Positions 1 to 64,000 of a stretch of 64,000 nucleotides of DNA are shown here, piece by piece. Below the pieces are notes generated by a model. That model was not told the origin of the DNA and did not search any database. It was given only the letters and a program-made list of their open reading frames with translations. The position numbers and the translations under genes were made by a program. Position 1 is the stretch's first letter, and each line of letters opens with the position of its first letter. The stretch lies in contig JAKUPN010000004.1 of NCBI GenBank assembly GCA_022449545.1, positions 1 through 64,000 of the forward strand. Direction: 5' to 3'. Source of the DNA: Alphaproteobacteria bacterium (GTDB lineage: Bacteria > Pseudomonadota > Alphaproteobacteria > UBA6615).

Positions 1-735
1 GTTATGCCAGATGCAGATATGGATCAGGCGGCTGATGCGCTAATTAGTGCAGGTTATGGGTCTGCGGGTCAAAGATGTATGGCCGTTTCTGTTGCAGTTG
101 CAGTGGGTGATGAAACTGCTGATACACTTGTGGAAAAGTTAGTTCCTAGAATACAAGAGCTTAAAATAGGCCCCGGTAATTCTTCGGATATTGAAATGGG
201 TCCAGTTGTTACAAAACAGGCGTATCATCGTATAACTGATCTGATAGAAAAGGGCGTGAGTGAGGGAGCGTCTTTGGTGGTTGATGGCAGAAGTTTTAAT
301 CTACAAGGTTACGAGGATGGGTTTTTCATGGGAGGATCCCTCTTTGATAATGTTACGGAAGATATGGAAATTTATAAGCAAGAAATTTTTGGACCTGTTC
401 TATCAGTAGTTCGTTCGCAAGACTATGAGACTGCTATTGATTTGGTTAATCGCAATGAGTACGGCAATGGGACTGCGATCTTTACAAAGGACGGTGACGC
501 AGCACGCGATTTCAGTGAAAGAGTTCAGATAGGTATGGTTGGAGTAAATGTCCCAATTCCTGTGCCCGTGGCATATCATAGTTTTGGGGGGTGGAAACGC
601 TCTTTGTTCGGTGATACGCATATGCATGGTATGGAAGGTGTCAAGTTTTACACTAGGTTAAAAGCCATAACCTCTCGCTGGCCGAAGTCAGGGGTGCGTG
701 AAGGCCATAGTTTAAATATGCCAACTATGGAATAG
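1..735 (+). CDS. mmsA: Methylmalonate-semialdehyde dehydrogenase (acylating), C-terminal part
   Basis: The reading frame is open from the first base, so the gene starts outside the window and only about 244 of roughly 500 codons are seen. The enzyme is a CoA-acylating aldehyde dehydrogenase that turns methylmalonate semialdehyde (valine catabolism) into propionyl-CoA and malonate semialdehyde into acetyl-CoA. The catalytic cysteine lies in the motif GSAGQRCMA (Cys codon at 76-78). The family-typical C-terminal segment with [18 protein letters not shown] follows, and [10 protein letters not shown] is also present. These motifs separate MMSDH from ordinary aldehyde dehydrogenases. The other genes in the window do not include the rest of the valine pathway, unless the 3-hydroxyisobutyrate dehydrogenase-like gene at 17467 takes part. 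Confidence 0.93.
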
Positions 736-774
736 TGAATTACTAGAATAATATATTTTTAGTGAAAAATCGTT

Positions 775-1857
775 CTATAAAATGAGATTCATTTTGTTGA
801 ATATTGTGATAGTAATTACGCTTATTACGCCCACAACCGTTGCAGCAGTAAAGCCAACAATGAATGGTTTGTACCCCATATCCTTCAACTCTTTAATGTT
901 TATTGAAAGCCCTAATGCTGCCATTGCAATACTAAGGAATATAACAGAAAAATCTTTAAGTTGTGATACGAGCTGATTCCATAGATTGGAGTTAGTAAAA
1001 AGTTCTCTCCCAATAAACAACTCATCACCTATTGTACGAAAAATGACCATCAATAGAAATCCTACGACAAAAAGTGGAAATATCCCTTTTATCGAGTAAT
1101 TTACATAATCTTTCTCCCTATTATAGAAATAAGCAAAAAGAGGGATCATTAATAATAAAAAAGTGTTTCTTACAAGTTTTGTTATTGTTGATACTTCTAT
1201 AACTTTTGTATTGGTAAACTGCTGCTCATAAATCAGTCCTGATGCTATTACCTGAGCGGTATCATGAATAGCTGTGCCCAAGAAAAGTCCTATAGAGCTC
1301 TCTTCTCCATCAAATATAAAATTTGCTAAATAGGGATATATTAACATTCCAAGCATACCAAAAATTGTTATATTCGCTATTGCATAAGCTATTTCGCCTT
1401 TCTTAGCATTTATAACAGGAGCCATTGCTACAATAGCACTAACCCCACAGATGGATGTTCCTATAGCTATTAAATAAGACATTTCAGATGTAATATTTAG
1501 GTATTTGATAGTAAAACGGACAGACAGCAAAACGGTTATTATACAAATAACAATCAAAGGGATTGAAACTGATCCATATATAAGAATATCTGAAATGCTA
1601 ATACGAATTCCGAGTAAAATAATGCCAAGTCTTAAAATAAATTTTAATGAGAAATTAATCCCTTTTGAGAAGATTTCTCCTATTTTTATAAAATTGCCAA
1701 CGGTAATACCAATTAATATTGCTAACAGCACTGTAGATATTGGACTTCTATCATAAAAAAATATCTGTTTACCTATATAGTTACTTAAAATATCGGCTAT
1801 TAAAAATATTACAGTGGCCAGTAATATACCCGGTAATAAAGTATTTAATCTGGACAA
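775..1857 (-). CDS. YeiH/UPF0324 family membrane protein (putative sulfate exporter family)
   Basis: A 360-residue polytopic membrane protein with about ten hydrophobic segments. It matches the YeiH/UPF0324 family (Pfam Cons_hypoth698), whose members are annotated as putative sulfate or sulfur-compound exporters, although transport has rarely been shown. Family-like stretches are SYLIAIGTSICGVSAIVAMAP and FLGTAIHDTAQVIASG. The start is a TTG at 1857, with AAGGA about ten bases upstream; no earlier Met fits. It is the last gene of a minus-strand run with UspA, the TIGR02186-like protein, TauE/SafE and rhodanese, so a role in exporting an oxidised sulfur anion is a reasonable inference. Substrate is not determined. 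Confidence 0.82.
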   Translation of the reverse strand: MSRLNTLLPGILLATVIFLIADILSNYIGKQIFFYDRSPISTVLLAILIGITVGNFIKIGEIFSKGINFSLKFILRLGIILLGIRISISDILIYGSVSIPLIVICIITVLLSVRFTIKYLNITSEMSYLIAIGTSICGVSAIVAMAPVINAKKGEIAYAIANITIFGMLGMLIYPYLANFIFDGEESSIGLFLGTAIHDTAQVIASGLIYEQQFTNTKVIEVSTITKLVRNTFLLLMIPLFAYFYNREKDYVNYSIKGIFPLFVVGFLLMVIFRTIGDELFIGRELFTNSNLWNQLVSQLKDFSVIFLSIAMAALGLSINIKELKDMGYKPFIVGFTAATVVGVISVITITIFNKMNLIL

Positions 1858-1882
1858 TTTCGGTTAATCCTTGTTTGTCTTT

Positions 1883-2374
1883 TTATACTAATTTGTCTAT
1901 TTCTTCGTTGGTTAGACCTCCAGGAACTATAGTTATTGGAATACGGAGTTGTCCGATAACCTTTTTTGTCAAATGTGTTATAAGTGGGCCTGGTCCACGC
2001 CTGTTTGTTGAAGCAGCCAAAATTAGAAGACAAATCTGACCATCTTCATCTATTAAATTTAGTAAAGCAGATTTAGCATCTCCCTCTTTTATGTAGAGAA
2101 TTGGCACTTCTCCATCAGTAAGTTCCAACACAGTAGCTGCGTGTTCTTGTAATAATTGTTCAGCCTGTTCTCTAGCTTCTTCTCTCATCAAATTTCCTAT
2201 TGCAGCCCAGTGTTGGAAGTCAGCTTTTCTAACAACACGTAACAAACCGACTCGTCCCCCAGTTTTTTTGGCTCTCAGACTGGCGTATCTCAATGCTAAT
2301 CGCATTTCAGCAGTATTATCTACGACAACTAGAAAAACTTTCAGCTGATCGGTATTATCATTCAAATCTATCAT
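1883..2374 (-). CDS. Universal stress protein (UspA family)
   Basis: A 163-residue single UspA domain. The N-terminal strand KVFLVVVDNTAEMRLALRYA and the C-terminal GPGPLITHLTKKV...IPITIVPGG stretch fit the Usp fold. The latter resembles the nucleotide-binding G-rich loop but is not a perfect copy of the GX2GX9G(S/T) signature, so ATP binding is uncertain. Usp proteins are soluble and often regulate or stabilise a neighbouring transporter. Here the gene lies between the TIGR02186-like gene (49 bp upstream) and the YeiH-type exporter (25 bp downstream), which suggests co-transcription with the sulfur module. Confidence 0.85.
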   Translation of the reverse strand: MIDLNDNTDQLKVFLVVVDNTAEMRLALRYASLRAKKTGGRVGLLRVVRKADFQHWAAIGNLMREEAREQAEQLLQEHAATVLELTDGEVPILYIKEGDAKSALLNLIDEDGQICLLILAASTNRRGPGPLITHLTKKVIGQLRIPITIVPGGLTNEEIDKLV

Positions 2375-2423
2375 TGTTGTTTCATTGCTTTGTTAATTCA
2401 TTTGGATAAAAGGCTTAATAAGT

Positions 2424-3203
2424 CTATACATTTCGGAACATGACACTTGCTAGCCAACCAGCAAACAACGCAATAACAACCGCCACTATGCCGTAATAGG
2501 ACGGCTGGTTATTGGCGAACTCGTATACTTTAGCCTCAAATCCCGTTTTTTGCACTTGTAATGGCGTTGTAGTCCTATCAATAATCTTGCCATTATGTAC
2601 TAAGTACACAATTGCAGAATATTTCCCAATGGGAACACTTGATGGAAAGTCAACGCTTGTTTTGAAAAGACGATTGCTCAGAAAAGTAATTTTTCCTGGT
2701 TGACTATTATACAAACCAGATCTTTTTTTATTCCTTATCAAAGCCTTTTTATATGTCGATATATCTAAGCCGTCGGCCTTGGTTGCTGAGACTACCGACA
2801 GGTTTTCTGCTCCAATTTGTTCCTTCTTCAGAACTGTTGGGGGGAGTAATTTATCTATGGAGCGTGAAGAGGCGAGGTGATAAAAACCAGGAACATTGTT
2901 AAATATAACGCCCTCTTTATTGATCCAAACTCCACCTACTCGTCCTTTTTGGCGCACAGTTACTTGGCTGCTAGGGGCTCTAACTACAACAATTACATCA
3001 CCAATGCCGTTGGTGGCTCCAAATAATAATACTTCGGTCCCCGTAAACCTGGTTGTGATTGCTATAAGGTCTTCGCTAAGGTCTGCAACTAAAGGCGAGT
3101 GAATTAAGTTATTCTGGTCTTTAATCTCTTCGCTAGCTGCTTGCTCTTTTATTAAACAAAAAGTGAGTATTAAAATTGTCAGGGAACCACAGAACTTTTT
3201 CAT
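2424..3203 (-). CDS. TIGR02186 / Alph_Pro_TM family protein, periplasmic with C-terminal anchor
   Basis: A 259-residue protein with an N-terminal signal peptide (hydrophobic run ending around ASSEE, residues 1-25). A beta-rich exported domain follows, then one C-terminal membrane helix (YYGIVAVVIALFAGWLASVM, about 235-255). Landmarks LFGATNGIGDVIVVVRAP and RVGGVWIN fit the alphaproteobacterial family TIGR02186 (Pfam Alph_Pro_TM), of unknown function and commonly beside TauE/SafE genes. Its start overlaps the TauE/SafE stop by 4 bp, which indicates translational coupling. It may be a periplasmic partner of that transporter; this is inference from position only. Confidence 0.82.
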   Translation of the reverse strand: MKKFCGSLTILILTFCLIKEQAASEEIKDQNNLIHSPLVADLSEDLIAITTRFTGTEVLLFGATNGIGDVIVVVRAPSSQVTVRQKGRVGGVWINKEGVIFNNVPGFYHLASSRSIDKLLPPTVLKKEQIGAENLSVVSATKADGLDISTYKKALIRNKKRSGLYNSQPGKITFLSNRLFKTSVDFPSSVPIGKYSAIVYLVHNGKIIDRTTTPLQVQKTGFEAKVYEFANNQPSYYGIVAVVIALFAGWLASVMFRNV

Positions 3204-4126
3204 CTTACAAATCCTGTAATTTCACTAATGGAAAATAAATCAATTGGAGTAGAGACCAAATCGTAAGCAATTTTTCCGCAAACAACGAGAACTAAAATTG
3301 CTAAAAGTCCACGTAGCTGTTCCCCTCGCAATCTGGTTCCGACTTTGGTTCCAAACTGAGCTCCAACGACTGCCCCCGTCAGTAGCAATAGAGCTAAAAC
3401 AATATCTACAGTTTGATTAGTGGTTGCTTGAAGAAACGTAACGCTGGAAGTAACAAATATAATTTGAAAAAGAGAAGTTCCAACAACAATAGCTGTTGGC
3501 ATTCCGAGTAGATAAATCATAGCAGGTACCATGATAAATCCTCCTCCAACTCCCATTATTGCAGCTAGAATACCAACTATGAAACCTATGCCCAGAGGTA
3601 AAATAGCACTTATGTAAAGCCTAGAACGCCTAAATCTCATTTTGAAAGGTAAGCCGTGGAGCCACATATGCTGGTGCAGCTTTCCTCTAGTTGCCGTTCC
3701 AGCTTGGCGTCTGAGTATAGTTCTACTACTTTCAAAAAGCATCAATGAGCCGATTGCGGCCAGCATAACGACGTAACTTGAAGCTATAAGCAGATCCACC
3801 TGGCCTACTTGCCGTAACAAAGTGAATATTAAGACGCCTACTCCAGAGCCAACAAAACCTCCTGCGGTAAGCACTAATCCCATTTTAAAGTCTACATTCT
3901 TTCGTCGCATATGTGCTAAAGCGCCTGAGACAGATGCAGCGACTATTTGATTGGCTTCAGTCGCAACAGATACAGCAGGAGGTATCCCAATAAAAATTAA
4001 TAATGGTGTCATTAAGAAACCGCCACCTACACCAAATAATCCTGATAAAAATCCAACTGCTCCTCCCAATCCCAAGATGAGAAAAACATCAACCGACATT
4101 TCTGCTATCGGTAAGTAAATATTCAT
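3200..4126 (-). CDS. Sulfite exporter TauE/SafE family protein
   Basis: A 308-residue inner-membrane protein with the two-fold TauE/SafE repeat. The glycine-rich motif GLFGVGGGFLMTP occurs near residues 29-41 and again as AIMGVGGGFIMVP near 190-202. About eight membrane helices are predicted by eye, with a basic cytoplasmic linker between the halves. The family exports sulfite, sulfoacetate and related organosulfur anions. It follows rhodanese by 40 bp and overlaps the TIGR02186-like gene by 4 bp, so the three look like one transcript. A second TauE/SafE gene lies at 29791. Confidence 0.92.
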   Translation of the reverse strand: MNIYLPIAEMSVDVFLILGLGGAVGFLSGLFGVGGGFLMTPLLIFIGIPPAVSVATEANQIVAASVSGALAHMRRKNVDFKMGLVLTAGGFVGSGVGVLIFTLLRQVGQVDLLIASSYVVMLAAIGSLMLFESSRTILRRQAGTATRGKLHQHMWLHGLPFKMRFRRSRLYISAILPLGIGFIVGILAAIMGVGGGFIMVPAMIYLLGMPTAIVVGTSLFQIIFVTSSVTFLQATTNQTVDIVLALLLLTGAVVGAQFGTKVGTRLRGEQLRGLLAILVLVVCGKIAYDLVSTPIDLFSISEITGFVR

Positions 4127-4166
4127 TGATTGGCTGACTTTGGTAGAATGAAAATGGTAATAATAC

Positions 4167-4502
4167 TCAATTTGTTAAATTAATTTCCAACGGCAATCCA
4201 GCTTTTTCCCAGGCAAGTAAACCACCACTCATACGATAAATCGATCCCTTGTAGCCAGACGCAATAAGTTGGTCTGAGACTATGCCGCATCGTTGCCCGC
4301 TTCTACAGTGTAGGATAAGCAACTGATTTTTAGCTGGTTTTATTTCCTTAGGATCAAATTGAGACATTGACATCAAGGGAACATTTTTTATATGTGCTTG
4401 GGCATATTCATGAGGCTCCCTTACATCAACAACGTAGGCGGACCCATTTCTAATTTTTTCTAGCACCTCTATAGGCTCTAAGAACTTGACCTGATTTGAC
4501 AT
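4167..4502 (-). CDS. Rhodanese-like sulfurtransferase, single domain
   Basis: A 111-residue single-domain rhodanese. The active-site loop is HCRSGQR with the persulfide-forming cysteine at residue 66; VVDVREPHEY (about 24-33) is the usual upstream motif. Such proteins carry sulfane sulfur, for example from glutathione persulfide or thiosulfate, to an acceptor. I chose the ATG at 4502 because AAAGG lies about nine bases upstream. An in-frame ATG at 4529 would add nine residues without a clear ribosome site. It is the first gene of the sulfur operon and is divergent from the TusA-like carrier gene. Confidence 0.88.
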   Translation of the reverse strand: MSNQVKFLEPIEVLEKIRNGSAYVVDVREPHEYAQAHIKNVPLMSMSQFDPKEIKPAKNQLLILHCRSGQRCGIVSDQLIASGYKGSIYRMSGGLLAWEKAGLPLEINLTN

Positions 4503-4573
4503 TTTTTCGGCCTTTGTTTTTGAATGCAACCTATTTAATTACTATAGCGGATTATGGGCTTATACCTCATTTA

Positions 4574-4606
4574 TAATCAAGTAAACTTATAATTCACACT
4601 TGATTA
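4574..4606. promoter_or_regulatory. Inverted repeat, candidate operator between rhodanese and tusA-like genes
   Basis: TAATCAAGT (4574-4582) and its exact reverse complement ACTTGATTA (4598-4606) are separated by 15 bases. The element is centred in the 156-bp divergent promoter region, so a dimeric repressor bound here could control both sulfur genes. Sulfur-module operons of this type are known targets of ArsR-family BigR/SqrR regulators. No such regulator gene is in the window and the repeat was not compared with known sites. Confidence 0.45.
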
Positions 4607-4658
4607 GTTTTTGGTTAAAATGATGAACAGTCGACTAAAACTAGAAACGGACTAATTT

Positions 4659-4877
4659 ATGCAAGTATTGGATACTTCTGGTCTCAAATGTCCTCTACCA
4701 GTTTTGAAGGCCAAAAAGGCAATAAAAAATATCAATTCTGGAGAGCAGATTAAAGTGATTGCTACAGATCCGGGAGCAATGAAAGACTTTCAGCACTTTT
4801 GTAAGGCCACAGGAGACACTTTGGAAAGCGCTGTCGAAGAAGATAATGTGCTAACTTTTATAATTAGAAAAAAATGA
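4659..4877 (+). CDS. tusA: TusA/SirA-like sulfurtransferase
   Basis: A 72-residue protein of the TusA/YedF/SirA fold. The signature CPLPVLKAKKAI starts at the sulfur-carrying Cys11 and includes the CPxP helix. The C-terminal half has the usual TDPGAMKDFQHFCKATG strand-helix. These proteins relay persulfide sulfur to tRNA thiolation, Mo cofactor enzymes or sulfur oxidation. The gene is alone on the plus strand, opposite rhodanese and the TauE/SafE operon, with an inverted repeat between them. That arrangement points to sulfur trafficking in this module, but a housekeeping tRNA role is equally possible. Confidence 0.88.
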   Translation: MQVLDTSGLKCPLPVLKAKKAIKNINSGEQIKVIATDPGAMKDFQHFCKATGDTLESAVEEDNVLTFIIRKK

Positions 4878-4904
4878 GTTAACGCAAAGTTAAGTATTTT
4901 CTAA

Positions 4905-5216
4905 TTAAACTGGGGTGAAATCACCGCCCTCAACAATTACCAGTTCATTATTGGCTATACCAGGTGCCCTTCGAAAAACTGCAGCGTTGGTGTATTCATC
5001 AGAATTAAAAAATGTTTCAGCTGAATCGAGTGATTCAAACTCTACTACCACAAAACGTTCGAATGGGGGAGGGCTGCCTTCAAGCACCCTGTAGTCTCCA
5101 CCTCTTGTTAGTACTTTTGCGTTATACTTCTCAAATAATGGAGGTAGTTTGTCGGTATACTTTTTATATTCAACAGGGTCATTGATTTGAGCTCGAGCTA
5201 ACCAATATGCAGGCAT
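4905..5216 (-). CDS. DUF1330 domain protein
   Basis: A 103-residue member of the small dimeric alpha/beta-barrel DUF1330 family (ferredoxin-like fold). It has the usual PAYWLARAQINDP start, a central RGGDYRVLEG and a FVVVEFESLDSAETFF segment. The biochemical role of the family is unknown; members often sit in catabolic clusters. AAAGGAG lies nine bases before the ATG. It is just downstream of badH-badI on the same strand. A second, diverged DUF1330 gene is at 14802. Confidence 0.85.
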   Translation of the reverse strand: MPAYWLARAQINDPVEYKKYTDKLPPLFEKYNAKVLTRGGDYRVLEGSPPPFERFVVVEFESLDSAETFFNSDEYTNAAVFRRAPGIANNELVIVEGGDFTPV

Positions 5217-5253
5217 TATACTTCTCCTTTAAAAATCTTTAGCGTGCTGTAAT

Positions 5254-5278
5254 GTAATAATTAGATAATTGTTATTAC
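5254..5278. other. Inverted repeat at the badI stop codon
   Basis: GTAATAA (5254-5260) pairs with TTATTAC (5272-5278), and AATT pairs inside with a small bulge. It covers the badI stop codon (5275-5277). There is no T-tract after it on the minus strand, so it may be a weak or Rho-assisted end or an mRNA-stability hairpin between badI and the DUF1330 gene. Confidence 0.25.
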
Positions 5279-6069
5279 TTCACATATTTACGAAACTCCG
5301 GTTTACGTTTTTCTCGGAAGGAATTACCCCCTTCTTTGGATTCTTCTGTTTCATAGTACAGACGTAGAGATTCCATTCCCATAGCACCTATGCCGTTAAT
5401 ATGATCTGTGTCTGCGTTAAATGAACGCTTAGCAATTGCGATTGCTGTTGGGCTTCGCTCAACTAGCTCTTGACACCAGATGTCTACTTCGTCGTCTAGT
5501 TGGTCATCAGATACAACTTTATTAACTAATCCCATCGCTTCTGCTTCTTGGGCTGTATATTGACGGCACATGTACCAAATTTCTCTTGCTTTTTTTTCTC
5601 CCACGATATGAGCTAAATACGCTGTACCCCAGCCTGGGTCCACCGATCCCATTTTGGGCCCAACTTGGCCGAACTTTGCATTTTCTGATGCTATTGTCAT
5701 GTCACAGATTGTAGCAAGAACATTACCCCCGCCAATTGCGTATCCCCTTACTTTAGCGATCACCGGTTTAGGTATATCTCTCATCAAAGCTTGTAATTCA
5801 GTTATTGGCATACCGATAGTACCGCGCAGCTTTCCGTAAACACCACTGCCTTTACTATCGATTGATTGATCGCCGCCAGTAGAGAAGGCCTTATCGCCGC
5901 TTCCGGTTAATACGACCACGCCTATTTCACGATCCCAACCAGCGTCTTGAAAGGCGTCAATTAGCTCAACTACGGTCTGAGCACGAAAGGCATTATATAC
6001 TTTTGGCCTGTTGATTGTAATTGTAGCAACACCAGAATCTTTTTCATAAATAATATCATCATAATTCAT
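5275..6069 (-). CDS. badI: 2-ketocyclohexanecarboxyl-CoA hydrolase (BadI)
   Basis: A 264-residue crotonase-superfamily enzyme that matches BadI along its whole length, as I recall the Rhodopseudomonas palustris protein. It hydrolytically opens the ring of 2-ketocyclohexane-1-carboxyl-CoA to pimeloyl-CoA. Diagnostic stretches are FSTGGDQS, KVRGYAIGGGNVLATICDMT, FGQVGPKMGSVDPGWGTAYL, GEKKAREIWYMC and the C-terminal REKRKPEFRKYVK. The SVDPGWGTAYLA region is shared with naphthoate synthase MenB, the nearest alternative. I chose the ATG at 6069: GGGAG lies nine bases upstream and this start avoids overlap with badH. An earlier in-frame ATG at 6162 would add 31 residues unlike the family. Confidence 0.9.
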   Translation of the reverse strand: MNYDDIIYEKDSGVATITINRPKVYNAFRAQTVVELIDAFQDAGWDREIGVVVLTGSGDKAFSTGGDQSIDSKGSGVYGKLRGTIGMPITELQALMRDIPKPVIAKVRGYAIGGGNVLATICDMTIASENAKFGQVGPKMGSVDPGWGTAYLAHIVGEKKAREIWYMCRQYTAQEAEAMGLVNKVVSDDQLDDEVDIWCQELVERSPTAIAIAKRSFNADTDHINGIGAMGMESLRLYYETEESKEGGNSFREKRKPEFRKYVK

Positions 6070-6130
6070 TAGAGTATTCTCCCAGATACTATAGGGTTTA
6101 CGTTTTTGCTTTTTATTTAATTGGAAATGA

Positions 6131-6898
6131 CTATCCGTGCATAGTAAGTCCTCCAGATACACTTATTACCTGACCAGTTATATAATCGGATTCGCTACTG
6201 GAGAGGAAAGCTACAATCCCAGGTATATCGTCTGGTTCACCTATACGTCTCATAGGAATCGCCCTTTTAAATGCTTTACCGAGTCCGCTGTCCAAACTGC
6301 CGTCTGGTGTCATTGATCTTAGTAGGGGCGTATCAATAGGCCCTGGAGCCACTACATTGCAGCAGATGCCAGTCTTAGCAACTTCTCTAGCAAGGGTTTT
6401 TGTAAAGGCTATTATCCCACCTTTGCATGCTGAGTAAACAGCTTCACCACTTGATCCAACTCGTCCAGCATCAGATGCAATATTCACAATCTTTCCTCTT
6501 CCATTACTTACCATGCCAGGAACGATAATATGGTGCATATTCAGGGCTCCTACTAAATTGATAGAAATGATTTGATCCCAAAATGTTGGTTTGGTATCTA
6601 GAAAATTTTCTAAACGATCCCAACCAGCATTATTAATCAGTATGTCTATTGATCCAGCTTTACCTTCAAATATTTCTTTTGATTGTTTGACAGCCTCATA
6701 GTCAGTAATATCTACTTTGTATGCTGACGCTTTACCTCCAGAGCTTTCAACAAGTTGGACTGTTTCTAGAGCGCTCTCTTCATCTATATCAAAAATTCCA
6801 ATGTGCATTCCTTCTTCAGCGAAACGACGACAAATAGATCTTCCTATTGCTCCACTTCCACCTGTTACTAACGCAACTTTATTATCTAACCCGCGCAT
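6131..6898 (-). CDS. badH: 2-hydroxycyclohexanecarboxyl-CoA dehydrogenase (BadH), SDR family
   Basis: A 255-residue classical short-chain dehydrogenase. It has the NAD-binding TGGSGAIGR (12-20), NNAG near 89-92 and the catalytic pair Tyr155/Lys159 in SSGEAVYSACKGG. The stretches NIASDAGRVGSSGEAVYSAC, LTMHG at the C-terminus and NAGWD match BadH, which oxidises 2-hydroxycyclohexane-1-carboxyl-CoA to the 2-keto compound, the step before BadI. The two genes are adjacent, in pathway order and on the same strand (61 bp apart with the chosen badI start). AGGAG lies ten bases before the ATG. No cyclohexanecarboxyl-CoA ligase (AliA) or dehydrogenase (AliB) sits directly beside the pair; the generic ligase and ACAD at 24-27 kb could fill in. 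Confidence 0.9.
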   Translation of the reverse strand: MRGLDNKVALVTGGSGAIGRSICRRFAEEGMHIGIFDIDEESALETVQLVESSGGKASAYKVDITDYEAVKQSKEIFEGKAGSIDILINNAGWDRLENFLDTKPTFWDQIISINLVGALNMHHIIVPGMVSNGRGKIVNIASDAGRVGSSGEAVYSACKGGIIAFTKTLAREVAKTGICCNVVAPGPIDTPLLRSMTPDGSLDSGLGKAFKRAIPMRRIGEPDDIPGIVAFLSSSESDYITGQVISVSGGLTMHG

Positions 6899-6931
6899 TT
6901 TTTATTCTCTCCTAAAATTTGTCGTTTCATA

Positions 6932-6946
6932 ATTATGGCCCATAAT
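6932..6946. promoter_or_regulatory. 15-bp palindrome in the badH / VOC divergent promoter
   Basis: ATTATGG (6932-6938) and CCATAAT (6940-6946) form a perfect inverted repeat around one base. It lies 34 bp upstream of the badH start in the 191-bp divergent region, where a repressor would block badHI transcription. No regulator gene is nearby in the window. Confidence 0.35.
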
Positions 6947-6999
6947 CAATTAGCTATATTACTATTCAATAACCGGTTTGATCATTATAGACACAGAGG

Positions 7000-7015
7000 A
7001 CTCAAAATCTTGAGT
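7000..7015. promoter_or_regulatory. Second inverted repeat in the badH / VOC divergent promoter
   Basis: ACTCAA (7000-7005) and TTGAGT (7010-7015) flank four bases. It is 75 bp upstream of the VOC start. The arms are short enough that chance is a real alternative in such AT-rich DNA; the two palindromes differ in sequence. Confidence 0.25.
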
Positions 7016-7089
7016 GATTCATTCTTAAGCGATAGATTATATATTATTAAAAGTTCTTATGAATAATTAATATTCGTGAAAGAAGTAAA

Positions 7090-7473
7090 ATGAATAATAA
7101 AAAAGGTGAGCGTCCCCCAATAGCTATTGGCCATGTTAATCTTATTACAAAAGATGTTCCGACAACCAGTTTGTTTATGGAATCTATTGGTCTTAGAAAG
7201 GTTTTTGAAAATAAAACATTTGCTGTTCTTGAACTGCGTGGCGGAACCCATTTAATTTTGGAGACGTCTTCTAAAAGACGAAAAAAGGATACACTGGCTC
7301 CTTTCGATCTTATGGTTGATGACCTAAATGAAACCCGGAATCTTTATAAAGAGATGGGATTAAAACCCTCTAAAATTGGTAAAGGAAAGGTGCATAGCTC
7401 ATTTACAATTTCTGGCCCAGATAATTGGTCTTTTAAAATTACGTCTTCCCACACATCTGGCCGTCGAGTTTAG
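7090..7473 (+). CDS. VOC family protein (glyoxalase/dioxygenase superfamily)
   Basis: A 127-residue single vicinal-oxygen-chelate domain. The N-terminal IGHVNLITKDVPTTSLFMES provides the usual first metal-ligand histidine (His15). LRGGTHLILE and FDLMVDDLNETRNLYKEMG follow the betaalphabetabetabeta pattern. The family includes ring-cleaving dioxygenases, glyoxalase I, epimerases and resistance proteins, and one short domain cannot tell them apart. It opens a plus-strand run with a bicupin, a 2OG oxygenase and a flavin monooxygenase, and is divergent from badH. AGAAG lies a few bases before the ATG. Confidence 0.78.
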   Translation: MNNKKGERPPIAIGHVNLITKDVPTTSLFMESIGLRKVFENKTFAVLELRGGTHLILETSSKRRKKDTLAPFDLMVDDLNETRNLYKEMGLKPSKIGKGKVHSSFTISGPDNWSFKITSSHTSGRRV

Positions 7474-7495
7474 AAATTCGAATAATGGAGAAAAG

Positions 7496-8359
7496 ATGAA
7501 TAAAAATAATAGACATAAAGTTGATAGTTTTTCAGAATCTGACTTGTCTCCCCACCCTATTTACGAAAACAATTCTTCTGGATTGCTCTATTCTCCATTT
7601 ATTAATCGCAAAGCTGGATCAGTTCATACGGGCTTTGGTGTTATGTCATTACTTCCAGGAGGGAGCACGGAAATGATAACCAACGCATTTGAAAAGGGCC
7701 TATTTGTTTTAGGTGGCGATTTGGATCTGATTCGAGGAGAAAAGGTTTACAAATTAACCGAAGGTGATTTTGCACTAATTCCTACAGCGGTTCCTCATGC
7801 CTGGCGAAATAGCTCAAAAAATGATGTACGCTGGGTAGTGGTTGAATCTCCACAACCAAAAGATTTTGGTCAATGGCAGGATACATGGTTTTCTGGGCCA
7901 GTCATTTGGCCAGAACAAATACCGAAACTGAAGTTAGATGATCCCCGATTGAGCGGTCTGGGTAACTATAATGTTAAAAACCAACCTCCTTCTACTACAA
8001 TAAGTCCATATCTTAACGGTTTTTCAATGAAAATGTTGTTAGATAATGAAGCCGGATCAATTCATTTTTACATGTTTATAATTAACTTCCGAGATGGTGG
8101 TATATGTGATCACCACGATCATCCGTTTGAAGAAACCTATTTTATGTTAGAGGGTGAGGTTGAATGCGTATTTGAGGGGCAGGAGTATACTCTTAAAGAA
8201 GGCGATTACGGGTGGACGGGAGTTGGGACACAACACGGTTTCTTTCCAAAAAAGGGTAAACCCGCTAGATGGTTAGAAGTTCAAGTGCCACAGCCGCCAC
8301 GTCAAGGAGGGCAGCGTTGGTACACTGAATGGGATTATATAAATGAGATTTTGAAATAA
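7496..8359 (+). CDS. Bicupin protein
   Basis: A 287-residue protein with two cupin barrels. The C-terminal barrel keeps the metal motif in HHDHPFEETYFMLEGEVE (His, His, Glu) and the closing GVGTQHGFF histidine. The N-terminal barrel (GGDLDLIRGEKVYKL, PTAVPHAWRN) has lost the HxH pair. The layout resembles ureidoglycine aminohydrolase and gentisate/quercetinase-type bicupins, but neither signature is convincing, so I give no reaction. The ATG at 7496 has GGAG eight bases upstream; longer frames would overlap the VOC gene. It is 22 bp after the VOC gene and 18 bp before the 2OG oxygenase, so one operon is likely. Confidence 0.8.
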   Translation: MNKNNRHKVDSFSESDLSPHPIYENNSSGLLYSPFINRKAGSVHTGFGVMSLLPGGSTEMITNAFEKGLFVLGGDLDLIRGEKVYKLTEGDFALIPTAVPHAWRNSSKNDVRWVVVESPQPKDFGQWQDTWFSGPVIWPEQIPKLKLDDPRLSGLGNYNVKNQPPSTTISPYLNGFSMKMLLDNEAGSIHFYMFIINFRDGGICDHHDHPFEETYFMLEGEVECVFEGQEYTLKEGDYGWTGVGTQHGFFPKKGKPARWLEVQVPQPPRQGGQRWYTEWDYINEILK

Positions 8360-8377
8360 AAAAATACGTTGATTTCC

Positions 8378-9394
8378 ATGGTTTACAATCCAAAGCCTAC
8401 CGATTTAATAATCCAAAAGGTTACCAGTGAACAAGTTCCGGTGCTTGATTTGTTCAGTTATATTAATGGTGTAGATGGAGAAGCAGAGCAGTTAGCATCT
8501 GATCTTCGATATATTCAGGAGAACCTTGGGTTTTATTATATTATCAACCATGGCGTTTCTAATAAACTTATAGAAAAGGCCTTTGAACAGGTCAGGCTTT
8601 TTTTTGGTTTACCTGATTCAGAAAAAAATAGAATTATGGTTAATGAAAATCAGGTTGGTTTTGTTCCCTCCAAAGCTAGTATAATGAAAACTGAATTAAC
8701 AAAAGAGAATACCATGCCTGATATAAATGAGGGTTTCTCTTTGATGCGTGAGAGGGAGCCCAATGATCCAAAAGTGCTCGCTGGAGTAAGGTTTTCTGGT
8801 CTTAATCAATGGCCTGAGGGGGTGCCTAAGCTAAAAGAAATATTGTTAAAGTATCATTTAGAAATGGAAAAATTAGGTAAACGTTTATTGCCTTTATATG
8901 CGCTCGCTTTAGAAAAGCCCTTAGAATATTTTAATCCATTTTTTGAAGACGCACACTACTATAATCGTAATTCGATGTATCCCGCTGTTAAAGAACCTGG
9001 AAAACATGAAGCTCTTGGTGCTCATACAGACCATAATTTTCTTGCTCTGTTACCTATGTCGGAAGAGCCGGGTTTGATGTATGCGACGCCCTCTGGGAAT
9101 TGGCTTAAAGCTCCTAAAGTGCCAGGTGCCATAGTGGTCAATACTGGAGAATTTCTTAAAAGATGGACCAATGGAAGATTCTTACCGACACCGCATCGGG
9201 TTACCATTCCAAGGCGTAATAGATATTCTCTTACATTCCATTACAGTCCAAGTGATGAGACAGAGGCTATCCCGTTGGATACCTGTGTGAGTCCTGGGAA
9301 CCCTCCTATCTATGAGCCAAAAACCTTCATACAGCATATGACTGATTATATTGATGCAGTTTATGTGCCACAAAAAGAAATGATGGAATGTTAG
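8378..9394 (+). CDS. Isopenicillin N synthase-like 2-oxoglutarate/Fe(II) oxygenase
   Basis: A 338-residue enzyme with an N-terminal DIOX_N part (GFYYIINHGV, about 51-60) and a C-terminal 2OG-Fe(II) domain. The iron triad is His216 and Asp218 in GAHTDHNFLALL and His273 in TPHRVTIP. Arg282-Tyr-Ser284 is the RxS motif that binds the 2-oxoglutarate carboxylate. Such enzymes hydroxylate, desaturate or open small molecules; the substrate is not evident. I take ATG 8378; an in-frame TTG at 8369 would add three residues. It sits between the bicupin and the flavin monooxygenase, so it probably acts on the same compound class. Confidence 0.88.
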   Translation: MVYNPKPTDLIIQKVTSEQVPVLDLFSYINGVDGEAEQLASDLRYIQENLGFYYIINHGVSNKLIEKAFEQVRLFFGLPDSEKNRIMVNENQVGFVPSKASIMKTELTKENTMPDINEGFSLMREREPNDPKVLAGVRFSGLNQWPEGVPKLKEILLKYHLEMEKLGKRLLPLYALALEKPLEYFNPFFEDAHYYNRNSMYPAVKEPGKHEALGAHTDHNFLALLPMSEEPGLMYATPSGNWLKAPKVPGAIVVNTGEFLKRWTNGRFLPTPHRVTIPRRNRYSLTFHYSPSDETEAIPLDTCVSPGNPPIYEPKTFIQHMTDYIDAVYVPQKEMMEC

Positions 9395-9439
9395 TGCTTA
9401 ATGATTGATTTCTTTTTTTTTAAATAACTATTATTTGAA

Positions 9440-11083
9440 ATGCTAGAAGTAAAAACGAAAGTTTTAATATCGGGTGGTGGTCCAGTGGGATTAACTCTTG
9501 CGCTTGAGTTGTCAAGGCAAGGTGTTGAATGTTTAATCGTTAATGAACAAGAAACAACTTCAACTCATCCTAAAGCAAATGCAATAAATGCCCGCTCCAT
9601 GGAGCATTTTAGGCGGTTGGGAGTTTCCTCAGAAATACGAGAAGCAGGTTTACCAGAGAATTACCCAACTGACGTAACTTATGTTACACGATTGACCGGT
9701 TATGAAATAGCCAGGTTATCTATGCCTTCTCGCGCACGCGCCCTAGAAGAAGCTAAAGCTGGCACAAGTCCATATGATTGCGCCGAACCTCCTCATCGTT
9801 GTAGTCAGATTTATCTAGAGTCAATTTTATACAAATCAGCACTTCAAAATCCGTTAATTAATGTATTATTTGGTTATCGACTTGAATCTTTTATCGAATC
9901 AGAAAGTGAAATAATTGCTAATGTAGAAAATATTTCCAATGGCGAATGTATAATAATTAAGGCTGATTATCTGGTTGGAGCGGATGGCGGTCGGAGCATG
10001 GTGAGGCGAGAACTTGGCATTCGTTATGAGGGTGAGGCGGGTATTGAGAGACGGATGATGGGTGGCTCTATGATGGCAACTTATTTTAGATTGTCGCGTG
10101 ATTTATCTTGGCTAAAAATATCACCTTCTTGGCAATATTGGATTGTTTCTTCTGATTTTCGTGCCCTTCTCATGACCGTTAATGGCAAAGATGAATTTGT
10201 TTTGCTTTCAAGAGTACAGGAAAATACAAATAACGACAGAATCGATGATTTGGAACTTATTTCTCTTGCTGCTGGTTGTTCCGTTGATGCAGAAATAATA
10301 TTAAGTCAGTCATGGACAGCTGGACATGCGTTGATAGCAGAGTCTTATGGAAGGAGACGAGTGTGGCTTGTAGGTGATTCTACTCACCTATTTACTCCAA
10401 CTGGCGGTCTAGGAATGAATACTGGTGTGGATGATGCTATTAATTTAGCGTGGAAATTATCGGCTTTGGTTAATGGTTGGGGAGGGCCTAATTTATTATC
10501 GAGCTATGAAGAAGACAGACGACCAATAGGATTAAGAAACTTAGCTTTTGCAAAATCTTTTGCCGAATCCATTGGGTCATTTGAGGTGTCCTCAAATATT
10601 GAGAGTGAAAAATTTCAAGGACAAGAAGAACGAAGAGTCTTGGGAAGTTTTTTAGCAGATCATGGGAAAAGAGAATTTATAATTCCCGGAATTGTTTTGG
10701 GTGTTAGGTATGAAAACTCTTCGATAATTTGGCCTGATGGAACTCTACCAGTTAGAGATGATCCATATGATTATGTCCCAACATCACGACCAGGTTCTCG
10801 TGCCCCTCACGTTTGGTTGTCTGGTGGTTTGGCACTCTGTGATTTTTTTAGCCCAGGGTTTACCTTGATACGTCAAAATCAAGAGAACGATATAAATGAT
10901 TTGCTATCAGCGGCTAATGATATAGGAGTTCCTATATCTTTACTTGATTTAGAGCACGATGAAATTTGTGAGTTTTATGAGCGTGAGCTTACCCTAGTTG
11001 GCCCTGATGGCCACGTGACATGGCGAGGTGACGCTTTACCCCAAAATACTATAAATTTTCTTGATCGAATTAGAGGAATGTAA
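9440..11083 (+). CDS. FAD-dependent aromatic-type monooxygenase (PheA/TfdB/MhpA group)
   Basis: A 547-residue class A flavoprotein hydroxylase. The FAD dinucleotide motif is SGGGPVGLTLALELSRQG (11-28), the DG motif is GADGGRSMVRRELG (180-193) and the GD motif is VGDSTHLFTPTGGLGMNTG (311-329). A C-terminal thioredoxin-like tail (VSLLDLEHDE..., GPDGHVTWRG) is typical of phenol hydroxylase/TfdB-like members, which hydroxylate phenols or hydroxyphenylpropionates with NAD(P)H and O2. The exact substrate is not readable. It ends the plus-strand oxygenase run and converges on the M24 gene with a 6-bp gap. Confidence 0.88.
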   Translation: MLEVKTKVLISGGGPVGLTLALELSRQGVECLIVNEQETTSTHPKANAINARSMEHFRRLGVSSEIREAGLPENYPTDVTYVTRLTGYEIARLSMPSRARALEEAKAGTSPYDCAEPPHRCSQIYLESILYKSALQNPLINVLFGYRLESFIESESEIIANVENISNGECIIIKADYLVGADGGRSMVRRELGIRYEGEAGIERRMMGGSMMATYFRLSRDLSWLKISPSWQYWIVSSDFRALLMTVNGKDEFVLLSRVQENTNNDRIDDLELISLAAGCSVDAEIILSQSWTAGHALIAESYGRRRVWLVGDSTHLFTPTGGLGMNTGVDDAINLAWKLSALVNGWGGPNLLSSYEEDRRPIGLRNLAFAKSFAESIGSFEVSSNIESEKFQGQEERRVLGSFLADHGKREFIIPGIVLGVRYENSSIIWPDGTLPVRDDPYDYVPTSRPGSRAPHVWLSGGLALCDFFSPGFTLIRQNQENDINDLLSAANDIGVPISLLDLEHDEICEFYERELTLVGPDGHVTWRGDALPQNTINFLDRIRGM

Positions 11084-11089
11084 TTAGGG

Positions 11090-12295
11090 TTAATGTATCC
11101 TGTGTATTCCTCTGGGAATACTATGTAATGATTCTACCCCATTTTGTGTGATTCTCACTGCTTCTCCAGTTTGCACACCAGCCTTTTGGTCTAGGGTGAT
11201 TATATTTGGTTGCACTACCATACACATCCCTGGTTTCAGAATTAAATCTGGTATGGGACCAGCGGGTCGACTCTTACAGCCAAGAATAGGTTGAAGATAA
11301 CCCCCACCATAACCATGAACTAGATCGTCATAAATTGAAAACCCCGCTTCTTCTATCACGCTGGTTGCATTAAAAATATCTTGAGCACTTGTGCCAGGTT
11401 TTAAGATTTTCATAATCTCATCAAAGGTCTTCTCAGCTGTAAAATGTAAATCCCTATAGAGAGGTGTTGGTTCTTCACCAACTGTGAAACTCCTAAGTAT
11501 TTGCCCTGAATAATCCCAAAAATCCGCACTTATTTCCGTGAAGATTATATCTCCTTTAGATATCGATCTATTCAACGGCCATTGGCGAGGAACACAACAA
11601 TCAGGATTTGCCATATTTGTTGCCCCGAAGAAGTGGATTAAATTCGTCGCTCCCCATTTTAAGTATGATCTTTCTACATGGTCACCAAGTAGTCGTTCGT
11701 TATCTCCTATTTGGGTATTTTCCAAGAGTGATTCATAGGATAGATCACTCAAAACAGCTCCTATTTTAAGCCACTCAAATTCTTCTTCAGATTTTATTAA
11801 GCGAGCCATTCCATATTCTTGGTTTAGATCAATAATTTCTGATGTTCTTTCTTCTAATGACCTGAATAATGACATTGTTAGGGGGCCGATTATTCCAATT
11901 CGACTATTTTTCTTACCTCTTTTCTCCATTTCTTTAATAATCATTTTAATCGAAGATTCTTTCCCCGGCCCTACATCAGTTTCATATGCAATTTTTGTCG
12001 CTTGAGGAACGTGATTATAAAACTGAACATACATGATTGGTTTTATGTCATTAGAGAAAAGTACAGCTGCTTCTGCAGTGACGGGCCACCCGGTAAAGTA
12101 AACAACTGAATTACCAGCCCAGTAGGCGCCATATAAAATTATATGATCTAAATCATACTTATTTAACCAATCTTTTATAAGGCGTCGTCTTTGGTCCATT
12201 TCGGAGTTAGAGAAACGGGGAAATTCCTGCTCAATTACTCTCATCTGACTTTCGGTTAGACGCTCTGCAAGCAGTTCTTTGGTTTCTCTAGCCAT
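11090..12295 (-). CDS. M24 (pita-bread) family protein with altered metal site
   Basis: A 401-residue protein with a creatinase N-terminal domain and a C-terminal M24 fold. It would normally be called Xaa-Pro peptidase. The metal-ligand positions are changed: the region aligned to the two Asp ligands reads ISADFWDYSGQILRSF, the glutamate after the histidine block reads MVVQPNII (Gln), and only HGYGGGY and the last TGEAVRIT glutamate look conserved. It does not keep creatinase's catalytic His either. It may be a metal-independent hydrolase of a small amidine or amide, as creatinase and ectoine hydrolase relatives are, or lack peptidase activity. ATG 12295 has AGGA at a suitable distance; an upstream in-frame start at 12337 has none. 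Confidence 0.78.
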   Translation of the reverse strand: MARETKELLAERLTESQMRVIEQEFPRFSNSEMDQRRRLIKDWLNKYDLDHIILYGAYWAGNSVVYFTGWPVTAEAAVLFSNDIKPIMYVQFYNHVPQATKIAYETDVGPGKESSIKMIIKEMEKRGKKNSRIGIIGPLTMSLFRSLEERTSEIIDLNQEYGMARLIKSEEEFEWLKIGAVLSDLSYESLLENTQIGDNERLLGDHVERSYLKWGATNLIHFFGATNMANPDCCVPRQWPLNRSISKGDIIFTEISADFWDYSGQILRSFTVGEEPTPLYRDLHFTAEKTFDEIMKILKPGTSAQDIFNATSVIEEAGFSIYDDLVHGYGGGYLQPILGCKSRPAGPIPDLILKPGMCMVVQPNIITLDQKAGVQTGEAVRITQNGVESLHSIPRGIHRIH

Positions 12296-12424
12296 AATAT
12301 TATTTCCTAGACTTATTTTATATAGGCGAGCCCACATCTTCGGAATCGCTAAAACAGTGCGCCCCGTTACTTATTTAAAGTCTAATATCATCAGGGCTGT
12401 TGAGCCTAAAGGGCCCAAAGCACA

Positions 12425-12445
12425 ACTCTAATAAAAAGTTAGAGT
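12425..12445. terminator. Hairpin at the end of the zinc-ribbon gene
   Basis: ACTCTAA (12425-12431) and TTAGAGT (12439-12445) are a perfect 7-bp inverted repeat with a 7-base loop. It covers the stop codon of the small zinc-ribbon gene. No run of U follows on the minus strand, so it may be a weak or Rho-aided terminator or an mRNA 3' stabiliser. Confidence 0.35.
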
Positions 12446-12627
12446 CCGCTTCGCCAAGTTCCGGACGATTTACATCTTTTGCAAACTCGCTCTCCAGACC
12501 ACTCACTGCTGAATGGCTCACGACATTTTAAACAATTTCGTGATTTAACTACTTCCACTCGCCGTGTAGTGAAGCCTGCATTGATGTCGTCTTCGAACTG
12601 AGATTCAATATTTTTTGTTTCGTCCAT
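12439..12627 (-). CDS. Small zinc-ribbon protein
   Basis: A 62-residue protein whose C-terminal half has two CxxC pairs (NCLKCREPF and RVCKRCKSSG) spaced for one zinc ribbon; the first half is acidic and probably disordered. Small proteins of this kind are common in alphaproteobacteria, with no known function; a nucleic-acid or protein contact role is a guess. The ATG at 12627 is taken; an in-frame TTG at 12651 would add eight residues, and neither has a clear ribosome site. It is about 100 bp upstream of the M24 gene on the same strand but a hairpin at its stop may separate them. Confidence 0.7.
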   Translation of the reverse strand: MDETKNIESQFEDDINAGFTTRRVEVVKSRNCLKCREPFSSEWSGERVCKRCKSSGTWRSGL

Positions 12628-12928
12628 GGCCCAATAAGTGTTATAATTCAATTAATTAAAAAAAATATTTAAAGTAAAACATTAATAAAATGTCTTTAAA
12701 TTGCTTTCTTCTCCCTAAAAACACAAAGTTATTCCGAATGTTATAGCCTAAACTTAAGCCTTTATAGAAATAACTTCGCATATACCCAATTGATTATTAT
12801 AACATACGTGTCAAGTCTGAGATATTATGTACTAATTTTATTATAAAAAGTTATTATTATTAAATCAGTCAATTACTATAAAAGCTATTAAATCAACTTA
12901 ATAATTAGAACTACCAAAGAGCGTTTAG
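12628..12928. other. AT-rich intergenic region
   Basis: About 300 bp, very AT-rich, between the divergent zinc-ribbon and epimerase-like genes. I see no RNA gene, riboswitch or convincing small ORF. Several TAATAT-like boxes could act as -10 elements but no paired -35 stands out. Confidence 0.5.
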
Positions 12929-13834
12929 ATGAAAATATTTGTAACGGGAGCCACGGGTTATATTGGAGGAACAGTTTCACATAAGCTACTAGAAGCTGGA
13001 CATGAAGTACATGGATTGGCCAGAAACGAGGAAAGAGGTCTCTTACTAGTTAATAAAGGTATAACTCCGGTTATAGGAACTTTAGATGATTTCGAGGTAT
13101 TAAATAAAACTGCCATAGATTCAGATGCGGTAATTAATGCTGCTGATGCCGACAATCCTTTTGTTGCTAGAGTTCTTGTGGATGCATTACGAGGAAGTGG
13201 TAAATATTATATACAAACCAGTGGAACTAGTATTGTTTCTGACAATGCTATGGGACGGGCGGGGGGCGTTATATATAATGAAGATACTCCTCTGGATGCT
13301 TTGCCTGAGAAAGCTGGTCGGATAGCTACTGACCAAATGGTTCTAGAGGCTGCCAATGACAATGTTAATTCTGTTGTTATATGTCCTTGTCTTATATACG
13401 GCAAAGGACTAGGCGTAAGGACTCATAGCCCTCAAATACCGACATTTATATCTCTTGCAAAATCCTCAGGAATACCTCGCCATATTGGATCGGGACAAAA
13501 TATTTGGTCAAATGTTTACATAGAAGATTGTGCTGATGCATATCTTCTTGCTTTGGAAAAGGCTCCTAAAGGATCCTTTTTCTATTTGGAAAGTGGTGAA
13601 ACATCGATGGTTGCGATAAATCAATCTATAGGAAGAATGCTCGGACTAGGTGAAAAAACAGATACATTTACGTTTGAAGAAGCTATTAGCTCGTGGGGTC
13701 CCCCTATGAGCTATGCAATGAGCTCAAACGTTCGGGTAAGTGCCGATAAAGCTAGATCTTTACTTGGGTGGAAGGCATCAGGTCCAAGTATTTTTGAAGA
13801 AATTGAAAAAGGGTCTTATAAAATTTATAAATAG
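12929..13834 (+). CDS. NAD-dependent epimerase/dehydratase family protein (extended SDR)
   Basis: A 301-residue extended SDR. The N-terminal FVTGATGYIGG (residues 4-14) is the NAD(P) loop, and the SGTSIVSD and NVYIEDCADAYLLALEKAP stretches are typical of atypical/extended SDRs that act on nucleotide sugars, flavonoids or lactaldehyde. A clear YxxxK pair is not visible, so catalytic use of the cofactor is uncertain. AAAGAG precedes the ATG. It is followed after 4 bp by a membrane-anchored Sel1-like protein gene. Confidence 0.78.
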   Translation: MKIFVTGATGYIGGTVSHKLLEAGHEVHGLARNEERGLLLVNKGITPVIGTLDDFEVLNKTAIDSDAVINAADADNPFVARVLVDALRGSGKYYIQTSGTSIVSDNAMGRAGGVIYNEDTPLDALPEKAGRIATDQMVLEAANDNVNSVVICPCLIYGKGLGVRTHSPQIPTFISLAKSSGIPRHIGSGQNIWSNVYIEDCADAYLLALEKAPKGSFFYLESGETSMVAINQSIGRMLGLGEKTDTFTFEEAISSWGPPMSYAMSSNVRVSADKARSLLGWKASGPSIFEEIEKGSYKIYK

Positions 13835-13838
13835 AAAA

Positions 13839-14489
13839 ATGTCCAAAAAAGTAATGAACATATTTCATAAGAAAAAATTATTAATTCCTTTGGTCTTAGC
13901 AATTCTTTTGTTTGGTTCATTGGGCTTTTTACTCGGGGTTGTGCTGACTGGAAAAACATTGGAATTAAATAGTGTCGATCCAATAGGTATAAATGATTTA
14001 AAAAAGGGAACTTCTGGCTCACAAAAGATTATTTTTGATCACAAATTAGAACTTGCAAACATTGAAAATCAGCTGGGAATCGAAAGAAAAAAAGTCTTTG
14101 AACTTCAGAATAAAATGGAGATAGAGTTAACGCGTATTTTATTTGAAAATCCGAACTACAAAAATTTTGAGCTGAAGATTGATGGTAGTTTAGAAGAAGG
14201 TATCAAGGCATATTTGTCCGCTGATTACGTAAAGTCTTATGACATAATGTTGCCTCATGCTATTAACGGAATAACCAGAGCACAGTTTTATCTTGGAGCC
14301 TTATATTTTAAGGGGCGTAGTCTATTAAGAAATCGAATACAGTCTTATCTATGGCTAGATCTTGCATCAAAAAGTAGTTATCCAGGTGCCAGGCAGCTCC
14401 TCGACAGATTGCAAACAGAAATGTCTTCCGAAGAATTACTAGATGTAGTTGAACGATCTAAGCAGAGAAATCATACACCTAATTGGTGA
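13839..14489 (+). CDS. Membrane-anchored protein with Sel1-like repeat region
   Basis: A 216-residue protein. A lysine-rich start (MSKKVMNIFHKKK) leads into one membrane helix (LLIPLVLAILLFGSLGFLLG, about 14-33). A coiled coil follows (about 65-100), then a C-terminal helical part with ARAQFYLGALYFKG-like and YLWLDLASKSSYPGAR stretches that resemble Sel1/TPR repeats. The topology suggests a periplasmic protein-protein adaptor. The ATG at 13839 is 4 bp after the previous stop. I recognise no specific family. Confidence 0.65.
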   Translation: MSKKVMNIFHKKKLLIPLVLAILLFGSLGFLLGVVLTGKTLELNSVDPIGINDLKKGTSGSQKIIFDHKLELANIENQLGIERKKVFELQNKMEIELTRILFENPNYKNFELKIDGSLEEGIKAYLSADYVKSYDIMLPHAINGITRAQFYLGALYFKGRSLLRNRIQSYLWLDLASKSSYPGARQLLDRLQTEMSSEELLDVVERSKQRNHTPNW

Positions 14490-14493
14490 TTGA

Positions 14494-14736
14494 TTAATTT
14501 AAATTATATTTTTGCAGCCATTTAGCTCCGAACAAACCTCCTACAATTGTGCATAGTAGTATTGAGCCTGTTGGAGAAGTGAATTGTTCCCACCACCAAA
14601 ATAAATCATTAAAATTTATTTTATTCTTTGGTGAAGCTATAAAAGCCAGCACAATAAAGCGCAGCAGATTAGCCAGGAGGTAAGTGATTACAGCACCAGC
14701 AAAAAAGCCAACAATCTTTGTGAATGTTATATTCAA
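14494..14736 (-). CDS. Small two-helix membrane protein, unknown
   Basis: An 80-residue hydrophobic protein with two likely membrane helices (about 8-33 and 55-72) joined by a short polar loop rich in Trp and Phe. The C-terminal GGLFGAKWLQKY recalls small glycine-rich membrane proteins but I cannot place it. The start is TTG at 14736 with AAAGG nine bases upstream. It converges with the Sel1-like gene (4 bp gap). Confidence 0.55.
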   Translation of the reverse strand: MNITFTKIVGFFAGAVITYLLANLLRFIVLAFIASPKNKINFNDLFWWWEQFTSPTGSILLCTIVGGLFGAKWLQKYNLN

Positions 14737-14801
14737 GATATAAAACCTTTAAAATTCTCTGTTCGCCTTACAGTACTGCAGCCATATGAGTTTGATAATA
14801 A

Positions 14802-15092
14802 TTAGACTCCCTCTACTATTCTTATATCTCTTTCAGCTCCATCCGCAAGGGCTTGCAGTGCTTCTTGATATTGTTCGCTATTATATGCCGACACGGCGGC
14901 TGCAACACTTTCAAACTCTATTAAAACTGTCCTTTCATTCAACCCGTGTTCAAAAGTCTCTACTTTTCCCCCTCTAGCGAGAAAGCGTCCTCCGTTTTCT
15001 ATTATAGCGGGACCTGCTAGTTTAGCATAATTAGACAAAGCATCATTATTGCTAATAGACCGATAACATCCAACCCAATATCCTTTAGACAT
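14802..15092 (-). CDS. DUF1330 domain protein (second copy)
   Basis: A 96-residue DUF1330 member. RFLARGGKVETFEHG, TVLIEFESVAAAVSAYNSEQYQ and RDIRIVEG match the family, as in the gene at 4905, but the two share only the family core. The function is unknown. It is divergent from the RidA gene and the 137-bp gap between them holds two inverted repeats, so the two may be regulated together. Confidence 0.82.
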   Translation of the reverse strand: MSKGYWVGCYRSISNNDALSNYAKLAGPAIIENGGRFLARGGKVETFEHGLNERTVLIEFESVAAAVSAYNSEQYQEALQALADGAERDIRIVEGV

Positions 15093-15119
15093 TTTTATAC
15101 CTCTGATTCATGTTAATTG

Positions 15120-15138
15120 AATTAGTTTGTAACTAATT
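15120..15138. promoter_or_regulatory. Inverted repeat in the DUF1330 / RidA divergent promoter
   Basis: AATTAGTT (15120-15127) and AACTAATT (15131-15138) form a perfect 8-bp inverted repeat around TGT. It lies 28 bp upstream of the DUF1330 start. This is a plausible operator for a dimeric regulator of the catabolic genes; AT-rich composition raises the chance of coincidence. Confidence 0.35.
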
Positions 15139-15153
15139 AGTTATTTAGAAATG

Positions 15154-15175
15154 ATAATACACTAATATGTATTAT
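15154..15175. promoter_or_regulatory. Second inverted repeat in the DUF1330 / RidA divergent promoter
   Basis: ATAATAC (15154-15160) and GTATTAT (15169-15175) are 7-bp arms around eight bases. It is 54 bp upstream of the RidA start, near where a promoter for the plus-strand run should be. The arm sequence is unrelated to the neighbouring repeat. Confidence 0.3.
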
Positions 15176-15229
15176 AAAGTTGTTCCATTTTTAAAATTGA
15201 TTATGAAGTAACTAGAAAGAGAGAGATTG

Positions 15230-15652
15230 ATGCGAATTGAACCCATACACCCTGATCCAAGTCAGGCAGATAAATTACCCTATTCCCCTTCTATATATGT
15301 TCAGGGAGCTGGAGACTTACTTTTTATTTCAGGCTGCACAGCTATACCACTTTATCATTCTCACCCTCATGTTCACGAGGAACATGTATTGCCAGATGAT
15401 ATAAAATTACAAACTCGCCTAGCAATGGATGATATAAAGCTCTCATTGGATGCCTGTAATATCGGTTGGGAAAATGTAGTTAAGGTAACAAAATATTTAA
15501 CTGACATGCGTGAAGCAGATGATATGCACGAGGTAATGGCTGAGTATTTTGGTAACTGGAAACCAGCAAGCACGATGGTTTGTATAAATAACTTAAGTTC
15601 TCCTGGCGCAAGGGTAGAGATTGATATCACAGCTGTTTTGCCTCCAAAATAA
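15230..15652 (+). CDS. RidA family protein (YjgF/YER057c/UK114)
   Basis: A 140-residue RidA-fold protein. The core is LLFISGCTAIP, the helix with LDACNIGWENVVKVTKYLTDM, and the C-terminal LSSPGARVEIDITAV, whose arginine is the residue that binds the substrate carboxylate in active RidA enamine/imine deaminases. A histidine-rich insert (YHSHPHVHEEH) near residue 47 is unusual and marks a diverged subfamily often found in catabolic clusters. AAAGAGAG lies before ATG 15230. It opens a same-strand run with a cupin, NmrA-like, 3HIBDH-like and Gfo/Idh genes. Confidence 0.85.
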   Translation: MRIEPIHPDPSQADKLPYSPSIYVQGAGDLLFISGCTAIPLYHSHPHVHEEHVLPDDIKLQTRLAMDDIKLSLDACNIGWENVVKVTKYLTDMREADDMHEVMAEYFGNWKPASTMVCINNLSSPGARVEIDITAVLPPK

Positions 15653-15671
15653 AATTATAAAGGAGAAGTCT

Positions 15672-16511
15672 ATGCCTGTTATTTTTAATGAAGGTGAAAT
15701 CCAGAAAGAATGTATTCGTGAAGGGGTATTTGTACAAAGGCTGATAACTCCAGAAAGGGTAAAATCGGATTACATATCTACCGAAAGGTTGCATTTAGAT
15801 CCCAAAATAGAGATAGACTTTAGTGTGGAGAAAGATAGTTTGGCATGGTTTCACGTTATTTCTGGTTCGGTGCTATTGAATGGGGAATTTGGTGAGAAAG
15901 AGCTAAATAGGGATTATTTTGTACTACTTCCTCCTTCTCTTAAAGCAAGAGTCTCAAGTGATGAGGGAGCTCTTTTGTTTAAGGCCACAGTGCCTAGAGC
16001 GTATAGGTTTGATAAATACTGGGAAACTTCTGAAATGGATATCAGGTTTGTAGATTGGACCAAGGAGCCAGTGTTAAATTCAGAGTTCGATGAGAGGAGA
16101 AGAATTTATATGTTAACGCCTCAGTTGTCGGGTACTAAGGCAGCTAAAGGTGAAATGATTATTTATCCCCCTGGAACAAAGGCTGCTAATCACCATCATG
16201 AAGGTGCTGAACACTTTCAAGTTATTCTCAAAGGCAGTGCCACTTTTTATGTTGATGATATTCCTCATAGCGTTAGAGCCGGTGACACTATCTATATTTA
16301 TGATAATGAGCGGCATTATTTCATAAACGACGGAGAAGAGGAGCTGTCATTTATAGAATACTTTGTTCCTGGAGTATATAAAACCGTTTGGGCTGAAGGA
16401 GCGAACATATGCACCTGGAGCCCTTCAGGGCTTAATATAAAAGGGGGAAAACCATCCAGGGAAGTTAAAGCCCATTCTTCGGCTGAGGCCCATAGCATAA
16501 AAGAACTTTAA
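15672..16511 (+). CDS. Cupin domain protein (double-barrel)
   Basis: A 279-residue protein. The C-terminal barrel has the metal-binding set in ANHHHEGAEHFQVILKGSA (His, His, Glu) and the closing DNERHYF histidine. The N-terminal half (WFHVISGSVLLNGEFG) is a degenerate cupin without the ligands. Such bicupins are dioxygenases, isomerases or hydrolases; the reaction is not evident. AAGGAG lies eight bases before ATG 15672 and the gene follows RidA by 19 bp, so it is very likely in the same transcript. Confidence 0.8.
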   Translation: MPVIFNEGEIQKECIREGVFVQRLITPERVKSDYISTERLHLDPKIEIDFSVEKDSLAWFHVISGSVLLNGEFGEKELNRDYFVLLPPSLKARVSSDEGALLFKATVPRAYRFDKYWETSEMDIRFVDWTKEPVLNSEFDERRRIYMLTPQLSGTKAAKGEMIIYPPGTKAANHHHEGAEHFQVILKGSATFYVDDIPHSVRAGDTIYIYDNERHYFINDGEEELSFIEYFVPGVYKTVWAEGANICTWSPSGLNIKGGKPSREVKAHSSAEAHSIKEL

Positions 16512-16552
16512 TTAAAAATATCAGAATTAATTTAGGATTGGAGAAAACTGAA

Positions 16553-17416
16553 ATGATAGGCGTAATTGGGGGAACTGGAAACACTGGCAGGGCAGTTGTT
16601 AAGGCTCTTAAAGAGAAAGGATCAGAGTTTAGATGTTTGGTAAGAGACCCTGAAGCAGCAAAGAAACTATTTGGAGAAGTAGTTGAGTTAGAATACGGGG
16701 ATGTTTCTGACCATTCTTCAGTAGAAAAGGGACTGGAAGGTTGCGAAAAACTATTTCTTCTGACAGGACATAGCCCCGCATTAGCCGAGCAGGAGATTGG
16801 CACAATTCAGGCTGCAAAGCGTGCGGGGGTGAACTACATTGTAAAGCTTTCGGGCGGAGATGCTGTTGCTACGGAAGACTGCCCTAGTTTGATAGGACGA
16901 TCTCATTGGCAGATTGAGCAAGCTCTAAAAGAAAGTGGTTTGGAGTGGACAATATTGCGCCCTGGTTTCTTTATGCAAAATTTAATTAATACAGCCGGAA
17001 TGGTAAAGGGACAAAGCAAAGTCATGATGCCTATATCATCGACGGTCAAGATAGCGATGATAGATGTGAATGATACAGGGGATGTAGCTGCAGAGGTTCT
17101 AACAAAACCAGGCCATGAAAGTATGACTTATTTTCTTTCTGGGCATGCTTATACATTAGAAGATTTCACATCTATTCTTTCAAACGAACTTGGAAGTGAT
17201 ATTCCTTATTTGGAAATTCCATTAGAAGCTGCAGTAAAGGCTATGAAAGAGAGAGACATGCCAGATTGGTTAATAGATCATCAATCTGCATTGATGGGAA
17301 TCGTAAACTCAGGGATAGCAGGGACAACTAATGATCATATTGCAAATCTGAGTGGTCATGCGCCAAGTACACTTGAGCAATTTGTAAAAAATCATATTGA
17401 TTTGTTTAAAAATTAG
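16553..17416 (+). CDS. NmrA-like NAD(P)-binding protein
   Basis: A 287-residue atypical SDR of the NmrA/QOR2 type. It begins with MIGVIGGTGNTGRAVVKALK, the NAD(P) loop at residue 6 onward, followed by GDVSDHSSVEKGLEGCEKLF and HWQIEQALKESGLEWTILRP, the usual order in this family. Members act as redox sensors or quinone reductases. I take ATG 16553 with GGAG ten bases upstream; an in-frame TTG at 16538 would add five residues. It follows the cupin by 41 bp. Confidence 0.83.
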   Translation: MIGVIGGTGNTGRAVVKALKEKGSEFRCLVRDPEAAKKLFGEVVELEYGDVSDHSSVEKGLEGCEKLFLLTGHSPALAEQEIGTIQAAKRAGVNYIVKLSGGDAVATEDCPSLIGRSHWQIEQALKESGLEWTILRPGFFMQNLINTAGMVKGQSKVMMPISSTVKIAMIDVNDTGDVAAEVLTKPGHESMTYFLSGHAYTLEDFTSILSNELGSDIPYLEIPLEAAVKAMKERDMPDWLIDHQSALMGIVNSGIAGTTNDHIANLSGHAPSTLEQFVKNHIDLFKN

Positions 17417-17466
17417 AGGAGTAATAATTATTTTTTACAATTGATTTCAAATTCCGGAGTAAGGAC

Positions 17467-18348
17467 ATGAAGGTTGGTTTTATAGGCACTGGTATTATGG
17501 GAAGCGGTATGGTTCGTAACCTTCTTTCATCTGGTCACGAAGTTACCGTATTTAATCGCACTCAATCAAAGGCTAAATTACTGGCCAAAGACGGTGCACG
17601 AGTTGCAAACGCAGCATTAGAAACAGTTGATGGTGCTGAAATACTTATTACAGTTCTAGGGGGAGATGACTCAGTTTCCGAGGTCTTGTTTGGTGAACAA
17701 GATCTAATTACTTCCTTACCCAAAGGAGCCGTCCATATCTCAATGGAGACAATAAGCGTCAGTTATAGTCGGGTATTAACTGACACTCATAGGTCCAGAG
17801 GTAAAGGTTTTGTTTCTGCGCCGATTATAGGTAGAGGTGACGCAGCTGAATCGGGAGAGCTTACTTTAATAGTGGGAGGAGCCAATGAGGATATTAATTA
17901 CTGTTTACCGGCTTTTGAAGCTATGAGTAAAAATATTGTTCATGTTGGTCAGAACCCAGAGTCTGCAGCTTTTGTGAAATTGTCAAATAATTATTTAATA
18001 GCTGGAGCTCTTGCTGCGATGGGAGAAGCCTTTGCAGTTGTTAGGAAAGCGGGTGTTGATCCTAATGTTTTTTATGAACTTATAACGACTACTATGTTTT
18101 CTGCTCCTATCTACTCTTATTACGGCAAAAATATAGCCACTGATATACATACGCCTCCAAATTTTCGTTCGTCTTTAGGGTTGAAGGACATTAGTCAGAC
18201 CATCGAAAGCGCTCACGGAATTGGGGTTCCTATGCCTCTGGCTGAATTAGTAAAAAGTCAAATTCAACAAACCATCGAAAATGGGGATCAAGACCTTGAT
18301 TGGTCCTGTGTTGCTAGAGTGGCTGCGAAGGCAGCTGGATTAAAATAA
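17467..18348 (+). CDS. 3-hydroxyisobutyrate dehydrogenase-like beta-hydroxyacid dehydrogenase
   Basis: A 293-residue enzyme of the HIBADH/tartronate semialdehyde reductase family. It has the Rossmann GTGIMGSGM (7-15), the substrate-binding APIIGRGDAAESGELTLIVG block (119-138; most members read APVSGG) and the catalytic lysine Lys171 in KLSNNYLIAG. The altered substrate block argues for a substrate other than 3-hydroxyisobutyrate, although the window also carries mmsA at its start. GGAGTAAGGAC lies before the ATG. It is co-directional with its neighbours. Confidence 0.87.
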   Translation: MKVGFIGTGIMGSGMVRNLLSSGHEVTVFNRTQSKAKLLAKDGARVANAALETVDGAEILITVLGGDDSVSEVLFGEQDLITSLPKGAVHISMETISVSYSRVLTDTHRSRGKGFVSAPIIGRGDAAESGELTLIVGGANEDINYCLPAFEAMSKNIVHVGQNPESAAFVKLSNNYLIAGALAAMGEAFAVVRKAGVDPNVFYELITTTMFSAPIYSYYGKNIATDIHTPPNFRSSLGLKDISQTIESAHGIGVPMPLAELVKSQIQQTIENGDQDLDWSCVARVAAKAAGLK

Positions 18349-18408
18349 AATAATATTTTCAGTAGTTACCTTTTCTAGATTATATTTAAAAAGATTAGTG
18401 GGGAGAAT

Positions 18409-19410
18409 ATGTTGAATGCAGCAGTTGTTGGTCTTGGTTGGTGGGGCAAACAAATTGTATCAAGTCTAAAAGATAGCAAAAAAATTAATGTCAGTAGAGG
18501 TGTCGATATAAATGTAGATTCTGTTCAGGAGTTTGCTGACGTTCACGGATTGAAAATAGATAATTCCTATGATCAGGTCCTGATAGACCCAAATATAGAT
18601 GCAGTGATCCTTGTAACGCCACACCTTCTTCACGAAGAACAGGTTTTAGCTGCTGCAGCAGCAAATAAACATATCTTTTGTGAAAAACCATTTGCTCTAA
18701 ATTCGAACTCTGCAAGGGCTATGATAAAGACTTGCGAAGAAAATGGCATATGTTTGGGAATAGGACATGAACGACGATTTGAACCAGCATTAGAGGCAGT
18801 AAAGACTAATCTTGACTCTGGTAATCTAGGTACACTTATTCATATAGAATGCAATTGGTCTCATAACAATTTCACAAAAAATATTGCTTCTGGTTGGCGA
18901 AAAGATCCCAAGCAGGCTCCGGCAGGAACACTAACTGCTTTGGGCGTGCATATTACTGACTACTTTCAATCTATAGCTGGCCCGGTTCAAAAGTTACGGG
19001 CCTTGACAACTCACCGATCGGACTTGTTTCCAGCAGATGATGTTGTTGCAGTTCAATTTGTTTTTGAGAGTGGGGCATCGGGACTGATGTGTAACATCGC
19101 CACAACCCCATTTTATAGCCGAATTAGTGTTTTTGGCGACAAAGGCTGGGCTGAGGCTAGGGAAAACTCAAATGTAGATATTCCGGAACCTGCATCATTA
19201 ACAACACGCTGGCTAGATGAAGAATTAACTACACAGACTTACGCATCCACGAATGTAGTAAAATTAAATCTGGAGCAATGGGCAGATGCAGTTGAAGGCA
19301 AGGCTGTTTATAGATTCACTAATGAACAAATATTACATAATGTTGAAATACTTGAAGCAATAGTAAATTCTGCAACTAGTGGCGAAGAGGTTCTCTTGCG
19401 TAATCAATAA
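18409..19410 (+). CDS. Gfo/Idh/MocA family oxidoreductase
   Basis: A 333-residue two-domain NAD(P)-dependent dehydrogenase. The Rossmann start is AAVVGLGWWGKQIVSSL and the family signature CEKPFALNS (lysine in the nicotinamide site) is near residue 88. ALGVHITDYF is the C-terminal substrate motif with the conserved His. Members oxidise inositols, sugars or amino-sugar alcohols. GGGGAG precedes the ATG. It ends the plus-strand run and converges with the SMP-30-like gene. Confidence 0.87.
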   Translation: MLNAAVVGLGWWGKQIVSSLKDSKKINVSRGVDINVDSVQEFADVHGLKIDNSYDQVLIDPNIDAVILVTPHLLHEEQVLAAAAANKHIFCEKPFALNSNSARAMIKTCEENGICLGIGHERRFEPALEAVKTNLDSGNLGTLIHIECNWSHNNFTKNIASGWRKDPKQAPAGTLTALGVHITDYFQSIAGPVQKLRALTTHRSDLFPADDVVAVQFVFESGASGLMCNIATTPFYSRISVFGDKGWAEARENSNVDIPEPASLTTRWLDEELTTQTYASTNVVKLNLEQWADAVEGKAVYRFTNEQILHNVEILEAIVNSATSGEEVLLRNQ

Positions 19411-19440
19411 GAAAGAGAAGAAACCTCATTTTTATATTCA

Positions 19441-20469
19441 TTAGTGGCTTTCATTCCAGTGGACCATAGGTAGGCCCGCTACTGGAGCGGTAAAATATGG
19501 TAAGTTCGTGGAACGCAGGCTTCCGACATAAACTGTTTTTAAATCTGGTCCCCCAAAAGTCACTGAAGCACACCAAGTAGCGATTTCACCTCCACAAGTA
19601 AGTATAAGGTCAGCATTTACAGTTCCACTTTGAAATGCGTCATCTAATTTTTTAACTTCTTCAGGACTAGAATCATCAAAGATAACTCTCAAGTCACCTT
19701 CTGGTGTGATTGCAAATAAACCATCATTCATGACGTGGGTGCCCCACAAATTTCCATACGAATCAAAGGCACACCCATCTATAAATCTTCCATGATCACT
19801 TGGTCCGAAAATTTCTTTGGAGCCCAAGCTACCATCACTACCAATTTTATATCGGGCAATGTTACGTCCACATGTTTGAACCACATACAGATATTCTTCA
19901 TTTGCATCTAATTTACATTCATTTGAGAAATGCACGTCATCAGCAACTATTCTTACGCCTTTTCCTTCTTCGTAAAGTAGAATTCTGCCATCTATTAGGT
20001 CTTTTCTTATTGCGGATGGCCAATCATGTACCATGGTAGAAATAGTTATCCATATTCGATTTTTACTGTCCCTACAAACGAAATTTACCTTACCAATTGG
20101 ATCACCGTCGACACTATCGAACATAACTTTTGTCTCGCCACTTCTTGTCATTCTTTCCAGGCAATCAGTACCGAAGTTTGATATTAAAATGTCTCCATTA
20201 TCAGCAAAGGCTAGGCCGTTTGGAAGAGTGCCTTCAACAAATTTATTTGCATCATTATCGGAAGAACCAAATGCTTCTGAATCATGAGATTGCGTAATTA
20301 TTTCTTGAGATCCATCTGGACTAATTTTTACCACGCCTCCACGGGCGTCAGCGGACCACAAGGTTCCATCTTTCTCTGCTAAAATACATTCAGGTCTTTG
20401 AAGGTCTGTGCCTATGAATTTAAAGTCTTCCTTTTGAAGGGTAAAACCATCTATAGGGTTGGACATCAT
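19441..20469 (-). CDS. SMP-30/gluconolactonase-like beta-propeller protein
   Basis: A 342-residue six-bladed propeller of the SMP-30/gluconolaconase/LRE type. Repeated blades include GTLPNGLAFADNGDILISNFG, FSNECKLDANEEYLYVV and RFIDGCAFDSYGNLWGT, with acidic residues typical of the calcium site. It would open a lactone, probably the product of a sugar- or cyclitol-type dehydrogenase such as the Gfo/Idh gene next to it; that link is inference. It is upstream of no same-strand partner within 300 bp other than the thiolase (16 bp upstream), so thiolase and SMP-30 are probably co-transcribed. Confidence 0.8.
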   Translation of the reverse strand: MMSNPIDGFTLQKEDFKFIGTDLQRPECILAEKDGTLWSADARGGVVKISPDGSQEIITQSHDSEAFGSSDNDANKFVEGTLPNGLAFADNGDILISNFGTDCLERMTRSGETKVMFDSVDGDPIGKVNFVCRDSKNRIWITISTMVHDWPSAIRKDLIDGRILLYEEGKGVRIVADDVHFSNECKLDANEEYLYVVQTCGRNIARYKIGSDGSLGSKEIFGPSDHGRFIDGCAFDSYGNLWGTHVMNDGLFAITPEGDLRVIFDDSSPEEVKKLDDAFQSGTVNADLILTCGGEIATWCASVTFGGPDLKTVYVGSLRSTNLPYFTAPVAGLPMVHWNESH

Positions 20470-20485
20470 ATTTCCTTTAATCTAG

Positions 20486-21670
20486 TTATTTATTAATTTC
20501 AAATAAGCCAGCGGCCCCCATGCCGCCCCCAACGCACATAGTCACAACACCATATTTTGCTCCGCGTCTTTTACCTTCTATCAAAAGATGAGCTGTTAAC
20601 CTTGATCCACTCATTCCGTATGGATGACCGACTGATATAGCGCCGCCGTTAACGTTAAATTTATCGGGATCTATTTTTAAAGTGTCTCTACAATAGACAG
20701 TCTGGGCAGCAAAGGCTTCGTTTAGTTCCCAAATATCTATGTCATCAATTGCAAGGTTCGCTTTGCTAAGTAGCTTAGGAACTGCAAGAACTGGACCTAT
20801 GCCCATTTCGTCAGGTTCACAACCAGCTATAGCAAATCCACGAAAGAATCCAAGCGGTTCTATACCCTTTTGTTCTGCAACCTTTGAACTCATAATTACG
20901 CAGGCTGAAGCCCCATCAGATAATTGGCTAGCGTTTCCAGGAGTAATACAACCCCCTTCTAAAACAGGATTCAAATTTGCTAAGTCAGCTTCATTTGTTT
21001 CTGGTCGATTTCCTTCGTCTTTTTCTAAATTTACTTTCTTTTCTTTTATCTCGCCCGTTTCTCGATTTTTAATAAGCATGACAGATTCTAATGGAACTAT
21101 CTCATCATCAAACTTTCCTGACTGTTGGGCAGCTGCTGTCCTCATTTGACTTGATAATGCATATTCATCCTGGGATTCACGACTAACTTTGTAGCGACTT
21201 GCCACAGTTTCTGCTGTGTCCAGCATGTTCATATATATATCAGGGCGATTTTCTTTTAGCCACGATGCTTCGTTATCAGGCTCAACTTGATGTTCAGGCG
21301 GCAGCTGACTTATTACTTCAACTCCGCCTGCAACACCACAGTCAATTTCTCCTACCATGACTCTTTGGGACATCATAGCGATTGTCTGAAGGCCCGATGA
21401 ACAAAATCGATTAATAGTTGCTGCGCTGGCACTTACTGGCAGACCGGCGCGCATAGCACTTATCCTTGCAACGTTCATGCCAGTTTGGCCTTGTGGAAAA
21501 CCACACCCAACAAGTACATCTTCGATTTCACTTGGGTCAGCACCAGAACGCTTAATAGAGTGTTCTATTGCATGCCCCATTAGGTCTGCTCCGTGAGTAT
21601 TATTATACGACCCACGGTATGCTTTACCTATAGGAGTTCGAGCAGTGGAGACTATTGCGGCTTCAGACAT
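20486..21670 (-). CDS. Acetyl-CoA acyltransferase / thiolase
   Basis: A 394-residue thiolase II-fold enzyme. The nucleophile is Cys90 in [11 protein letters not shown], the general base is His349 in [11 protein letters not shown] and the second cysteine is Cys379 in TMCVGGGMG. It cleaves 3-ketoacyl-CoA to acetyl-CoA and a shorter acyl-CoA, or runs in reverse. It lies 39 bp after the BKACE gene on the same strand, and the acyl-CoA genes at 24-27 kb could feed it. Confidence 0.92.
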
Positions 21671-21709
21671 TTTATTTATCCCATAATTTTCGAAAAATCA
21701 CTGGTTAAA

Positions 21710-22645
21710 CTAAAACTTAACCATATCGCCGCCTTTTAGGTCGAGGATCTCACGAGCTTCATCAGGTGTAGCTACTTCAAGAGACAAGTTTTCACAAATA
21801 TTACGTATCTTAGCAACCTGATCAGCATTTCTTTCAGCGAGCTTACCTTTAGCTATATATAGTGAGTCTTCCAAACCTACCCTCACACTACCGCCCATCA
21901 TTGCTGATTGAGTTGTAAAGTTAAGTTGGTGGCGACCTGCAGCCAATACGGAGAAAACGTAGTCATCTCCAAACAAGCGGTCAGCTGTATTTTTCATATG
22001 AATCAGATGGTCCAATTCAGCGCCTATTCCTCCCATAATTCCAAAAATAAACTGAAGAAAAATAGGGGGCTTTAACCGACCAGTTGAATAGAAATAATGT
22101 GTATTATATAGATGGCTCACGTCGTAGCATTCATGTTCGAATTTAACACCTCTTTTGTCTGCTAGCTCGGTAATAATGTACTCCATCTGTTTAAAAGTAT
22201 TCGTGAAGATGAAATCATCTGTCATTTCGAGATAGGGTTTTTCCCAATCGTACTTCCATTCATCATATCTGTTGACTAAATTAAAAAGCCCGAAATTCAT
22301 AGATCCCATATTAAACGAGGTAACTTCTGGTTCTGCTTTAACGGCAGCTGCAATCCTCTCATCCACGTGCATTCCTAGGCCGCCGCCTGTGGTTATATTT
22401 ACAACGGCATCAGTATTTTGTTTGATACGTGGAAGAAATTCCATGAAGACATCAGGGTCTCCGGTTGGCTTACCATCTTCAGGGTTTCTTGCATGAAGGT
22501 GAATTATAGATGCTCCTGCTTCAGCAGCTTCAATCGAAGCTTGAGCAATTTCATCAGGCGTTATAGGGATGTGTGGAGACATAGTAGGAGTATGGATTGC
22601 TCCTGTGATAGCGCACGAGATTATGACTTTAGTCTTTTTTGCCAT
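21710..22645 (-). CDS. BKACE family protein (beta-keto acid cleavage enzyme, DUF849)
   Basis: A 311-residue TIM-barrel enzyme of the 3-keto-5-aminohexanoate cleavage (Kce)/BKACE family. Seen in the sequence are IISCAITGAIHTPTMSPHIP at the N-terminus, IHLHARNPEDGKP (zinc-binding HxH), FEHECYDVSH and GGSVRVGLEDS (zinc/substrate region). These enzymes react a beta-keto acid with acetyl-CoA to give acetoacetate and a new CoA ester. Substrates range widely (dehydrocarnitine, 3-oxoadipate-like and branched keto acids), so the precise one is unknown. It shares a strand with the thiolase and is divergent from the FAH gene. Confidence 0.92.
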   Translation of the reverse strand: MAKKTKVIISCAITGAIHTPTMSPHIPITPDEIAQASIEAAEAGASIIHLHARNPEDGKPTGDPDVFMEFLPRIKQNTDAVVNITTGGGLGMHVDERIAAAVKAEPEVTSFNMGSMNFGLFNLVNRYDEWKYDWEKPYLEMTDDFIFTNTFKQMEYIITELADKRGVKFEHECYDVSHLYNTHYFYSTGRLKPPIFLQFIFGIMGGIGAELDHLIHMKNTADRLFGDDYVFSVLAAGRHQLNFTTQSAMMGGSVRVGLEDSLYIAKGKLAERNADQVAKIRNICENLSLEVATPDEAREILDLKGGDMVKF

Positions 22646-23040
22646 GAGTTTCTCCCTTAAATTAATGAGGCTTTTCTGGCTTAGCCTACTTTTTGTATTT
22701 TAATAAGATATTATCTCAATTGATTAGTGGTTTCCCGTCGTAAGTATAGATTCCGGTGATTACTATATATCAACTGTAAGGAGGTTTTAAATACTCAATA
22801 ATTAATTCAATCTATAAATTAGTGTAGCTAACAGTTGACAATCGTTTTCAGCCAGTCGTTCAATAGTCTGCTTAGTTTAGCTGTCAGTCTCTAATTTTCC
22901 AAGGAGTTCGATAAAAAAAGGTTATTTTAATAAATGTTTGAATTACGGAGCAATGACTAGTTAATTAAAACAAAGAAAAAATACCAACTTAATATAATTG
23001 TAAGACACACAAATCTTTTTTAATTGGGGGTATAATAAAA
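22646..23040. other. Divergent intergenic region between BKACE and FAH genes
   Basis: A 395-bp AT-rich gap with no convincing small ORF or RNA gene. It contains a TTGACA (22835-22840) with TTCAAT 18 bases on (22859-22864), the best promoter-like pair I found. No clear operator palindrome was seen. If that promoter is used, the FAH transcript would carry a 5' leader of about 170 bases. Confidence 0.5.
22835..22864 (+). promoter_or_regulatory. Candidate sigma-70 promoter for the FAH operon
   Basis: TTGACA (perfect -35) and TTCAAT (4 of 6 -10 match) with an 18-base spacer. It would transcribe the FAH, acyl-CoA dehydrogenase, ligase, SDR and hydrolase genes. Low confidence as it rests on the sequence pair only. 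Confidence 0.3.
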
Positions 23041-24009
23041 ATGAAACTAATAACATTCACTTCTGGATCTAGTGAACCAAAATTAGGTGTTATAAACGCT
23101 GATGAAACTGGTGTTATTGATTTAGCTTTATCAGACAATAAGCCGTTCTTTAAAACTATGCTTGATATGATCTCGGCTGGTGAAGAGGCGCTTAATCTTG
23201 CAAAACAGATTTTAGAAACCCATGACCAAAATTATAGTCATGCTCTAGCAGATATCTCAATTAAAACACCTGTTCTTGAGCCACCTCAGATAAGAGATTT
23301 TTTATGCTTTGAAGAGCACTTGCTGAATGCCTTTGCAATGTTGAGAAAAAAGAAAGCTGATGCAGAGCCTGATCCTGAAGAGGCTTTAAAAAGGTTTGAA
23401 GCAGAGGGAGCTTTCAAGCCGCCGGAGATATGGTACGAACAACCTCTTTATTATAAACCTAGTAGGTTTGGTGTAATAGGGTCTGACGAGGATGTTTTAT
23501 GGCCTTTCTTTTCTGAACTTATGGATTATGAAATGGAGTTTGGAGCTTGGATAGGAAAATCAGGTAAAGACGTAACACCGGAAGAAGCTAAGGAAATGAT
23601 CTTCGGGTATTCTATTTTTAATGACATTAGCGCTCGTGATACTCAGGCTCGCGAAATGCCAGCTGGGTTTGGTCCTGGAAAGGGTAAAGACTTTGAGACT
23701 GGTCAGATAATTGGGCCGTGTATAGTAACAGCTGACTCATTCGACCCATATGATACCGAAATGATAGTTCGAATTAATGGTGAAGAAGTTAGTAGGGGTT
23801 ATTCCGGTAATATGTATTGGAAATTTGAAGATTGTATATCGCATACTTCCCGAGCAGAGAGGTTACATCCAGGTGAGTTTTTCTGTTCAGGTACTGTTGG
23901 GGGTGGCTGTGGTCTTGAGCATGATAGGTTTCTAAGTCCCAACGACATAATGGAGTTAGAAATAATTGGTATAGGAACATTGCGAAATCGAATTGTGAGG
24001 CCATCGTAA
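23041..24009 (+). CDS. Fumarylacetoacetate hydrolase family protein
   Basis: A 322-residue FAH-fold protein. The metal-binding acidic block includes MDYEMEFGAWIG (two Glu in the ExE arrangement) and NDISARDTQARE (Asp), with GFGPGKGKDFETG in between. The family includes fumarylacetoacetases, oxaloacetate decarboxylases, 5-oxopent-3-ene-tricarboxylate isomerases and 2-hydroxyhepta-2,4-diene-dioate hydratases, and these cannot be told apart here. GGGGG lies about ten bases before the ATG. It heads a same-strand run. Confidence 0.87.
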   Translation: MKLITFTSGSSEPKLGVINADETGVIDLALSDNKPFFKTMLDMISAGEEALNLAKQILETHDQNYSHALADISIKTPVLEPPQIRDFLCFEEHLLNAFAMLRKKKADAEPDPEEALKRFEAEGAFKPPEIWYEQPLYYKPSRFGVIGSDEDVLWPFFSELMDYEMEFGAWIGKSGKDVTPEEAKEMIFGYSIFNDISARDTQAREMPAGFGPGKGKDFETGQIIGPCIVTADSFDPYDTEMIVRINGEEVSRGYSGNMYWKFEDCISHTSRAERLHPGEFFCSGTVGGGCGLEHDRFLSPNDIMELEIIGIGTLRNRIVRPS

Positions 24010-24126
24010 ACACATGCAGAGGCACTGATGAATTTCAAATGATATCAAGGTGATATTGGTTTAATGAATTAGCAACATCACAAGATAAATATCAATTAAG
24101 TGTTTGTAATAAGTAACGGGGATATT

Positions 24127-25308
24127 ATGGAAGAGATTTTTATACAAACTGAAGAGCAGCGTGCAATTTTAGAATCGGTGAGGAGGTTTGTTGAAGAGGA
24201 GGTGACGCCTCGTGCCGCAATGTTAGACTCAAGCCCCGATCCAGAAGATGGCTTTTCTTGGGAGATAGTAGAGGCTGCAGACGCATTTGGTTTAAGAACA
24301 ATGGCGTTGTCTGAAGACTATGGTGGAATGGGCACTGACTCTCTTACTACTGCTATGGTTGTAGAAGAGTTAGGGAAGGGCGATTTAGGGATTTCCGTTG
24401 TATTTGCTCAAACTTTGAAAATTGCACAAATAATGGAGAAAGCTCTTAATGAAGAACAAAAACAAAGAGCTCTTATACCATTTGTCGAAGACCCTCGCGC
24501 TATACTTAGCATTTGTATAACCGAACCTGAAAATGCTTCTAATTATTTAGTCCCTTACCCATCCTCGTTTAATACTAAAGCAGAGAAACAAGGTGATGGC
24601 TGGGTTGTGAACGGGATGAAACATTTCATTTCCAATAGTAATAGATCTCGGTTTTTTCTAGTCTTCGTTCAAACGGACAAGGATAAGCCATTTACGGAAG
24701 GGTCAACTTGCTTTCTTTTAGAACGGGGACATCCTGGTTTTACTGTCGGCCGTGTGCATGATAAAATGGGAGAACGTTTAGCAAATAATTCTGAACTATT
24801 CTTTGAAGACTGCTTTATTCCCGACGAAAATGTTGTTGGCCAAGTAAACGGGGGTTTAAAAACTCTAGGAGAATTCTTTCCACAAAGTAATGCTTATGCT
24901 GGAGCAAGTATTCTCGGAGTAGCAGTTGCATGCTACGAAAAATCACTAAATTGGGCTCAGAATAGGGTTCAGGGTGGGAAGCCACTTATCGAGCATGACG
25001 GTATAAGGGCTCAACTTTCTGAAATGAAAATGTTAATAGATGCGTCGCGTGCTTATATTCATAGAGCCGCTTACCTCGCAGACCATCAAGAGCATGGTTG
25101 GGATCCAACACTTGGAGCTTTACCTAAGGTCATGGCATCTCAGGCTGCTTGGAAGATAGCTACATGGACATTGGAAATTCATGGTGGTCATGGATATATG
25201 AAGGAGGCAGGAGTAGAGAAACTCTTGAGAGATGCTGCTGCTTTCCTGCACTCAGACGGTGTGAACAGAACTTTATTATTGCGCGCCGCTAACTTTATGG
25301 AGTGGTAG
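24127..25308 (+). CDS. Acyl-CoA dehydrogenase
   Basis: A 393-residue acyl-CoA dehydrogenase with the three-domain layout: N-terminal helices, a middle beta domain (CITEPENASNY, GWVVNGMKHFISNS) and a C-terminal helical bundle (EIHGGHGYMKEAGVEKLLRD, about 355-374). The substrate class is not clear; the IHGGHGYM block is typical of medium/short or branched-chain members. I take ATG 24127 (GGGGAT upstream) rather than an in-frame upstream start at 24100. It is followed after 48 bp by an acyl-CoA ligase, so activation and alpha-beta oxidation are adjacent. Confidence 0.9.
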   Translation: MEEIFIQTEEQRAILESVRRFVEEEVTPRAAMLDSSPDPEDGFSWEIVEAADAFGLRTMALSEDYGGMGTDSLTTAMVVEELGKGDLGISVVFAQTLKIAQIMEKALNEEQKQRALIPFVEDPRAILSICITEPENASNYLVPYPSSFNTKAEKQGDGWVVNGMKHFISNSNRSRFFLVFVQTDKDKPFTEGSTCFLLERGHPGFTVGRVHDKMGERLANNSELFFEDCFIPDENVVGQVNGGLKTLGEFFPQSNAYAGASILGVAVACYEKSLNWAQNRVQGGKPLIEHDGIRAQLSEMKMLIDASRAYIHRAAYLADHQEHGWDPTLGALPKVMASQAAWKIATWTLEIHGGHGYMKEAGVEKLLRDAAAFLHSDGVNRTLLLRAANFMEW

Positions 25309-25356
25309 CAAGAATCCTTAGTCTAGTTCTTTATCTTTTACATAGGATGTAATTTT

Positions 25357-26889
25357 ATGAACCTTGGAATACTTCTAACACGTGCGGCGAAATCTTTCCC
25401 TGAAAAGATTGCTATAGCTCATGGTTCTTACGATTTTTGTACATACTCTGAATTAGCATCTAGAGCAGCTTGCTTAGCTGGCTTCCTCAAAACGGGCCTT
25501 AACTTATCTATCGATGAAAGAGTGGGTTTATTTATGTCAAACTGTCCAGAATATCTGGAGGTATTTCATGGTATTCTTCATGCTGGCATGGCGAGCTTAC
25601 CTATAAATAATAAATTACACGAGAAAGAACTGGCCTATATTCTTGATGATGCATCGGCCGGCGCTTTGTTTGTAACTCATGATCTGGCGGAAAGAGCACA
25701 TCTAGCAGTCGATGAAGTTGGTAAAGATATAAAAATTATAATCGTTGGGGACTCCAATTATAGATCTATAATAAGAAGTGATCCAGTTCAGATAACGCAT
25801 CGAGCAGCTAATGATTTGGCATGGTTGTTCTATACAAGTGGAACAACTGGAAGCCCTAAAGGAGCAATGTTAACACATCGTAATTTGTGGGACTCAACAC
25901 TAAATTACTATGTAGATGTAGATCGTGTTCCATCTAACGGGAGTGCGTTTCATCCAGCTCCAATGTCTCATGGCTCTGGATTTTATGGCCTTCCACATTT
26001 AGCTGCTGCAGCAAAACAGGTTATTCCTGAATCTGGAGGATTTGATCCGGCAGAAATCTATACACTTATTTCAGCACATGAAGAAGTCTCAATGTTTGCT
26101 GCACCAACGATGGTAAAACGTTTTGTGGAATATTCCGGAGGCGGTAGCACAGAAAATCTGCGAACTATCACTTATGGCGGAGGGCCTATGTATGTCACCG
26201 ATTGTAAGAAAGCATTGGAAAGATTAGGGCCGAAATTAGTTCAGATATATGGACAGGGTGAAAGTCCAATGACTATTACAGTTCTACCGCGTGAAGATCA
26301 TGCCTTAATAGAACATCCGCGATATGAAGAACGTTTGGCATCCGTCGGCTATGCTCAAAGCATAGTGGAGGTCAGGGTGGCAGATTCAGAGGGTGCTACT
26401 TGTCCAAATGGAGAAATAGGAGAAATTCTAGTTCGCGGTGATGTTGTTATGAAAGGATACTGGGGTCGCCCTAAGGAATCTGCTGAGGCCCTGCGAGATG
26501 GTTGGCTACACACAGGAGATCTAGGGGTTTTCGATGAGGATGGATATCTTACACTCAAGGATAGATCTAAAGACCTAATAATTAGTGGCGGATCCAATAT
26601 ATATCCTAGAGAGATTGAAGAAATTTTGTTGCAACACCAGTCAGTTAGCGAATGCGCTGTGATAGGTCGACCACATGAAGAGTGGGGAGAAGAAGTTGTA
26701 GCATTTATTTCTCCAGTGACAGGTCATAGCATTGAGATAGGAGAGCTTGACACTCTTTGTTTAGATAATATTGCAAGATTCAAACGCCCTAAGGAATATC
26801 GTGTGTCTGAGTCTTTGCCAAAAAACAATTACGGGAAAATTATAAAACGTGAGTTGCGAAGCCAGCTGGAAAAAGAAGAAAAAGAATGA
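25357..26889 (+). CDS. AMP-binding acyl-CoA ligase
   Basis: A 510-residue ANL-family enzyme. It shows the P-loop-like [12 protein letters not shown] (159-170), the YGQGES A5 motif near 301-306, [20 protein letters not shown] (A7-A8) and the C-terminal lysine in [11 protein letters not shown]. It activates a carboxylic acid to acyl-CoA via the adenylate; the acid may be cyclic, aromatic or fatty. Its stop overlaps the next SDR start by 4 bp, so the two are translationally coupled. Confidence 0.9.
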
Positions 26890-27686
26890 ATGGTAGACTT
26901 AAAGAAAAGGTGGCAATTGTAACTGGTGCGGGTTCCATAGGTGAAGGATGGGGTAATGGAAAAGCTACTGCCGTCCTCTACGCTCGAGAAGGTGCAAAGG
27001 TTTTATGTGTCGATCTCAACTTAAATTCTGCTCAAGAGACGGTGAATATTATAACTAATGAAGGAGGTGAAGCCATAGTTTTTGAAGCGGATGTAACGGA
27101 TAGCGAGCAGGTTGAAGCTATGGTTTCAGAGACAAAAGAAAAATTTGGTAAAATAGATATTCTTCATAATAACGTAGGGATTGCTGAAGTTGGCGGGGTT
27201 GTCGAAACGAATGAAGAAAGTTGGGATAGAGTTCATAACGTTAATCTGAAAAGCGCTTATCTGACGACTAAACACACAATACCTTGCATGTTGGAGCAAG
27301 GAGAAGGTGCGATAGTGAACGTTTCTTCTATTGCAGGAGAGCGATGGTTGGGGGTTCCGTATATTTCATATGCAACAACAAAAGCGGCTCTTACACAAAT
27401 GACACGTGTTATCGCAAGACAATATGCTCCTCAGAATATTCGATGTAATGCAATACTTCCGGGATTAATGAAAACTCCTATGGTAGCCCATTCACTTCAG
27501 GGGTCTTATGGTGATGCGGATGAAGACGAGTTATGGTCTCGTAGAGAAGAGCAGGTTCCATTGAATAGGGTGGGGGATGCTTGGGATGTGGCTTATGCAG
27601 CTCTTTATTTGGCTTCTGATGAAGCGCGTTATGTTACAGGCGCATCATTGGTAGTTGATGGGGGAATTACATTAGGTATTGGATAA
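26886..27686 (+). CDS. SDR family oxidoreductase
   Basis: A 266-residue short-chain dehydrogenase. The dinucleotide motif is extended: [17 protein letters not shown] rather than the usual TGxxxGIG. The other landmarks are HNNVG (Asn block), NVSSIAG (Ser) and the YATTKAA Tyr/Lys pair. It probably oxidises or reduces a CoA-linked or free hydroxy intermediate. It overlaps the ligase gene by 4 bp and precedes the hydrolase by 11 bp. Confidence 0.87.
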
Positions 27687-27697
27687 AGGAGTAAGTG

Positions 27698-28651
27698 ATG
27701 ATCTCGCCGGTCGATTCTGGTTTGCAAGCTGTTTTTGAGAGGCTAAAAGAAGAAGGTAATGCTCTTCCTGATCCTTCTGAGGTTGGAATAGAGGAAGGAC
27801 GTGCTGCTCGTGCAAGATATTATAAATACCTAAACCACCCAGATGGAATATTAGCTGTTGATGAAGTTAGTGACGTAGAAATACCAGGACCCTATGGCCC
27901 TATTTTGTTGCGCCTTTATTTTCCTAGCTCGGAAAGAAATGTTCCCGTTATATTATTCATACATGGTGGAGGCTGGTGGACAGGTAATATTGAGGCTTAT
28001 GATCAGATTTGTCGCCGTTTGGCGTTAGAAAGTGGATGTGCAGTAGCGAGTTTAGAGTATCGACTTTGGCCAGAGTACCGTTTTCCTGTTCCAGTTGAAG
28101 AAACTATGGTGGCAGCTAATTGGTTGTTTAAACAGGGGTCTGAACGAGGTCTAGACCCATCACGTATTGCTTTCTGTGGTGACTCCGCTGGTGCTACACT
28201 CGCCCTTTATGCTGGAAATGAATTAAAACATACCGGATCAGTAAGGGCTTTAGCACTGGTTTATGGGGTCTATTTACTTGATGTAGATACACAGTCATGG
28301 AGAGATTTAGGGGATGGTACTTATGGACTGACAGTGGCTCAGATGAAGTGGATTTGGGATGGTTATTTGCATGGTTCAAATTTTTCCCCAACTGATCCTC
28401 GCATAGCTCCCGCAAATGCTGACTTGAATGGTCTTCCTAATACATGGGTAATGTGTGGAGACCTTGACCCATTAATTGATGATAGTCGTGAATTAATAGA
28501 GAAACTCAAAAAGTGTAATGTTGAATACACCTTTAAACTTGAAGAGGGCGTAACACATTTCGTTTGGATGTGGCAGAGAATATATGAGCGTTCTAGGAAC
28601 TCTATCGCTGAGGGGGCTCACTTTTTAAAAATGAATCTAAGGCAATCATGA
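27698..28651 (+). CDS. Alpha/beta hydrolase (HSL-type esterase)
   Basis: A 317-residue hormone-sensitive-lipase-type hydrolase. The oxyanion motif is HGGGWW (89-94), and the nucleophile is Ser163 in GDSAGAT; Asp in GDLDPLIDD and His in VTHFVW complete the triad. It could open a lactone or ester made by the flavin and 2OG oxygenases. The ATG at 27698 has AAGGAG six bases upstream (an in-frame GTG at 27695 is next to it). The 3' end overlaps the convergent SDR gene by 6 bp. Confidence 0.87.
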   Translation: MISPVDSGLQAVFERLKEEGNALPDPSEVGIEEGRAARARYYKYLNHPDGILAVDEVSDVEIPGPYGPILLRLYFPSSERNVPVILFIHGGGWWTGNIEAYDQICRRLALESGCAVASLEYRLWPEYRFPVPVEETMVAANWLFKQGSERGLDPSRIAFCGDSAGATLALYAGNELKHTGSVRALALVYGVYLLDVDTQSWRDLGDGTYGLTVAQMKWIWDGYLHGSNFSPTDPRIAPANADLNGLPNTWVMCGDLDPLIDDSRELIEKLKKCNVEYTFKLEEGVTHFVWMWQRIYERSRNSIAEGAHFLKMNLRQS

Positions 28652-29557
28652 TTTTTCCTTTGCCATGTTTTCTCTAAGGTGTTCACCAGCATCAAAATAT
28701 GGTCTTGGATCATTCAGGTGAGTTATTTCTTCCCACCTTTTACCTAAATATTCCGGTGTAATCTGATCTCTAGGATCTGTTTGAATACCAGTGCTTTCTA
28801 ATATATGTATTTTTGAGTAATAGCCTGCTGTAGCTGAAATAATGCTGCCTGATTCGTTGCATTCTTCACTCACTAAATAAGTGACCATGGCAGCGACAGC
28901 CTCAGGGGTTACCAGGTTAGGATCATATTCATCGAAAATACCGGAGGGCTCTGCAATGCGTGTGGCTGCTAATGGCGCTAGTGTGTTGATCTTAATATTA
29001 TTCTGTGCGCACTCGATTTTTAATGTGTTCATCAGCCCAATTACGCCCATTTTTGCTGAACTATAATTTGATTGTCCAAAATTTCCATATATACCCGAAG
29101 TTGAAGAAACCATTAGAATGCGCCCATAATCCTTATCGCGCATTATTGGGAAAGCAGCATATGTAACATAGGCTGAACCCATTAAATGAACTCGGATAAC
29201 ATGTTCATAATCGTCTAATTTCATTTTGTGAAAAGATTTATCCCGCACAATCCCAGCATTGTTGATCAAGATATCAACAGTACCAAAAGCGTCTAAAGCG
29301 GTTTGAATAATTCTTGCTGCTTGATCTTTGTCAGCTACATCATCAAAGCTAGCAACAGCTTCACCTCCTTTAGCATTAATTTCTTCAACTACTTTTTCAG
29401 CAGGAGCTTGTGATTCCCCGCTTCCATCAATTGTGCCGCCTATGTCATTAACAATTACCTTTGCCCCACGCTCAGCCAAAGAGAGAGCATAACTGCGACC
29501 TAAGCCGTGTCCAGCTCCAGTTACGACCGCAACACGATTATCAAATCGAATTTCCAT
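28646..29557 (-). CDS. SDR, (3R)-hydroxyacyl-CoA dehydrogenase-like (MFE-2 type)
   Basis: A 303-residue SDR resembling the dehydrogenase unit of peroxisomal multifunctional enzyme 2. Landmarks are VTGAGHGLGRSYALSLAERG, VNDIGGTIDGSG, NNAGIVRDKSFHKM and the QSNYSSAKMG Tyr/Lys pair. The bacterial relatives work on 3-hydroxyacyl-CoA. The hydratase-2 and SCP2 units of MFE-2 are not fused and not seen nearby. It converges with the hydrolase gene and is divergent from the second TauE/SafE gene. Confidence 0.87.
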   Translation of the reverse strand: MEIRFDNRVAVVTGAGHGLGRSYALSLAERGAKVIVNDIGGTIDGSGESQAPAEKVVEEINAKGGEAVASFDDVADKDQAARIIQTALDAFGTVDILINNAGIVRDKSFHKMKLDDYEHVIRVHLMGSAYVTYAAFPIMRDKDYGRILMVSSTSGIYGNFGQSNYSSAKMGVIGLMNTLKIECAQNNIKINTLAPLAATRIAEPSGIFDEYDPNLVTPEAVAAMVTYLVSEECNESGSIISATAGYYSKIHILESTGIQTDPRDQITPEYLGKRWEEITHLNDPRPYFDAGEHLRENMAKEKS

Positions 29558-29790
29558 TATTTTTTTCCGTTTTTAAAATTAAGAGGATCTTTTTAAACAT
29601 TCCTAGTTCTAGTCTTTCAGTCAACTGATTTAGTTTATTAATTATGTTTAACTAATTATTTTTTAAATAGCGCATTACGAATGGATTTTATATGGCTCAC
29701 GAGTTAGCTTGCCCAATAGCAAGATAGTAATTTTATGTGAGTTTTTTAAAATGATCATTAGATTATATATTAATAGAAGAGTATTAAGAA

Positions 29791-30702
29791 ATGGTTGAGT
29801 TAGATTGGGTTCAGTATTGGTTTATGTTTCCAATATCGATTTGTGTAGCAACTACTGCGATGTTAAGTGGTATAGGTGGAGCAGCACTTTTTATTCCAAT
29901 ATTTGTAATTATTTTTCCTTTGTTGGGGCCCGAATATCCTCTTACCACAGCAGCCGCTATTGGATCTGCTCTAATGACTGAAGTTTTTGGGTTTTCTTCT
30001 GGATTTGTAGGATACTACAGAAAAAAACTAATTGATTTTCATTCTGCCATTCCTTTCATCCTAGTATCTGTTCCCATAGCCATCGTTGGTGCAGTTTTAC
30101 TTGCCTCACTGAAAGATCAAGAGGTTTTCCTAAAAGGTGCGTATGCTCTCTTAATGTTGATTTTATGTCCGATTATTTTAAGACATACTCCGGCTGAATC
30201 AGATCACTCTTTATTAAGTTCATCGGATATGAAAAATAAATCTGAAAGAGTAAAAATGAGCATTACCTCACGAGACGGCATAAAATACGATTATCATAAA
30301 CCTCGTCTTGGTGTATTTGGAGCTGGAGCTACAGGTGTTGGCGGATTTATCACAGGTTTATTAGGTGTTGGTATTGGGGAAGTTATAATGCCTCAGCTTG
30401 TTAAACGTAACCGGGTTCCAGTTGCAGTTGCGGCTGCTACATCTGTATTTACTGTAATTATAACTATTGCGTCTGCATCTTTTACCCAAGTTACAGCTTT
30501 AATAGCAGCAGGGGGCATAAACGCAATTCCATGGAATTTGGTTGTTTACACTATTCCAGCTGTTATTCTCGGTGGACAGATAGGCCCCCGATTGCAGGGT
30601 AAAATAACCCAAGGTACTATGGAGAAGATTATAGCAGTACTATTTGGTATAATTGGGATAGCTATGGCATTTATTGTAATAAGACAATTATCTGCTTTTT
30701 GA
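29791..30702 (+). CDS. TauE/SafE family membrane exporter (second copy)
   Basis: A 303-residue inner-membrane protein with the duplicated TauE/SafE signature: SGIGGAALFIPIFV (about 25-40) and GLLGVGIGEVIMPQL in the second half. The two halves are separated by a polar insert (about 135-175), longer than in the copy at 3200. The family exports sulfite or organic anions; linkage to the acyl catabolic region suggests a product exporter, but this is inference. Confidence 0.88.
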   Translation: MVELDWVQYWFMFPISICVATTAMLSGIGGAALFIPIFVIIFPLLGPEYPLTTAAAIGSALMTEVFGFSSGFVGYYRKKLIDFHSAIPFILVSVPIAIVGAVLLASLKDQEVFLKGAYALLMLILCPIILRHTPAESDHSLLSSSDMKNKSERVKMSITSRDGIKYDYHKPRLGVFGAGATGVGGFITGLLGVGIGEVIMPQLVKRNRVPVAVAAATSVFTVIITIASASFTQVTALIAAGGINAIPWNLVVYTIPAVILGGQIGPRLQGKITQGTMEKIIAVLFGIIGIAMAFIVIRQLSAF

Positions 30703-30731
30703 GATATCATTAAAATGAGCATGGGTCTCAA

Positions 30732-31466
30732 ATGACACTGGGAATTTCAGACAGACGCTATCGAAGACGCCGACAGGGCAGGCTGGTCTTAGCCTTAGCG
30801 CGTTGGTCGTTTGTTTTACTTGTAGCTATTTTTGCTGGATATTATGCTTATGATTTTGGTATAGAGCTTGCTCGCAAGGAAGTGAGGGTGCTAGAAACTA
30901 AGTTGTATCAGGCTAGTATGACACTAGAACAACTTAAAACAGATATTGTTGGGCTTGAAACTGCCCTTAGAGCTGAACGTGTTTTGGTGGCTAAATGGCG
31001 AGATCAATATAGAGGTGAAGTTCCAAGTGCTGAAGATAAAGAGCTATTAATAAAAATTCATGAACGTATCAGAAAAGGCGTCTCTCGAAAAAGGATTTCT
31101 GAAATAATCACACTTGCACAGAAAAGAGATGTATGTGAGTCGCTTCAAGTAACAAGACGTTTCGTAGTACAAAACCCTGTTTATGCAGGACCCAATGATA
31201 ATGTATCATTTGCAGAGAATTCGATAATTGTAACAGCTATAGGAAAATCAAAGGTAAATAATCAGGGAAGGCCTGAGGCATGGTTCGATCCTGCAAAAAA
31301 AGTTACTGTGTATTTTACAAAACCTGGAGGAGGGACTACCTCTACTGAGGGTATACTTCCACTTAACCACGCGGTTGTAGTCGGTAATAATGAATATCGT
31401 TTTAGTATAGTGTCAGGAGTGCGATCTTTTGTTGAGATTTCGGGTAGAAAATGCGATTACCCATAA
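30732..31466 (+). CDS. Membrane-anchored coiled-coil protein, unknown
   Basis: A 244-residue protein. The first 20 residues are Arg-rich and probably cytoplasmic (SDRRYRRRRQGR), then one membrane helix (about 23-42), a coiled coil (about 50-95; repeated leucines and acidic/basic alternation), and a beta-rich C-terminal domain with conserved-looking FYFTKPGGGT-like and NNEYRFSIVSG segments. Topology suggests a periplasmic domain. It is 30 bp after TauE/SafE, so it may be its partner, but I do not recognise a family. Confidence 0.6.
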   Translation: MTLGISDRRYRRRRQGRLVLALARWSFVLLVAIFAGYYAYDFGIELARKEVRVLETKLYQASMTLEQLKTDIVGLETALRAERVLVAKWRDQYRGEVPSAEDKELLIKIHERIRKGVSRKRISEIITLAQKRDVCESLQVTRRFVVQNPVYAGPNDNVSFAENSIIVTAIGKSKVNNQGRPEAWFDPAKKVTVYFTKPGGGTTSTEGILPLNHAVVVGNNEYRFSIVSGVRSFVEISGRKCDYP

Positions 31467-31633
31467 TTTTAACGACAGATAAGCTAATTTCATTTCAATT
31501 ACAGACTTGAAAGCTTGATAGGAAATGTCTAAATCGTTTCCCTGATTTAAAAAGTATGTAATTAAATATTGGTTTTAATAGATTGATGAAATGAAAAGAT
31601 TCAAAATAAAGTTATTTTTGGAGTTGAAATATA

Positions 31634-32596
31634 GTGGATAAATTGCTTGAAATTAATGGTTTGACCAAGAGATTCGGACCCATTTCGGCCGTTGATAATA
31701 TTTCTTTCTCCGTATCTCGTGGAGAGGTGTTGGGTTTTTTGGGCCCCAACGGGGCAGGAAAGTCAACTACAATGAAGATGGCTACAGGGTATTTATCTCC
31801 GACAAATGGGAAAGTAAGTGTTTGCGGATATGACGTGCTTCATTCACCATTGGAGATAAAAAGGCGACTTGGTTATTTGCCTGAAGGTGCTCCACTTTAT
31901 GGCGATATGACACCAAATAGCTTATTAAACTTCGTTTGTGATATCCGTCAACTAAATAAGGAGAAACGAAAAACGGGCTATGAGCACGTTGTTGAAAGTC
32001 TTCAGCTTGAGCGGGTGCTGCATCAGCCTATTGAAACTCTATCTAAAGGATATAAGAGAAGAGTTGGACTTGCCCAAGCAATAATTCATGACCCAGAGGT
32101 TCTTATACTTGACGAACCAACTGATGGATTAGACCCTAACCAAAAACACGAAGTGAGACAGTTGTTAGATCGTATGTCTCATTCTAAAGCAATAGTGATT
32201 TCCACCCATATTCTAGAAGAAGTTGATGCTGTATGTAGTAGGGCAATAATCATTTCACAAGGTAAAATAGTTGCTGACCAGAAACCATCTATGCTTGAAA
32301 GAAGTTCTCGATTTCATAATGCCGTAGGAATTCGTATTGAAGCAGAAAACTCGGAACGGTGTATCTCCTTAATAGAGAGTATTCCTGATGTTCTGACTGT
32401 AGAAATTGTTAGAAATGATGATGAACTCGTTGAAATTATCGTATTTCCAAGTAATAAAACGGACATTTTAGGTTCTATAAGTAATTCCATAGATGAGGGC
32501 GGGCTTAAGGTATTAGAGATGTATGTTGAGAGAGGACGGTTGGAAGAAGTATTTAGAGAGTTAACCGTAGGCGGCTTTGAGGTGGGAAATGCGTAA
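31634..32596 (+). CDS. ABC transporter ATP-binding protein, GldA-like
   Basis: A 320-residue ABC ATPase with Walker A GPNGAGKST, the signature LSKGYKRRVGLAQA, Walker B VLILDEPTDGLDP and a C-terminal extension (about 225-320). The gene order ATPase, ABC-2 permease, large GldG-like protein and DUF4340 protein is the GldA-GldF-GldG-type system, common also in non-gliding proteobacteria. Start is a GTG at 31634 with GGAG 13 bases upstream. Its stop overlaps the permease start. Confidence 0.87.
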   Translation: MDKLLEINGLTKRFGPISAVDNISFSVSRGEVLGFLGPNGAGKSTTMKMATGYLSPTNGKVSVCGYDVLHSPLEIKRRLGYLPEGAPLYGDMTPNSLLNFVCDIRQLNKEKRKTGYEHVVESLQLERVLHQPIETLSKGYKRRVGLAQAIIHDPEVLILDEPTDGLDPNQKHEVRQLLDRMSHSKAIVISTHILEEVDAVCSRAIIISQGKIVADQKPSMLERSSRFHNAVGIRIEAENSERCISLIESIPDVLTVEIVRNDDELVEIIVFPSNKTDILGSISNSIDEGGLKVLEMYVERGRLEEVFRELTVGGFEVGNA

Positions 32597-33323
32597 TACC
32601 TGGATTATTTGTAGTCGTGAATTAACATCATATTTTATATCGCCTGTGGCCTATGTTTTTATCGTGATCTTTCTTGCATTAGCTGGTGGTTTAACTTTCT
32701 TTTTTGGGAAATGGCTCGATAGAGGGCAGGCTGATTTACAGGTATTTTTTATATATCATCCATATCTGTATTTGTTCTTGATTCCAGCGGTAGGAATGAG
32801 GTTATGGGCAGAAGAGAGAAAATCCGGTTCAATGGAATTTTTAATGACTCTTCCTATCTCCACCAGCCAGGCCGTCATAGGGAAATTTTTAGCAGCTTGG
32901 ATATTTGTGGGGATAGCTCTTTCTCTTACATTCCCAATATGGCTTACAGTTAACTTTTTAGGTAATCCTGATAACGGAGTAATTGTTACAGCATATGTAG
33001 GCAGTTGGTTAATGGCTGGTGGATTTTTAGCACTAAGTTCAAGTGTTTCTGCTTTAACGAAAAACCAGGTCATAGCTTTTGTTCTTGCTGCTGTTATTTG
33101 TTTTATATTTTTGATGAGTGGCGTTGAGCTAGTTCAAGCATTTTTTCGCGCTTGGGCTCCACCTAGATTTGTTGAAGCCATAGCCGAACTAAGTTTCTTA
33201 ACTAATTTTGGCGATCTATCTCAAGGGGTCATAGATGTACGTGATATCTTATTCTTTTTATCAGTAATAGCAGGTGCTTTGTTTGTTAACATATTGATCG
33301 TTGAAATTAAGAAGAGCAGTTGA
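32589..33323 (+). CDS. ABC-2 type transporter permease, GldF-like
   Basis: A 244-residue membrane protein with six likely helices. Landmarks are ISRELTSYFISPVAYVF-like N-terminus, RLWAEERKSGSMEFLMTLP (the cytoplasmic coupling loop that contacts the ATPase) and AVIGKFLAAW. The ATG at 32589 overlaps the ATPase stop (32596) by 8 bp and has AGGTGGG upstream. Substrate unknown. Confidence 0.83.
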   Translation: MRNTWIICSRELTSYFISPVAYVFIVIFLALAGGLTFFFGKWLDRGQADLQVFFIYHPYLYLFLIPAVGMRLWAEERKSGSMEFLMTLPISTSQAVIGKFLAAWIFVGIALSLTFPIWLTVNFLGNPDNGVIVTAYVGSWLMAGGFLALSSSVSALTKNQVIAFVLAAVICFIFLMSGVELVQAFFRAWAPPRFVEAIAELSFLTNFGDLSQGVIDVRDILFFLSVIAGALFVNILIVEIKKSS

Positions 33324-33326
33324 GTG

Positions 33327-35252
33327 ATGTTTGATAAAATTAAAAGCTCGGATCGCTCATTACTTGCAACTATAGGGATTGTTCTGGCCATTATTTTCTT
33401 TTTAGCATTTAACGCTATCGTTAATAATATTTTCACTGCAAATAGATTAGACCTTACACAAGACGAACTATTTACATTGTCAGATGGTACCAAAGACTTG
33501 TTAAGTAGCATCGATGAACCAGTTGATGTAAGGCTTTATTATTCTCGGAGATTCAGTGAAATAGGTCCAGACATAGCAAGACATGCAACTAGGGTAATTG
33601 AGTTATTAGAGGAGTACGAGCGTCTTTCGAAGGGTAAGGTAAGATTCAAATTGTTTGATCCAGAACCATTTTCTCCCGAAGAAGATTTAGCGGTTAGTGA
33701 TGGGCTAAAAGGTCTTCCTTTTGATCAATCTGGAGAGCTTGTTTATTTCGGTGTTGCAGGTACAAATAGTACAGATGATAAAGATTCTATCAGTTATCTA
33801 TCTCCTGAGCGGGCACCATTTTTAGAATATGACTTAACTCGATTAATTCATAACCTGGCTAACCCAGAGAAAACTAAAATTGCAATTTTTTCTGATTTAC
33901 CTCTTCAAGGAACTAGGTTTGATAATTATAAACCTTGGTTAATTATTGACGGCATGAAGCAGTTTTTTGACATTGAGTTTATAGAAAGATCTGACAAAAA
34001 TTTGCCTGATGATATAGAAGTTTTAGTCATAGCTGCTGTTCATACAATAAATACATCGCTTTTATATTCAATTGATCAGTTTGTCCTCAATGGAGGTAGA
34101 GTCCTTGCTTTCGTTGATCCATTCGCAGAATCTATGGCGTTGGCTGGACCGCAAGCTGGACAGCTTCCCCCACCTGGAGTAGGCATTTCTGCTGTTGAGC
34201 CTTTGTTTAAAGCTTGGGGCGTAGAGATGCCCGCAGGAAAATTTGTTGCTAATACAGATGATGCTGTTCGGGTCGGCTTTCCTGATCCTGAATCAGGCCA
34301 GCAGGTAGCGGTTGATTATGTTTCCTGGCTTAATCTTGTTGGTGATCGTTTTGCTAAAAATGATACGGTTAGTAGCCAACTACAGAGAATTGTTATGACT
34401 TCTGCTGGAGCTTTCCTAACAAGAAAAGATGCTACAACAACTTTAGAACCCCTTATTTATACATCGAATAATTCTGATCTAATGGATGCATTTGATATCG
34501 CACAACGACCAAACCCAATTGCGCTTATTGAAAAGTTTGAATCAAAAAATAAATCATATTCGTTAGCAGCTAGAGTTACAGGGAAAATAGGTACAGCTTT
34601 TCCCGACGGCCCCCCAAAAGAAGTTTTAAATTCTAATAAGAAAAATGGAAAAATAAAAAAAGCACATTTGAGCGAAAGCGTTGCTCCCTTCAATGCTATT
34701 TTAGTTGGTGATGCTGATTTCTTAGCAGATAGAAACTGGGCTAGAGTTCGTGAGTTGGGTGGTCAACGTCTTACCATCCCAACTGCCAGTAACGCTGACT
34801 TTGCTATAAACGCAATTGATAACCTTAGAGGAAGCCAGGCCCTCGTGGGACTTCGTGGCCGTGGGTTTTCTGTGAGACCATTTGAGGTAATTTCTGAAAT
34901 GCGACAGACGGCAGATGACAAATATCGTGCTAAGGAACAAGAACTACTGAACAGTATTTCAGATATCGAAAAAAATATTCAGAATATTCAACGTGAAGAG
35001 AAATCAACCGGGGTTTTAATGACAGCAGCACAACAAGAGCAAATTGATAATTTTCGAATTAAAATGCTGGAAAGTCGTCGTGACTTAAGAAAGGTTCAAC
35101 GCTCACTAAGAAACGATGTTGAAACACTAGAAAACCGGATTCGCATCATAAACATTTGGGCTGTGCCTATAGTAGTTGCGATAATTTCTATTTTACTGGC
35201 CGTGGTAAGAAGGTTCAGGCGAGCACAGTTTTATAAATCAGCAATACACTAA
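33327..35252 (+). CDS. GldG-like ABC system substrate/auxiliary protein
   Basis: A 641-residue protein with an N-terminal membrane helix (about 15-35), a large periplasmic domain related to GldG/ABC_transp_aux (SSIDEPVDVRLYYSRR, LLEEYERLSKGKVRFKLFDPE), a predicted coiled coil near 540-600 and a C-terminal membrane helix. Function of GldG homologues outside gliding bacteria is unknown. ATG 33327 follows the permease stop by 3 bp. Confidence 0.82.
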   Translation: MFDKIKSSDRSLLATIGIVLAIIFFLAFNAIVNNIFTANRLDLTQDELFTLSDGTKDLLSSIDEPVDVRLYYSRRFSEIGPDIARHATRVIELLEEYERLSKGKVRFKLFDPEPFSPEEDLAVSDGLKGLPFDQSGELVYFGVAGTNSTDDKDSISYLSPERAPFLEYDLTRLIHNLANPEKTKIAIFSDLPLQGTRFDNYKPWLIIDGMKQFFDIEFIERSDKNLPDDIEVLVIAAVHTINTSLLYSIDQFVLNGGRVLAFVDPFAESMALAGPQAGQLPPPGVGISAVEPLFKAWGVEMPAGKFVANTDDAVRVGFPDPESGQQVAVDYVSWLNLVGDRFAKNDTVSSQLQRIVMTSAGAFLTRKDATTTLEPLIYTSNNSDLMDAFDIAQRPNPIALIEKFESKNKSYSLAARVTGKIGTAFPDGPPKEVLNSNKKNGKIKKAHLSESVAPFNAILVGDADFLADRNWARVRELGGQRLTIPTASNADFAINAIDNLRGSQALVGLRGRGFSVRPFEVISEMRQTADDKYRAKEQELLNSISDIEKNIQNIQREEKSTGVLMTAAQQEQIDNFRIKMLESRRDLRKVQRSLRNDVETLENRIRIINIWAVPIVVAIISILLAVVRRFRRAQFYKSAIH

Positions 35253-35269
35253 ATTAAGAGGAGTAAGAG

Positions 35270-36328
35270 ATGGGCCCGCGGGCATTTCTCATCTGGTTAT
35301 TGATAACTATGACCATGGTAATTCTAGCAACTTTTGTTGTCTTAGATAAACCTACGGCAAATTTTGATCCTATTTCACGAGAGCCGGTATTTTCTGACTT
35401 AAGGAAAAGTCCTGATTCTGTATCAAAGATTGAAATTAAAAGTCGGTTTGGGTCATTTTCTATAGAGCGTTCCGATGGAACATGGAAAACTCCTGATAAA
35501 TTCGGTTATCGAGTTGATGAGAGTAATGTAAGAAGATTAGTAATTAGCTTATCAGATATGCGTTACATTGAACGAAAGACATCTCGACCGGATAGATTTT
35601 CTAGGTTGGAAGTTGAAGATATAGATGGAGATGACTCTGAATCAGCTTACGTAAGGATGACTAACTCTCAAGGTAAAGTATTAGCTGAGTCAATTATAGG
35701 TCGCCCAAGTGCTCGCTTTATAGATGGAGCAGTAAGCGGTAATTATATTAGAGAACCAGGGTCAAATAATGTCTGGTTAGTAAGTGGCATAGCTAGTGTA
35801 CAAACTCGCTTAGTCCCCTGGTTACATGGTAATATAGTTTCATTGTCTGCGGAAAAAATAAAAAGAGTAGTATTGTCTGGGCCAGATGGAAAGATAACCC
35901 TAGTTAGAGAAAGTCCTAAAAAAGAAGAACTGATTCTGGAAAAAACGAACAGTAAAACTCAGTTAGATGGCGAAAAAGTAGGTTCCATAAAACGGGCTAT
36001 GGCTGACATTAACCTTGAGGATGTTAAGCCAAAGAAAGATTTTATTTTATCTCCTAATGCTCGGGTAGCCAAGTTTTTAACATTTAGTGGAATCTCTATA
36101 ACAGCTAAATTACAAAAATCAGAAGAACAAAATTGGGTCATATTTTCTGCTGAATATGAGAAAGATAAATCCCATACCAAAGAAGTTGAAGACAGTTCCC
36201 TTAAAAAGGTAGAAGAAATAAACATGCGCGTTAAAGACTGGGTTTACTGGATACCAAGTAAGGATTTTGAAATCCTAACATATAAGCTCAAAGATATAAT
36301 TAAGGAAACAAAAGATAAAAGTTCCTAG
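35270..36328 (+). CDS. DUF4340 domain protein
   Basis: A 352-residue protein with an N-terminal membrane helix (about 5-25) and a periplasmic region of two DUF4340-like domains (VSKIEIKSRFGSFSIERSDG; GPDGKITLVRESPKKEEL). It is the usual fourth partner of GldG-type ABC operons. AGGAG lies eight bases before the ATG and it starts 17 bp after the GldG-like stop. Function unknown. Confidence 0.82.
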   Translation: MGPRAFLIWLLITMTMVILATFVVLDKPTANFDPISREPVFSDLRKSPDSVSKIEIKSRFGSFSIERSDGTWKTPDKFGYRVDESNVRRLVISLSDMRYIERKTSRPDRFSRLEVEDIDGDDSESAYVRMTNSQGKVLAESIIGRPSARFIDGAVSGNYIREPGSNNVWLVSGIASVQTRLVPWLHGNIVSLSAEKIKRVVLSGPDGKITLVRESPKKEELILEKTNSKTQLDGEKVGSIKRAMADINLEDVKPKKDFILSPNARVAKFLTFSGISITAKLQKSEEQNWVIFSAEYEKDKSHTKEVEDSSLKKVEEINMRVKDWVYWIPSKDFEILTYKLKDIIKETKDKSS

Positions 36329-36369
36329 GTATTTGAATTGTTATTAGGTTCTTTAATTTAGGATAAATA

Positions 36370-37161
36370 ATGGATTTAGGAATAGCAGGGAAAAGAGCAC
36401 TGGTGTCTGGAGCTAGTAGGGGAATCGGGAAAGCGATAGCTGAATCCCTAGCTAAAGAGGGTGTGCGTGTAATTCTTTGCAGCAGAGATGAAGAAAAATG
36501 CAAGAAAATCGCTGAGGATATTGCTGAACAGCATGAGGTTGAAGCACATGGTCTTCAATGTGACCTGTCTTCAATCGATTCAATTGAAAATGTGGTTAGT
36601 TTTTCTCAAGCCACTTTTGGTGGGGTTGATATTTTAGTCAATAACACTGGAGGACCTCCATTTGGGCCTATAAGTGAGGTGGATATAGATTCTTGGCGTT
36701 CTAATTTTGAAAGTATGGTTATTAGTGTTATGCATTTAACAGGACTGATACTGCCAGGTATGAGGGAAAGGTCTTGGGGGCGTATTTTAATTGTTAGTTC
36801 TTCGGGAGTAGTAGAGCCAATTCCGGAGTTGGGAATATCTAATACACTACGAGTATCTCTGGCTAATTGGGCGAAAACGCTAAGCTTTGAAGTAGCTAAG
36901 GATAACGTAACCGTTAATATGTTAATGCCTGGAAGGATTGGAACTGAACGCCTTGAGCAACTTTACAAAAGAACTGCAGAGCGTACAGGTAAAAATATTG
37001 ATGAAGTTAAAGGTGAGGTCGCTTCTGCGATACCAATTGGTAGAGTTGGAAGAGTTGAAGAATTTGCCGCGCTTGCTACATTTTTGTCTAGTGAAAATGC
37101 TGGTTATATAACCGGGACATCAACTGCGATAGATGGTGGTCTAACCCGGCGAATTACATAA
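36370..37161 (+). CDS. SDR-fold protein, FabG-like without the active-site Tyr
   Basis: A 263-residue SDR with a normal NAD(P) loop VSGASRGIGKA (13-23), NNTGG and SSSGVVEP. The segment where the YxxxK pair is expected reads GISNTLRVSLANWAKTLS: the Tyr position is Asn, as in the diverged BKR_like_SDR_like subgroup. It may be an SDR that does not work by the classic mechanism. AGGATAAATA lies before the ATG. It follows the DUF4340 gene by 41 bp. Confidence 0.8.
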   Translation: MDLGIAGKRALVSGASRGIGKAIAESLAKEGVRVILCSRDEEKCKKIAEDIAEQHEVEAHGLQCDLSSIDSIENVVSFSQATFGGVDILVNNTGGPPFGPISEVDIDSWRSNFESMVISVMHLTGLILPGMRERSWGRILIVSSSGVVEPIPELGISNTLRVSLANWAKTLSFEVAKDNVTVNMLMPGRIGTERLEQLYKRTAERTGKNIDEVKGEVASAIPIGRVGRVEEFAALATFLSSENAGYITGTSTAIDGGLTRRIT

Positions 37162-37302
37162 CCTGGAAATGCTATCCGTAACTATTTTAATATAATAGTC
37201 TATCTCATTGTAATATTTATACTAATACTTTATTTTTTCCGATAAAAATTCCCTTGTATGTTTTATATCAAGCCAAGTTAATGTTAGACTATATTTCGCT
37301 TT

Positions 37303-38937
37303 TTAAGATTCATTTAGCTGTTCTAACCCCTCTGGCGAATCAATATCTATGAGAATGCCATTGTCGGACATTTCTACTTCATAAACAGAGTCAGAATTTT
37401 CTTCAATATGATATTTAGCACCTATGTCTCCACTTATTTGTTTCAGTTCTCCGAAATATTTGCGTGTCCATAACACAGGATTGCCACGCTTTCCTTTCCA
37501 AGTTGGAACACAAATTTCTCTTCCTGGGTCTGCTCTAAATGTATCAATCAGTTTTATCAAATGATTAGATTTTAAACGTGGCATATCTCCTAATGATATT
37601 ATTGCAGCCGCACAGTTGCTAGGTACGGAATCAAGTCCGGTATTTAGTGAGGTGCTAAGACCATCAGCATATTTTGGATTATGAGCGAATATTGCGTTAA
37701 TATCTTTTAGCTCATCTCTAACCTCTTTGCTTTCATGCCCTGTTACAACTATTATCGGTGACGCCCCTGCATTCACCATTATGTCTACTGCATGACGGAT
37801 CATGGTTTTGCCTTCGATTTCAATTAAGAGCTTATTTCTAGATCCCATACGCCTTGATTGACCAGCTGCTAGGATAATTCCGGCTACTTTTGATATTACG
37901 GGCATTGCTTCTTTTTTCTGGCTTTGTGGAGCTGCTTCGGCTCGTGGCAGTGGACGGGCGGGGTTCTCTTTCAATAGGCCTCCTATACCCATAGATCTTA
38001 TTTGTTTCTTTCCTACAGGAAGGTTCGCAAGTATCCTTTCTAGGATAATATCATTACCCCCTTTTTTGGGTGAACGTGCAGAACCTGGTAATGCTAGTAA
38101 AGGAATATTTTTTAATCTACCAATTACCAGTAGGTTTCCAGGATCAACAGGCATCCCAAAATGCTCAATTTTTCCTCCACCACTAATAATTCCGCTAGGT
38201 ATGACGTCACGGCGGTCAGTAGTGGCTGAGGCTCCAACAACTAATATTAGGTCAATATCTCTTTCTGAAACATTTTTTAAGCATTCCGCAATTGAATCAG
38301 ATTCGTGTTTGCAAATTAAATCCTGGGAAATTACGCTGCCTAGATCTATTATTTTTGATCCAATTACTGAAGATGTCTTTTCTATTACCTTTTTTTGAAG
38401 TCCTGGTAATTCGGTTTGCAACAAAGCAATTTTACAATTTTGAAACGAATTAACCTCCACTAAGGAGGTGTTTTTTGATGCAAGGGTCTCTGTTTTATGA
38501 ACTTTAATCTCAGTTACGGAGAATGGTATTATTTTTATTGTTGCAACTATTTGGTCGATTGAAACTCTTTCATGCAGGTTTAAAGTCGCTATAGTAATTC
38601 CTTCATCTATCTCGTTGATCTTATTAATTATTTTTGGATCAAAATTAATAAGTCCGTTTGTAGTTGCAAACACGTTAACTCTTCCTGTATTAGAAAGACC
38701 TATTCGCGTATTATTACCTGAAACTGCTATTCCAATGCGCCGTGCAGCATCGTTTTCTGAGACGTCATTCGATTCTAGCTTAGCAACAACTATCTTTTCT
38801 ATGCCGGCCTTAGCAATATTATCAATATCGATTGTTTTAAGTACTTGGCCTTTTCGATAATGCTTACCATCAATCGTCTGGCTGTGAGCCAAGATTGTAC
38901 CTTCAGCATCTTTGAGGGGTAAATTACTAAACTTCAT
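37303..38937 (-). CDS. MoeA-like/MocA fusion: molybdenum cofactor cytidylyltransferase
   Basis: A 544-residue two-part protein. The N-terminal half (to about 330) has a MoeA/MoCF-like molybdopterin-binding region (DLILVVGASATTDRRDVIP, GGKIEHFGMPVDPGN). The C-terminal part from about 350 is an NTP-transferase of the MobA/MocA type, with LAAGQSRRMGSRNK (357-370) and GDMPRL near 450-455. It likely makes the cytidylated Mo cofactor needed by CoxL. It lies about 690 bp beyond the XdhC C-terminal gene on the same strand, with the YciI gene on the opposite strand between. Confidence 0.85.
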   Translation of the reverse strand: MKFSNLPLKDAEGTILAHSQTIDGKHYRKGQVLKTIDIDNIAKAGIEKIVVAKLESNDVSENDAARRIGIAVSGNNTRIGLSNTGRVNVFATTNGLINFDPKIINKINEIDEGITIATLNLHERVSIDQIVATIKIIPFSVTEIKVHKTETLASKNTSLVEVNSFQNCKIALLQTELPGLQKKVIEKTSSVIGSKIIDLGSVISQDLICKHESDSIAECLKNVSERDIDLILVVGASATTDRRDVIPSGIISGGGKIEHFGMPVDPGNLLVIGRLKNIPLLALPGSARSPKKGGNDIILERILANLPVGKKQIRSMGIGGLLKENPARPLPRAEAAPQSQKKEAMPVISKVAGIILAAGQSRRMGSRNKLLIEIEGKTMIRHAVDIMVNAGASPIIVVTGHESKEVRDELKDINAIFAHNPKYADGLSTSLNTGLDSVPSNCAAAIISLGDMPRLKSNHLIKLIDTFRADPGREICVPTWKGKRGNPVLWTRKYFGELKQISGDIGAKYHIEENSDSVYEVEMSDNGILIDIDSPEGLEQLNES

Positions 38938-39030
38938 TTTTAATTAAGACTCTATTTAATTAGTTTAAGTGTTATTATGTATCACCAACAGTATATGACT
39001 AATGTAGAACAATGTTAAACGGGGGATTAT

Positions 39031-39621
39031 ATGCATTGGATGATAAAATGTCGTTCCAAACAAGGTACGGATGAACTTCGTTCGGCAACAATTCCGGCAC
39101 ATATAGAACATTTAGATAAATATAAAGAAATGACCTGGTTTTCTGGTCCTATTTTTACCGATGATGGAAAATCAGCAATAGGTAGTTTACGTTTCATTGA
39201 GTTTCCCGATCAAGAGAGTGCGCAGGCATATATAGATAAAGACCCTTACACGGTAGAAGGTATTTTCGATGAAATTATTATAAAACATTGGCAACCAGCA
39301 CTTAATCAACGCCAACTGGATTATGACAAAAAAGATGGAACCCAGCAATTTATCGTCCATTGTATAGATAGTGATAAAAGTGAGGGTAAGAGAGATCAGC
39401 TTAGACAAGCCCATCGAGATTATCTTGTTAATCGTCAAGAATTTATAATAGCGCGTGGACCTCTGCGTGATAATGCTAGTGGTCCTATAGTAGGAAGTGC
39501 TTTATTGCTGGATGTAAAGGATAGGGAATTTGCCGAGTCTCTTTTAGATGATGAACCTTTCAACAAATCTGGGATTTACGAACATATTAGTGTTGAAAGA
39601 TGGTTCTTTGGGCATGTGTAG
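39031..39621 (+). CDS. Tandem YciI-like domain protein
   Basis: A 196-residue protein with two copies of a YciI-like (dimeric alpha-beta barrel) domain. The first (1-90) has HLDKYKEMTWFSGPIFTDDG, and the second (about 103-196) has AHRDYLVNRQEFIIARGPL and FAESLLDDEPFNKSGIYEHI. Single YciI proteins form dimers; here one chain may form the barrel pair. The function is unknown. It is inserted on the plus strand inside the cox gene region, 2 bp from the XdhC gene stop. Confidence 0.8.
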   Translation: MHWMIKCRSKQGTDELRSATIPAHIEHLDKYKEMTWFSGPIFTDDGKSAIGSLRFIEFPDQESAQAYIDKDPYTVEGIFDEIIIKHWQPALNQRQLDYDKKDGTQQFIVHCIDSDKSEGKRDQLRQAHRDYLVNRQEFIIARGPLRDNASGPIVGSALLLDVKDREFAESLLDDEPFNKSGIYEHISVERWFFGHV

Positions 39622-39623
39622 TA

Positions 39624-40307
39624 TTAGGTCGATTTGTGCAATGTTTGGGTAATTTGTGCCATAATAGATATTGCGATTTCAGCAGGAGTTTTAGCGCCAA
39701 TTGGTAGTCCAATTGGACCGTGAATTTTTTCAATTTTATTAGTTGATATTCCTGCTTCAGTAAGTCGGTCAATTCGTTTCGCATGTGTTTTTTTGCTCCC
39801 AAGTGAACCGATATAAAAAGCGTCTGATTCTAGAGCTACTTGAAGGGCGGGATCGTCTAATTTAGGATCGTGTGTTAGCGTTACAATTGCTGTTCTGTTA
39901 TCGATTTGTAACTTTTTAAGGGCTTCATCAGGCCATTCTTCGCTTAACTCAATTCCAGGAAACCTAGATGACGTCGCGAAAGCACCTCTAGGGTCAATCA
40001 CCATGGTTGAAAACCCTGTTGTTGAGGCAATATCTATGAGTGGTTGGGCAATATGCACAGCCCCTATAATTATTAGTCGTTTTGGGGGATTAAAACTCTG
40101 AATAAATATTTGATCAACGCGCTTTGAACGGTCATGAATTAAATTATCACGTGCGTGATTTAACATTTCCTCTTGAAGTTTCAAGTCTCCAAAAACCGAG
40201 TCCTTGTAAACTAGTGCTTGTCTTCCTGTTGATAAATCTGAAACAAGGGCTACTGATAGTTTTTTTTCGCGCGCAGAAAGTAATTCTTTGAGGATTTTTG
40301 ACTGCAT
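39624..40307 (-). CDS. XdhC C-terminal (Rossmann) protein, CoxF/I partner
   Basis: A 227-residue protein with LIIIGAVHIAQPLIDIASTTGF, the XdhC_C Rossmann start, and GSLGSKKTHAKR. XdhC proteins bind Mo cofactor and sulfurate it before insertion into xanthine dehydrogenase-type enzymes. The two halves of a normal XdhC are separate genes here: the N-terminal half stops at 40312 with TAG, and this starts four bases later, so termination-reinitiation is likely. A sequencing frameshift is the alternative, but split XdhC pairs are frequent in form II cox clusters. Confidence 0.82.
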   Translation of the reverse strand: MQSKILKELLSAREKKLSVALVSDLSTGRQALVYKDSVFGDLKLQEEMLNHARDNLIHDRSKRVDQIFIQSFNPPKRLIIIGAVHIAQPLIDIASTTGFSTMVIDPRGAFATSSRFPGIELSEEWPDEALKKLQIDNRTAIVTLTHDPKLDDPALQVALESDAFYIGSLGSKKTHAKRIDRLTEAGISTNKIEKIHGPIGLPIGAKTPAEIAISIMAQITQTLHKST

Positions 40308-40311
40308 TTTT

Positions 40312-40659
40312 CTATTCTACTTGCTCTACATACACTTCTACTTCACCACCACAGGCAAGGCCAACTTCCCATGCCATTTCATCAGAGACGCCAAATTTAA
40401 TTAATTTTGGATTTCTATCAGCCATCACCTGTTTTGCATCATGGACTACGGCTCCCTCTATGCAACCCCCCGAGACAGATCCAACCATGTTTCCATCAAT
40501 GTCTATTGCCAATTGGCTGCCCACTGGTCGTGGAGAGGAACCCCAGGTGCTGACGACTGTTGCTATTGCAACCTGTTTTCCTTCCTGTCGCCACTTTGCA
40601 GCACACTCCAGAACATCATCGTGGCTATACATATTGTTTTCTTTTTCAGATTCTTTCAT
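40312..40659 (-). CDS. XdhC N-terminal (CoxI-type) protein
   Basis: A 115-residue protein matching the CoxI/XdhC N-terminal domain. It has IATVVSTWGSSPRPVGSQLA and the family hallmark GSVSGGCIEGAVV (about 68-80), followed by GLACGGEVEVYVE. The start overlaps the CoxE stop by 4 bp. It should work with the separate C-terminal protein encoded next to it. Confidence 0.85.
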   Translation of the reverse strand: MKESEKENNMYSHDDVLECAAKWRQEGKQVAIATVVSTWGSSPRPVGSQLAIDIDGNMVGSVSGGCIEGAVVHDAKQVMADRNPKLIKFGVSDEMAWEVGLACGGEVEVYVEQVE

Positions 40660-41954
40660 TGCACTTTCTCCAGCATACTTTGAATTTTTAAGTCATCTGA
40701 ACTTTGATTACTAAGGGCGTGGGACAGTTGATTCAAACTTTCCAAATTATGAACAGAACGAAAATCATCTACATTAGGAAGTATTATGCGTGCCCCTAAG
40801 GATTTGGGCTCATAACGATCATAGCGCAGCAGAGGGTTCAACCATATCAAATGTCTACATGATTTGTGGAGTCTAATGATTTCCGATTCAAGGCCTTCTG
40901 CTGCATCTCGATCAAGTCCATCAGTAATCAAAAGTACTACCGCTCCTTGCGAAAGGGTTCTTCGTGACCAATTTAGATTATATGTGCGGAGACTGTGTCC
41001 TATCCGTGTTCCTCCTGACCAGTCATCAACTGCTTCAGATACTTTATCAAGGGCGTCATCCACATCTTTATAACGTAAATATCGTGTTATATTTGTAAGT
41101 CGTGTTCCGAATAAGAAAGTATGAACTCGGTCTCGATCATTTGAAACTGCATGTAAAAAATGGAGGATCATGCGTGAATACCTGCTCATAGAACCCGAAA
41201 TATCACATAAAACAACTAGTGGAGGAGGACGATTAAGCCGTTTTACGTATTGTAATGGTATGGTTGCTCCACCAGAACGTAAGGAAGATCGTAAAGTGGA
41301 ACGCATATCAATTTTCCTACCCAATGGGTTTTTGCGATAACGACGAGTGGGGATTTCAATAATTGGCAATTTCATCCTTGCTATGGCTCGTTTAGCTTGG
41401 GAAAGCTCTTCGTTAGACATCTTTTCAAAGTCCATGTCTTGAAGTAACTCACGCGAAGACCAGGTCATTACTGCGTCTATGGTTATGTCTGGTTCGCTCT
41501 GGTCTTCTGCTTCTTTTTCTTCATTATCTCTATCAGGTGGTTTTAAAGCTTCAGCTAGGCGACGATTTATTTCCTCAGTTTCGGCTGTTTGATCTTGATC
41601 TATCATCGTCGGCAGAACTAATGAACTCATCTTTTCTAGAATTTGTGGATTCCTCCAAAAAATATGGAATGCTTGATCAAAAATTTCTTTCTGATCTCGT
41701 CTATTTACAAAAACAGCATGTAATGACCAGTAGAAATCATCCCGATTTCCAATTCCAACTGTGAGCACAGCTCTGAGGGCATCAAGCACCTTTCCAGGGC
41801 CAACAGGAAGTCCTGCAGCTCTTAATACTCTAGCAAAATGCATAATATTTTTAGCGAGGGTTCCTTTAGATTCTTCTTTTTCAAGTGAATTTAAAATAGG
41901 AAACTTAGTTGATAAACCCTCTTGATCGATACCATCTGTAGCCTTGTCTGACAT
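40656..41954 (-). CDS. coxE: CoxE-like VWA-domain protein
   Basis: A 432-residue protein with a C-terminal von Willebrand A domain. The MIDAS motif is LVVLCDISGSMSRYSRM (DxSxS) and DWSGGTRIGHSL carries the next metal-binding residue. CoxE works with the MoxR ATPase CoxD to insert or activate the Mo/Cu or Mo centre of CoxL-type enzymes. It follows coxD by 6 bp and overlaps the XdhC N-terminal gene by 4 bp. Confidence 0.9.
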   Translation of the reverse strand: MSDKATDGIDQEGLSTKFPILNSLEKEESKGTLAKNIMHFARVLRAAGLPVGPGKVLDALRAVLTVGIGNRDDFYWSLHAVFVNRRDQKEIFDQAFHIFWRNPQILEKMSSLVLPTMIDQDQTAETEEINRRLAEALKPPDRDNEEKEAEDQSEPDITIDAVMTWSSRELLQDMDFEKMSNEELSQAKRAIARMKLPIIEIPTRRYRKNPLGRKIDMRSTLRSSLRSGGATIPLQYVKRLNRPPPLVVLCDISGSMSRYSRMILHFLHAVSNDRDRVHTFLFGTRLTNITRYLRYKDVDDALDKVSEAVDDWSGGTRIGHSLRTYNLNWSRRTLSQGAVVLLITDGLDRDAAEGLESEIIRLHKSCRHLIWLNPLLRYDRYEPKSLGARIILPNVDDFRSVHNLESLNQLSHALSNQSSDDLKIQSMLEKVQ

Positions 41955-41960
41955 TTTCGA

Positions 41961-42887
41961 TTAGCTAGCAGCTAATTGTGTGGCGGCTACTTCATTTTTA
42001 ATTTGGTCTAGTATCACAGCTGCTTCACTACCGCGAATTTGAGCAATATCATCTTGATATTTAAGCAAGACCCCGAGAGTGTCATCTATTGCCTCAGGAG
42101 TAAGCTCGATAATATCAAGTTGATTAAGTGCTGATGCCCAATCGATTGTTTCGGCTATACCTGGTAATTTAAATAGATCCATATCTCGTAATCGTTGAAC
42201 AAAGTCTACGACTTGTTGGCTTAATTTAATATCCACTGAAGGAGCCTTAATTTTAAGGATTTCTAATTCTCTGTCAGCGTCAGGATAGTCTACCCAATAA
42301 TAGAAACAGCGCCTCTTTAGTGCGTCATGAATTTCTCTAGTTCTATTAGAAGTAATAATTACTATAGGTGGCTCTTCGGCTGTAATAGTGCCTATCTCCG
42401 GGATTGTAATTTGGAAATCAGAAAGAACTTCTAGTAAGTAAGCTTCGAAGGGTTCATCCGTCCTGTCCAGTTCATCAATTAATAATACAGGGGGGCCATT
42501 CGGAGATGCCTCTAGAGCTTGCATGAGGGGACGTTTAACTAGAAATCTCTCAGAGAATATATCTTTGCTAAGCGACTCACGATCTTTGACACCTCGAGCT
42601 TCAGCCATACGTATCTCTATCATTTGTGTTGAGTAATTCCATTCGTAAACCGCTGATGATACATCAAGGCCTTCATAACACTGTAGTCGGACTAATTTAC
42701 GCCCTAGGGTGTTAGCTAATACCTTAGCTATTTCAGTTTTACCTACGCCCGCTTCTCCCTCCAAGAATAGAGGTCGCTTAAGCTCTAAAGCTAGGTGGAC
42801 CGCTGTTCCAAGGCTTCGGTCGGCAATGTAATTACCCTTAGATAAGAGTTCTACTGTAGATTCAACGCTATGTGTTGGTTTAATCAA
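41961..42887 (-). CDS. coxD: CoxD-like MoxR AAA+ ATPase
   Basis: A 308-residue MoxR-family ATPase. Walker A is LEGEAGVGKTEIAK (about 42-55), Walker B is PVLLIDELDR, and SNRTREIHDALKRR holds sensor and arginine-finger residues. CoxD with CoxE acts in maturing the CoxL active site. The start is TTG at 42887: an in-frame stop lies two codons upstream and there is no earlier Met in the family region. It follows a 180-bp gap after coxM that holds a palindrome and a strong hairpin. Confidence 0.9.
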   Translation of the reverse strand: MIKPTHSVESTVELLSKGNYIADRSLGTAVHLALELKRPLFLEGEAGVGKTEIAKVLANTLGRKLVRLQCYEGLDVSSAVYEWNYSTQMIEIRMAEARGVKDRESLSKDIFSERFLVKRPLMQALEASPNGPPVLLIDELDRTDEPFEAYLLEVLSDFQITIPEIGTITAEEPPIVIITSNRTREIHDALKRRCFYYWVDYPDADRELEILKIKAPSVDIKLSQQVVDFVQRLRDMDLFKLPGIAETIDWASALNQLDIIELTPEAIDDTLGVLLKYQDDIAQIRGSEAAVILDQIKNEVAATQLAAS

Positions 42888-42970
42888 TTGTTACTCATAA
42901 TGTTTAAATGAAAAAAAATCAGATCTGAGATAATTGCAAGGATATCACCTCATCACTAAAATAAAAATTA

Positions 42971-42986
42971 ATATCAGTACTGATAT
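42971..42986. promoter_or_regulatory. 16-bp perfect palindrome upstream of coxD
   Basis: ATATCAGTACTGATAT is a perfect 16-bp palindrome about 84-99 bp upstream of the coxD start, inside the coxM-coxD gap. It is a candidate operator for a second promoter of the coxDE-xdhC part. I saw no second complete copy in the window. Confidence 0.4.
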
Positions 42987-43017
42987 AATTCACCTGAATA
43001 AATATGCAAGGTGGTTA

Positions 43018-43065
43018 TTGTACTATGCCGAACCCTGAGGGCTCGGCAAAGTCTTTGAAGTACAA
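43018..43065. other. Structured RNA element right after the coxM stop
   Basis: A nested inverted repeat. The outer arms are TTGTACT (43018-43024) and AGTACAA (43059-43065). Inside is the strong hairpin GCCGA...TCGGC (43027-43047) with a CCC/GGG inner stem. It starts one base after the coxM stop codon in the minus-strand transcript, with no U-tract following. It could cap or attenuate the coxSLM message, or be a processing site that sets less coxDE than coxSLM. Confidence 0.5.
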
Positions 43066-43066
43066 T

Positions 43067-43864
43067 TTAACCTGCTGCAGTTGCTGCTCTACTTGCCATT
43101 ATGGAAACTAAATGTGCACGATACTCAGAGGAGGCATGAATATCATTATTTAGGCCATCTGAAGAAATGCTAACCGCCTTGGCAGCTGATGCGTCCAGAG
43201 TGTCTCCCAAAGCGTTTTCAATATCAGTAGATCTGAAAACTCCTGAATCACTAGCGCCAGTTACTGCAGCGCGTGTTTCTCCGCCTGTCTGGGCAACCAT
43301 TACTCCAACGATGGCATATCTTGAGGCTGGATTAGGAAATTTTGCATAAGCTGCTCTATCAGGGATAGGAAAAGTCACAGCAGTTATGAGTTCACCATCT
43401 TCTAAAGCGGTTTCAAAAAGTCCTGTGAAAAAATCATCTGCAGAAATTTTTCTAGTGTTTGTTATGATAGTTGCATTAAGAGCCACACAACCAGCTGGGT
43501 AGTCAGCAGCAGGATCATTATTGGCTATTGAGCCACCTATTGTTCCACGATTCCGCACTTGTGGATCTCCAATATTACCAGCAAGAGCAGCTAGAGCAGG
43601 GATCTTAGAATTTACAATTTCTGAGCTTGCTACTGATGCATGCGTGGTCATAGAGCCAATTGTAACTGAATCACCTTCTTCTGAAACACCGACCAAGTCG
43701 TTTATAGCTGATAAATCAACTAAATCACTAGGCTGGGCAAGTCTTTGTTTAAGTGTGGGTATGAGAGTCATTCCTCCTGCCAAAAAACTGCCATCTTCTG
43801 CCGAGGATTGGGCAGATACTGCTTCATCCTGAGAATTAGCTTGCTGGTATTTAAAATCATACAT
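43067..43864 (-). CDS. coxM: CoxM, FAD-binding medium subunit
   Basis: A 265-residue FAD subunit of a CoxLMS-type molybdenum hydroxylase. The FAD motifs are FLAGGMTLIPTLKQR (about 28-42) and TIGGSIANNDPAADYPA (about 108-124). Its job is to pass electrons from the 2Fe-2S subunit to the acceptor. It is 40 bp downstream of coxL and has GGGAG before the ATG. Confidence 0.93.
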   Translation of the reverse strand: MYDFKYQQANSQDEAVSAQSSAEDGSFLAGGMTLIPTLKQRLAQPSDLVDLSAINDLVGVSEEGDSVTIGSMTTHASVASSEIVNSKIPALAALAGNIGDPQVRNRGTIGGSIANNDPAADYPAGCVALNATIITNTRKISADDFFTGLFETALEDGELITAVTFPIPDRAAYAKFPNPASRYAIVGVMVAQTGGETRAAVTGASDSGVFRSTDIENALGDTLDASAAKAVSISSDGLNNDIHASSEYRAHLVSIMASRAATAAG

Positions 43865-43904
43865 TTTATTTCTCCCTAACGGCCATTTATTTTAATGAGC
43901 CTCA

Positions 43905-46262
43905 CTAAGCATTATGGATTGCTTGCCATACTTTTGAAGGTGAAGCTGGCATTGATATATCTTCTACGCCCAAAGATGATAGAGCATCTAAAATAGCATT
44001 AATAACTGCTGGTGGAGCTCCAATTGAACCGACTTCACCTACACCTTTTACCTCAAGAGGGTTGGATGCCCCAAGAACGCTTTCCGTGCTAACATTAAGG
44101 TTTGGAAGGTTGTCTGCCCTAGGCATAGTGTAATCCATATAAGAACCTGTAAGAAGCTGTCCTTCTTTATCATAAACACAACCCTCCATTAAGGCTTGGC
44201 CAATTCCTTGAGCCACGCCGCCCTGCACTTGCCCTTCAACAATCATCGGATTAATTACACGACCGATATCATCTACAGCTGTAAAATCAGTAACTTCAAC
44301 TTCTCCTGTTTCAGGATCGATTTCTACCTCGCAGATATGACATCCTGCTGGGAAACTGAAGTTTAGGGGGTCATAAAAAGCATTTTCGTCAAGGCCGGGT
44401 TCAAGTTCTTCAATAGGGTAGTTATGGGGAACGTAAGCGGCCAAAGATACTTCACCAAAAGCTAGCTCACGATCAGTGCCTGATACACTAAAGACACCGT
44501 CTTTGAAGTCTATATCAGCTTCAGAAGCTTCAAGAATATGTGCAGCTATTTTTTTTGCTTTATCTATGATCTTATTACAAGCCTTAAGAACCGCAGGCCC
44601 CCCAACCGCTAATGAACGAGATCCGTATGTCCCCATTCCAAACTGAACTTCTCCTGTGTCTCCATGGCTGACCTCTACTTGGTCAAATGCAATACCCAAT
44701 GTATCTGAAACAATCTGAGCAAATGTGGTCTCATGTCCTTGTCCATGATTGTGCGTTCCAGTGTATAGCGTTACCGAGCCGGTAGGATGAACTCTTACTT
44801 GAGCTGATTCATATAGACCTGCTCTGGCACCTAGAGCCCCAGCCACAGCAGAAGGCGCAATACCACAGGCCTCTATGTAAGTTGATATGCCAATACCACG
44901 CTTTTTCCCATTACCTTCAGATTTTTCTCTACGAGAAGAGAATCCTTCATAGTCAGATGCTTTTAAAGCTGTTTCGAAGGCTTTTGGATAATCACCAACA
45001 TCGTATTGCAGTGCAACTGGAGTTTGGTACGGAAACTGGTCAGGCTGAATCATGTTGATACGGCGAATCTCTACTGGATCAATTCCAGTTTCTTTTGCCG
45101 CTTTATCTACCAGCCTTTCAAGCAGATAAGTACATTCTGGTCTACCGGCTCCTCTATAGGCGTCCACTGGAACTGTATTAGTGAAAACTGTTTTAACTTC
45201 GCAATAAATAGCCGGTGTTTTATAAACTCCTGCCAAAAGTGTTCCATATAAGTAAGTAGGTACACTAGAGCCAAATGTTGAAAGATAGGCCCCTATATTC
45301 GCTTTAGTGCTAACACGAAGACCCAAGAATTTACCATCTTTATCAAGGGCTAAGTCAGCCTTGGTTTCGTGGTCGCGACCATGTGCATCGGTTACAAAAG
45401 ATTCCGAGCGTTCTGCTGTCCATTTTATTGGTTGTGAAACTTTGGCCGAGGCCCATGTGAGTATTGCTTCTTCAGCATAATGAAAAATTTTTGACCCAAA
45501 TCCACCCCCAACATCATGAGAGATAATGCGTAATTTATGTTCAGGGATCTGAAGAACAAATGCTCCCATTAGCAACCTTATCACATGAGGGTTTTGCGTT
45601 GTCGTATGGAGTGTGTAGTTTCCGCTAGAGGGATCGAATTGAGCTACAGCAGCTCGTGGTTCCATGGCATTAGGTATGAGACGATTATTGATTAGTTCAA
45701 TGGAAACCACCTTATGTGCGTCGGAAAACGAATTTTCTGTGGCCTCTTTATCCCCTATCTCCCAATCAAAGCACATATTATTAGGCACGTCGTCATGGAC
45801 TAAAGCTTTTCCAGATAGTGCTTCATCCATATTTACAGCAGCAGGTAAAACTTCGTAATCAACTGCAATTTGCTCCATCGCATCACGGGCTTGGGATTTG
45901 GTTTCAGCTATAACAATTGCTACTTGGTCTCCAACATGACGAACTTTACTAACCGCCATTGGTGGATGACCAGGCTCATTCATTGGACTGCCATCCTTAC
46001 TATGGATCTGCCATCCACATGGCAAGCTGCCCACTTCATCTGCGGCCATATCTGATCCAGTGAATATATCTATAACACCTGGAGCCGCTTTAGCCTGCGA
46101 AACATCGACCTTTTTTAGGTTCGCATGAGCATGGGGAGATCTTAGAATAGAGGCATATAGTTGATTTGGCTGGTTTAAATCATCTGTATAACGTCCTCTG
46201 CCAGTCAAAAATCGTTTGTCTTCTACTCTTTTTACGGGTGCACCAATATTTGTCTCGGTCAT
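43905..46262 (-). CDS. coxL: CoxL-type molybdenum hydroxylase large subunit, form II
   Basis: A 785-residue molybdopterin-binding subunit. The active-site loop reads AYRGAGR (368-374), the form II signature; form I CO dehydrogenases have AYxCSFR. So a proven CO oxidase role is not supported, and another substrate is possible. The C-terminal catalytic Glu lies in [17 protein letters not shown] take the ATG at 46262, with AAGG eight bases upstream and 4 bp after the coxS stop. A longer frame to 46364 would overlap coxS. Confidence 0.93.
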
Positions 46263-46266
46263 TGAC

Positions 46267-46734
46267 TTAACCTTGCATAGTTTTTGCGCCGGCAAGTATA
46301 GATTTAACAATATTGTGATAGCCGGTGCAGCGGCAGAGGTTTCCCTCAAGCCATTCGCGCACATCCTGTTCGCTTGGATTACTATTTGTTTGAACTAAAT
46401 CAATAGCACTCATAACCATACCTGGCGTGCAGAAGCCACACTGAAGGCCATGATTTTCTCTAAATGCTTCTTGCATTGGATGCAGAGTGTCACCATCGGC
46501 AAGTCCTTCAATGGTTGATACTTCTGAACCTTCAGCTTGAACTGCTAACATAGTACAAGATTTGGCTGATTTTCCATTTACGTGCACTACACAGGCACCA
46601 CACTGGCTCGTATCACATCCTACATGGGTACCAGTAAGTCCTAGGTTCTCTCGTAAATATTGAACCAATAACGTTCTTGGCTCAACTTCAGACGAAACAT
46701 TTTCGCCATTAACTGTCATCGAAACAGTGGGCAT
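46267..46734 (-). CDS. coxS: CoxS, 2Fe-2S small subunit
   Basis: A 155-residue subunit with two [2Fe-2S] clusters. The plant-ferredoxin type site uses Cys40, 45, 48 and 60 ([10 protein letters not shown]...), and the C-terminal alpha-helical site uses Cys99, 102, 134 and 136 ([15 protein letters not shown]). It carries electrons from the Mo centre in CoxL to CoxM FAD. GGAGGAG lies before the ATG, below a 7-bp hairpin at 46751-46771. Confidence 0.95.
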
Positions 46735-46750
46735 GATTTTTCTCCTCCAC

Positions 46751-46771
46751 TAAGGTTTCCCGCTAACCTTA
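46751..46771. promoter_or_regulatory. Hairpin just upstream of the coxS ribosome site
   Basis: TAAGGTT (46751-46757) and AACCTTA (46765-46771) are a perfect 7-bp inverted repeat with a 7-base loop, 4 bases upstream of the GGAGGAG ribosome site of coxS. It may be an operator or an mRNA element that tunes coxS translation. A possible promoter with TTGACG lies further upstream. Confidence 0.4.
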
Positions 46772-46881
46772 CAACGCACGCACCAGATAGTTAAGTGTGT
46801 ACTGTAAACAATGTAATATACTACTATTTTTTCGTTATCTTCAACGTCAAGAAATCAAAGTAAATAATTCCTAAATATTAA

Positions 46882-47478
46882 TTAATAAACAATTATAGCT
46901 AAAATTACCGCTGCAGCTAGAATTAATCCAATAATCCATGAACTAATACTTATTTTAGACCTTGTAGAGGTATTTATACCATGGTTGATCTCATTAGTAT
47001 CAACTTCATTTAATTTTTCGGCTGAATATAGATCTGCGTCTTCAGTTACAACTTCAGCAAAATTTTTAAAAAAATCACCAGCCATTTTTTTTGCTGTTCC
47101 ATCTATTAGACGTGCTCCTAGCTGAGCTAGTTTCCCTCCAACTGTTGCGTCTACTTCGTAACTTAGTATTGTTGCCTCACCATCAGATTTAAGCGAAATA
47201 TTTGCGCCACCTTTAGCAAAGCCGGCTGCACCACCTTTGCCTTCTCCACTTATGCGATAGCTGTTTGGGGGATCAAGATCAGATATAGTAACCTGTCCTG
47301 AAAATTTTGCTTTTACAGGTCCTACTTTAGCTACAACTTTAGCTGCTAGTTCAGTGTCAGAGATGCGTTCAATCTCTTCACAACCTGGGATTGATTGTTT
47401 AAGTATTTCTGGATCATTAAGAGCATCCCATACTTTTTGACGCGAAGCTTCTATACGATACTCTCCGGTCATTTCCAT
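46882..47478 (-). CDS. coxG: CoxG-type SRPBCC protein with C-terminal anchor
   Basis: A 198-residue protein with an SRPBCC domain (GEYRIEASRQKVWDALNDPE; IPGCEEIERISD) and one C-terminal membrane helix (SSWIIGLILAAAVILAIIVY). In cox systems CoxG recruits or tethers the enzyme at the membrane and couples it to the quinone pool. It is the first gene of the cluster; a 147-bp gap separates it from coxS. Confidence 0.9.
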   Translation of the reverse strand: MEMTGEYRIEASRQKVWDALNDPEILKQSIPGCEEIERISDTELAAKVVAKVGPVKAKFSGQVTISDLDPPNSYRISGEGKGGAAGFAKGGANISLKSDGEATILSYEVDATVGGKLAQLGARLIDGTAKKMAGDFFKNFAEVVTEDADLYSAEKLNEVDTNEINHGINTSTRSKISISSWIIGLILAAAVILAIIVY

Positions 47479-47787
47479 TTTATGTTGCCTTTCAAGTTTT
47501 AGCCTTTATTAAAGCGGGAACATAAAGATGCTTGTTGCGGGGAGCAAGGGTTATAGAGTAATTGTCTCAATAATAGAGCACTTTTCTCCCAGAAGTTTCT
47601 ATATTTTAACATTAAGTACCTTGTGTGCTAAATATGCTTAGTAGTATTAAAGTTTATGGTGTTTTCGTTTGATTGCTATTTTCTATATGATTCTTATGTT
47701 AAAAATGAGAAGAATAGCTTTCCTAAACTTAGGTCAGATGGATACCGGTTTTTCCTGTTGTTTATAATATAAAATTGAGGTTTTCCG
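47479..47787. other. Divergent intergenic region between coxG and mrpE
   Basis: A 309-bp AT-rich gap. It holds a 6-bp stem with one G-U pair at 47531-47548 (CTTGTT/AGCAAG), in the coxG leader, and a TATAAT box (47763-47768) before mrpE. I see no small ORF, riboswitch or RNA gene. Confidence 0.45.
47763..47768 (+). promoter_or_regulatory. Candidate -10 box of the mrp operon
   Basis: A perfect TATAAT, 19 bases upstream of the GTG start of mrpE. Transcription would begin only about a dozen bases before the start codon, with GAGG in the leader. No good -35 hexamer is visible, so an extended -10 or activator would be needed. Confidence 0.3.
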
Positions 47788-48270
47788 GTGCTTTATTTTA
47801 TTAGTTCAGTAGTCGTTTTTTTCATGTTTTGGCTGGTTTTATCTGGGCACTATACTTTGATGCTCCTGGCTATAGGTGCTGTAGCATCCATATTAGTTGT
47901 TGGGTTGGCGACTAGAATGGCTGTGATTGATCGTGAAGGTCATCCAATATATCTATTGTATAGGGCCGTCTGGTATTGGCCCTGGTTATTTTGGGAAATT
48001 GTTAAATCGGGAATTTCAGTATCAAAAATTATTTTATCACCAACACTTCCCATTAGCCCAACACTTATTAATCTGAAAGCAACTCAAAAATCTGTTGTTG
48101 GAGTTGTTGTGTATGCTAATTCAATAACTTTAACTCCAGGTACCGTTTCAGTGGAAGTTGAAGATAATGAAATTACCGTTCATGCGATAACAACTCTGGG
48201 GGCTATGGATCTTGAAGAAGGTAAAATGGATCGTATGGTAACCAAATTTGAAGGTGGAATAGGGACGTGA
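47788..48270 (+). CDS. mrpE: Cation/proton antiporter subunit E (MrpE/MnhE)
   Basis: A 160-residue protein with N-terminal membrane helices and the MnhE motif PILLYRAVWYWPWLFWEIVKS-like segment plus NSITLTPGTVSVEVEDNEITVH. It starts at GTG 47788 with GAGG seven bases upstream. It opens the operon; the next start (mrpF) overlaps its stop. Confidence 0.9.
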   Translation: MLYFISSVVVFFMFWLVLSGHYTLMLLAIGAVASILVVGLATRMAVIDREGHPIYLLYRAVWYWPWLFWEIVKSGISVSKIILSPTLPISPTLINLKATQKSVVGVVVYANSITLTPGTVSVEVEDNEITVHAITTLGAMDLEEGKMDRMVTKFEGGIGT

Positions 48271-48521
48271 TGTTTTCTGTAGGTTTAATAGCTGTTTTAG
48301 TTAGTTTAGTTCTAGCTATGGTAAGAGCAATTATGGGGCCTTCCATGTTCGACCGAGTTTTGGCAGCTAACTCTACTGCTACCCTTGCGGTCTTATCATT
48401 ATCACTTTTAGGCTTTGTGACTGGCAGACCAGATTTTCTAGATATTGCTATATTATATACTTTGTTAAATCTTGTGGGAACTATAGCAGTGCTGAAGTAT
48501 TTTCATCCTGGTGAAAGTTAG
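48270..48521 (+). CDS. mrpF: Cation/proton antiporter subunit F (MrpF/MnhF)
   Basis: An 83-residue protein with three helices; landmarks VRAIMGPSMFDRVLAANS and DFLDIAILYTLLNLVGT are typical of MrpF. The ATG at 48270 shares one base with the previous stop (TGATG). It is needed for complex assembly in Mrp systems. Confidence 0.9.
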   Translation: MFSVGLIAVLVSLVLAMVRAIMGPSMFDRVLAANSTATLAVLSLSLLGFVTGRPDFLDIAILYTLLNLVGTIAVLKYFHPGES

Positions 48522-48523
48522 TA

Positions 48524-48862
48524 ATGGCAATATTTATAGATATTCTAAGTTGGGCCTCAATAATTATTGGTGGAGTGTTTTGCATTATAGGTATGATTGG
48601 ATTAATGCGGCTTCCAGATCTATTTACTCGTCTGCATGGTTCATCTGTTACAGATACTCTGGGAGCTGGGTTTTTAATATTTGGAATGGCACTCCAGTCT
48701 GGTCTATCCCTTACTACGGCAAAGCTTATAATTATTTTTGGGTTGATATTGTTAACAAGCCCAGTGGCTACACATGCCCTTGCCCAGGCTGCATTACACG
48801 CTGGGATAAAGCCTAAGCTAACGGTAGATAAAACTGGCGGTCATATCGCTGGGGAGGACTAG
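48524..48862 (+). CDS. mrpG: Cation/proton antiporter subunit G (MrpG/MnhG)
   Basis: A 112-residue protein with three helices; GLMRLPDLFTRLHGSSVTDT is the family hallmark. It follows mrpF by 2 bp. Its C-terminal codons contain GGGGAGGA, which is also the ribosome site of the next gene. Confidence 0.9.
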   Translation: MAIFIDILSWASIIIGGVFCIIGMIGLMRLPDLFTRLHGSSVTDTLGAGFLIFGMALQSGLSLTTAKLIIIFGLILLTSPVATHALAQAALHAGIKPKLTVDKTGGHIAGED

Positions 48863-48864
48863 AA

Positions 48865-49428
48865 ATCGAACTTCTTACAGATACGGTATTATTACTATTA
48901 ATGGTTGCTGCAGTTATTGGTGTAATAAGATCTAGAAACTTGTTTGTAGTGGTGATGCTGGGAGGAATTTATAGTTTTTTAATGGCGACCGTTATGGTTG
49001 CTCTTGATGCTGTTGATGTTGCCATGACTGAGGCAGCTGTAGGTGCGGGTATGTCAACAGTACTTCTATTAGCTGTTCTGGGGCTGGTAAAGACAAGAGA
49101 AGCTCCACTGCGACATAGTCCGTTTATACCATTATTGGTCTGTTTTTTAACGGGAGCTGCGTTGATTTATGGAACGCTATCTCTTCCTCCATTTGGTAGA
49201 CAAGACACTCCAACTAACCAGCATGTTGCTCCTTATTACATAAAGAACTCTGTTAAAGAAACTGGTTCACCGAATATTGTAACAGCCGTTCTGGCTAGTT
49301 ACCGAGGCTATGACACACTTGGTGAGACAACAGTAATTTTTACCGGAGGTATTGGAGTCTTAATCTTGCTTTCAACCTCAAGACGTCGACGGTTAAAACA
49401 ATCTAGTGATGAGGATTCTTCCACATGA
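48865..49428 (+). CDS. MbhD/MbhE-type fused subunit (MrpA C-terminal equivalent), probable ATC start
   Basis: A 187-residue protein joining a DUF4040/MbhD part (RNLFVVVMLGGIYSFLMATVM, AVDVAMTEAAVGAGMSTVLL) and an MbhE part (NIVTAVLASYRGYDTLGE). This equals the C-terminal end of MrpA and the NuoJ-like subunit. The first in-frame ATG is at 48901, but it lacks a ribosome site and removes the first helix. The ATC at 48865 is seven bases after GGAGG and gives the family-like start ELLTDTVLLLL. I therefore set the start there. Confidence 0.72.
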   Translation: MELLTDTVLLLLMVAAVIGVIRSRNLFVVVMLGGIYSFLMATVMVALDAVDVAMTEAAVGAGMSTVLLLAVLGLVKTREAPLRHSPFIPLLVCFLTGAALIYGTLSLPPFGRQDTPTNQHVAPYYIKNSVKETGSPNIVTAVLASYRGYDTLGETTVIFTGGIGVLILLSTSRRRRLKQSSDEDSST

Positions 49429-49874
49429 TTAGAGATACGATTATTTTACGGGTTGTTATAAAACTTCTATTACCGGCAATACTTCTTTTCGCTTTATATG
49501 TTCAGTTTCACGGTGACTATGGACCGGGAGGTGGTTTTCAGGCCGGAGTTGCTGCAGCGGCTGCTATAATTCTTTATGGCTTAGTTTTTGGAGTATCGGC
49601 AGCAAGAAAAATAGTGCCTCAAAAGTTTCTCTTCTCTTTAATACCAATAGGCGTCTTGGTGTTCTCGGGAACCGGCATTGTAAGTTGGTTTTTTGGAGCT
49701 AACTATCTTGATTATTCACCTTTTGGGAGTGATTCTAAATCGGGACAGCATCTGGGTATTCTGATTGTAGAGTTGGGAGTTTTTATAACCGTCTTTTCTA
49801 CTATGTTGGCAATATTTTATTCTTTTGCTGGAAGATCAGAAATCCTTTCCCTTGATGGGGATACAGATAAATGA
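49425..49874 (+). CDS. mrpB: Cation/proton antiporter subunit B (MnhB/MbhF)
   Basis: A 149-residue protein with four helices and the MnhB hallmark FHGDYGPGGGFQAGVAAAAA. It overlaps the preceding stop by 4 bp (ATGA). It belongs to the membrane arm shared by Mrp, Mbh and complex I. Confidence 0.92.
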   Translation: MIRDTIILRVVIKLLLPAILLFALYVQFHGDYGPGGGFQAGVAAAAAIILYGLVFGVSAARKIVPQKFLFSLIPIGVLVFSGTGIVSWFFGANYLDYSPFGSDSKSGQHLGILIVELGVFITVFSTMLAIFYSFAGRSEILSLDGDTDK

Positions 49875-50224
49875 GCTTGATTCTGGCTTCAATAAATTAT
49901 TGGGTCACTATCATTTTGATGATTGGAGGACTCTACATAGTAGTTGCACATGGAAACATGGTCAAAAAACTTGTTGGTTTAAGCATTTTTCAAACGTCCG
50001 TTTATCTTTTATTTTTATCACCAGGAAAAATTCTTGGTGGTACAGCTCCAATTATATCAGAAAAGTTTGAAGTCTATTCGAACCCTCTTCCTCACGTGTT
50101 AATTCTAACAGCTATTGTAGTGGGAGTTGCAACCATAGCCTTAGGTATGGCTCTTGTGGTTCGTATTAACGAGGCTTACGGCACAATAGAAGATGATGAA
50201 GTCCATGAAATGGAGCAAGATTAA
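49871..50224 (+). CDS. mrpC: Cation/proton antiporter subunit C (MrpC, NuoK-like)
   Basis: A 117-residue three-helix protein resembling NuoK/MrpC; the conserved glutamate-bearing helices include VVAHGNMVKKLVGLSIFQTS and ALVVRINEAYGT. It overlaps mrpB by 4 bp. It shares one base with the next start (TAATG). Confidence 0.92.
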   Translation: MSLILASINYWVTIILMIGGLYIVVAHGNMVKKLVGLSIFQTSVYLLFLSPGKILGGTAPIISEKFEVYSNPLPHVLILTAIVVGVATIALGMALVVRINEAYGTIEDDEVHEMEQD

Positions 50225-51711
50225 TGGAGTTTTTGCAGGAGCAACTTCCAGCCCTGCAAGTCGTTCTGCCTTTAGTTGCAGCGAGTCTATGTGCTTTATT
50301 TCGATTTGGCTATTTATCTTGGTTAATTACTCTTTCTTCCAGCATTCTTTCTTTCTTGGTAGCTGTTTTTCTCTTACTTAGAGTACTTGAACAGGGAATA
50401 ATTTCATACGAAATAGGAGGTTGGTCTCCTCCATTTGGAATTGAATATAGAGTTGATTTAATCAATGCCTTTGTACTGTTAATTGTTTCTGGGGTAAGTG
50501 CTGTAATCGTTCCGTACACTCAGAAGAGTATTTCTGCAAGATTCGACAGCACTGAGCAATCTTGGTTTTATTGCATGTATCTTCTGGTGTTAACAGGTTT
50601 ACTTGGGGTTACCATAACCGGAGATGCTTTCAATATATTTGTTTTTCTGGAGATATCTTCTTTGGCAAGTTATGCGATGATTGCAATGGGGAGAGATCGA
50701 CGCGGGTTAACAGCAGCCTATCAATATTTGATTATGGGGACTATTGGAGCAACATTTATTGTTATCGGAATTGGTCTTCTTTGGGCAATGACTGGAACCC
50801 TAAATCTTTATGATTTAGCAGGCCGTTTACCTGAAATTAAAAATACTCGACCAGTCTTAGCAGCGCTCGCATTTTTAACGGTTGGAGTCTCTCTTAAACT
50901 AGCTTTGTTCCCATTACACCTCTGGTTACCTAACGCATATGCTTATGGGCCAAGTGTTGCTAGCGCATTTCTTGCCGGTACTGCTACCAAAGTTGCAATT
51001 TATTTACTTTTACGTTTCTTTTTTACCATTTTTGGCGGTGCAACATTTTTTACCGAAACACCACTACCAGAAATATTAAAAATATTAGCATTACTAGCCA
51101 TGTTTGCTGCTTCAATAGTAGCAATATTTCAAAGCAATATTAAGAGAATGTTAGCTTATTCAAGCGTAGCCCAAATAGGATTTATTGTCCTAGGCATAAG
51201 TTATGCTACGGAGACGAGTCTTACTGGTGCAATGACCCATATGTTCAATCATGCTATTATGAAAGCGGGTTTGTTTTTACTGCTTGGAGCTATTATGTTT
51301 CGTCTTGGTTCAGTAAAGATAGAAGCGTTATCGGGTATTGGCCGAAAGATGCCACTTACAATGGCAGGGTTTGTTATATTAGGTTTAAGCTTAATAGGAG
51401 CACCAGGGACAGCAGGCTTCATAAGTAAATGGTATTTAGGTTTAGGGGCATTAGAGCAAGGGGAATGGTGGATACTAGTCTTGATTGTGTCGGCGTCTTT
51501 ATTAACTATGATTTATATAGGACGGGTAGTTGAGGTCGCTTATTTTAGAGAACCCACAGATGAGGTGGTTCAATTGAAAGAAGCACCGTCAGAAATGTTG
51601 TGGCCAGCTTATCTCTTAATAGCTGCGGCAATATACTTTGGATTCGATACAAGTTTTTCTGCAGACTTAGCTAGGCAAGCGGCTGTTCTGCTGGTTAACG
51701 CTGTTTACTAG
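50224..51711 (+). CDS. mrpD: Proton-channel subunit D (MrpD-like, NuoL/M/N family), first copy
   Basis: A 495-residue protein of about 14 helices. The conserved TM5 glutamate is Glu143 in FVFLEISSLASY, and the TM7 lysine is Lys225 in VSLKLALFPLHLWLP, both essential in antiporter-type subunits. HMFNHAIMKAGLFLLLGAIM is the family's TM12 motif. It is the first of three such genes in a row. Confidence 0.92.
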   Translation: MEFLQEQLPALQVVLPLVAASLCALFRFGYLSWLITLSSSILSFLVAVFLLLRVLEQGIISYEIGGWSPPFGIEYRVDLINAFVLLIVSGVSAVIVPYTQKSISARFDSTEQSWFYCMYLLVLTGLLGVTITGDAFNIFVFLEISSLASYAMIAMGRDRRGLTAAYQYLIMGTIGATFIVIGIGLLWAMTGTLNLYDLAGRLPEIKNTRPVLAALAFLTVGVSLKLALFPLHLWLPNAYAYGPSVASAFLAGTATKVAIYLLLRFFFTIFGGATFFTETPLPEILKILALLAMFAASIVAIFQSNIKRMLAYSSVAQIGFIVLGISYATETSLTGAMTHMFNHAIMKAGLFLLLGAIMFRLGSVKIEALSGIGRKMPLTMAGFVILGLSLIGAPGTAGFISKWYLGLGALEQGEWWILVLIVSASLLTMIYIGRVVEVAYFREPTDEVVQLKEAPSEMLWPAYLLIAAAIYFGFDTSFSADLARQAAVLLVNAVY

Positions 51712-53187
51712 GTGTTAGCAGTGACTACGATCCAAGTTTTGATGTCTACTATAATGATCCCATTGATTGGGACATTTTTTATATTACTATTGAATAGATT
51801 CTCAAATTTTCGAGAAACTGTAACTCTTATTACTTCAATTTTATTGTTTGCCGCAGTTTATAAAATCTTTATTTGTGTTATGGATGGTGATCGTTCTGAG
51901 TTGTTGATTTTCAGTATTACCACTGGACTTAAATTTTCATTTCATGTTGAGCCACTTGGTGCTTTGTTTGCCCTAGTTGCCTCGTTCCTTTGGATCGTAA
52001 ATTCGATTTATTCGATTGGGTATATGAGGGGTAACAATGAACCTCGCCAAACTCAATTTTATGCGGCCTTTGCGATAGCTCTTTCAGCTACTATGGGAAT
52101 AGCATTTAGCGCTAATTTATTCACTTTATTTGTCTTTTATGAGGTGCTTACTTTATCAACTTATCCCTTGGTTGCTCACCGCGCTGATCCAAATGCAAGA
52201 ATTGGCGGCAGAATTTATTTAATATATCTTATAGGTGCATCAATTGTATTTTTTATCCCGGCACTTCTCTGGACACTTATTCTTGCCGGTAATCTAGATT
52301 TTAAGATGGGGGGAATCATATCAGATGTTGCGTCTCCTGGTACAACAGGAATTTTATTAGCTCTGTTTGTATTTGGAATCGGCAAGGCAGCACTGATGCC
52401 ACTACATAGATGGTTGCCTTCTGCCATGGTTGCACCAACTCCAGTAAGTGCCTTACTTCATGCGGTTGCTGTTGTTAAAGCAGGGGTGTTTACGATTCTT
52501 AAAGTAGTTATCTATGTGATAGGTTCCGACCACTTATTAAAAACAGGGGCATCAGAATGGTTAATATATTTAGCCTCTTTTTCACTAATCGCTGCTTCGG
52601 TCATAGCTCTAACGAAAGATAACATTAAGGCTAGGCTAGCTTATTCCACTGTAAGTCAATTGTCCTATATAATACTCGCTGCAGCTATAGCAACACCGTT
52701 AGCTTTAATGGGTGCTGCAATGCATATAGTAACGCACGCTTTTGGAAAGATTACGCTTTTCTTTGTTGCAGGGGCAATACATACATCTGCGCATAAAACG
52801 AGAGTAAGTGAACTTAATGGTATTGGCTTGTCGATGCCTTTTACCATGTTAGCATTTTTTATTGGCGCCCTTTCAATTATTGGGCTACCACCACTTGTTG
52901 GTGTTTGGAGTAAGCTCTATATAGCTTTAGGAAGTATGGAGGGGGACAATAGTTGGGTGATAGCCGTTTTAATCATCAGCTCTCTTCTTAACGTTGCCTA
53001 TTTAATGCCGATTGTAATCAAGGCGTTTTTTGCTAGTGCGCCTAAAACTGAAACTACAAACCCTATCTCTGAGGCTCCTTGGCTATGCGTTGTGCCATTG
53101 AGTTTGACAGCACTGATATGTTTAATTTTGTTTTTTCTTCCTGGTTACTTTGAATCTTATCTTACTGACTTTCTTGGTCCGAAATAA
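51712..53187 (+). CDS. Proton-channel subunit, second MrpD/NuoL/M/N-type copy
   Basis: A 491-residue protein. TM5 glutamate Glu144 (FTLFVFYEVLTLSTY) and TM7 lysine Lys225 (GIGKAALMPLHRWLP) are kept. It starts at GTG 51712 right after the mrpD stop; a second GTG lies three codons on (51721). It shares only family motifs with its neighbour. Confidence 0.9.
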   Translation: MLAVTTIQVLMSTIMIPLIGTFFILLLNRFSNFRETVTLITSILLFAAVYKIFICVMDGDRSELLIFSITTGLKFSFHVEPLGALFALVASFLWIVNSIYSIGYMRGNNEPRQTQFYAAFAIALSATMGIAFSANLFTLFVFYEVLTLSTYPLVAHRADPNARIGGRIYLIYLIGASIVFFIPALLWTLILAGNLDFKMGGIISDVASPGTTGILLALFVFGIGKAALMPLHRWLPSAMVAPTPVSALLHAVAVVKAGVFTILKVVIYVIGSDHLLKTGASEWLIYLASFSLIAASVIALTKDNIKARLAYSTVSQLSYIILAAAIATPLALMGAAMHIVTHAFGKITLFFVAGAIHTSAHKTRVSELNGIGLSMPFTMLAFFIGALSIIGLPPLVGVWSKLYIALGSMEGDNSWVIAVLIISSLLNVAYLMPIVIKAFFASAPKTETTNPISEAPWLCVVPLSLTALICLILFFLPGYFESYLTDFLGPK

Positions 53188-53205
53188 AGAATGTGGGAGA
53201 TAAAG

Positions 53206-53466
53206 ATGAATGACAAAAGCGGTAAATTAATTTCCGGCCTAAGAGGGCAAATATCTAACTTTATTAACTTCCAAAACATTTTTTATTTTTTTTGCCTACT
53301 ATTGTTAGTGGTAGATTTTATTTTTATTACTCATCATGAAACCTCCTTTGACTCTATACCTTTTTTCTATGCCGCCTTCGGTTTTTTCGGAAGTATTATT
53401 TTTGTGATTTTAGCTGTCAAAATACGTAAACTTATATTAAGGGCGGAGGATTTTTTTGATGATTGA
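53206..53466 (+). CDS. Small two-helix membrane protein of the antiporter operon, unknown
   Basis: An 86-residue protein with two likely membrane helices (about 20-40 and 50-75) and a charged tail ending in EDFFDD. I recognise no family. The ATG at 53206 has GGGAG six bases upstream; an in-frame ATG at 53191 would add five residues. It lies between the second and third channel-subunit genes and overlaps the third by 8 bp, so it is probably an extra subunit or assembly factor of the complex. Confidence 0.65.
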   Translation: MNDKSGKLISGLRGQISNFINFQNIFYFFCLLLLVVDFIFITHHETSFDSIPFFYAAFGFFGSIIFVILAVKIRKLILRAEDFFDD

Positions 53467-55147
53467 GTTTCCGCCGGGACTCATATTAGTTTTTGGAGCT
53501 ATTCTGGTTCCTATATTAAAAGGATATTTCCGCTTAGTTTGGACCTTAATTCTGCCGCTGTTTGCATTCCTTGTTATTTTGTCCCTGCCAAATGGCAACC
53601 TATTTACGTTGAACGTATTTGGTCAAGAGCTACAGCTAATGCGTGTGGATCAGCTGTCTAGACTTTTTTCCTATGTCTTTCTATTGGCTTCGTTCATAGG
53701 AGGTGTTTATTCATTTCATCTTCGAGAGAGTATACAAGCATCTGCATCATTAATTTACGGTGGAGCCACTGTGGGCGCAGTGTTTTGTGGAGATTTAATC
53801 TCATTATTTGTTTTTTGGGAGATTACTGCCATTGCTTCAGTTTTTTTAATATTGGCTCGGAAGACGGATAGAGCTAGAGCTGCAGCAATTCGTTATCTAA
53901 TAATCCAAATTGGCTCAGGTATGTTTTTATTTGCTGGATTAATTATAAGATGGCATCAAACCGGCTCCGTAGATTTTGGGCATATTGGCTTGGATACCCC
54001 CGGTGGTCTACTAATATTTTTAGCTTTTGGAATCAAATGTGCATTTCCTCTACTTCATAGCTGGTTGGTTGATGCGTATCCGGAAGCTACCGTTACAGGA
54101 ACGGTTATTTTATCAATTTTCACAACTAAGTTGGCAATATATGTCCTGGCTCGAGGTTTTGCTGGTACAGAAGAACTTATTTGGATAGGGGCAATTATGG
54201 CTGCTTTTCCTATCTTTTATGCTATTTTGGAAAATGATTTACGTCGTGTTCTCTCATATAGTTTGATTAATCAGTTGGGTTTTATGGTTGTTGCAATTGG
54301 TGTTGGAACAGAAATGGCACTGAATGGTGCGGCAGCTCATGCATTTACGCACATTATATACAAAGCCCTTTTACTAATGTCTGTTGGTGCCCTTATGTAT
54401 CGGACCGGTACCGCTTTAGGAAATCAGCTCGGGGGTTTATTTAAGTCCATGCCTCTTACAGCTGGGTTTTGTGTCATTGGAGCAGCTTCAATATCTGCGT
54501 TTCCTTTCTTCAGCGGTTTTATTAGCAAAGCGATAATACTATCGGCTGTAGCCCATGAGGGATACTTTGTTGTTTGGTTAGTTTTACTTTTTGCGTCTGC
54601 CGGGGTGTTACATTATGTAGGAATTAAGATTCCCTATTTTGCTTTTTTTGCCAGTCAGTCGGAATTTAAAGTAAGTGAGGCACCAATAAATATGCTTATT
54701 GCAATGGCGTTGGCAGCTGCTTTCTGCATATTTATTGGTTTATTTCCATCGGTACTATATAACTTGCTTCCTTACCCAATAAATTATATTCCATACACTA
54801 CCTCTCACATACTATCACAATTTCTTCTGCTTTTATTTTCAGCGATCGCATTTATAATTCTATTGCGCAAAGGGATATATCCGAAGCAGCTAAACTCTAC
54901 TCACCTAGATGTGGATTGGCTCTACAGAAAGCCGGGCAGGGATTTGATCAAGTATATCTACATAATGACTAGCAGTTTTTATAATCATCTAGGATCTAAT
55001 TTGATAGATCGTTTTGAGAGATTTATATACCAACTTTATCGTCATCATGGCCCACATGGCGTTTTAGCAAAAACCTGGCCTACAGGAAGCATGGTGTTGT
55101 GGGTGGCTGTTTTATTAGTAGCATACTTATTTTTTTATTTTATTTAG
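53459..55147 (+). CDS. Proton-channel subunit, third MrpD/NuoL/M/N-type copy
   Basis: A 562-residue protein. TM5 glutamate Glu121 (LFVFWEITAIASVF) and TM7 lysine Lys193 (GIKCAFPLLHSWL) are kept. The C-terminal part has an extra helix and a positively charged tail (RFERFIYQLYRHHGPHG) beyond the usual length. The ATG at 53459 has GGAGG nine bases upstream. Confidence 0.9.
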   Translation: MIEFPPGLILVFGAILVPILKGYFRLVWTLILPLFAFLVILSLPNGNLFTLNVFGQELQLMRVDQLSRLFSYVFLLASFIGGVYSFHLRESIQASASLIYGGATVGAVFCGDLISLFVFWEITAIASVFLILARKTDRARAAAIRYLIIQIGSGMFLFAGLIIRWHQTGSVDFGHIGLDTPGGLLIFLAFGIKCAFPLLHSWLVDAYPEATVTGTVILSIFTTKLAIYVLARGFAGTEELIWIGAIMAAFPIFYAILENDLRRVLSYSLINQLGFMVVAIGVGTEMALNGAAAHAFTHIIYKALLLMSVGALMYRTGTALGNQLGGLFKSMPLTAGFCVIGAASISAFPFFSGFISKAIILSAVAHEGYFVVWLVLLFASAGVLHYVGIKIPYFAFFASQSEFKVSEAPINMLIAMALAAAFCIFIGLFPSVLYNLLPYPINYIPYTTSHILSQFLLLLFSAIAFIILLRKGIYPKQLNSTHLDVDWLYRKPGRDLIKYIYIMTSSFYNHLGSNLIDRFERFIYQLYRHHGPHGVLAKTWPTGSMVLWVAVLLVAYLFFYFI

Positions 55148-55207
55148 TTTTTCTATAATTTTATTCAAACAATGTGACTTCGGTTATTACAGGCGTAGAC
55201 ACTACTC

Positions 55208-57049
55208 ATGGTTTCTGTAAATGATAAGTTTAGTGAGGGACAATCAAGTGCTGAATGGAGAGCTATAAAATCTCTTTTGCCTTATCTATGGCCTAAGGGT
55301 CAATTCGAAATGAGGGTCAGAGTTATCTTGGCCATTATTCTTCTGGTTGCGGCAAAAGCCGCGACAGTTGCTGTTCCTGCAGTTTTTGGCTTAGCAGTAG
55401 ATGTTATAGATAGGCCAGCTGATTATGGGCTTTTCTTACCTATATTATTGCTGGTTGGTTACGGTTTATTGCGCGTTGGACAGCAGGCCTTTGCTGAGTT
55501 ACGAGACTTTGTTTTTGCTAAGGTTGGACAACGTGCGATTAGAAAAATTGCCTTATTAGTATTTCGGCACCTTCATGATTTGGCCCTTAGATTTCATTTA
55601 GACAGACAGACTGGTGGTCTGAGTAGGGTAATTGAGCGTGGCATTAAGGGTATTGATTTTTTATTACGATTTATGTTGTTCAACATACTGCCAACATTAA
55701 TCGAGATCACGCTAGTTTGTGCAATATTATGGTCGATGTTCGGCTTTCTATTTAGCCTCATAACCTTTGTTTCAATTGTCATATACATATCATTTACGCT
55801 TGTGTTTACTGAGTGGAGACTTAAATTTCGTCGAGCTATGAACAAAAGTGATACAGAGGCAAACACAAAAGCAATTGATAGTTTACTTAATTTTGAGACA
55901 GTCAAATATTTTGGTAACGAAAAACACGAAGCGGATCGTTATGACTCTTCAATGCAACGATACGAATCAGCTGCCGTAAAAAGCTTAACCACTTTATCCC
56001 TTTTAAATGTGGGGCAGGGAGTCATAATTGCATTAGGTTTAACAATATTGCTTCTAATCAGTGGTCAAAGAGTTATGCAAGGCACAATGACAGTTGGAGA
56101 GTTTACAGCCGTTAATTTGTATATGATGCAACTCTTCCAGCCTCTTAATTTTCTTGGTTTTGTATATAGGGAAATTCGTCAATCATTGGTAGACATGGAA
56201 AGTATGTTTAGCTTGTTAAAAGAGAGAAAGGAAATACAAGATTCTAGAGGTGCAAGGCCTTTGTCAGTTAATGAAGGAATAGTAACCTTTACGAACGTAT
56301 CGTTCTCTTACAACAGGTCGAGAACAATTTTAAATGATATTAATTTTGAAGTTCCAGCAGGAAAGAAGGTGGCGATCGTTGGTGCTTCTGGAGCTGGAAA
56401 GTCTACTATCTCTAGATTATTGTTCAGGTTTTATGATGTTGACGAAGGAAATATAAGTATAGATGGTCAGGATATTCGCGAAGTAACACAAGATAGCTTA
56501 CGAGCAGCTATAGGAATTGTACCCCAAGACACTGTTCTTTTTAATGATACGGCTTATTATAATATTCACTATGGTCGTCCCACTTCGAGTCCTTCTGAGG
56601 TGGAAGCAGCTGCAAAGCTTGCGCAAATCCATGATTTTCTAGTCAGTTTACCAAATGGATACAACACCCATGTGGGTGAGCGAGGACTTAAACTGTCAGG
56701 AGGAGAAAAGCAACGTATTGCTATTGCTCGTACAATTTTAAAACAGCCTCGAGTTCTTTTATTTGATGAGGCTACTTCTGCGCTTGATACGCATACGGAG
56801 CAAGAAATACAAAAATCTTTAGATGAGGTTTCTAAAAATCATACCACTTTAGTAATTGCTCATAGGCTTTCCACTGTTGTTAATGCTGACGAAATATTAT
56901 TACTAGAGGAAGGTCGAATTATAGAAAGAGGAAACCATCAAGATTTACTAGAATTGAATCGTCAATATGCTAGTCTCTGGCGTCGTCAACAGGAAGCAGA
57001 AAGTAGAAAAAAAACTGATTTCAGAAGTGCAGATATTGCAGGTTGGTAA
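55208..57049 (+). CDS. ABC exporter of the Atm1/HMT1 family (membrane plus ATPase)
   Basis: A 613-residue half-transporter. The N-terminal membrane domain has six helices (about 30-320) with GGLSRVIERGIKGI and NFETVKYFGNEKHEADRY, both hallmarks of Atm1-like proteins. The C-terminal ATPase has GASGAGKST, LSGGEKQRIAIAR and LLFDEATSALD. Members export glutathione-conjugated or Fe-S-related sulfur compounds, or metals. It follows the antiporter operon by 60 bp. Confidence 0.92.
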   Translation: MVSVNDKFSEGQSSAEWRAIKSLLPYLWPKGQFEMRVRVILAIILLVAAKAATVAVPAVFGLAVDVIDRPADYGLFLPILLLVGYGLLRVGQQAFAELRDFVFAKVGQRAIRKIALLVFRHLHDLALRFHLDRQTGGLSRVIERGIKGIDFLLRFMLFNILPTLIEITLVCAILWSMFGFLFSLITFVSIVIYISFTLVFTEWRLKFRRAMNKSDTEANTKAIDSLLNFETVKYFGNEKHEADRYDSSMQRYESAAVKSLTTLSLLNVGQGVIIALGLTILLLISGQRVMQGTMTVGEFTAVNLYMMQLFQPLNFLGFVYREIRQSLVDMESMFSLLKERKEIQDSRGARPLSVNEGIVTFTNVSFSYNRSRTILNDINFEVPAGKKVAIVGASGAGKSTISRLLFRFYDVDEGNISIDGQDIREVTQDSLRAAIGIVPQDTVLFNDTAYYNIHYGRPTSSPSEVEAAAKLAQIHDFLVSLPNGYNTHVGERGLKLSGGEKQRIAIARTILKQPRVLLFDEATSALDTHTEQEIQKSLDEVSKNHTTLVIAHRLSTVVNADEILLLEEGRIIERGNHQDLLELNRQYASLWRRQQEAESRKKTDFRSADIAGW

Positions 57050-57069
57050 TTTAATTCAGAGATAAATCA

Positions 57070-57101
57070 GGTCATATATTTTCTTATATATTTAGCTGAC
57101 C
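57070..57101. terminator. Possible bidirectional hairpin between converging genes
   Basis: GGTCATATAT pairs partly with ATATATTTAGCTGACC (outer arms 57070-57074 and 57097-57101). It lies between the convergent Atm1-like and ThiY genes. No clear T-tract, so this is tentative. Confidence 0.25.
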
Positions 57102-57120
57102 ATATAATAACTAGAGTCCT

Positions 57121-58071
57121 TTAATTTGTTATATTCGTAATTTCTTTTGCGTAGCTATCTAATGGAGGAATCCTTTCAATAAGTTTTTGGTTTTTTAGAA
57201 AATTTGCAAATCTTTTATAACGATTTTTATCTAAAGCACCTGGACGTAATGCAAAGCGAGGTATTGTGTCCCTCCAGGCGCGCCGATTTAATTCGTTGTC
57301 TAATTCTTTTCGATCATTTATGAACAATTCCCAGGCCTTATCTGGATGATTAATTATATATTGTGTTCCAGCCTCTAATGAGGCAATAAAAGCAGGAATT
57401 CTTTTGTCAGATAGAAGTTTGTTATTTGTTACTAAAATCAGCTCATCGTAAGCAGGTATCCCCTCCTCTTCCAAGTAAAGTGCTCTACCTGGATGACCCT
57501 CTATATCCATTTGATTAAGTTCAAAGTTTCTGAATGCACCAATAACAGCATCTACTTGACCACTCATAAGAGATGGAGAAAGAGAAAAGTTTACATTAAT
57601 CAATTCGATATCGTTCAAGTTTAGCCCATGTTTAGCCAGCATTGCCCGAAGAAGAGCGTCTTCAAATCCACCAACTGAGAAACCTACTTTTCGCCCTTTC
57701 AAATCCGCAATCGACTTTATGCTGCTGCTTTTTAAAAAAACGATAGAGTTAAGAGGAGTTGCTACCAATGTACCTACTCTAGTCAATGGCAAGCCAGCAT
57801 CTACCTGAAGATGAAGTTGGGGTTGATATGACACTGCGATCTCTGCTCGTCCCGCAGCGACTAGTTTTGGTGGATCATTTGGGTCAGCAGGGGCTATGAA
57901 TCTAACACCTAGACCACGCTTACGGAATTCCCCTCTTTCTTTTGCTATGAACAAGGGGCCGTGATCAGGATTTATAAACCAATCAAGGAGAACAGTAAGT
58001 TTTTCAGCTCTCGCAGCATTGTTTTCCGCAAGGAATAAAAAAAGGCATAAAACAGTTAATATTATCTTCAT
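57121..58071 (-). CDS. thiY: ThiY-type substrate-binding protein (HMP precursor)
   Basis: A 316-residue periplasmic binding protein with signal peptide (MKIILTVLCLFLFLAENNA). The NMT1/Thi5 fold starts LTVLLDWFINPDHGPLFIAK, and SYQPQLHLQVDAGLPL follows. The family binds a hydroxymethylpyrimidine precursor (FAMP) for thiamine salvage. It is encoded after thiX in the same TPP-riboswitch-controlled run. Confidence 0.9.
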   Translation of the reverse strand: MKIILTVLCLFLFLAENNAARAEKLTVLLDWFINPDHGPLFIAKERGEFRKRGLGVRFIAPADPNDPPKLVAAGRAEIAVSYQPQLHLQVDAGLPLTRVGTLVATPLNSIVFLKSSSIKSIADLKGRKVGFSVGGFEDALLRAMLAKHGLNLNDIELINVNFSLSPSLMSGQVDAVIGAFRNFELNQMDIEGHPGRALYLEEEGIPAYDELILVTNNKLLSDKRIPAFIASLEAGTQYIINHPDKAWELFINDRKELDNELNRRAWRDTIPRFALRPGALDKNRYKRFANFLKNQKLIERIPPLDSYAKEITNITN

Positions 58072-58093
58072 AATTTTTATTTCCTGTATTTCT

Positions 58094-58852
58094 CTAGATT
58101 TGGTCTGAGGAATTACTTTCAGTCTGCCAAGTTATGCATTTTCTTAGTACCTTATCTATTAAGAAGTAAATAGAAACTGCGATTATTGCGAGTATAAATA
58201 GGGCGGCAAACATTGCATCAGTCTGAACTCGGCCATTCATTAACAGCATATAATAACCAAGGCCTGCTGAAGAGCCTACCCATTCACCTACAACTGCGCC
58301 TATAGGGGCTACAGCTGTGGCAACTCTAAGACCTGAAGCAAACGCAGGCATTGCTGACGGTAGTCGAACTTTCCATAAAGTTGAAAACCTTGACGCCCCC
58401 ATAGTCTTTGCTAATTCAAGCCATCCGGTCTCAGTTCTCCTTAGTCCATCATATAAAGCTGCAGTTACTGGAAAGTATATTATCAATGTAGCCATAATAA
58501 TCTTAGGCAGCAGGCCGTAACCGAACCATAAGACTAAAACGGGAGCTAAAGCAAAAACTGGAATTGCCTGAGATACAACCAAAACAGGAAGAAGCCATGA
58601 TCTGGCTGGCCTAAAATAGACCATGCTTAAGGCACTGATAATTCCAAAAACTGTCCCACTAAATAGACCGATGATGATTTCAAGGGTTGTTATCAAGGCA
58701 TGTTTAGCTAGTTCGTCAATACGATCCATAGCTGATACCAATACACTGAGTGGGGAAGGCAGTATAAAAGGTGCCACTTGTGAGAAAGTCACAATTAACT
58801 GCCAAACAACTAATAATCCTATTAATATTATAAAGGGTCTTATTCTGCTCAT
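58094..58852 (-). CDS. thiX: ThiX-type ABC permease
   Basis: A 252-residue permease with six helices and the EAA-type cytoplasmic loop ELAKTMGASRFSTLWKVRLP. It belongs to the TauC/SsuC/ThiX group; the link to thiamine comes from the riboswitch and ThiY neighbour. It begins 11 bp after thiZ. Confidence 0.9.
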   Translation of the reverse strand: MSRIRPFIILIGLLVVWQLIVTFSQVAPFILPSPLSVLVSAMDRIDELAKHALITTLEIIIGLFSGTVFGIISALSMVYFRPARSWLLPVLVVSQAIPVFALAPVLVLWFGYGLLPKIIMATLIIYFPVTAALYDGLRRTETGWLELAKTMGASRFSTLWKVRLPSAMPAFASGLRVATAVAPIGAVVGEWVGSSAGLGYYMLLMNGRVQTDAMFAALFILAIIAVSIYFLIDKVLRKCITWQTESNSSDQI

Positions 58853-58863
58853 ACTACATTAAT

Positions 58864-59658
58864 CTATTTTGATTCAGTTACTGCAGTTTCGAGTTGGGAA
58901 AGTATTGATGAATGAATTTTTTGCAGGGAATAGTTACTAGGGTCTCTGGGGATGTTATCAGCTGGTTGCATCACAGGGCCAAGTTTTGCAGGTTTTCCAG
59001 ACATTACAAATAAGTTGTGTCCAAGTCTTAAGGCTTCTAGTGGGTCATGCGTTACAAGCAGAACAGTTCGATTTGTGAGGAGTTTAGCAGCTAATTCCTG
59101 CAGTCTACTTCTGGTAATAGCATCAACTGAAGAAAATGGTTCATCCATTAGAACTATTGGACGGCCTTCCATCAAAGTTCGCGCTAGAGCAACTCTTTGT
59201 TTTTGCCCTCCTGATAAGATTTTTGGAAGATCGTTGCAGTATTTGTACATCCCAACGTCATTTAAAAGGGAAGACACTTTTTCTTTATTGGGTTTAATTC
59301 CTCTCAGATGGGAACCTAGTGCCACATTTTTAGATACGCTCAGCCAAGGTAATAAAAGGTCTTGTTGTGCCATCCAGGATATTTTTTCAGTAAGAGAAGA
59401 GCCATCTGATGCTGATATTTCAGTTACCGGGTCTTTGGGCCCCAGTCCGACAATCATGCGAAGAAGGGCAGATTTTCCTACGCCGCTAGGACCTAAGATA
59501 CAGGTCCACTTTCCAGCTGATATCTCGGCGGATAGGTTTTCAAATATTGGGATGTTGGAAAAGGCTAATCTTGCATTATTTAAATAGAGTCCCACTGGAG
59601 CAGGATTCAGATTTCGTTCACTTTGATTGTTATTCTTATGCTTTTCATCAGTATACAT
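58864..59658 (-). CDS. thiZ: ThiZ-type ABC ATPase
   Basis: A 264-residue ATPase with GPSGVGKSALLRM (Walker A), LSGGQKQRVALART (signature) and IVLMDEPFSSVD (Walker B). It is the first gene after the TPP riboswitch. The start is ATG 59658, 13 bases after the aptamer's AGGGA. Confidence 0.9.
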   Translation of the reverse strand: MYTDEKHKNNNQSERNLNPAPVGLYLNNARLAFSNIPIFENLSAEISAGKWTCILGPSGVGKSALLRMIVGLGPKDPVTEISASDGSSLTEKISWMAQQDLLLPWLSVSKNVALGSHLRGIKPNKEKVSSLLNDVGMYKYCNDLPKILSGGQKQRVALARTLMEGRPIVLMDEPFSSVDAITRSRLQELAAKLLTNRTVLLVTHDPLEALRLGHNLFVMSGKPAKLGPVMQPADNIPRDPSNYSLQKIHSSILSQLETAVTESK

Positions 59659-59669
59659 TTTTGCCCACT

Positions 59670-59757
59670 CGTCCCTTCGCCAGCATTAACCGGGCAGGTT
59701 CTAGGGGTCGTCTTAGTTATTAAGACCTCTCAGCAAGTATTGGCTCCCCCAGGTGAG
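59670..59757 (-). promoter_or_regulatory. TPP (THI-box) riboswitch upstream of thiZXY
   Basis: On the minus strand the conserved THI elements appear in order: CTGGGGGAGCC, then GCTGAGAGG, a small P3 hairpin (GTCTTA/TAAGAC), ACCCCTAGAACCTG, and AATGCTGGCGAAGGGAC. These match the TPP-binding aptamer. The last element ends only about a dozen bases before the thiZ ATG, so binding TPP probably blocks translation. It shows that the transporter serves thiamine precursor uptake. Confidence 0.93.
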
Positions 59758-59888
59758 ATAGATAATATGTGTTCCTGAATGGGTTCTAGTCAATGGTATA
59801 TTCTACTAAAATCAAAATTAGAAATAACAAATCATGGTATTATTTATATCTTTTTATCTTTTAGGTTAAATTAAAACGTTTGCTGCTA

Positions 59889-60380
59889 ATGAAAAATATT
59901 AAACGAACAATTATTGTAATCTTATTAGTCTTATCTTTTGAATGTATACTATTCGCTTCTTTGGGAAATTCTAAGGAAGAGATAACCTTTGAAAGGTCTA
60001 GTATTTTAATCAAGGGAGCCAAAGTAAACCATAAATTTAACATTGAGCTAGCTCTTACAAGAGTTCAACATTCTTACGGTCTTATGTATCGTGAGCAGCT
60101 AGGTAAAAATGAAGGTATGCTTTTTTTTTATAAGAAAGAAACGATTGCCACAATGTGGATGTTAAACACTTTTATTCCTCTTGATATGATATTCGTAGAT
60201 TCGAAAGGAAAAATTATTTATATATTTCAAGACACAACGCCGTTCTCTATAGATAAGATTTCTGCTAATGGACTGGTTAGAGGTGTTTTAGAAGTAAATG
60301 CTGGAATTGTAGAGCAACTAGGAATAATAGTAGGTGATCGGCTCATTCATCCTTTATTTTTTGATGGCGATGAAAGATGA
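59889..60380 (+). CDS. DUF192 family exported protein
   Basis: A 163-residue protein with an N-terminal signal/anchor (about 1-27) and a DUF192 domain. Landmarks are ALTRVQHSYGLMYREQLG, EGMLFFYKKETIATMWMLNT and PLDMIFVDSKGKIIY. The family is found in many bacteria, function unknown. The ATG at 59889 is preferred over an in-frame TTG at 59880. Confidence 0.85.
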   Translation: MKNIKRTIIVILLVLSFECILFASLGNSKEEITFERSSILIKGAKVNHKFNIELALTRVQHSYGLMYREQLGKNEGMLFFYKKETIATMWMLNTFIPLDMIFVDSKGKIIYIFQDTTPFSIDKISANGLVRGVLEVNAGIVEQLGIIVGDRLIHPLFFDGDER

Positions 60381-60445
60381 AAACTCAATATAGACAACTT
60401 ATAATTTATGGATACAGAGACATAAATAATTTATAAAGTTACTAT

Positions 60446-60486
60446 TAGGCGTGAATTAAATTTGCCAGTAAGCAATAAAACGCCTA
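60446..60486. other. Inverted repeat upstream of tRNA-Pro
   Basis: TAGGCGT (60446-60452) and ACGCCTA (60480-60486) are a perfect 7-bp inverted repeat, 27 bases apart, ending 11 bases before the tRNA. It may be a factor-binding site of the tRNA promoter or a terminator-like structure of the upstream gene. Tentative. Confidence 0.25.
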
Positions 60487-60497
60487 GAAGGGATAAA

Positions 60498-60574
60498 CGG
60501 GGCGTAGCTCAGCCTGGTAGAGCGCCTGCTTTGGGAGCAGGAAGTCGTTGGTTCGAATCCAGTCGCCCCGACCA
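60498..60574 (+). tRNA. tRNA-Pro (anticodon TGG)
   Basis: A 77-base cloverleaf including genomic CCA. The acceptor stem CGGGGCG pairs with CGCCCCG, with discriminator A. The anticodon stem CCTGC/GCAGG encloses TTTGGGA with anticodon TGG. The T-arm holds GTTCGAATC. It reads CCN proline codons. It stands 44 bp ahead of the NDUFA4-like gene. Confidence 0.97.
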
Positions 60575-60618
60575 GAATCCCAGCTTAATATAGGGAAAAC
60601 ATTTTGGGGCTTTAAATA

Positions 60619-60924
60619 ATGAGAGCGAGAATTTACAGGCCGGCTAAAACAGCTATGCAATCTGGCCAAGCGAAAACCGAGAAATGGGTTCTTGAATACG
60701 AGCCGACTAAACGCCAAGTCCTGGATCCTTTGATGGGGTGGTCTGGAGCAGGGGATACCATGTCTCAGATTCGATTAACCTTTGATAGTTTGGAAGAAGT
60801 GGTTGCTTATGCAGATAAAAGAAATTTAATGTATAGTGTGCAACCGCCAAAGGATAAAATTGTTAGACCCAAAGCATACGCCGCCAATTTCTCTGTATCA
60901 AGAAAGGTTCCGTGGAGTCACTAG
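60619..60924 (+). CDS. Complex I accessory protein (NDUFA4/NDUFS4-like, ETC_C1_NDUFA4)
   Basis: A 101-residue protein of the ETC_C1_NDUFA4 family, matching the mitochondrial complex I 18-kDa (NDUFS4-type) subunit. Landmarks are ARIYRPAKTAMQSG, WVLEYEP and MGWSGAGDTMSQIRLTFDS. The family is largely alphaproteobacterial/mitochondrial. No other nuo gene is here. A small hairpin lies at its stop. Confidence 0.93.
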   Translation: MRARIYRPAKTAMQSGQAKTEKWVLEYEPTKRQVLDPLMGWSGAGDTMSQIRLTFDSLEEVVAYADKRNLMYSVQPPKDKIVRPKAYAANFSVSRKVPWSH

Positions 60925-60936
60925 GCTTTTTAGCCT
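60923..60936 (+). terminator. Small hairpin at the NDUFA4-like stop
   Basis: AGGCT (60923-60927), a TTTT loop and AGCCT (60932-60936) form a perfect short hairpin overlapping the TAG stop (60922-60924). No long T-run follows, so it is a weak terminator candidate. Confidence 0.35.
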
Positions 60937-60983
60937 CTAAGTATAAAGGTTAATGAACTTTGGAGGTCAACTAATTACTTCGA

Positions 60984-61060
<77 letters not shown>

Positions 61061-61185
61061 TTCCTTAGGGAGGAAAGACGTTTAAGTTAAAAATGTAATG
61101 TGTTTTTTAAATTCTTTTACTACTAGTGATATCTGACTCGTAGTTAGTTTATTTTCGTAGTTAGTCTACTAAAGAAGTTTTTGAA

Positions 61186-61329
61186 ATGAAAATAGAGAAA
61201 TATATACATACAGAATGTGGACTTGATAAGTATAATAAATTAAAAAAAAATAACGGACCACTAGCATATATTAGACTTTATTGGTTCCTGTTTATCGCAA
61301 CGATCAGAGATAGGTTTCTCAAATTATAG
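61186..61329 (+). CDS. Possible 47-residue protein, doubtful
   Basis: An ORF with ATG at 61186 and AAAGAAG upstream. It starts with charged residues and has a hydrophobic patch (LYWFLFIATIRDR) near the C-terminus. No family is recognised and composition is unremarkable for AT-rich non-coding DNA, so I rate it low. Confidence 0.25.
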   Translation: MKIEKYIHTECGLDKYNKLKKNNGPLAYIRLYWFLFIATIRDRFLKL

Positions 61330-61349
61330 TTTGTTGGTTAGATGTACAG

Positions 61350-61436
61350 ATGCAAAAATTAATTTTTATATTTATTATGATAAATTTGCTCAGCGGTTGT
61401 TCTGCTTTGCGCACTGTTGTTTGGGTATTAACATAG
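61350..61436 (+). CDS. Candidate 28-residue lipoprotein
   Basis: A very short ORF encoding MQKLIFIFIMINLLSGCSAL and eight more residues. The N-terminal lysine, hydrophobic core and LLSGC lipobox fit a lipoprotein signal with Cys17 as the lipid site, leaving a 12-residue mature tail (ending VVWVLT). Ribosome site is weak. It may be a toxin-like or entericidin-type peptide, or chance. Confidence 0.4.
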   Translation: MQKLIFIFIMINLLSGCSALRTVVWVLT

Positions 61437-61447
61437 AAAGCTAATAC

Positions 61448-61463
61448 TTTTGATATATCAAAA
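61448..61463. terminator. AT palindrome followed by T-rich run
   Basis: TTTTGATATATCAAAA is a perfect 16-bp palindrome, 11 bases after the lipoprotein candidate's stop. CTTTTTTTATT follows at 61477 onward. It could be a weak intrinsic terminator; all arms are AT except one G-C pair. Confidence 0.3.
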
Positions 61464-61503
61464 TTATTTTAAAACTCTTTTTTTATTCTATTAATTATCT
61501 AAT

Positions 61504-61528
61504 GTATGGATCCCCATACTAATATAAT
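61504..61528 (+). promoter_or_regulatory. Palindrome overlapping a candidate promoter of the RND efflux operon
   Basis: GTATGG (61504-61509), ATCC and CCATAC (61514-61519) form an inverted repeat placed directly before a perfect TATAAT (61523-61528), 71 bases upstream of the adaptor start. The position between -35 and -10 is typical for a TetR/MarR-type operator of efflux genes. No regulator gene is visible. Confidence 0.45.
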
Positions 61529-61599
61529 AAGATATTTATTTGTTATGAATTCTTTTCTGGGTAGTAATATTTTTTTGGTAAGATTGGAATAAGTTACCA

Positions 61600-62838
61600 G
61601 TGTTAAAACAAATATTCTGGGTTTTTATTGTGCTTTTAATCGGGATCGGAGGCTATCTTTTCCTTGAAAGATCTCAGCCTGGAGTTCCGGAACGCCTGTC
61701 TTTTGAGAAAGAATGGGCCGTAGATACAATTAGGGTTGTGAAAACTGATTTACAACCGACGCTATATCTATCAGGTAAAATAGTTGCCGCCAGGGAGGCT
61801 GACTTAAGGCCCTTTGTGGAGGGTAGAATTATTGAAATTGGAGATAATTTTAAGGAAGGTGGCATAGTATCTCGAGGGGAGATTCTGTTAGCAATTGATC
61901 CATTTAACTTTAAAGCATCGTTGTCTGATGCTAAAGCGGCGTTATTAGAGAATAGATCATCCAAAGATGAGGTCCTGGTACAAATAAGAAAAAATCAAGC
62001 ATTAAGTGAAACCTATAAAAAACAAGAAGAGTTACGGAAACTAGAACTTGAGAGACGGGTCACTTTATCTGGAGAAGGTATTATTTCGAAGAAGGCAAAT
62101 GATGATTCGAACTTTCTCTATCTAACTTCCAGACAGCTTCGTATTAGTAATGATTATGAAACTCAGAGACTTAAAGCTAAAATTAAAAGATTAGATGCAG
62201 CTATATTAAGGTCAGAGGTAAGGGTTGATATAGCTAAACGCAACCTAGATGAGACCCTTTTGAGAGCACCGTTTGATGGCGTTCTTACCGATATATCTGT
62301 TGCAATTGGTAAGTGGGTGAATTCAAGGGATTATGTAGCTCAGATTATTGATAATATTAATTTAGAGGTGTTGTTTCATATGAGTGATGAACAATACGGA
62401 AGAATAACATCCCTTGGTAAACTCACTGGTCGTCCGGCATTGATTGTCTGGAATTCAGGCGTTAACACGATCGAACTGGAGTCTACTTTAAATAGAACTG
62501 AAGGTGAATTTGATGCAGCATCAGGTGGGGTATGGGTCTATGCCTCTATTCATCCGAATAATAAACTAAAGGATCTTCGACCAGGAGCTTTTGTACAAAC
62601 TAAAACACCAGATATTGTGTATCCAAATTCCTTTAGGGTTTTGGAATCTGCTATATATTCTGATGATACTCTATTCCTTTTTAATAAAGGACGGCTCGAG
62701 GAACGTGTCGTAAAAGTTGTGGCTCGTGATGGAGAACATTTAATTATAACTGGAGACATACAGGATGGAGACTTGATTGTTACTACACGCATACCAGAAG
62801 TTGCACCAGGCCTGAAAGTTAGAACAAACTTAGAGTAG
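61600..62838 (+). CDS. RND efflux periplasmic adaptor (HlyD/MFP family)
   Basis: A 412-residue membrane-fusion protein. It has an N-terminal membrane helix (about 3-22), a lipoyl half (KIVAAREADLRPFVEGRIIE), a long coiled coil (about 100-215), the second lipoyl half (LRAPFDGVLTDISVAIGKWV) and a beta-barrel. It links the inner-membrane RND pump to an outer-membrane channel. The start is GTG 61600 with a weak ribosome site. It precedes the RND pump gene by 8 bp. Confidence 0.9.
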   Translation: MLKQIFWVFIVLLIGIGGYLFLERSQPGVPERLSFEKEWAVDTIRVVKTDLQPTLYLSGKIVAAREADLRPFVEGRIIEIGDNFKEGGIVSRGEILLAIDPFNFKASLSDAKAALLENRSSKDEVLVQIRKNQALSETYKKQEELRKLELERRVTLSGEGIISKKANDDSNFLYLTSRQLRISNDYETQRLKAKIKRLDAAILRSEVRVDIAKRNLDETLLRAPFDGVLTDISVAIGKWVNSRDYVAQIIDNINLEVLFHMSDEQYGRITSLGKLTGRPALIVWNSGVNTIELESTLNRTEGEFDAASGGVWVYASIHPNNKLKDLRPGAFVQTKTPDIVYPNSFRVLESAIYSDDTLFLFNKGRLEERVVKVVARDGEHLIITGDIQDGDLIVTTRIPEVAPGLKVRTNLE

Positions 62839-62846
62839 CTGAAGTC

Positions 62847-64000
62847 GTGACTGGCAAACTAGATAGCAAATCCATATCATATGCTGAAAAAGTTGAATCC
62901 CGGGGCTTGATTTCAGTTTTTGCCCGCCATCCCACTGCTTCTAATTTGCTCATAGTTATTATGTTGATTGCAGGTCTCGTAGGGACCTGGCGGATGAATA
63001 CTCAATTCTTTCCTAATTTTGGCCTTGATATTATCGTCGTTAATGTAAAGTGGAATGGTGCAAGTGCCCAAGATGTTGACTTATCAATTGTACAATCAAT
63101 TGAGTCAGAAACACGATTCTTAGATGAAGTAAAACGTGTTAAGTCTACGGCAAGAGAGGGGTCTGCTTCAATTATAGTTGAGTTTAATCAGGGTGCAGAT
63201 ATGCAGGCTGCATTGGCAAATGTCGAAGCTGCCGTGGGGCAGGCAACCTCGCTACCGATGGATAGCGTAGCTCCAAAAACCACTCGTGTTGTACGTTATG
63301 ATACAATAGCTAGGTTAGGGTTGTCAGGGCCTTATACAGAAGAATCGTTAAGGTACTTTGCAAAGCGAATGCGTAACGAGATGATGAATCTTGGTATAGA
63401 TCGAGTTACTTTTTCTGGCTTAAGAGATCCAGAGATATGGGTTGAGGTTGATCCTTATAAACTAAGATCACTAGACCTATCACTTTCTGAAGTTGCACAG
63501 TCTATATCAAGAGTGTCTCAAGATATTCCCTCTGGAGAAACTGGCAGTGGGGCCAGGCAAATCCGTAGTTTGGGGCTTAAGGATTCTGCGTCCGGTATTT
63601 CTAAGATATCAATCAAAAATAATGATCGAGGTGGTAAGCTTTATATTTCTGATATTGCTGTTGTCCATGAGACTTTTGATAATGAACAGGTAACTGTAAG
63701 CAGCTCTGGGCTACCAGCTATAGAACTTAAAGTTCAGAGAGCAACAACAGCGGATAGTCTTAAAACTGCAAAAATATTAGATAAATATCTAGACAATCTA
63801 AGCTCAACTTTACCATCAGACTTAAGTGTCGTTAAGTATGGAGTTGAAAGTAATCTCGTAAAGGAGAGAATTTGGCTTTTGATAAAGAACGGTTTAGGAG
63901 GACTTGTCTTAGTGATTCTTATACTGTTTATTTTTTTAAATGCCAAAGTAGCCCTTTGGGTTGGAATAGGAATTCCAGCGGCCTTAATGGCCGCTTTGGC
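62847..64000 (+). CDS. RND family efflux pump permease, N-terminal part
   Basis: An open frame from GTG 62847 to the window edge (384 full codons). It encodes a first membrane helix (about 32-49), a periplasmic porter region (VNVKWNGASAQDVDLSIVQS; ATSLPMDSVAPKTTR), and from about 350 the next membrane helices (GGLVLVILILFIFLNAKVAL; ALWVGIGIPAALMAA). This is the AcrB/HAE-type ACR_tran family, probably over 1000 residues in full. Substrate unknown. It is 8 bp after the adaptor gene. Confidence 0.9.
   Translation, partial: MTGKLDSKSISYAEKVESRGLISVFARHPTASNLLIVIMLIAGLVGTWRMNTQFFPNFGLDIIVVNVKWNGASAQDVDLSIVQSIESETRFLDEVKRVKSTAREGSASIIVEFNQGADMQAALANVEAAVGQATSLPMDSVAPKTTRVVRYDTIARLGLSGPYTEESLRYFAKRMRNEMMNLGIDRVTFSGLRDPEIWVEVDPYKLRSLDLSLSEVAQSISRVSQDIPSGETGSGARQIRSLGLKDSASGISKISIKNNDRGGKLYISDIAVVHETFDNEQVTVSSSGLPAIELKVQRATTADSLKTAKILDKYLDNLSSTLPSDLSVVKYGVESNLVKERIWLLIKNGLGGLVLVILILFIFLNAKVALWVGIGIPAALMAAL

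Follow-up and report, generated by a model that had tools for sequence, protein, structure and literature searches.

A Histidine-Loop Rid Protein Without the Catalytic Arginine and Its Bicupin Neighbour in a Five-Gene Run of a Marine Bacterium

The Locus

The window, by which we mean the whole 64,000-nucleotide stretch analysed, carries a run of five open reading frames from a marine bacterium, all on the same strand and separated by gaps of 19 to about 60 bases. These and the genes to their right are as follows:

15230..15652, + strand, Rid-fold protein of the His-loop clade, 140 aa (ATG at 15230; TTG at 15227 also listed)
15353..15385, + strand, His-rich loop of Rid, codons 42-52, YHSHPHVHEEH, read from the sequence
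15672..16511, + strand, bicupin, 279 aa
16550..17416, + strand, NmrA-like/atypical SDR reductase, QOR2- and triphenylmethane-reductase-like (ATG at 16553; stretch used in the analysis, 16550-17413)
17467..18348, + strand, HIBADH-like beta-hydroxyacid dehydrogenase with the API[IL]GR.D variant motif
18409..19410, + strand, Gfo/Idh/MocA oxidoreductase
19441..20469, - strand, SMP-30/gluconolactonase-like; adjoins HIBADH-Gfo/Idh also at L088, in another genus
20486..21670, - strand, thiolase; also in the L088 block
21710..22645, - strand, BKACE (beta-keto acid cleavage enzyme, PF05853); also in the L088 block
23041..24009, + strand, FAH-family hydrolase; also in the L088 block, where the contig end cuts it

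The row of five genes and the families named in the preliminary description were confirmed by Pfam. The Rid protein matched PF01042 (3e-21, 76.1 bits, gathering score 27.3), the bicupin PF07883 (1e-17, 64.1 bits, gathering score 27.2) and the NmrA-like protein PF05368 (4.7e-30, 105.7 bits, gathering score 27). Both NAD_binding_2 and NAD_binding_11 were found in the HIBADH-like protein (PF03446/PF14833, 3.2e-39/4.1e-21), which with its lysine region belongs to the Beta-HAD superfamily, and the Gfo/Idh protein carries PF01408 (2.7e-21) together with PF22725/PF02894. A single terminator-like site was observed in the region, within the bicupin gene, against 4.1 expected, and none lies between the genes. 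The promoter scan of the region stayed at the shuffle level (13 found, 13.6 expected). The five genes may be co-transcribed.

The Rid Protein: Histidine Loop and Missing Arginine

The YHSHPHVHEEH stretch highlighted in the preliminary description occupies residues 42-52 and is a true insertion relative to solved Rid proteins; between the two blocks that flank it, the window Rid has 7 residues more than 2dyy. The pattern Y-H-x-H-P-H-x3-E is present in all 18 aligned Rid proteins, with Y42, H43, H45, P46, H47 and E51 invariant, and is a signature of the clade. An insert peculiar to this copy was ruled out, as the orthologs and the second Rid of the same genome have it as well.

The window Rid shares the fold of the imine deaminases (PF01042; TdcF, YabJ, PH0854), with a Foldseek match to 1x25 at E 1.7e-10 and, for the model, TM 0.77/0.86 with RutC 3v4d. 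The clade also shares with them the glutamate at the Glu120 position (E130, invariant among the 18) and a tyrosine (Y18, nearly invariant). It differs from them in its extra Y-H-x-H-P-H loop and at the position of the catalytic arginine (Arg105 in E. coli TdcF), where the window Rid has Ser114 and the 18 aligned sequences have Ser (9), Thr (8) or Gly (1) and never Arg, while the aligned solved Rid proteins keep it. The 2-aminomuconate deaminase AmnE/AmnD-type Rid (6izh) resembles the window protein in fold and length and, like it, has a long loop behind the corresponding strand; however, it keeps the arginine, in a PAR motif, and its loop is without HxHPH. The score against TIGR03610 (RutC) was 33.5 bits, where the NCBIfam cut-off is 169.1, and that against TIGR00004 (Rid family detoxifying hydrolase) was 58.5 bits, where it is 106.25. 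Both an AmnD-type and a RutC-type Rid are thus excluded, the former by its arginine and the latter by its cut-off.

According to PMC4433059, the RidA proteins of plants and Salmonella lost almost all imine hydrolysis when alanine took the place of this arginine. In the same article, a family survey of 2015, Niehaus et al. report that about 10% of RidA-subfamily proteins carry Ser at this site, call the Rid4 to Rid7 subfamilies mysterious and regard Ser-type RidA as a sign of functional diversity. The preliminary description took RidA as a hint of enamine or imine intermediates; because the 18 aligned His-loop proteins are without the arginine that Rid imine hydrolysis requires in that source, the imine-deaminase reading is weakened. 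The loop and the loss of arginine are not strictly coupled, since L103, an outlying loop-bearing Rid, seems to keep it (PPRT, with a one-residue alignment ambiguity), and among the matches listed for that sample, 10 of the 24 Rid proteins that have no loop are also without the arginine.

The Bicupin and Its Pairing with Rid

The C-terminal cupin has the metal ligands typical of cupins (His-x-His, Glu, His) as H174, H176, E180 and H215, invariant in all nine sequences compared, and the N-terminal cupin is without this set. In whole-chain shape the bicupin model is closest to the ureidoglycine aminohydrolase types (4e2q, TM 0.70/0.75, rmsd 2.8), while the Foldseek E-value ranks oxalate decarboxylases and quercetin dioxygenases above them. 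With (S)-ureidoglycine aminohydrolase (AllE/UGlyAH; 4e2q, 1rc6) it shares a compact architecture and a predicted single active metal domain in the C-terminal half; it differs in its ligands, which are the usual His-His-Glu-His, and in its TIGR03214 score of 20.4 bits against an NCBIfam cut-off of 200.

Among the matches listed, Rid and bicupin are adjacent in all eight genomes with a Rid of at least 74% identity (the window genome, G015, G016, G001, G002, G007, G017 and G052). The flanks of the pair differ among these genomes, one of which belongs to another family. The Rid of G007 lies in two frames, so that in one of the eight pairs the Rid is either broken or wrongly assembled. In three of the eight genomes (loci L030, L031 and L032) a PF04199 "cyclase" gene stands directly upstream of Rid and ends about 30-45 bases before it; the family was tested in L031, with 85% identity in G001 and G002. 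A view of the cyclase as a missing member of the window run was rejected, as a search of all three genomes of the window genus gave no match at E 1e-20. Obligate partnership of Rid and bicupin was likewise dismissed, because L043, L044 and L045, which carry a distant Rid (51-61% identity), gave no bicupin homologue at E 1e-5. The class and phylum genome sets are samples of 385 and 398 genomes, and for some rows up to ten candidates per genome were scored. The search of viral contigs returned no relative, and that of plasmids and phages with the bicupin returned no match. When the literature was searched for clusters of the Rid-bicupin or Rid-cupin-cyclase kind, the one paper listed was on biofilm transcriptomes.

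A putative cyclase was also seen at L046 and a putative BKACE at L045, and the G065 neighbourhood is a high-G+C list of open reading frames. The labels gatA/gatB, TRAP transporter, flavin reductase, hydroxyquinol-type and maleylacetate-reductase-like are presumptive, based on sequence reading or general background.

The Dehydrogenases and the Right-Hand Genes

The HIBADH-like protein has APIIGRGD, as described earlier, in the place of APVSGG in tartronate semialdehyde reductase 1vpd. It is a conserved variant motif, a feature of the clade and not an oddity of this copy. The best solved relative, 4gbj of the HIBADH/tartronate semialdehyde reductase superfamily (E 7.8e-57), reads APIFARPEA. The lysine region AAxVKLSNNY of beta-hydroxyacid dehydrogenases is kept, but the protein falls below every NCBIfam equivalog cut-off (TIGR01692, 152.5 against 291.6; PRK11559, 180.4 against 397).

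The HIBADH-like, Gfo/Idh, SMP-30, thiolase, BKACE and FAH genes occur together on contig C363 of G002 (L088), one genome of another genus. The Rid-bicupin pair of that genome lies on a separate contig (L030) without these six genes; both loci are short contigs, and longer-range links are possible. In six genomes, all from other genera (G004, G005, G007, G008, G011, G019), orthologs of the NmrA-like and Gfo/Idh genes were found at most 5 kb apart, and Rid, bicupin and HIBADH gave no match in those six loci.

Interpretation

Among the genomes examined, the full five-gene order turned up in a single genus, in all three of its genomes. The five genes make up at least two neighbouring gene sets and do not form a single cassette of wide conservation. 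Within the genus the 18 kb around them is collinear (18 of the 20 queried window genes in the same order in L027, 14 of 20 in L028), so gene order there carries little functional information; a joint function of the full run in this genus is possible. The preliminary description had called for a conserved synteny search and named absence of synteny elsewhere as the outcome that would count against it. Because the run is limited to one genus but the Rid-bicupin pair is deeply kept, that objection applies to the run of five and spares the pair.

We favour, at a probability of about 0.5, a catabolic neighbourhood of two separable pieces. Piece A would be the Rid-bicupin pair, extended to cyclase-Rid-bicupin in some relatives, and would most likely hydrolyse, in successive steps, a small compound that bears an enol/enamine or amide group. 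Here the bicupin is pictured as a single-metal enzyme of ureidoglycine-aminohydrolase-like fold, and Rid as a lyase, hydrolase or tautomerase without the carboxylate-clamping arginine, in which the conserved His/Glu loop may supply polar or proton-transfer groups. Piece B would comprise the Gfo/Idh and HIBADH-like dehydrogenases with the right-hand lactonase-like SMP-30, BKACE, thiolase and FAH proteins, a set that would suit a polyhydroxy or keto acid being oxidised and then cleaved at a C-C bond. In the window genus, piece A, the NmrA-like gene and piece B stand head to tail, and a metabolic connection of the two pieces is conjectural. By analogy with the relatives' neighbours a nitrogen-containing substrate is plausible; the case for a cyclic amine is circumstantial, in that genes related to Rid and bicupin have PF04199 cyclases and amidases as neighbours.

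These cyclase and amidase neighbours would also suit a single five-gene operon that degrades a nitrogen-containing, e.g. cyclic amine, substrate, in which the dehydrogenases would produce an imine or enamine for Rid to hydrolyse. The common strand, the short gaps free of terminator-like sites and the order kept throughout the genus agree with it, as does the second Rid of the window genome, of the same clade, which adjoins a Cys/Met-type PLP enzyme, a classic source of enamines. We nevertheless consider it unlikely, as the five genes are separable outside the genus, the genus background is itself collinear, and Ser replaces the arginine needed for imine hydrolysis according to PMC4433059. Since the run is a patchwork, the idea of a five-gene pathway would mislead if adopted. 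Somewhat less probable still is the view that the genes adjoin mostly by chance, have stayed together through recent common descent and serve unrelated routine redox and clean-up tasks. The collinearity of L027 and L028 and the NmrA-Gfo/Idh contexts without the other three genes speak for it, but it leaves unexplained the Rid-bicupin adjacency in 8/8 genomes with unlike flanks, one of them of another family.

A further proposal concerns Rid itself, namely that its loop binds a metal at the cleft and that metal-assisted hydrolysis replaces the arginine-based chemistry. Three His and one Glu of the loop are invariant in 18/18, arginine is found in 0/18, and in the monomer model the loop comes after strand 30-36, which we take to border the Rid-fold cleft. 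However, residues 41-50 are the lowest-confidence part of the model (pLDDT 73), L103 has both the loop and an apparent arginine, and the loss of arginine in loop-less Rid proteins means that such a loss needs no metal loop. We regard this proposal as doubtful. Similarly speculative is the wider idea that the His-loop clade has given up arginine-based imine hydrolysis for another reaction, perhaps a metal-assisted one, and that together with the metal bicupin, and in some genomes the PF04199 hydrolase, it forms a catabolic unit not yet described. The arginine-less His-loop clade is the part worth testing, and its fixed loop and constant gene partner offer a concrete entry to the role of arginine-less Rid proteins. 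The window genome also has a second bicupin, which adjoins an amidase and a luciferase-like monooxygenase.

Gene Organization

The preliminary description placed five genes in a row at 15230-19410, and they were found there on the same strand, with their families confirmed by Pfam.

Genes of the run and its surroundings
7376-11083: oxygenase cluster just upstream of the run, made up of consecutive genes for a Cupin_2 bicupin, a 2OG-Fe(II) oxygenase and an FAD monooxygenase
11090-12337, (-) strand: M24 (creatinase/prolidase-type) peptidase family gene; likeness to ectoine hydrolase weak, far below cut-offs
15230-19410, first gene, same strand as the other four: Rid-fold protein (PF01042)
15230-19410, second gene, same strand: bicupin (PF07883)
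15230-19410, third gene, same strand: NmrA-like reductase (PF05368)
15230-19410, fourth gene, same strand: HIBADH-like beta-hydroxyacid dehydrogenase (PF03446, PF14833)
15230-19410, fifth gene, same strand: Gfo/Idh oxidoreductase (PF01408)
19441-24009: SMP-30, thiolase, BKACE and FAH genes, immediately right of the run and past the border first drawn for it

The intergenic gaps in the run measure 19 to about 60 bases, and a terminator scan found no terminator-like sites between its genes. The protein families are all known already; in the NCBIfam comparison of the Pfam-confirmed proteins, none of the five met an equivalog cut-off. No description of the His-loop Rid clade (signature Y-H-x-H-P-H-x3-E) and its bicupin pairing was found in open-licence papers.

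Conservation of the Run

The window genome is a 2.25-Mb draft with the alphaproteobacterial bin MarineAlpha12_Bin1 (locus L027, genome G016) as near relative. The run of five was observed in identical order in all three genomes of the genus, the third being G015 (locus L028). The background is also collinear, with 18 of 20 queried window genes in order in the 18-kb locus L027 and 14 of 20 in L028, so the five-gene order within the genus says little. Beyond the genus, five more genomes were found to carry a close Rid (74% identity or more): G001, G002, G007 and G017, which belong to the same family, and G052, which belongs to another. In each of the five, the bicupin directly follows Rid and no NmrA, HIBADH or Gfo/Idh gene comes after. 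What is conserved of the five-gene run is the Rid-bicupin adjacency, kept in 8/8 genomes found with a close Rid, versus 3/8, all of one genus, for the run of five. One of the eight pairs, that of G007, has its Rid read in two frames (L046, 9788-10202), reflecting a frameshift or assembly error.

HIBADH orthologs (69% or more) occur in 4/24 genomes of the order, and the sole one outside the genus belongs to G002. There, a single 8.5-kb contig (L088) carries HIBADH-Gfo/Idh-SMP30-thiolase-BKACE and FAH, with an amidohydrolase in between, while Rid-bicupin lies on a different contig (L030). Gfo/Idh orthologs (about 72% identity) are widespread in the family. In six genomes (G004, G005, G007, G008, G011 and G019), NmrA orthologs and these Gfo/Idh orthologs are no more than 5 kb apart; the six loci gave no Rid, bicupin or HIBADH matches and are accompanied by genes read from sequence, without family search, as gatA and gatB. 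Since the oxidoreductase genes keep other company outside the genus, the run in the window consists of pieces joined locally.

The Rid Protein

The claimed His-rich insert, YHSHPHVHEEH at residues 42-52, is a real insertion relative to solved Rid proteins in alignment, though not peculiar to this copy. Eighteen Rid proteins were aligned, ten of the window Rid's own group and eight of a second group, about 40% identical, which includes another Rid of the window genome; G35, P40, Y42, H43, H45, P46, H47 and E51 are invariant in all 18. The site of the carboxylate-binding arginine of TdcF (Arg105) holds Ser in nine, Thr in eight, Gly in one and Arg in none, whereas the solved proteins aligned with the window Rid have Arg. 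A family survey describes imine hydrolysis by Rid as requiring this arginine and records Ser at the site in about 10% of the RidA subfamily (PMC4433059).

When a sample of 398 genomes was searched with a profile, the matches listed came to 29 places in 27 genomes; all 29 were aligned, in two sets (22 and 7). The His loop is present in five, two of them from the window genome; arginine is absent in four of these and apparently kept in one (L103), while the 24 loop-less places have it in 14 and lack it in 10. By these counts the loop is a clade marker, and arginine loss also occurs outside the loop clade. Four loop members scored 212 to 236 bits and L103 scored 103; the best PDB profile match reached 82.5 bits, and no member of the loop clade was seen among solved structures. 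The predicted monomer has a normal Rid fold by Foldseek (pLDDT 89.6; loop block 73). The outlying L103 (G065:C15:107437-107847) combines the loop with an apparent canonical arginine (PPRT), a combination that may be ancestral.

The second Rid of the window genome (L048, 5581-7190, G000:C1) has the same HxHPH loop with Thr at the arginine site and adjoins a Cys/Met-metabolism PLP enzyme. This neighbour would be consistent with a role of that copy in enamine chemistry even without the arginine, which counts partly against a non-imine reading.

Dehydrogenases and NmrA-like Protein

The motif APIIGRGD, put forward as altered, is present but identical in all four HIBADH orthologs found, and the lysine region is retained. 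More distant relatives carry APVLGRPD; in 4gbj, the closest protein with a solved structure, the motif is APIFARPE. By this comparison APIIGRGD is a known variant motif rather than a broken site. YtfG/QOR2 and triphenylmethane reductase are the nearest matches of the NmrA-like protein; those of the Gfo/Idh protein are several oxidoreductases of sugar type, with modest scores.

Hints on Function

Hints on function come solely from the gene neighbours of relatives. A PF04199 cyclase gene ends 30-45 bases before Rid in three loci (L030, L031 and L032), and in L029 another PF04199 gene lies upstream with apparent TRAP genes (sequence reading). Distant Rid relatives are found near intradiol dioxygenase and BKACE genes, within 3 kb in L044 and about 10 kb in L045. 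A paracetamol study suggests deamination of 4-aminophenol or aminomuconate by uncharacterised RidA proteins, a proposal that it leaves unproven (PMC9420511). A nitrogen-containing or enol substrate is plausible for the Rid-bicupin pair; the three oxidoreductases are tied to that substrate by nothing beyond position in one genus. On Aminobacter sp. SR38 plasmid pSR7 (L043, 13899-19924), an FAH gene directly precedes a 61% identical Rid, and after this Rid come an ABC transporter of sugar type and a cupin gene.

The bicupin is rare, matching at E 1e-30 in 5/385 sampled genomes of the class, four of the five in the same family. Its model has pLDDT 79, with the last 33 residues below 50. Oxalate decarboxylases were the best Foldseek matches by E-value but with large rmsd (about 8), and by whole-chain shape ureidoglycine aminohydrolase types were best (4e2q: TM 0.70/0.75, rmsd 2.8). 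The His-His-Glu-His set of the C-terminal cupin is invariant in 9/9 aligned. A second bicupin of the window genome, 42% identical (L049, 7789-13041, G000:C5), adjoins a 774-aa amidase and a luciferase-like monooxygenase, near an ORF read without family search as flavin-reductase-like; the set resembles a Rut-like oxygenase/amidase set.
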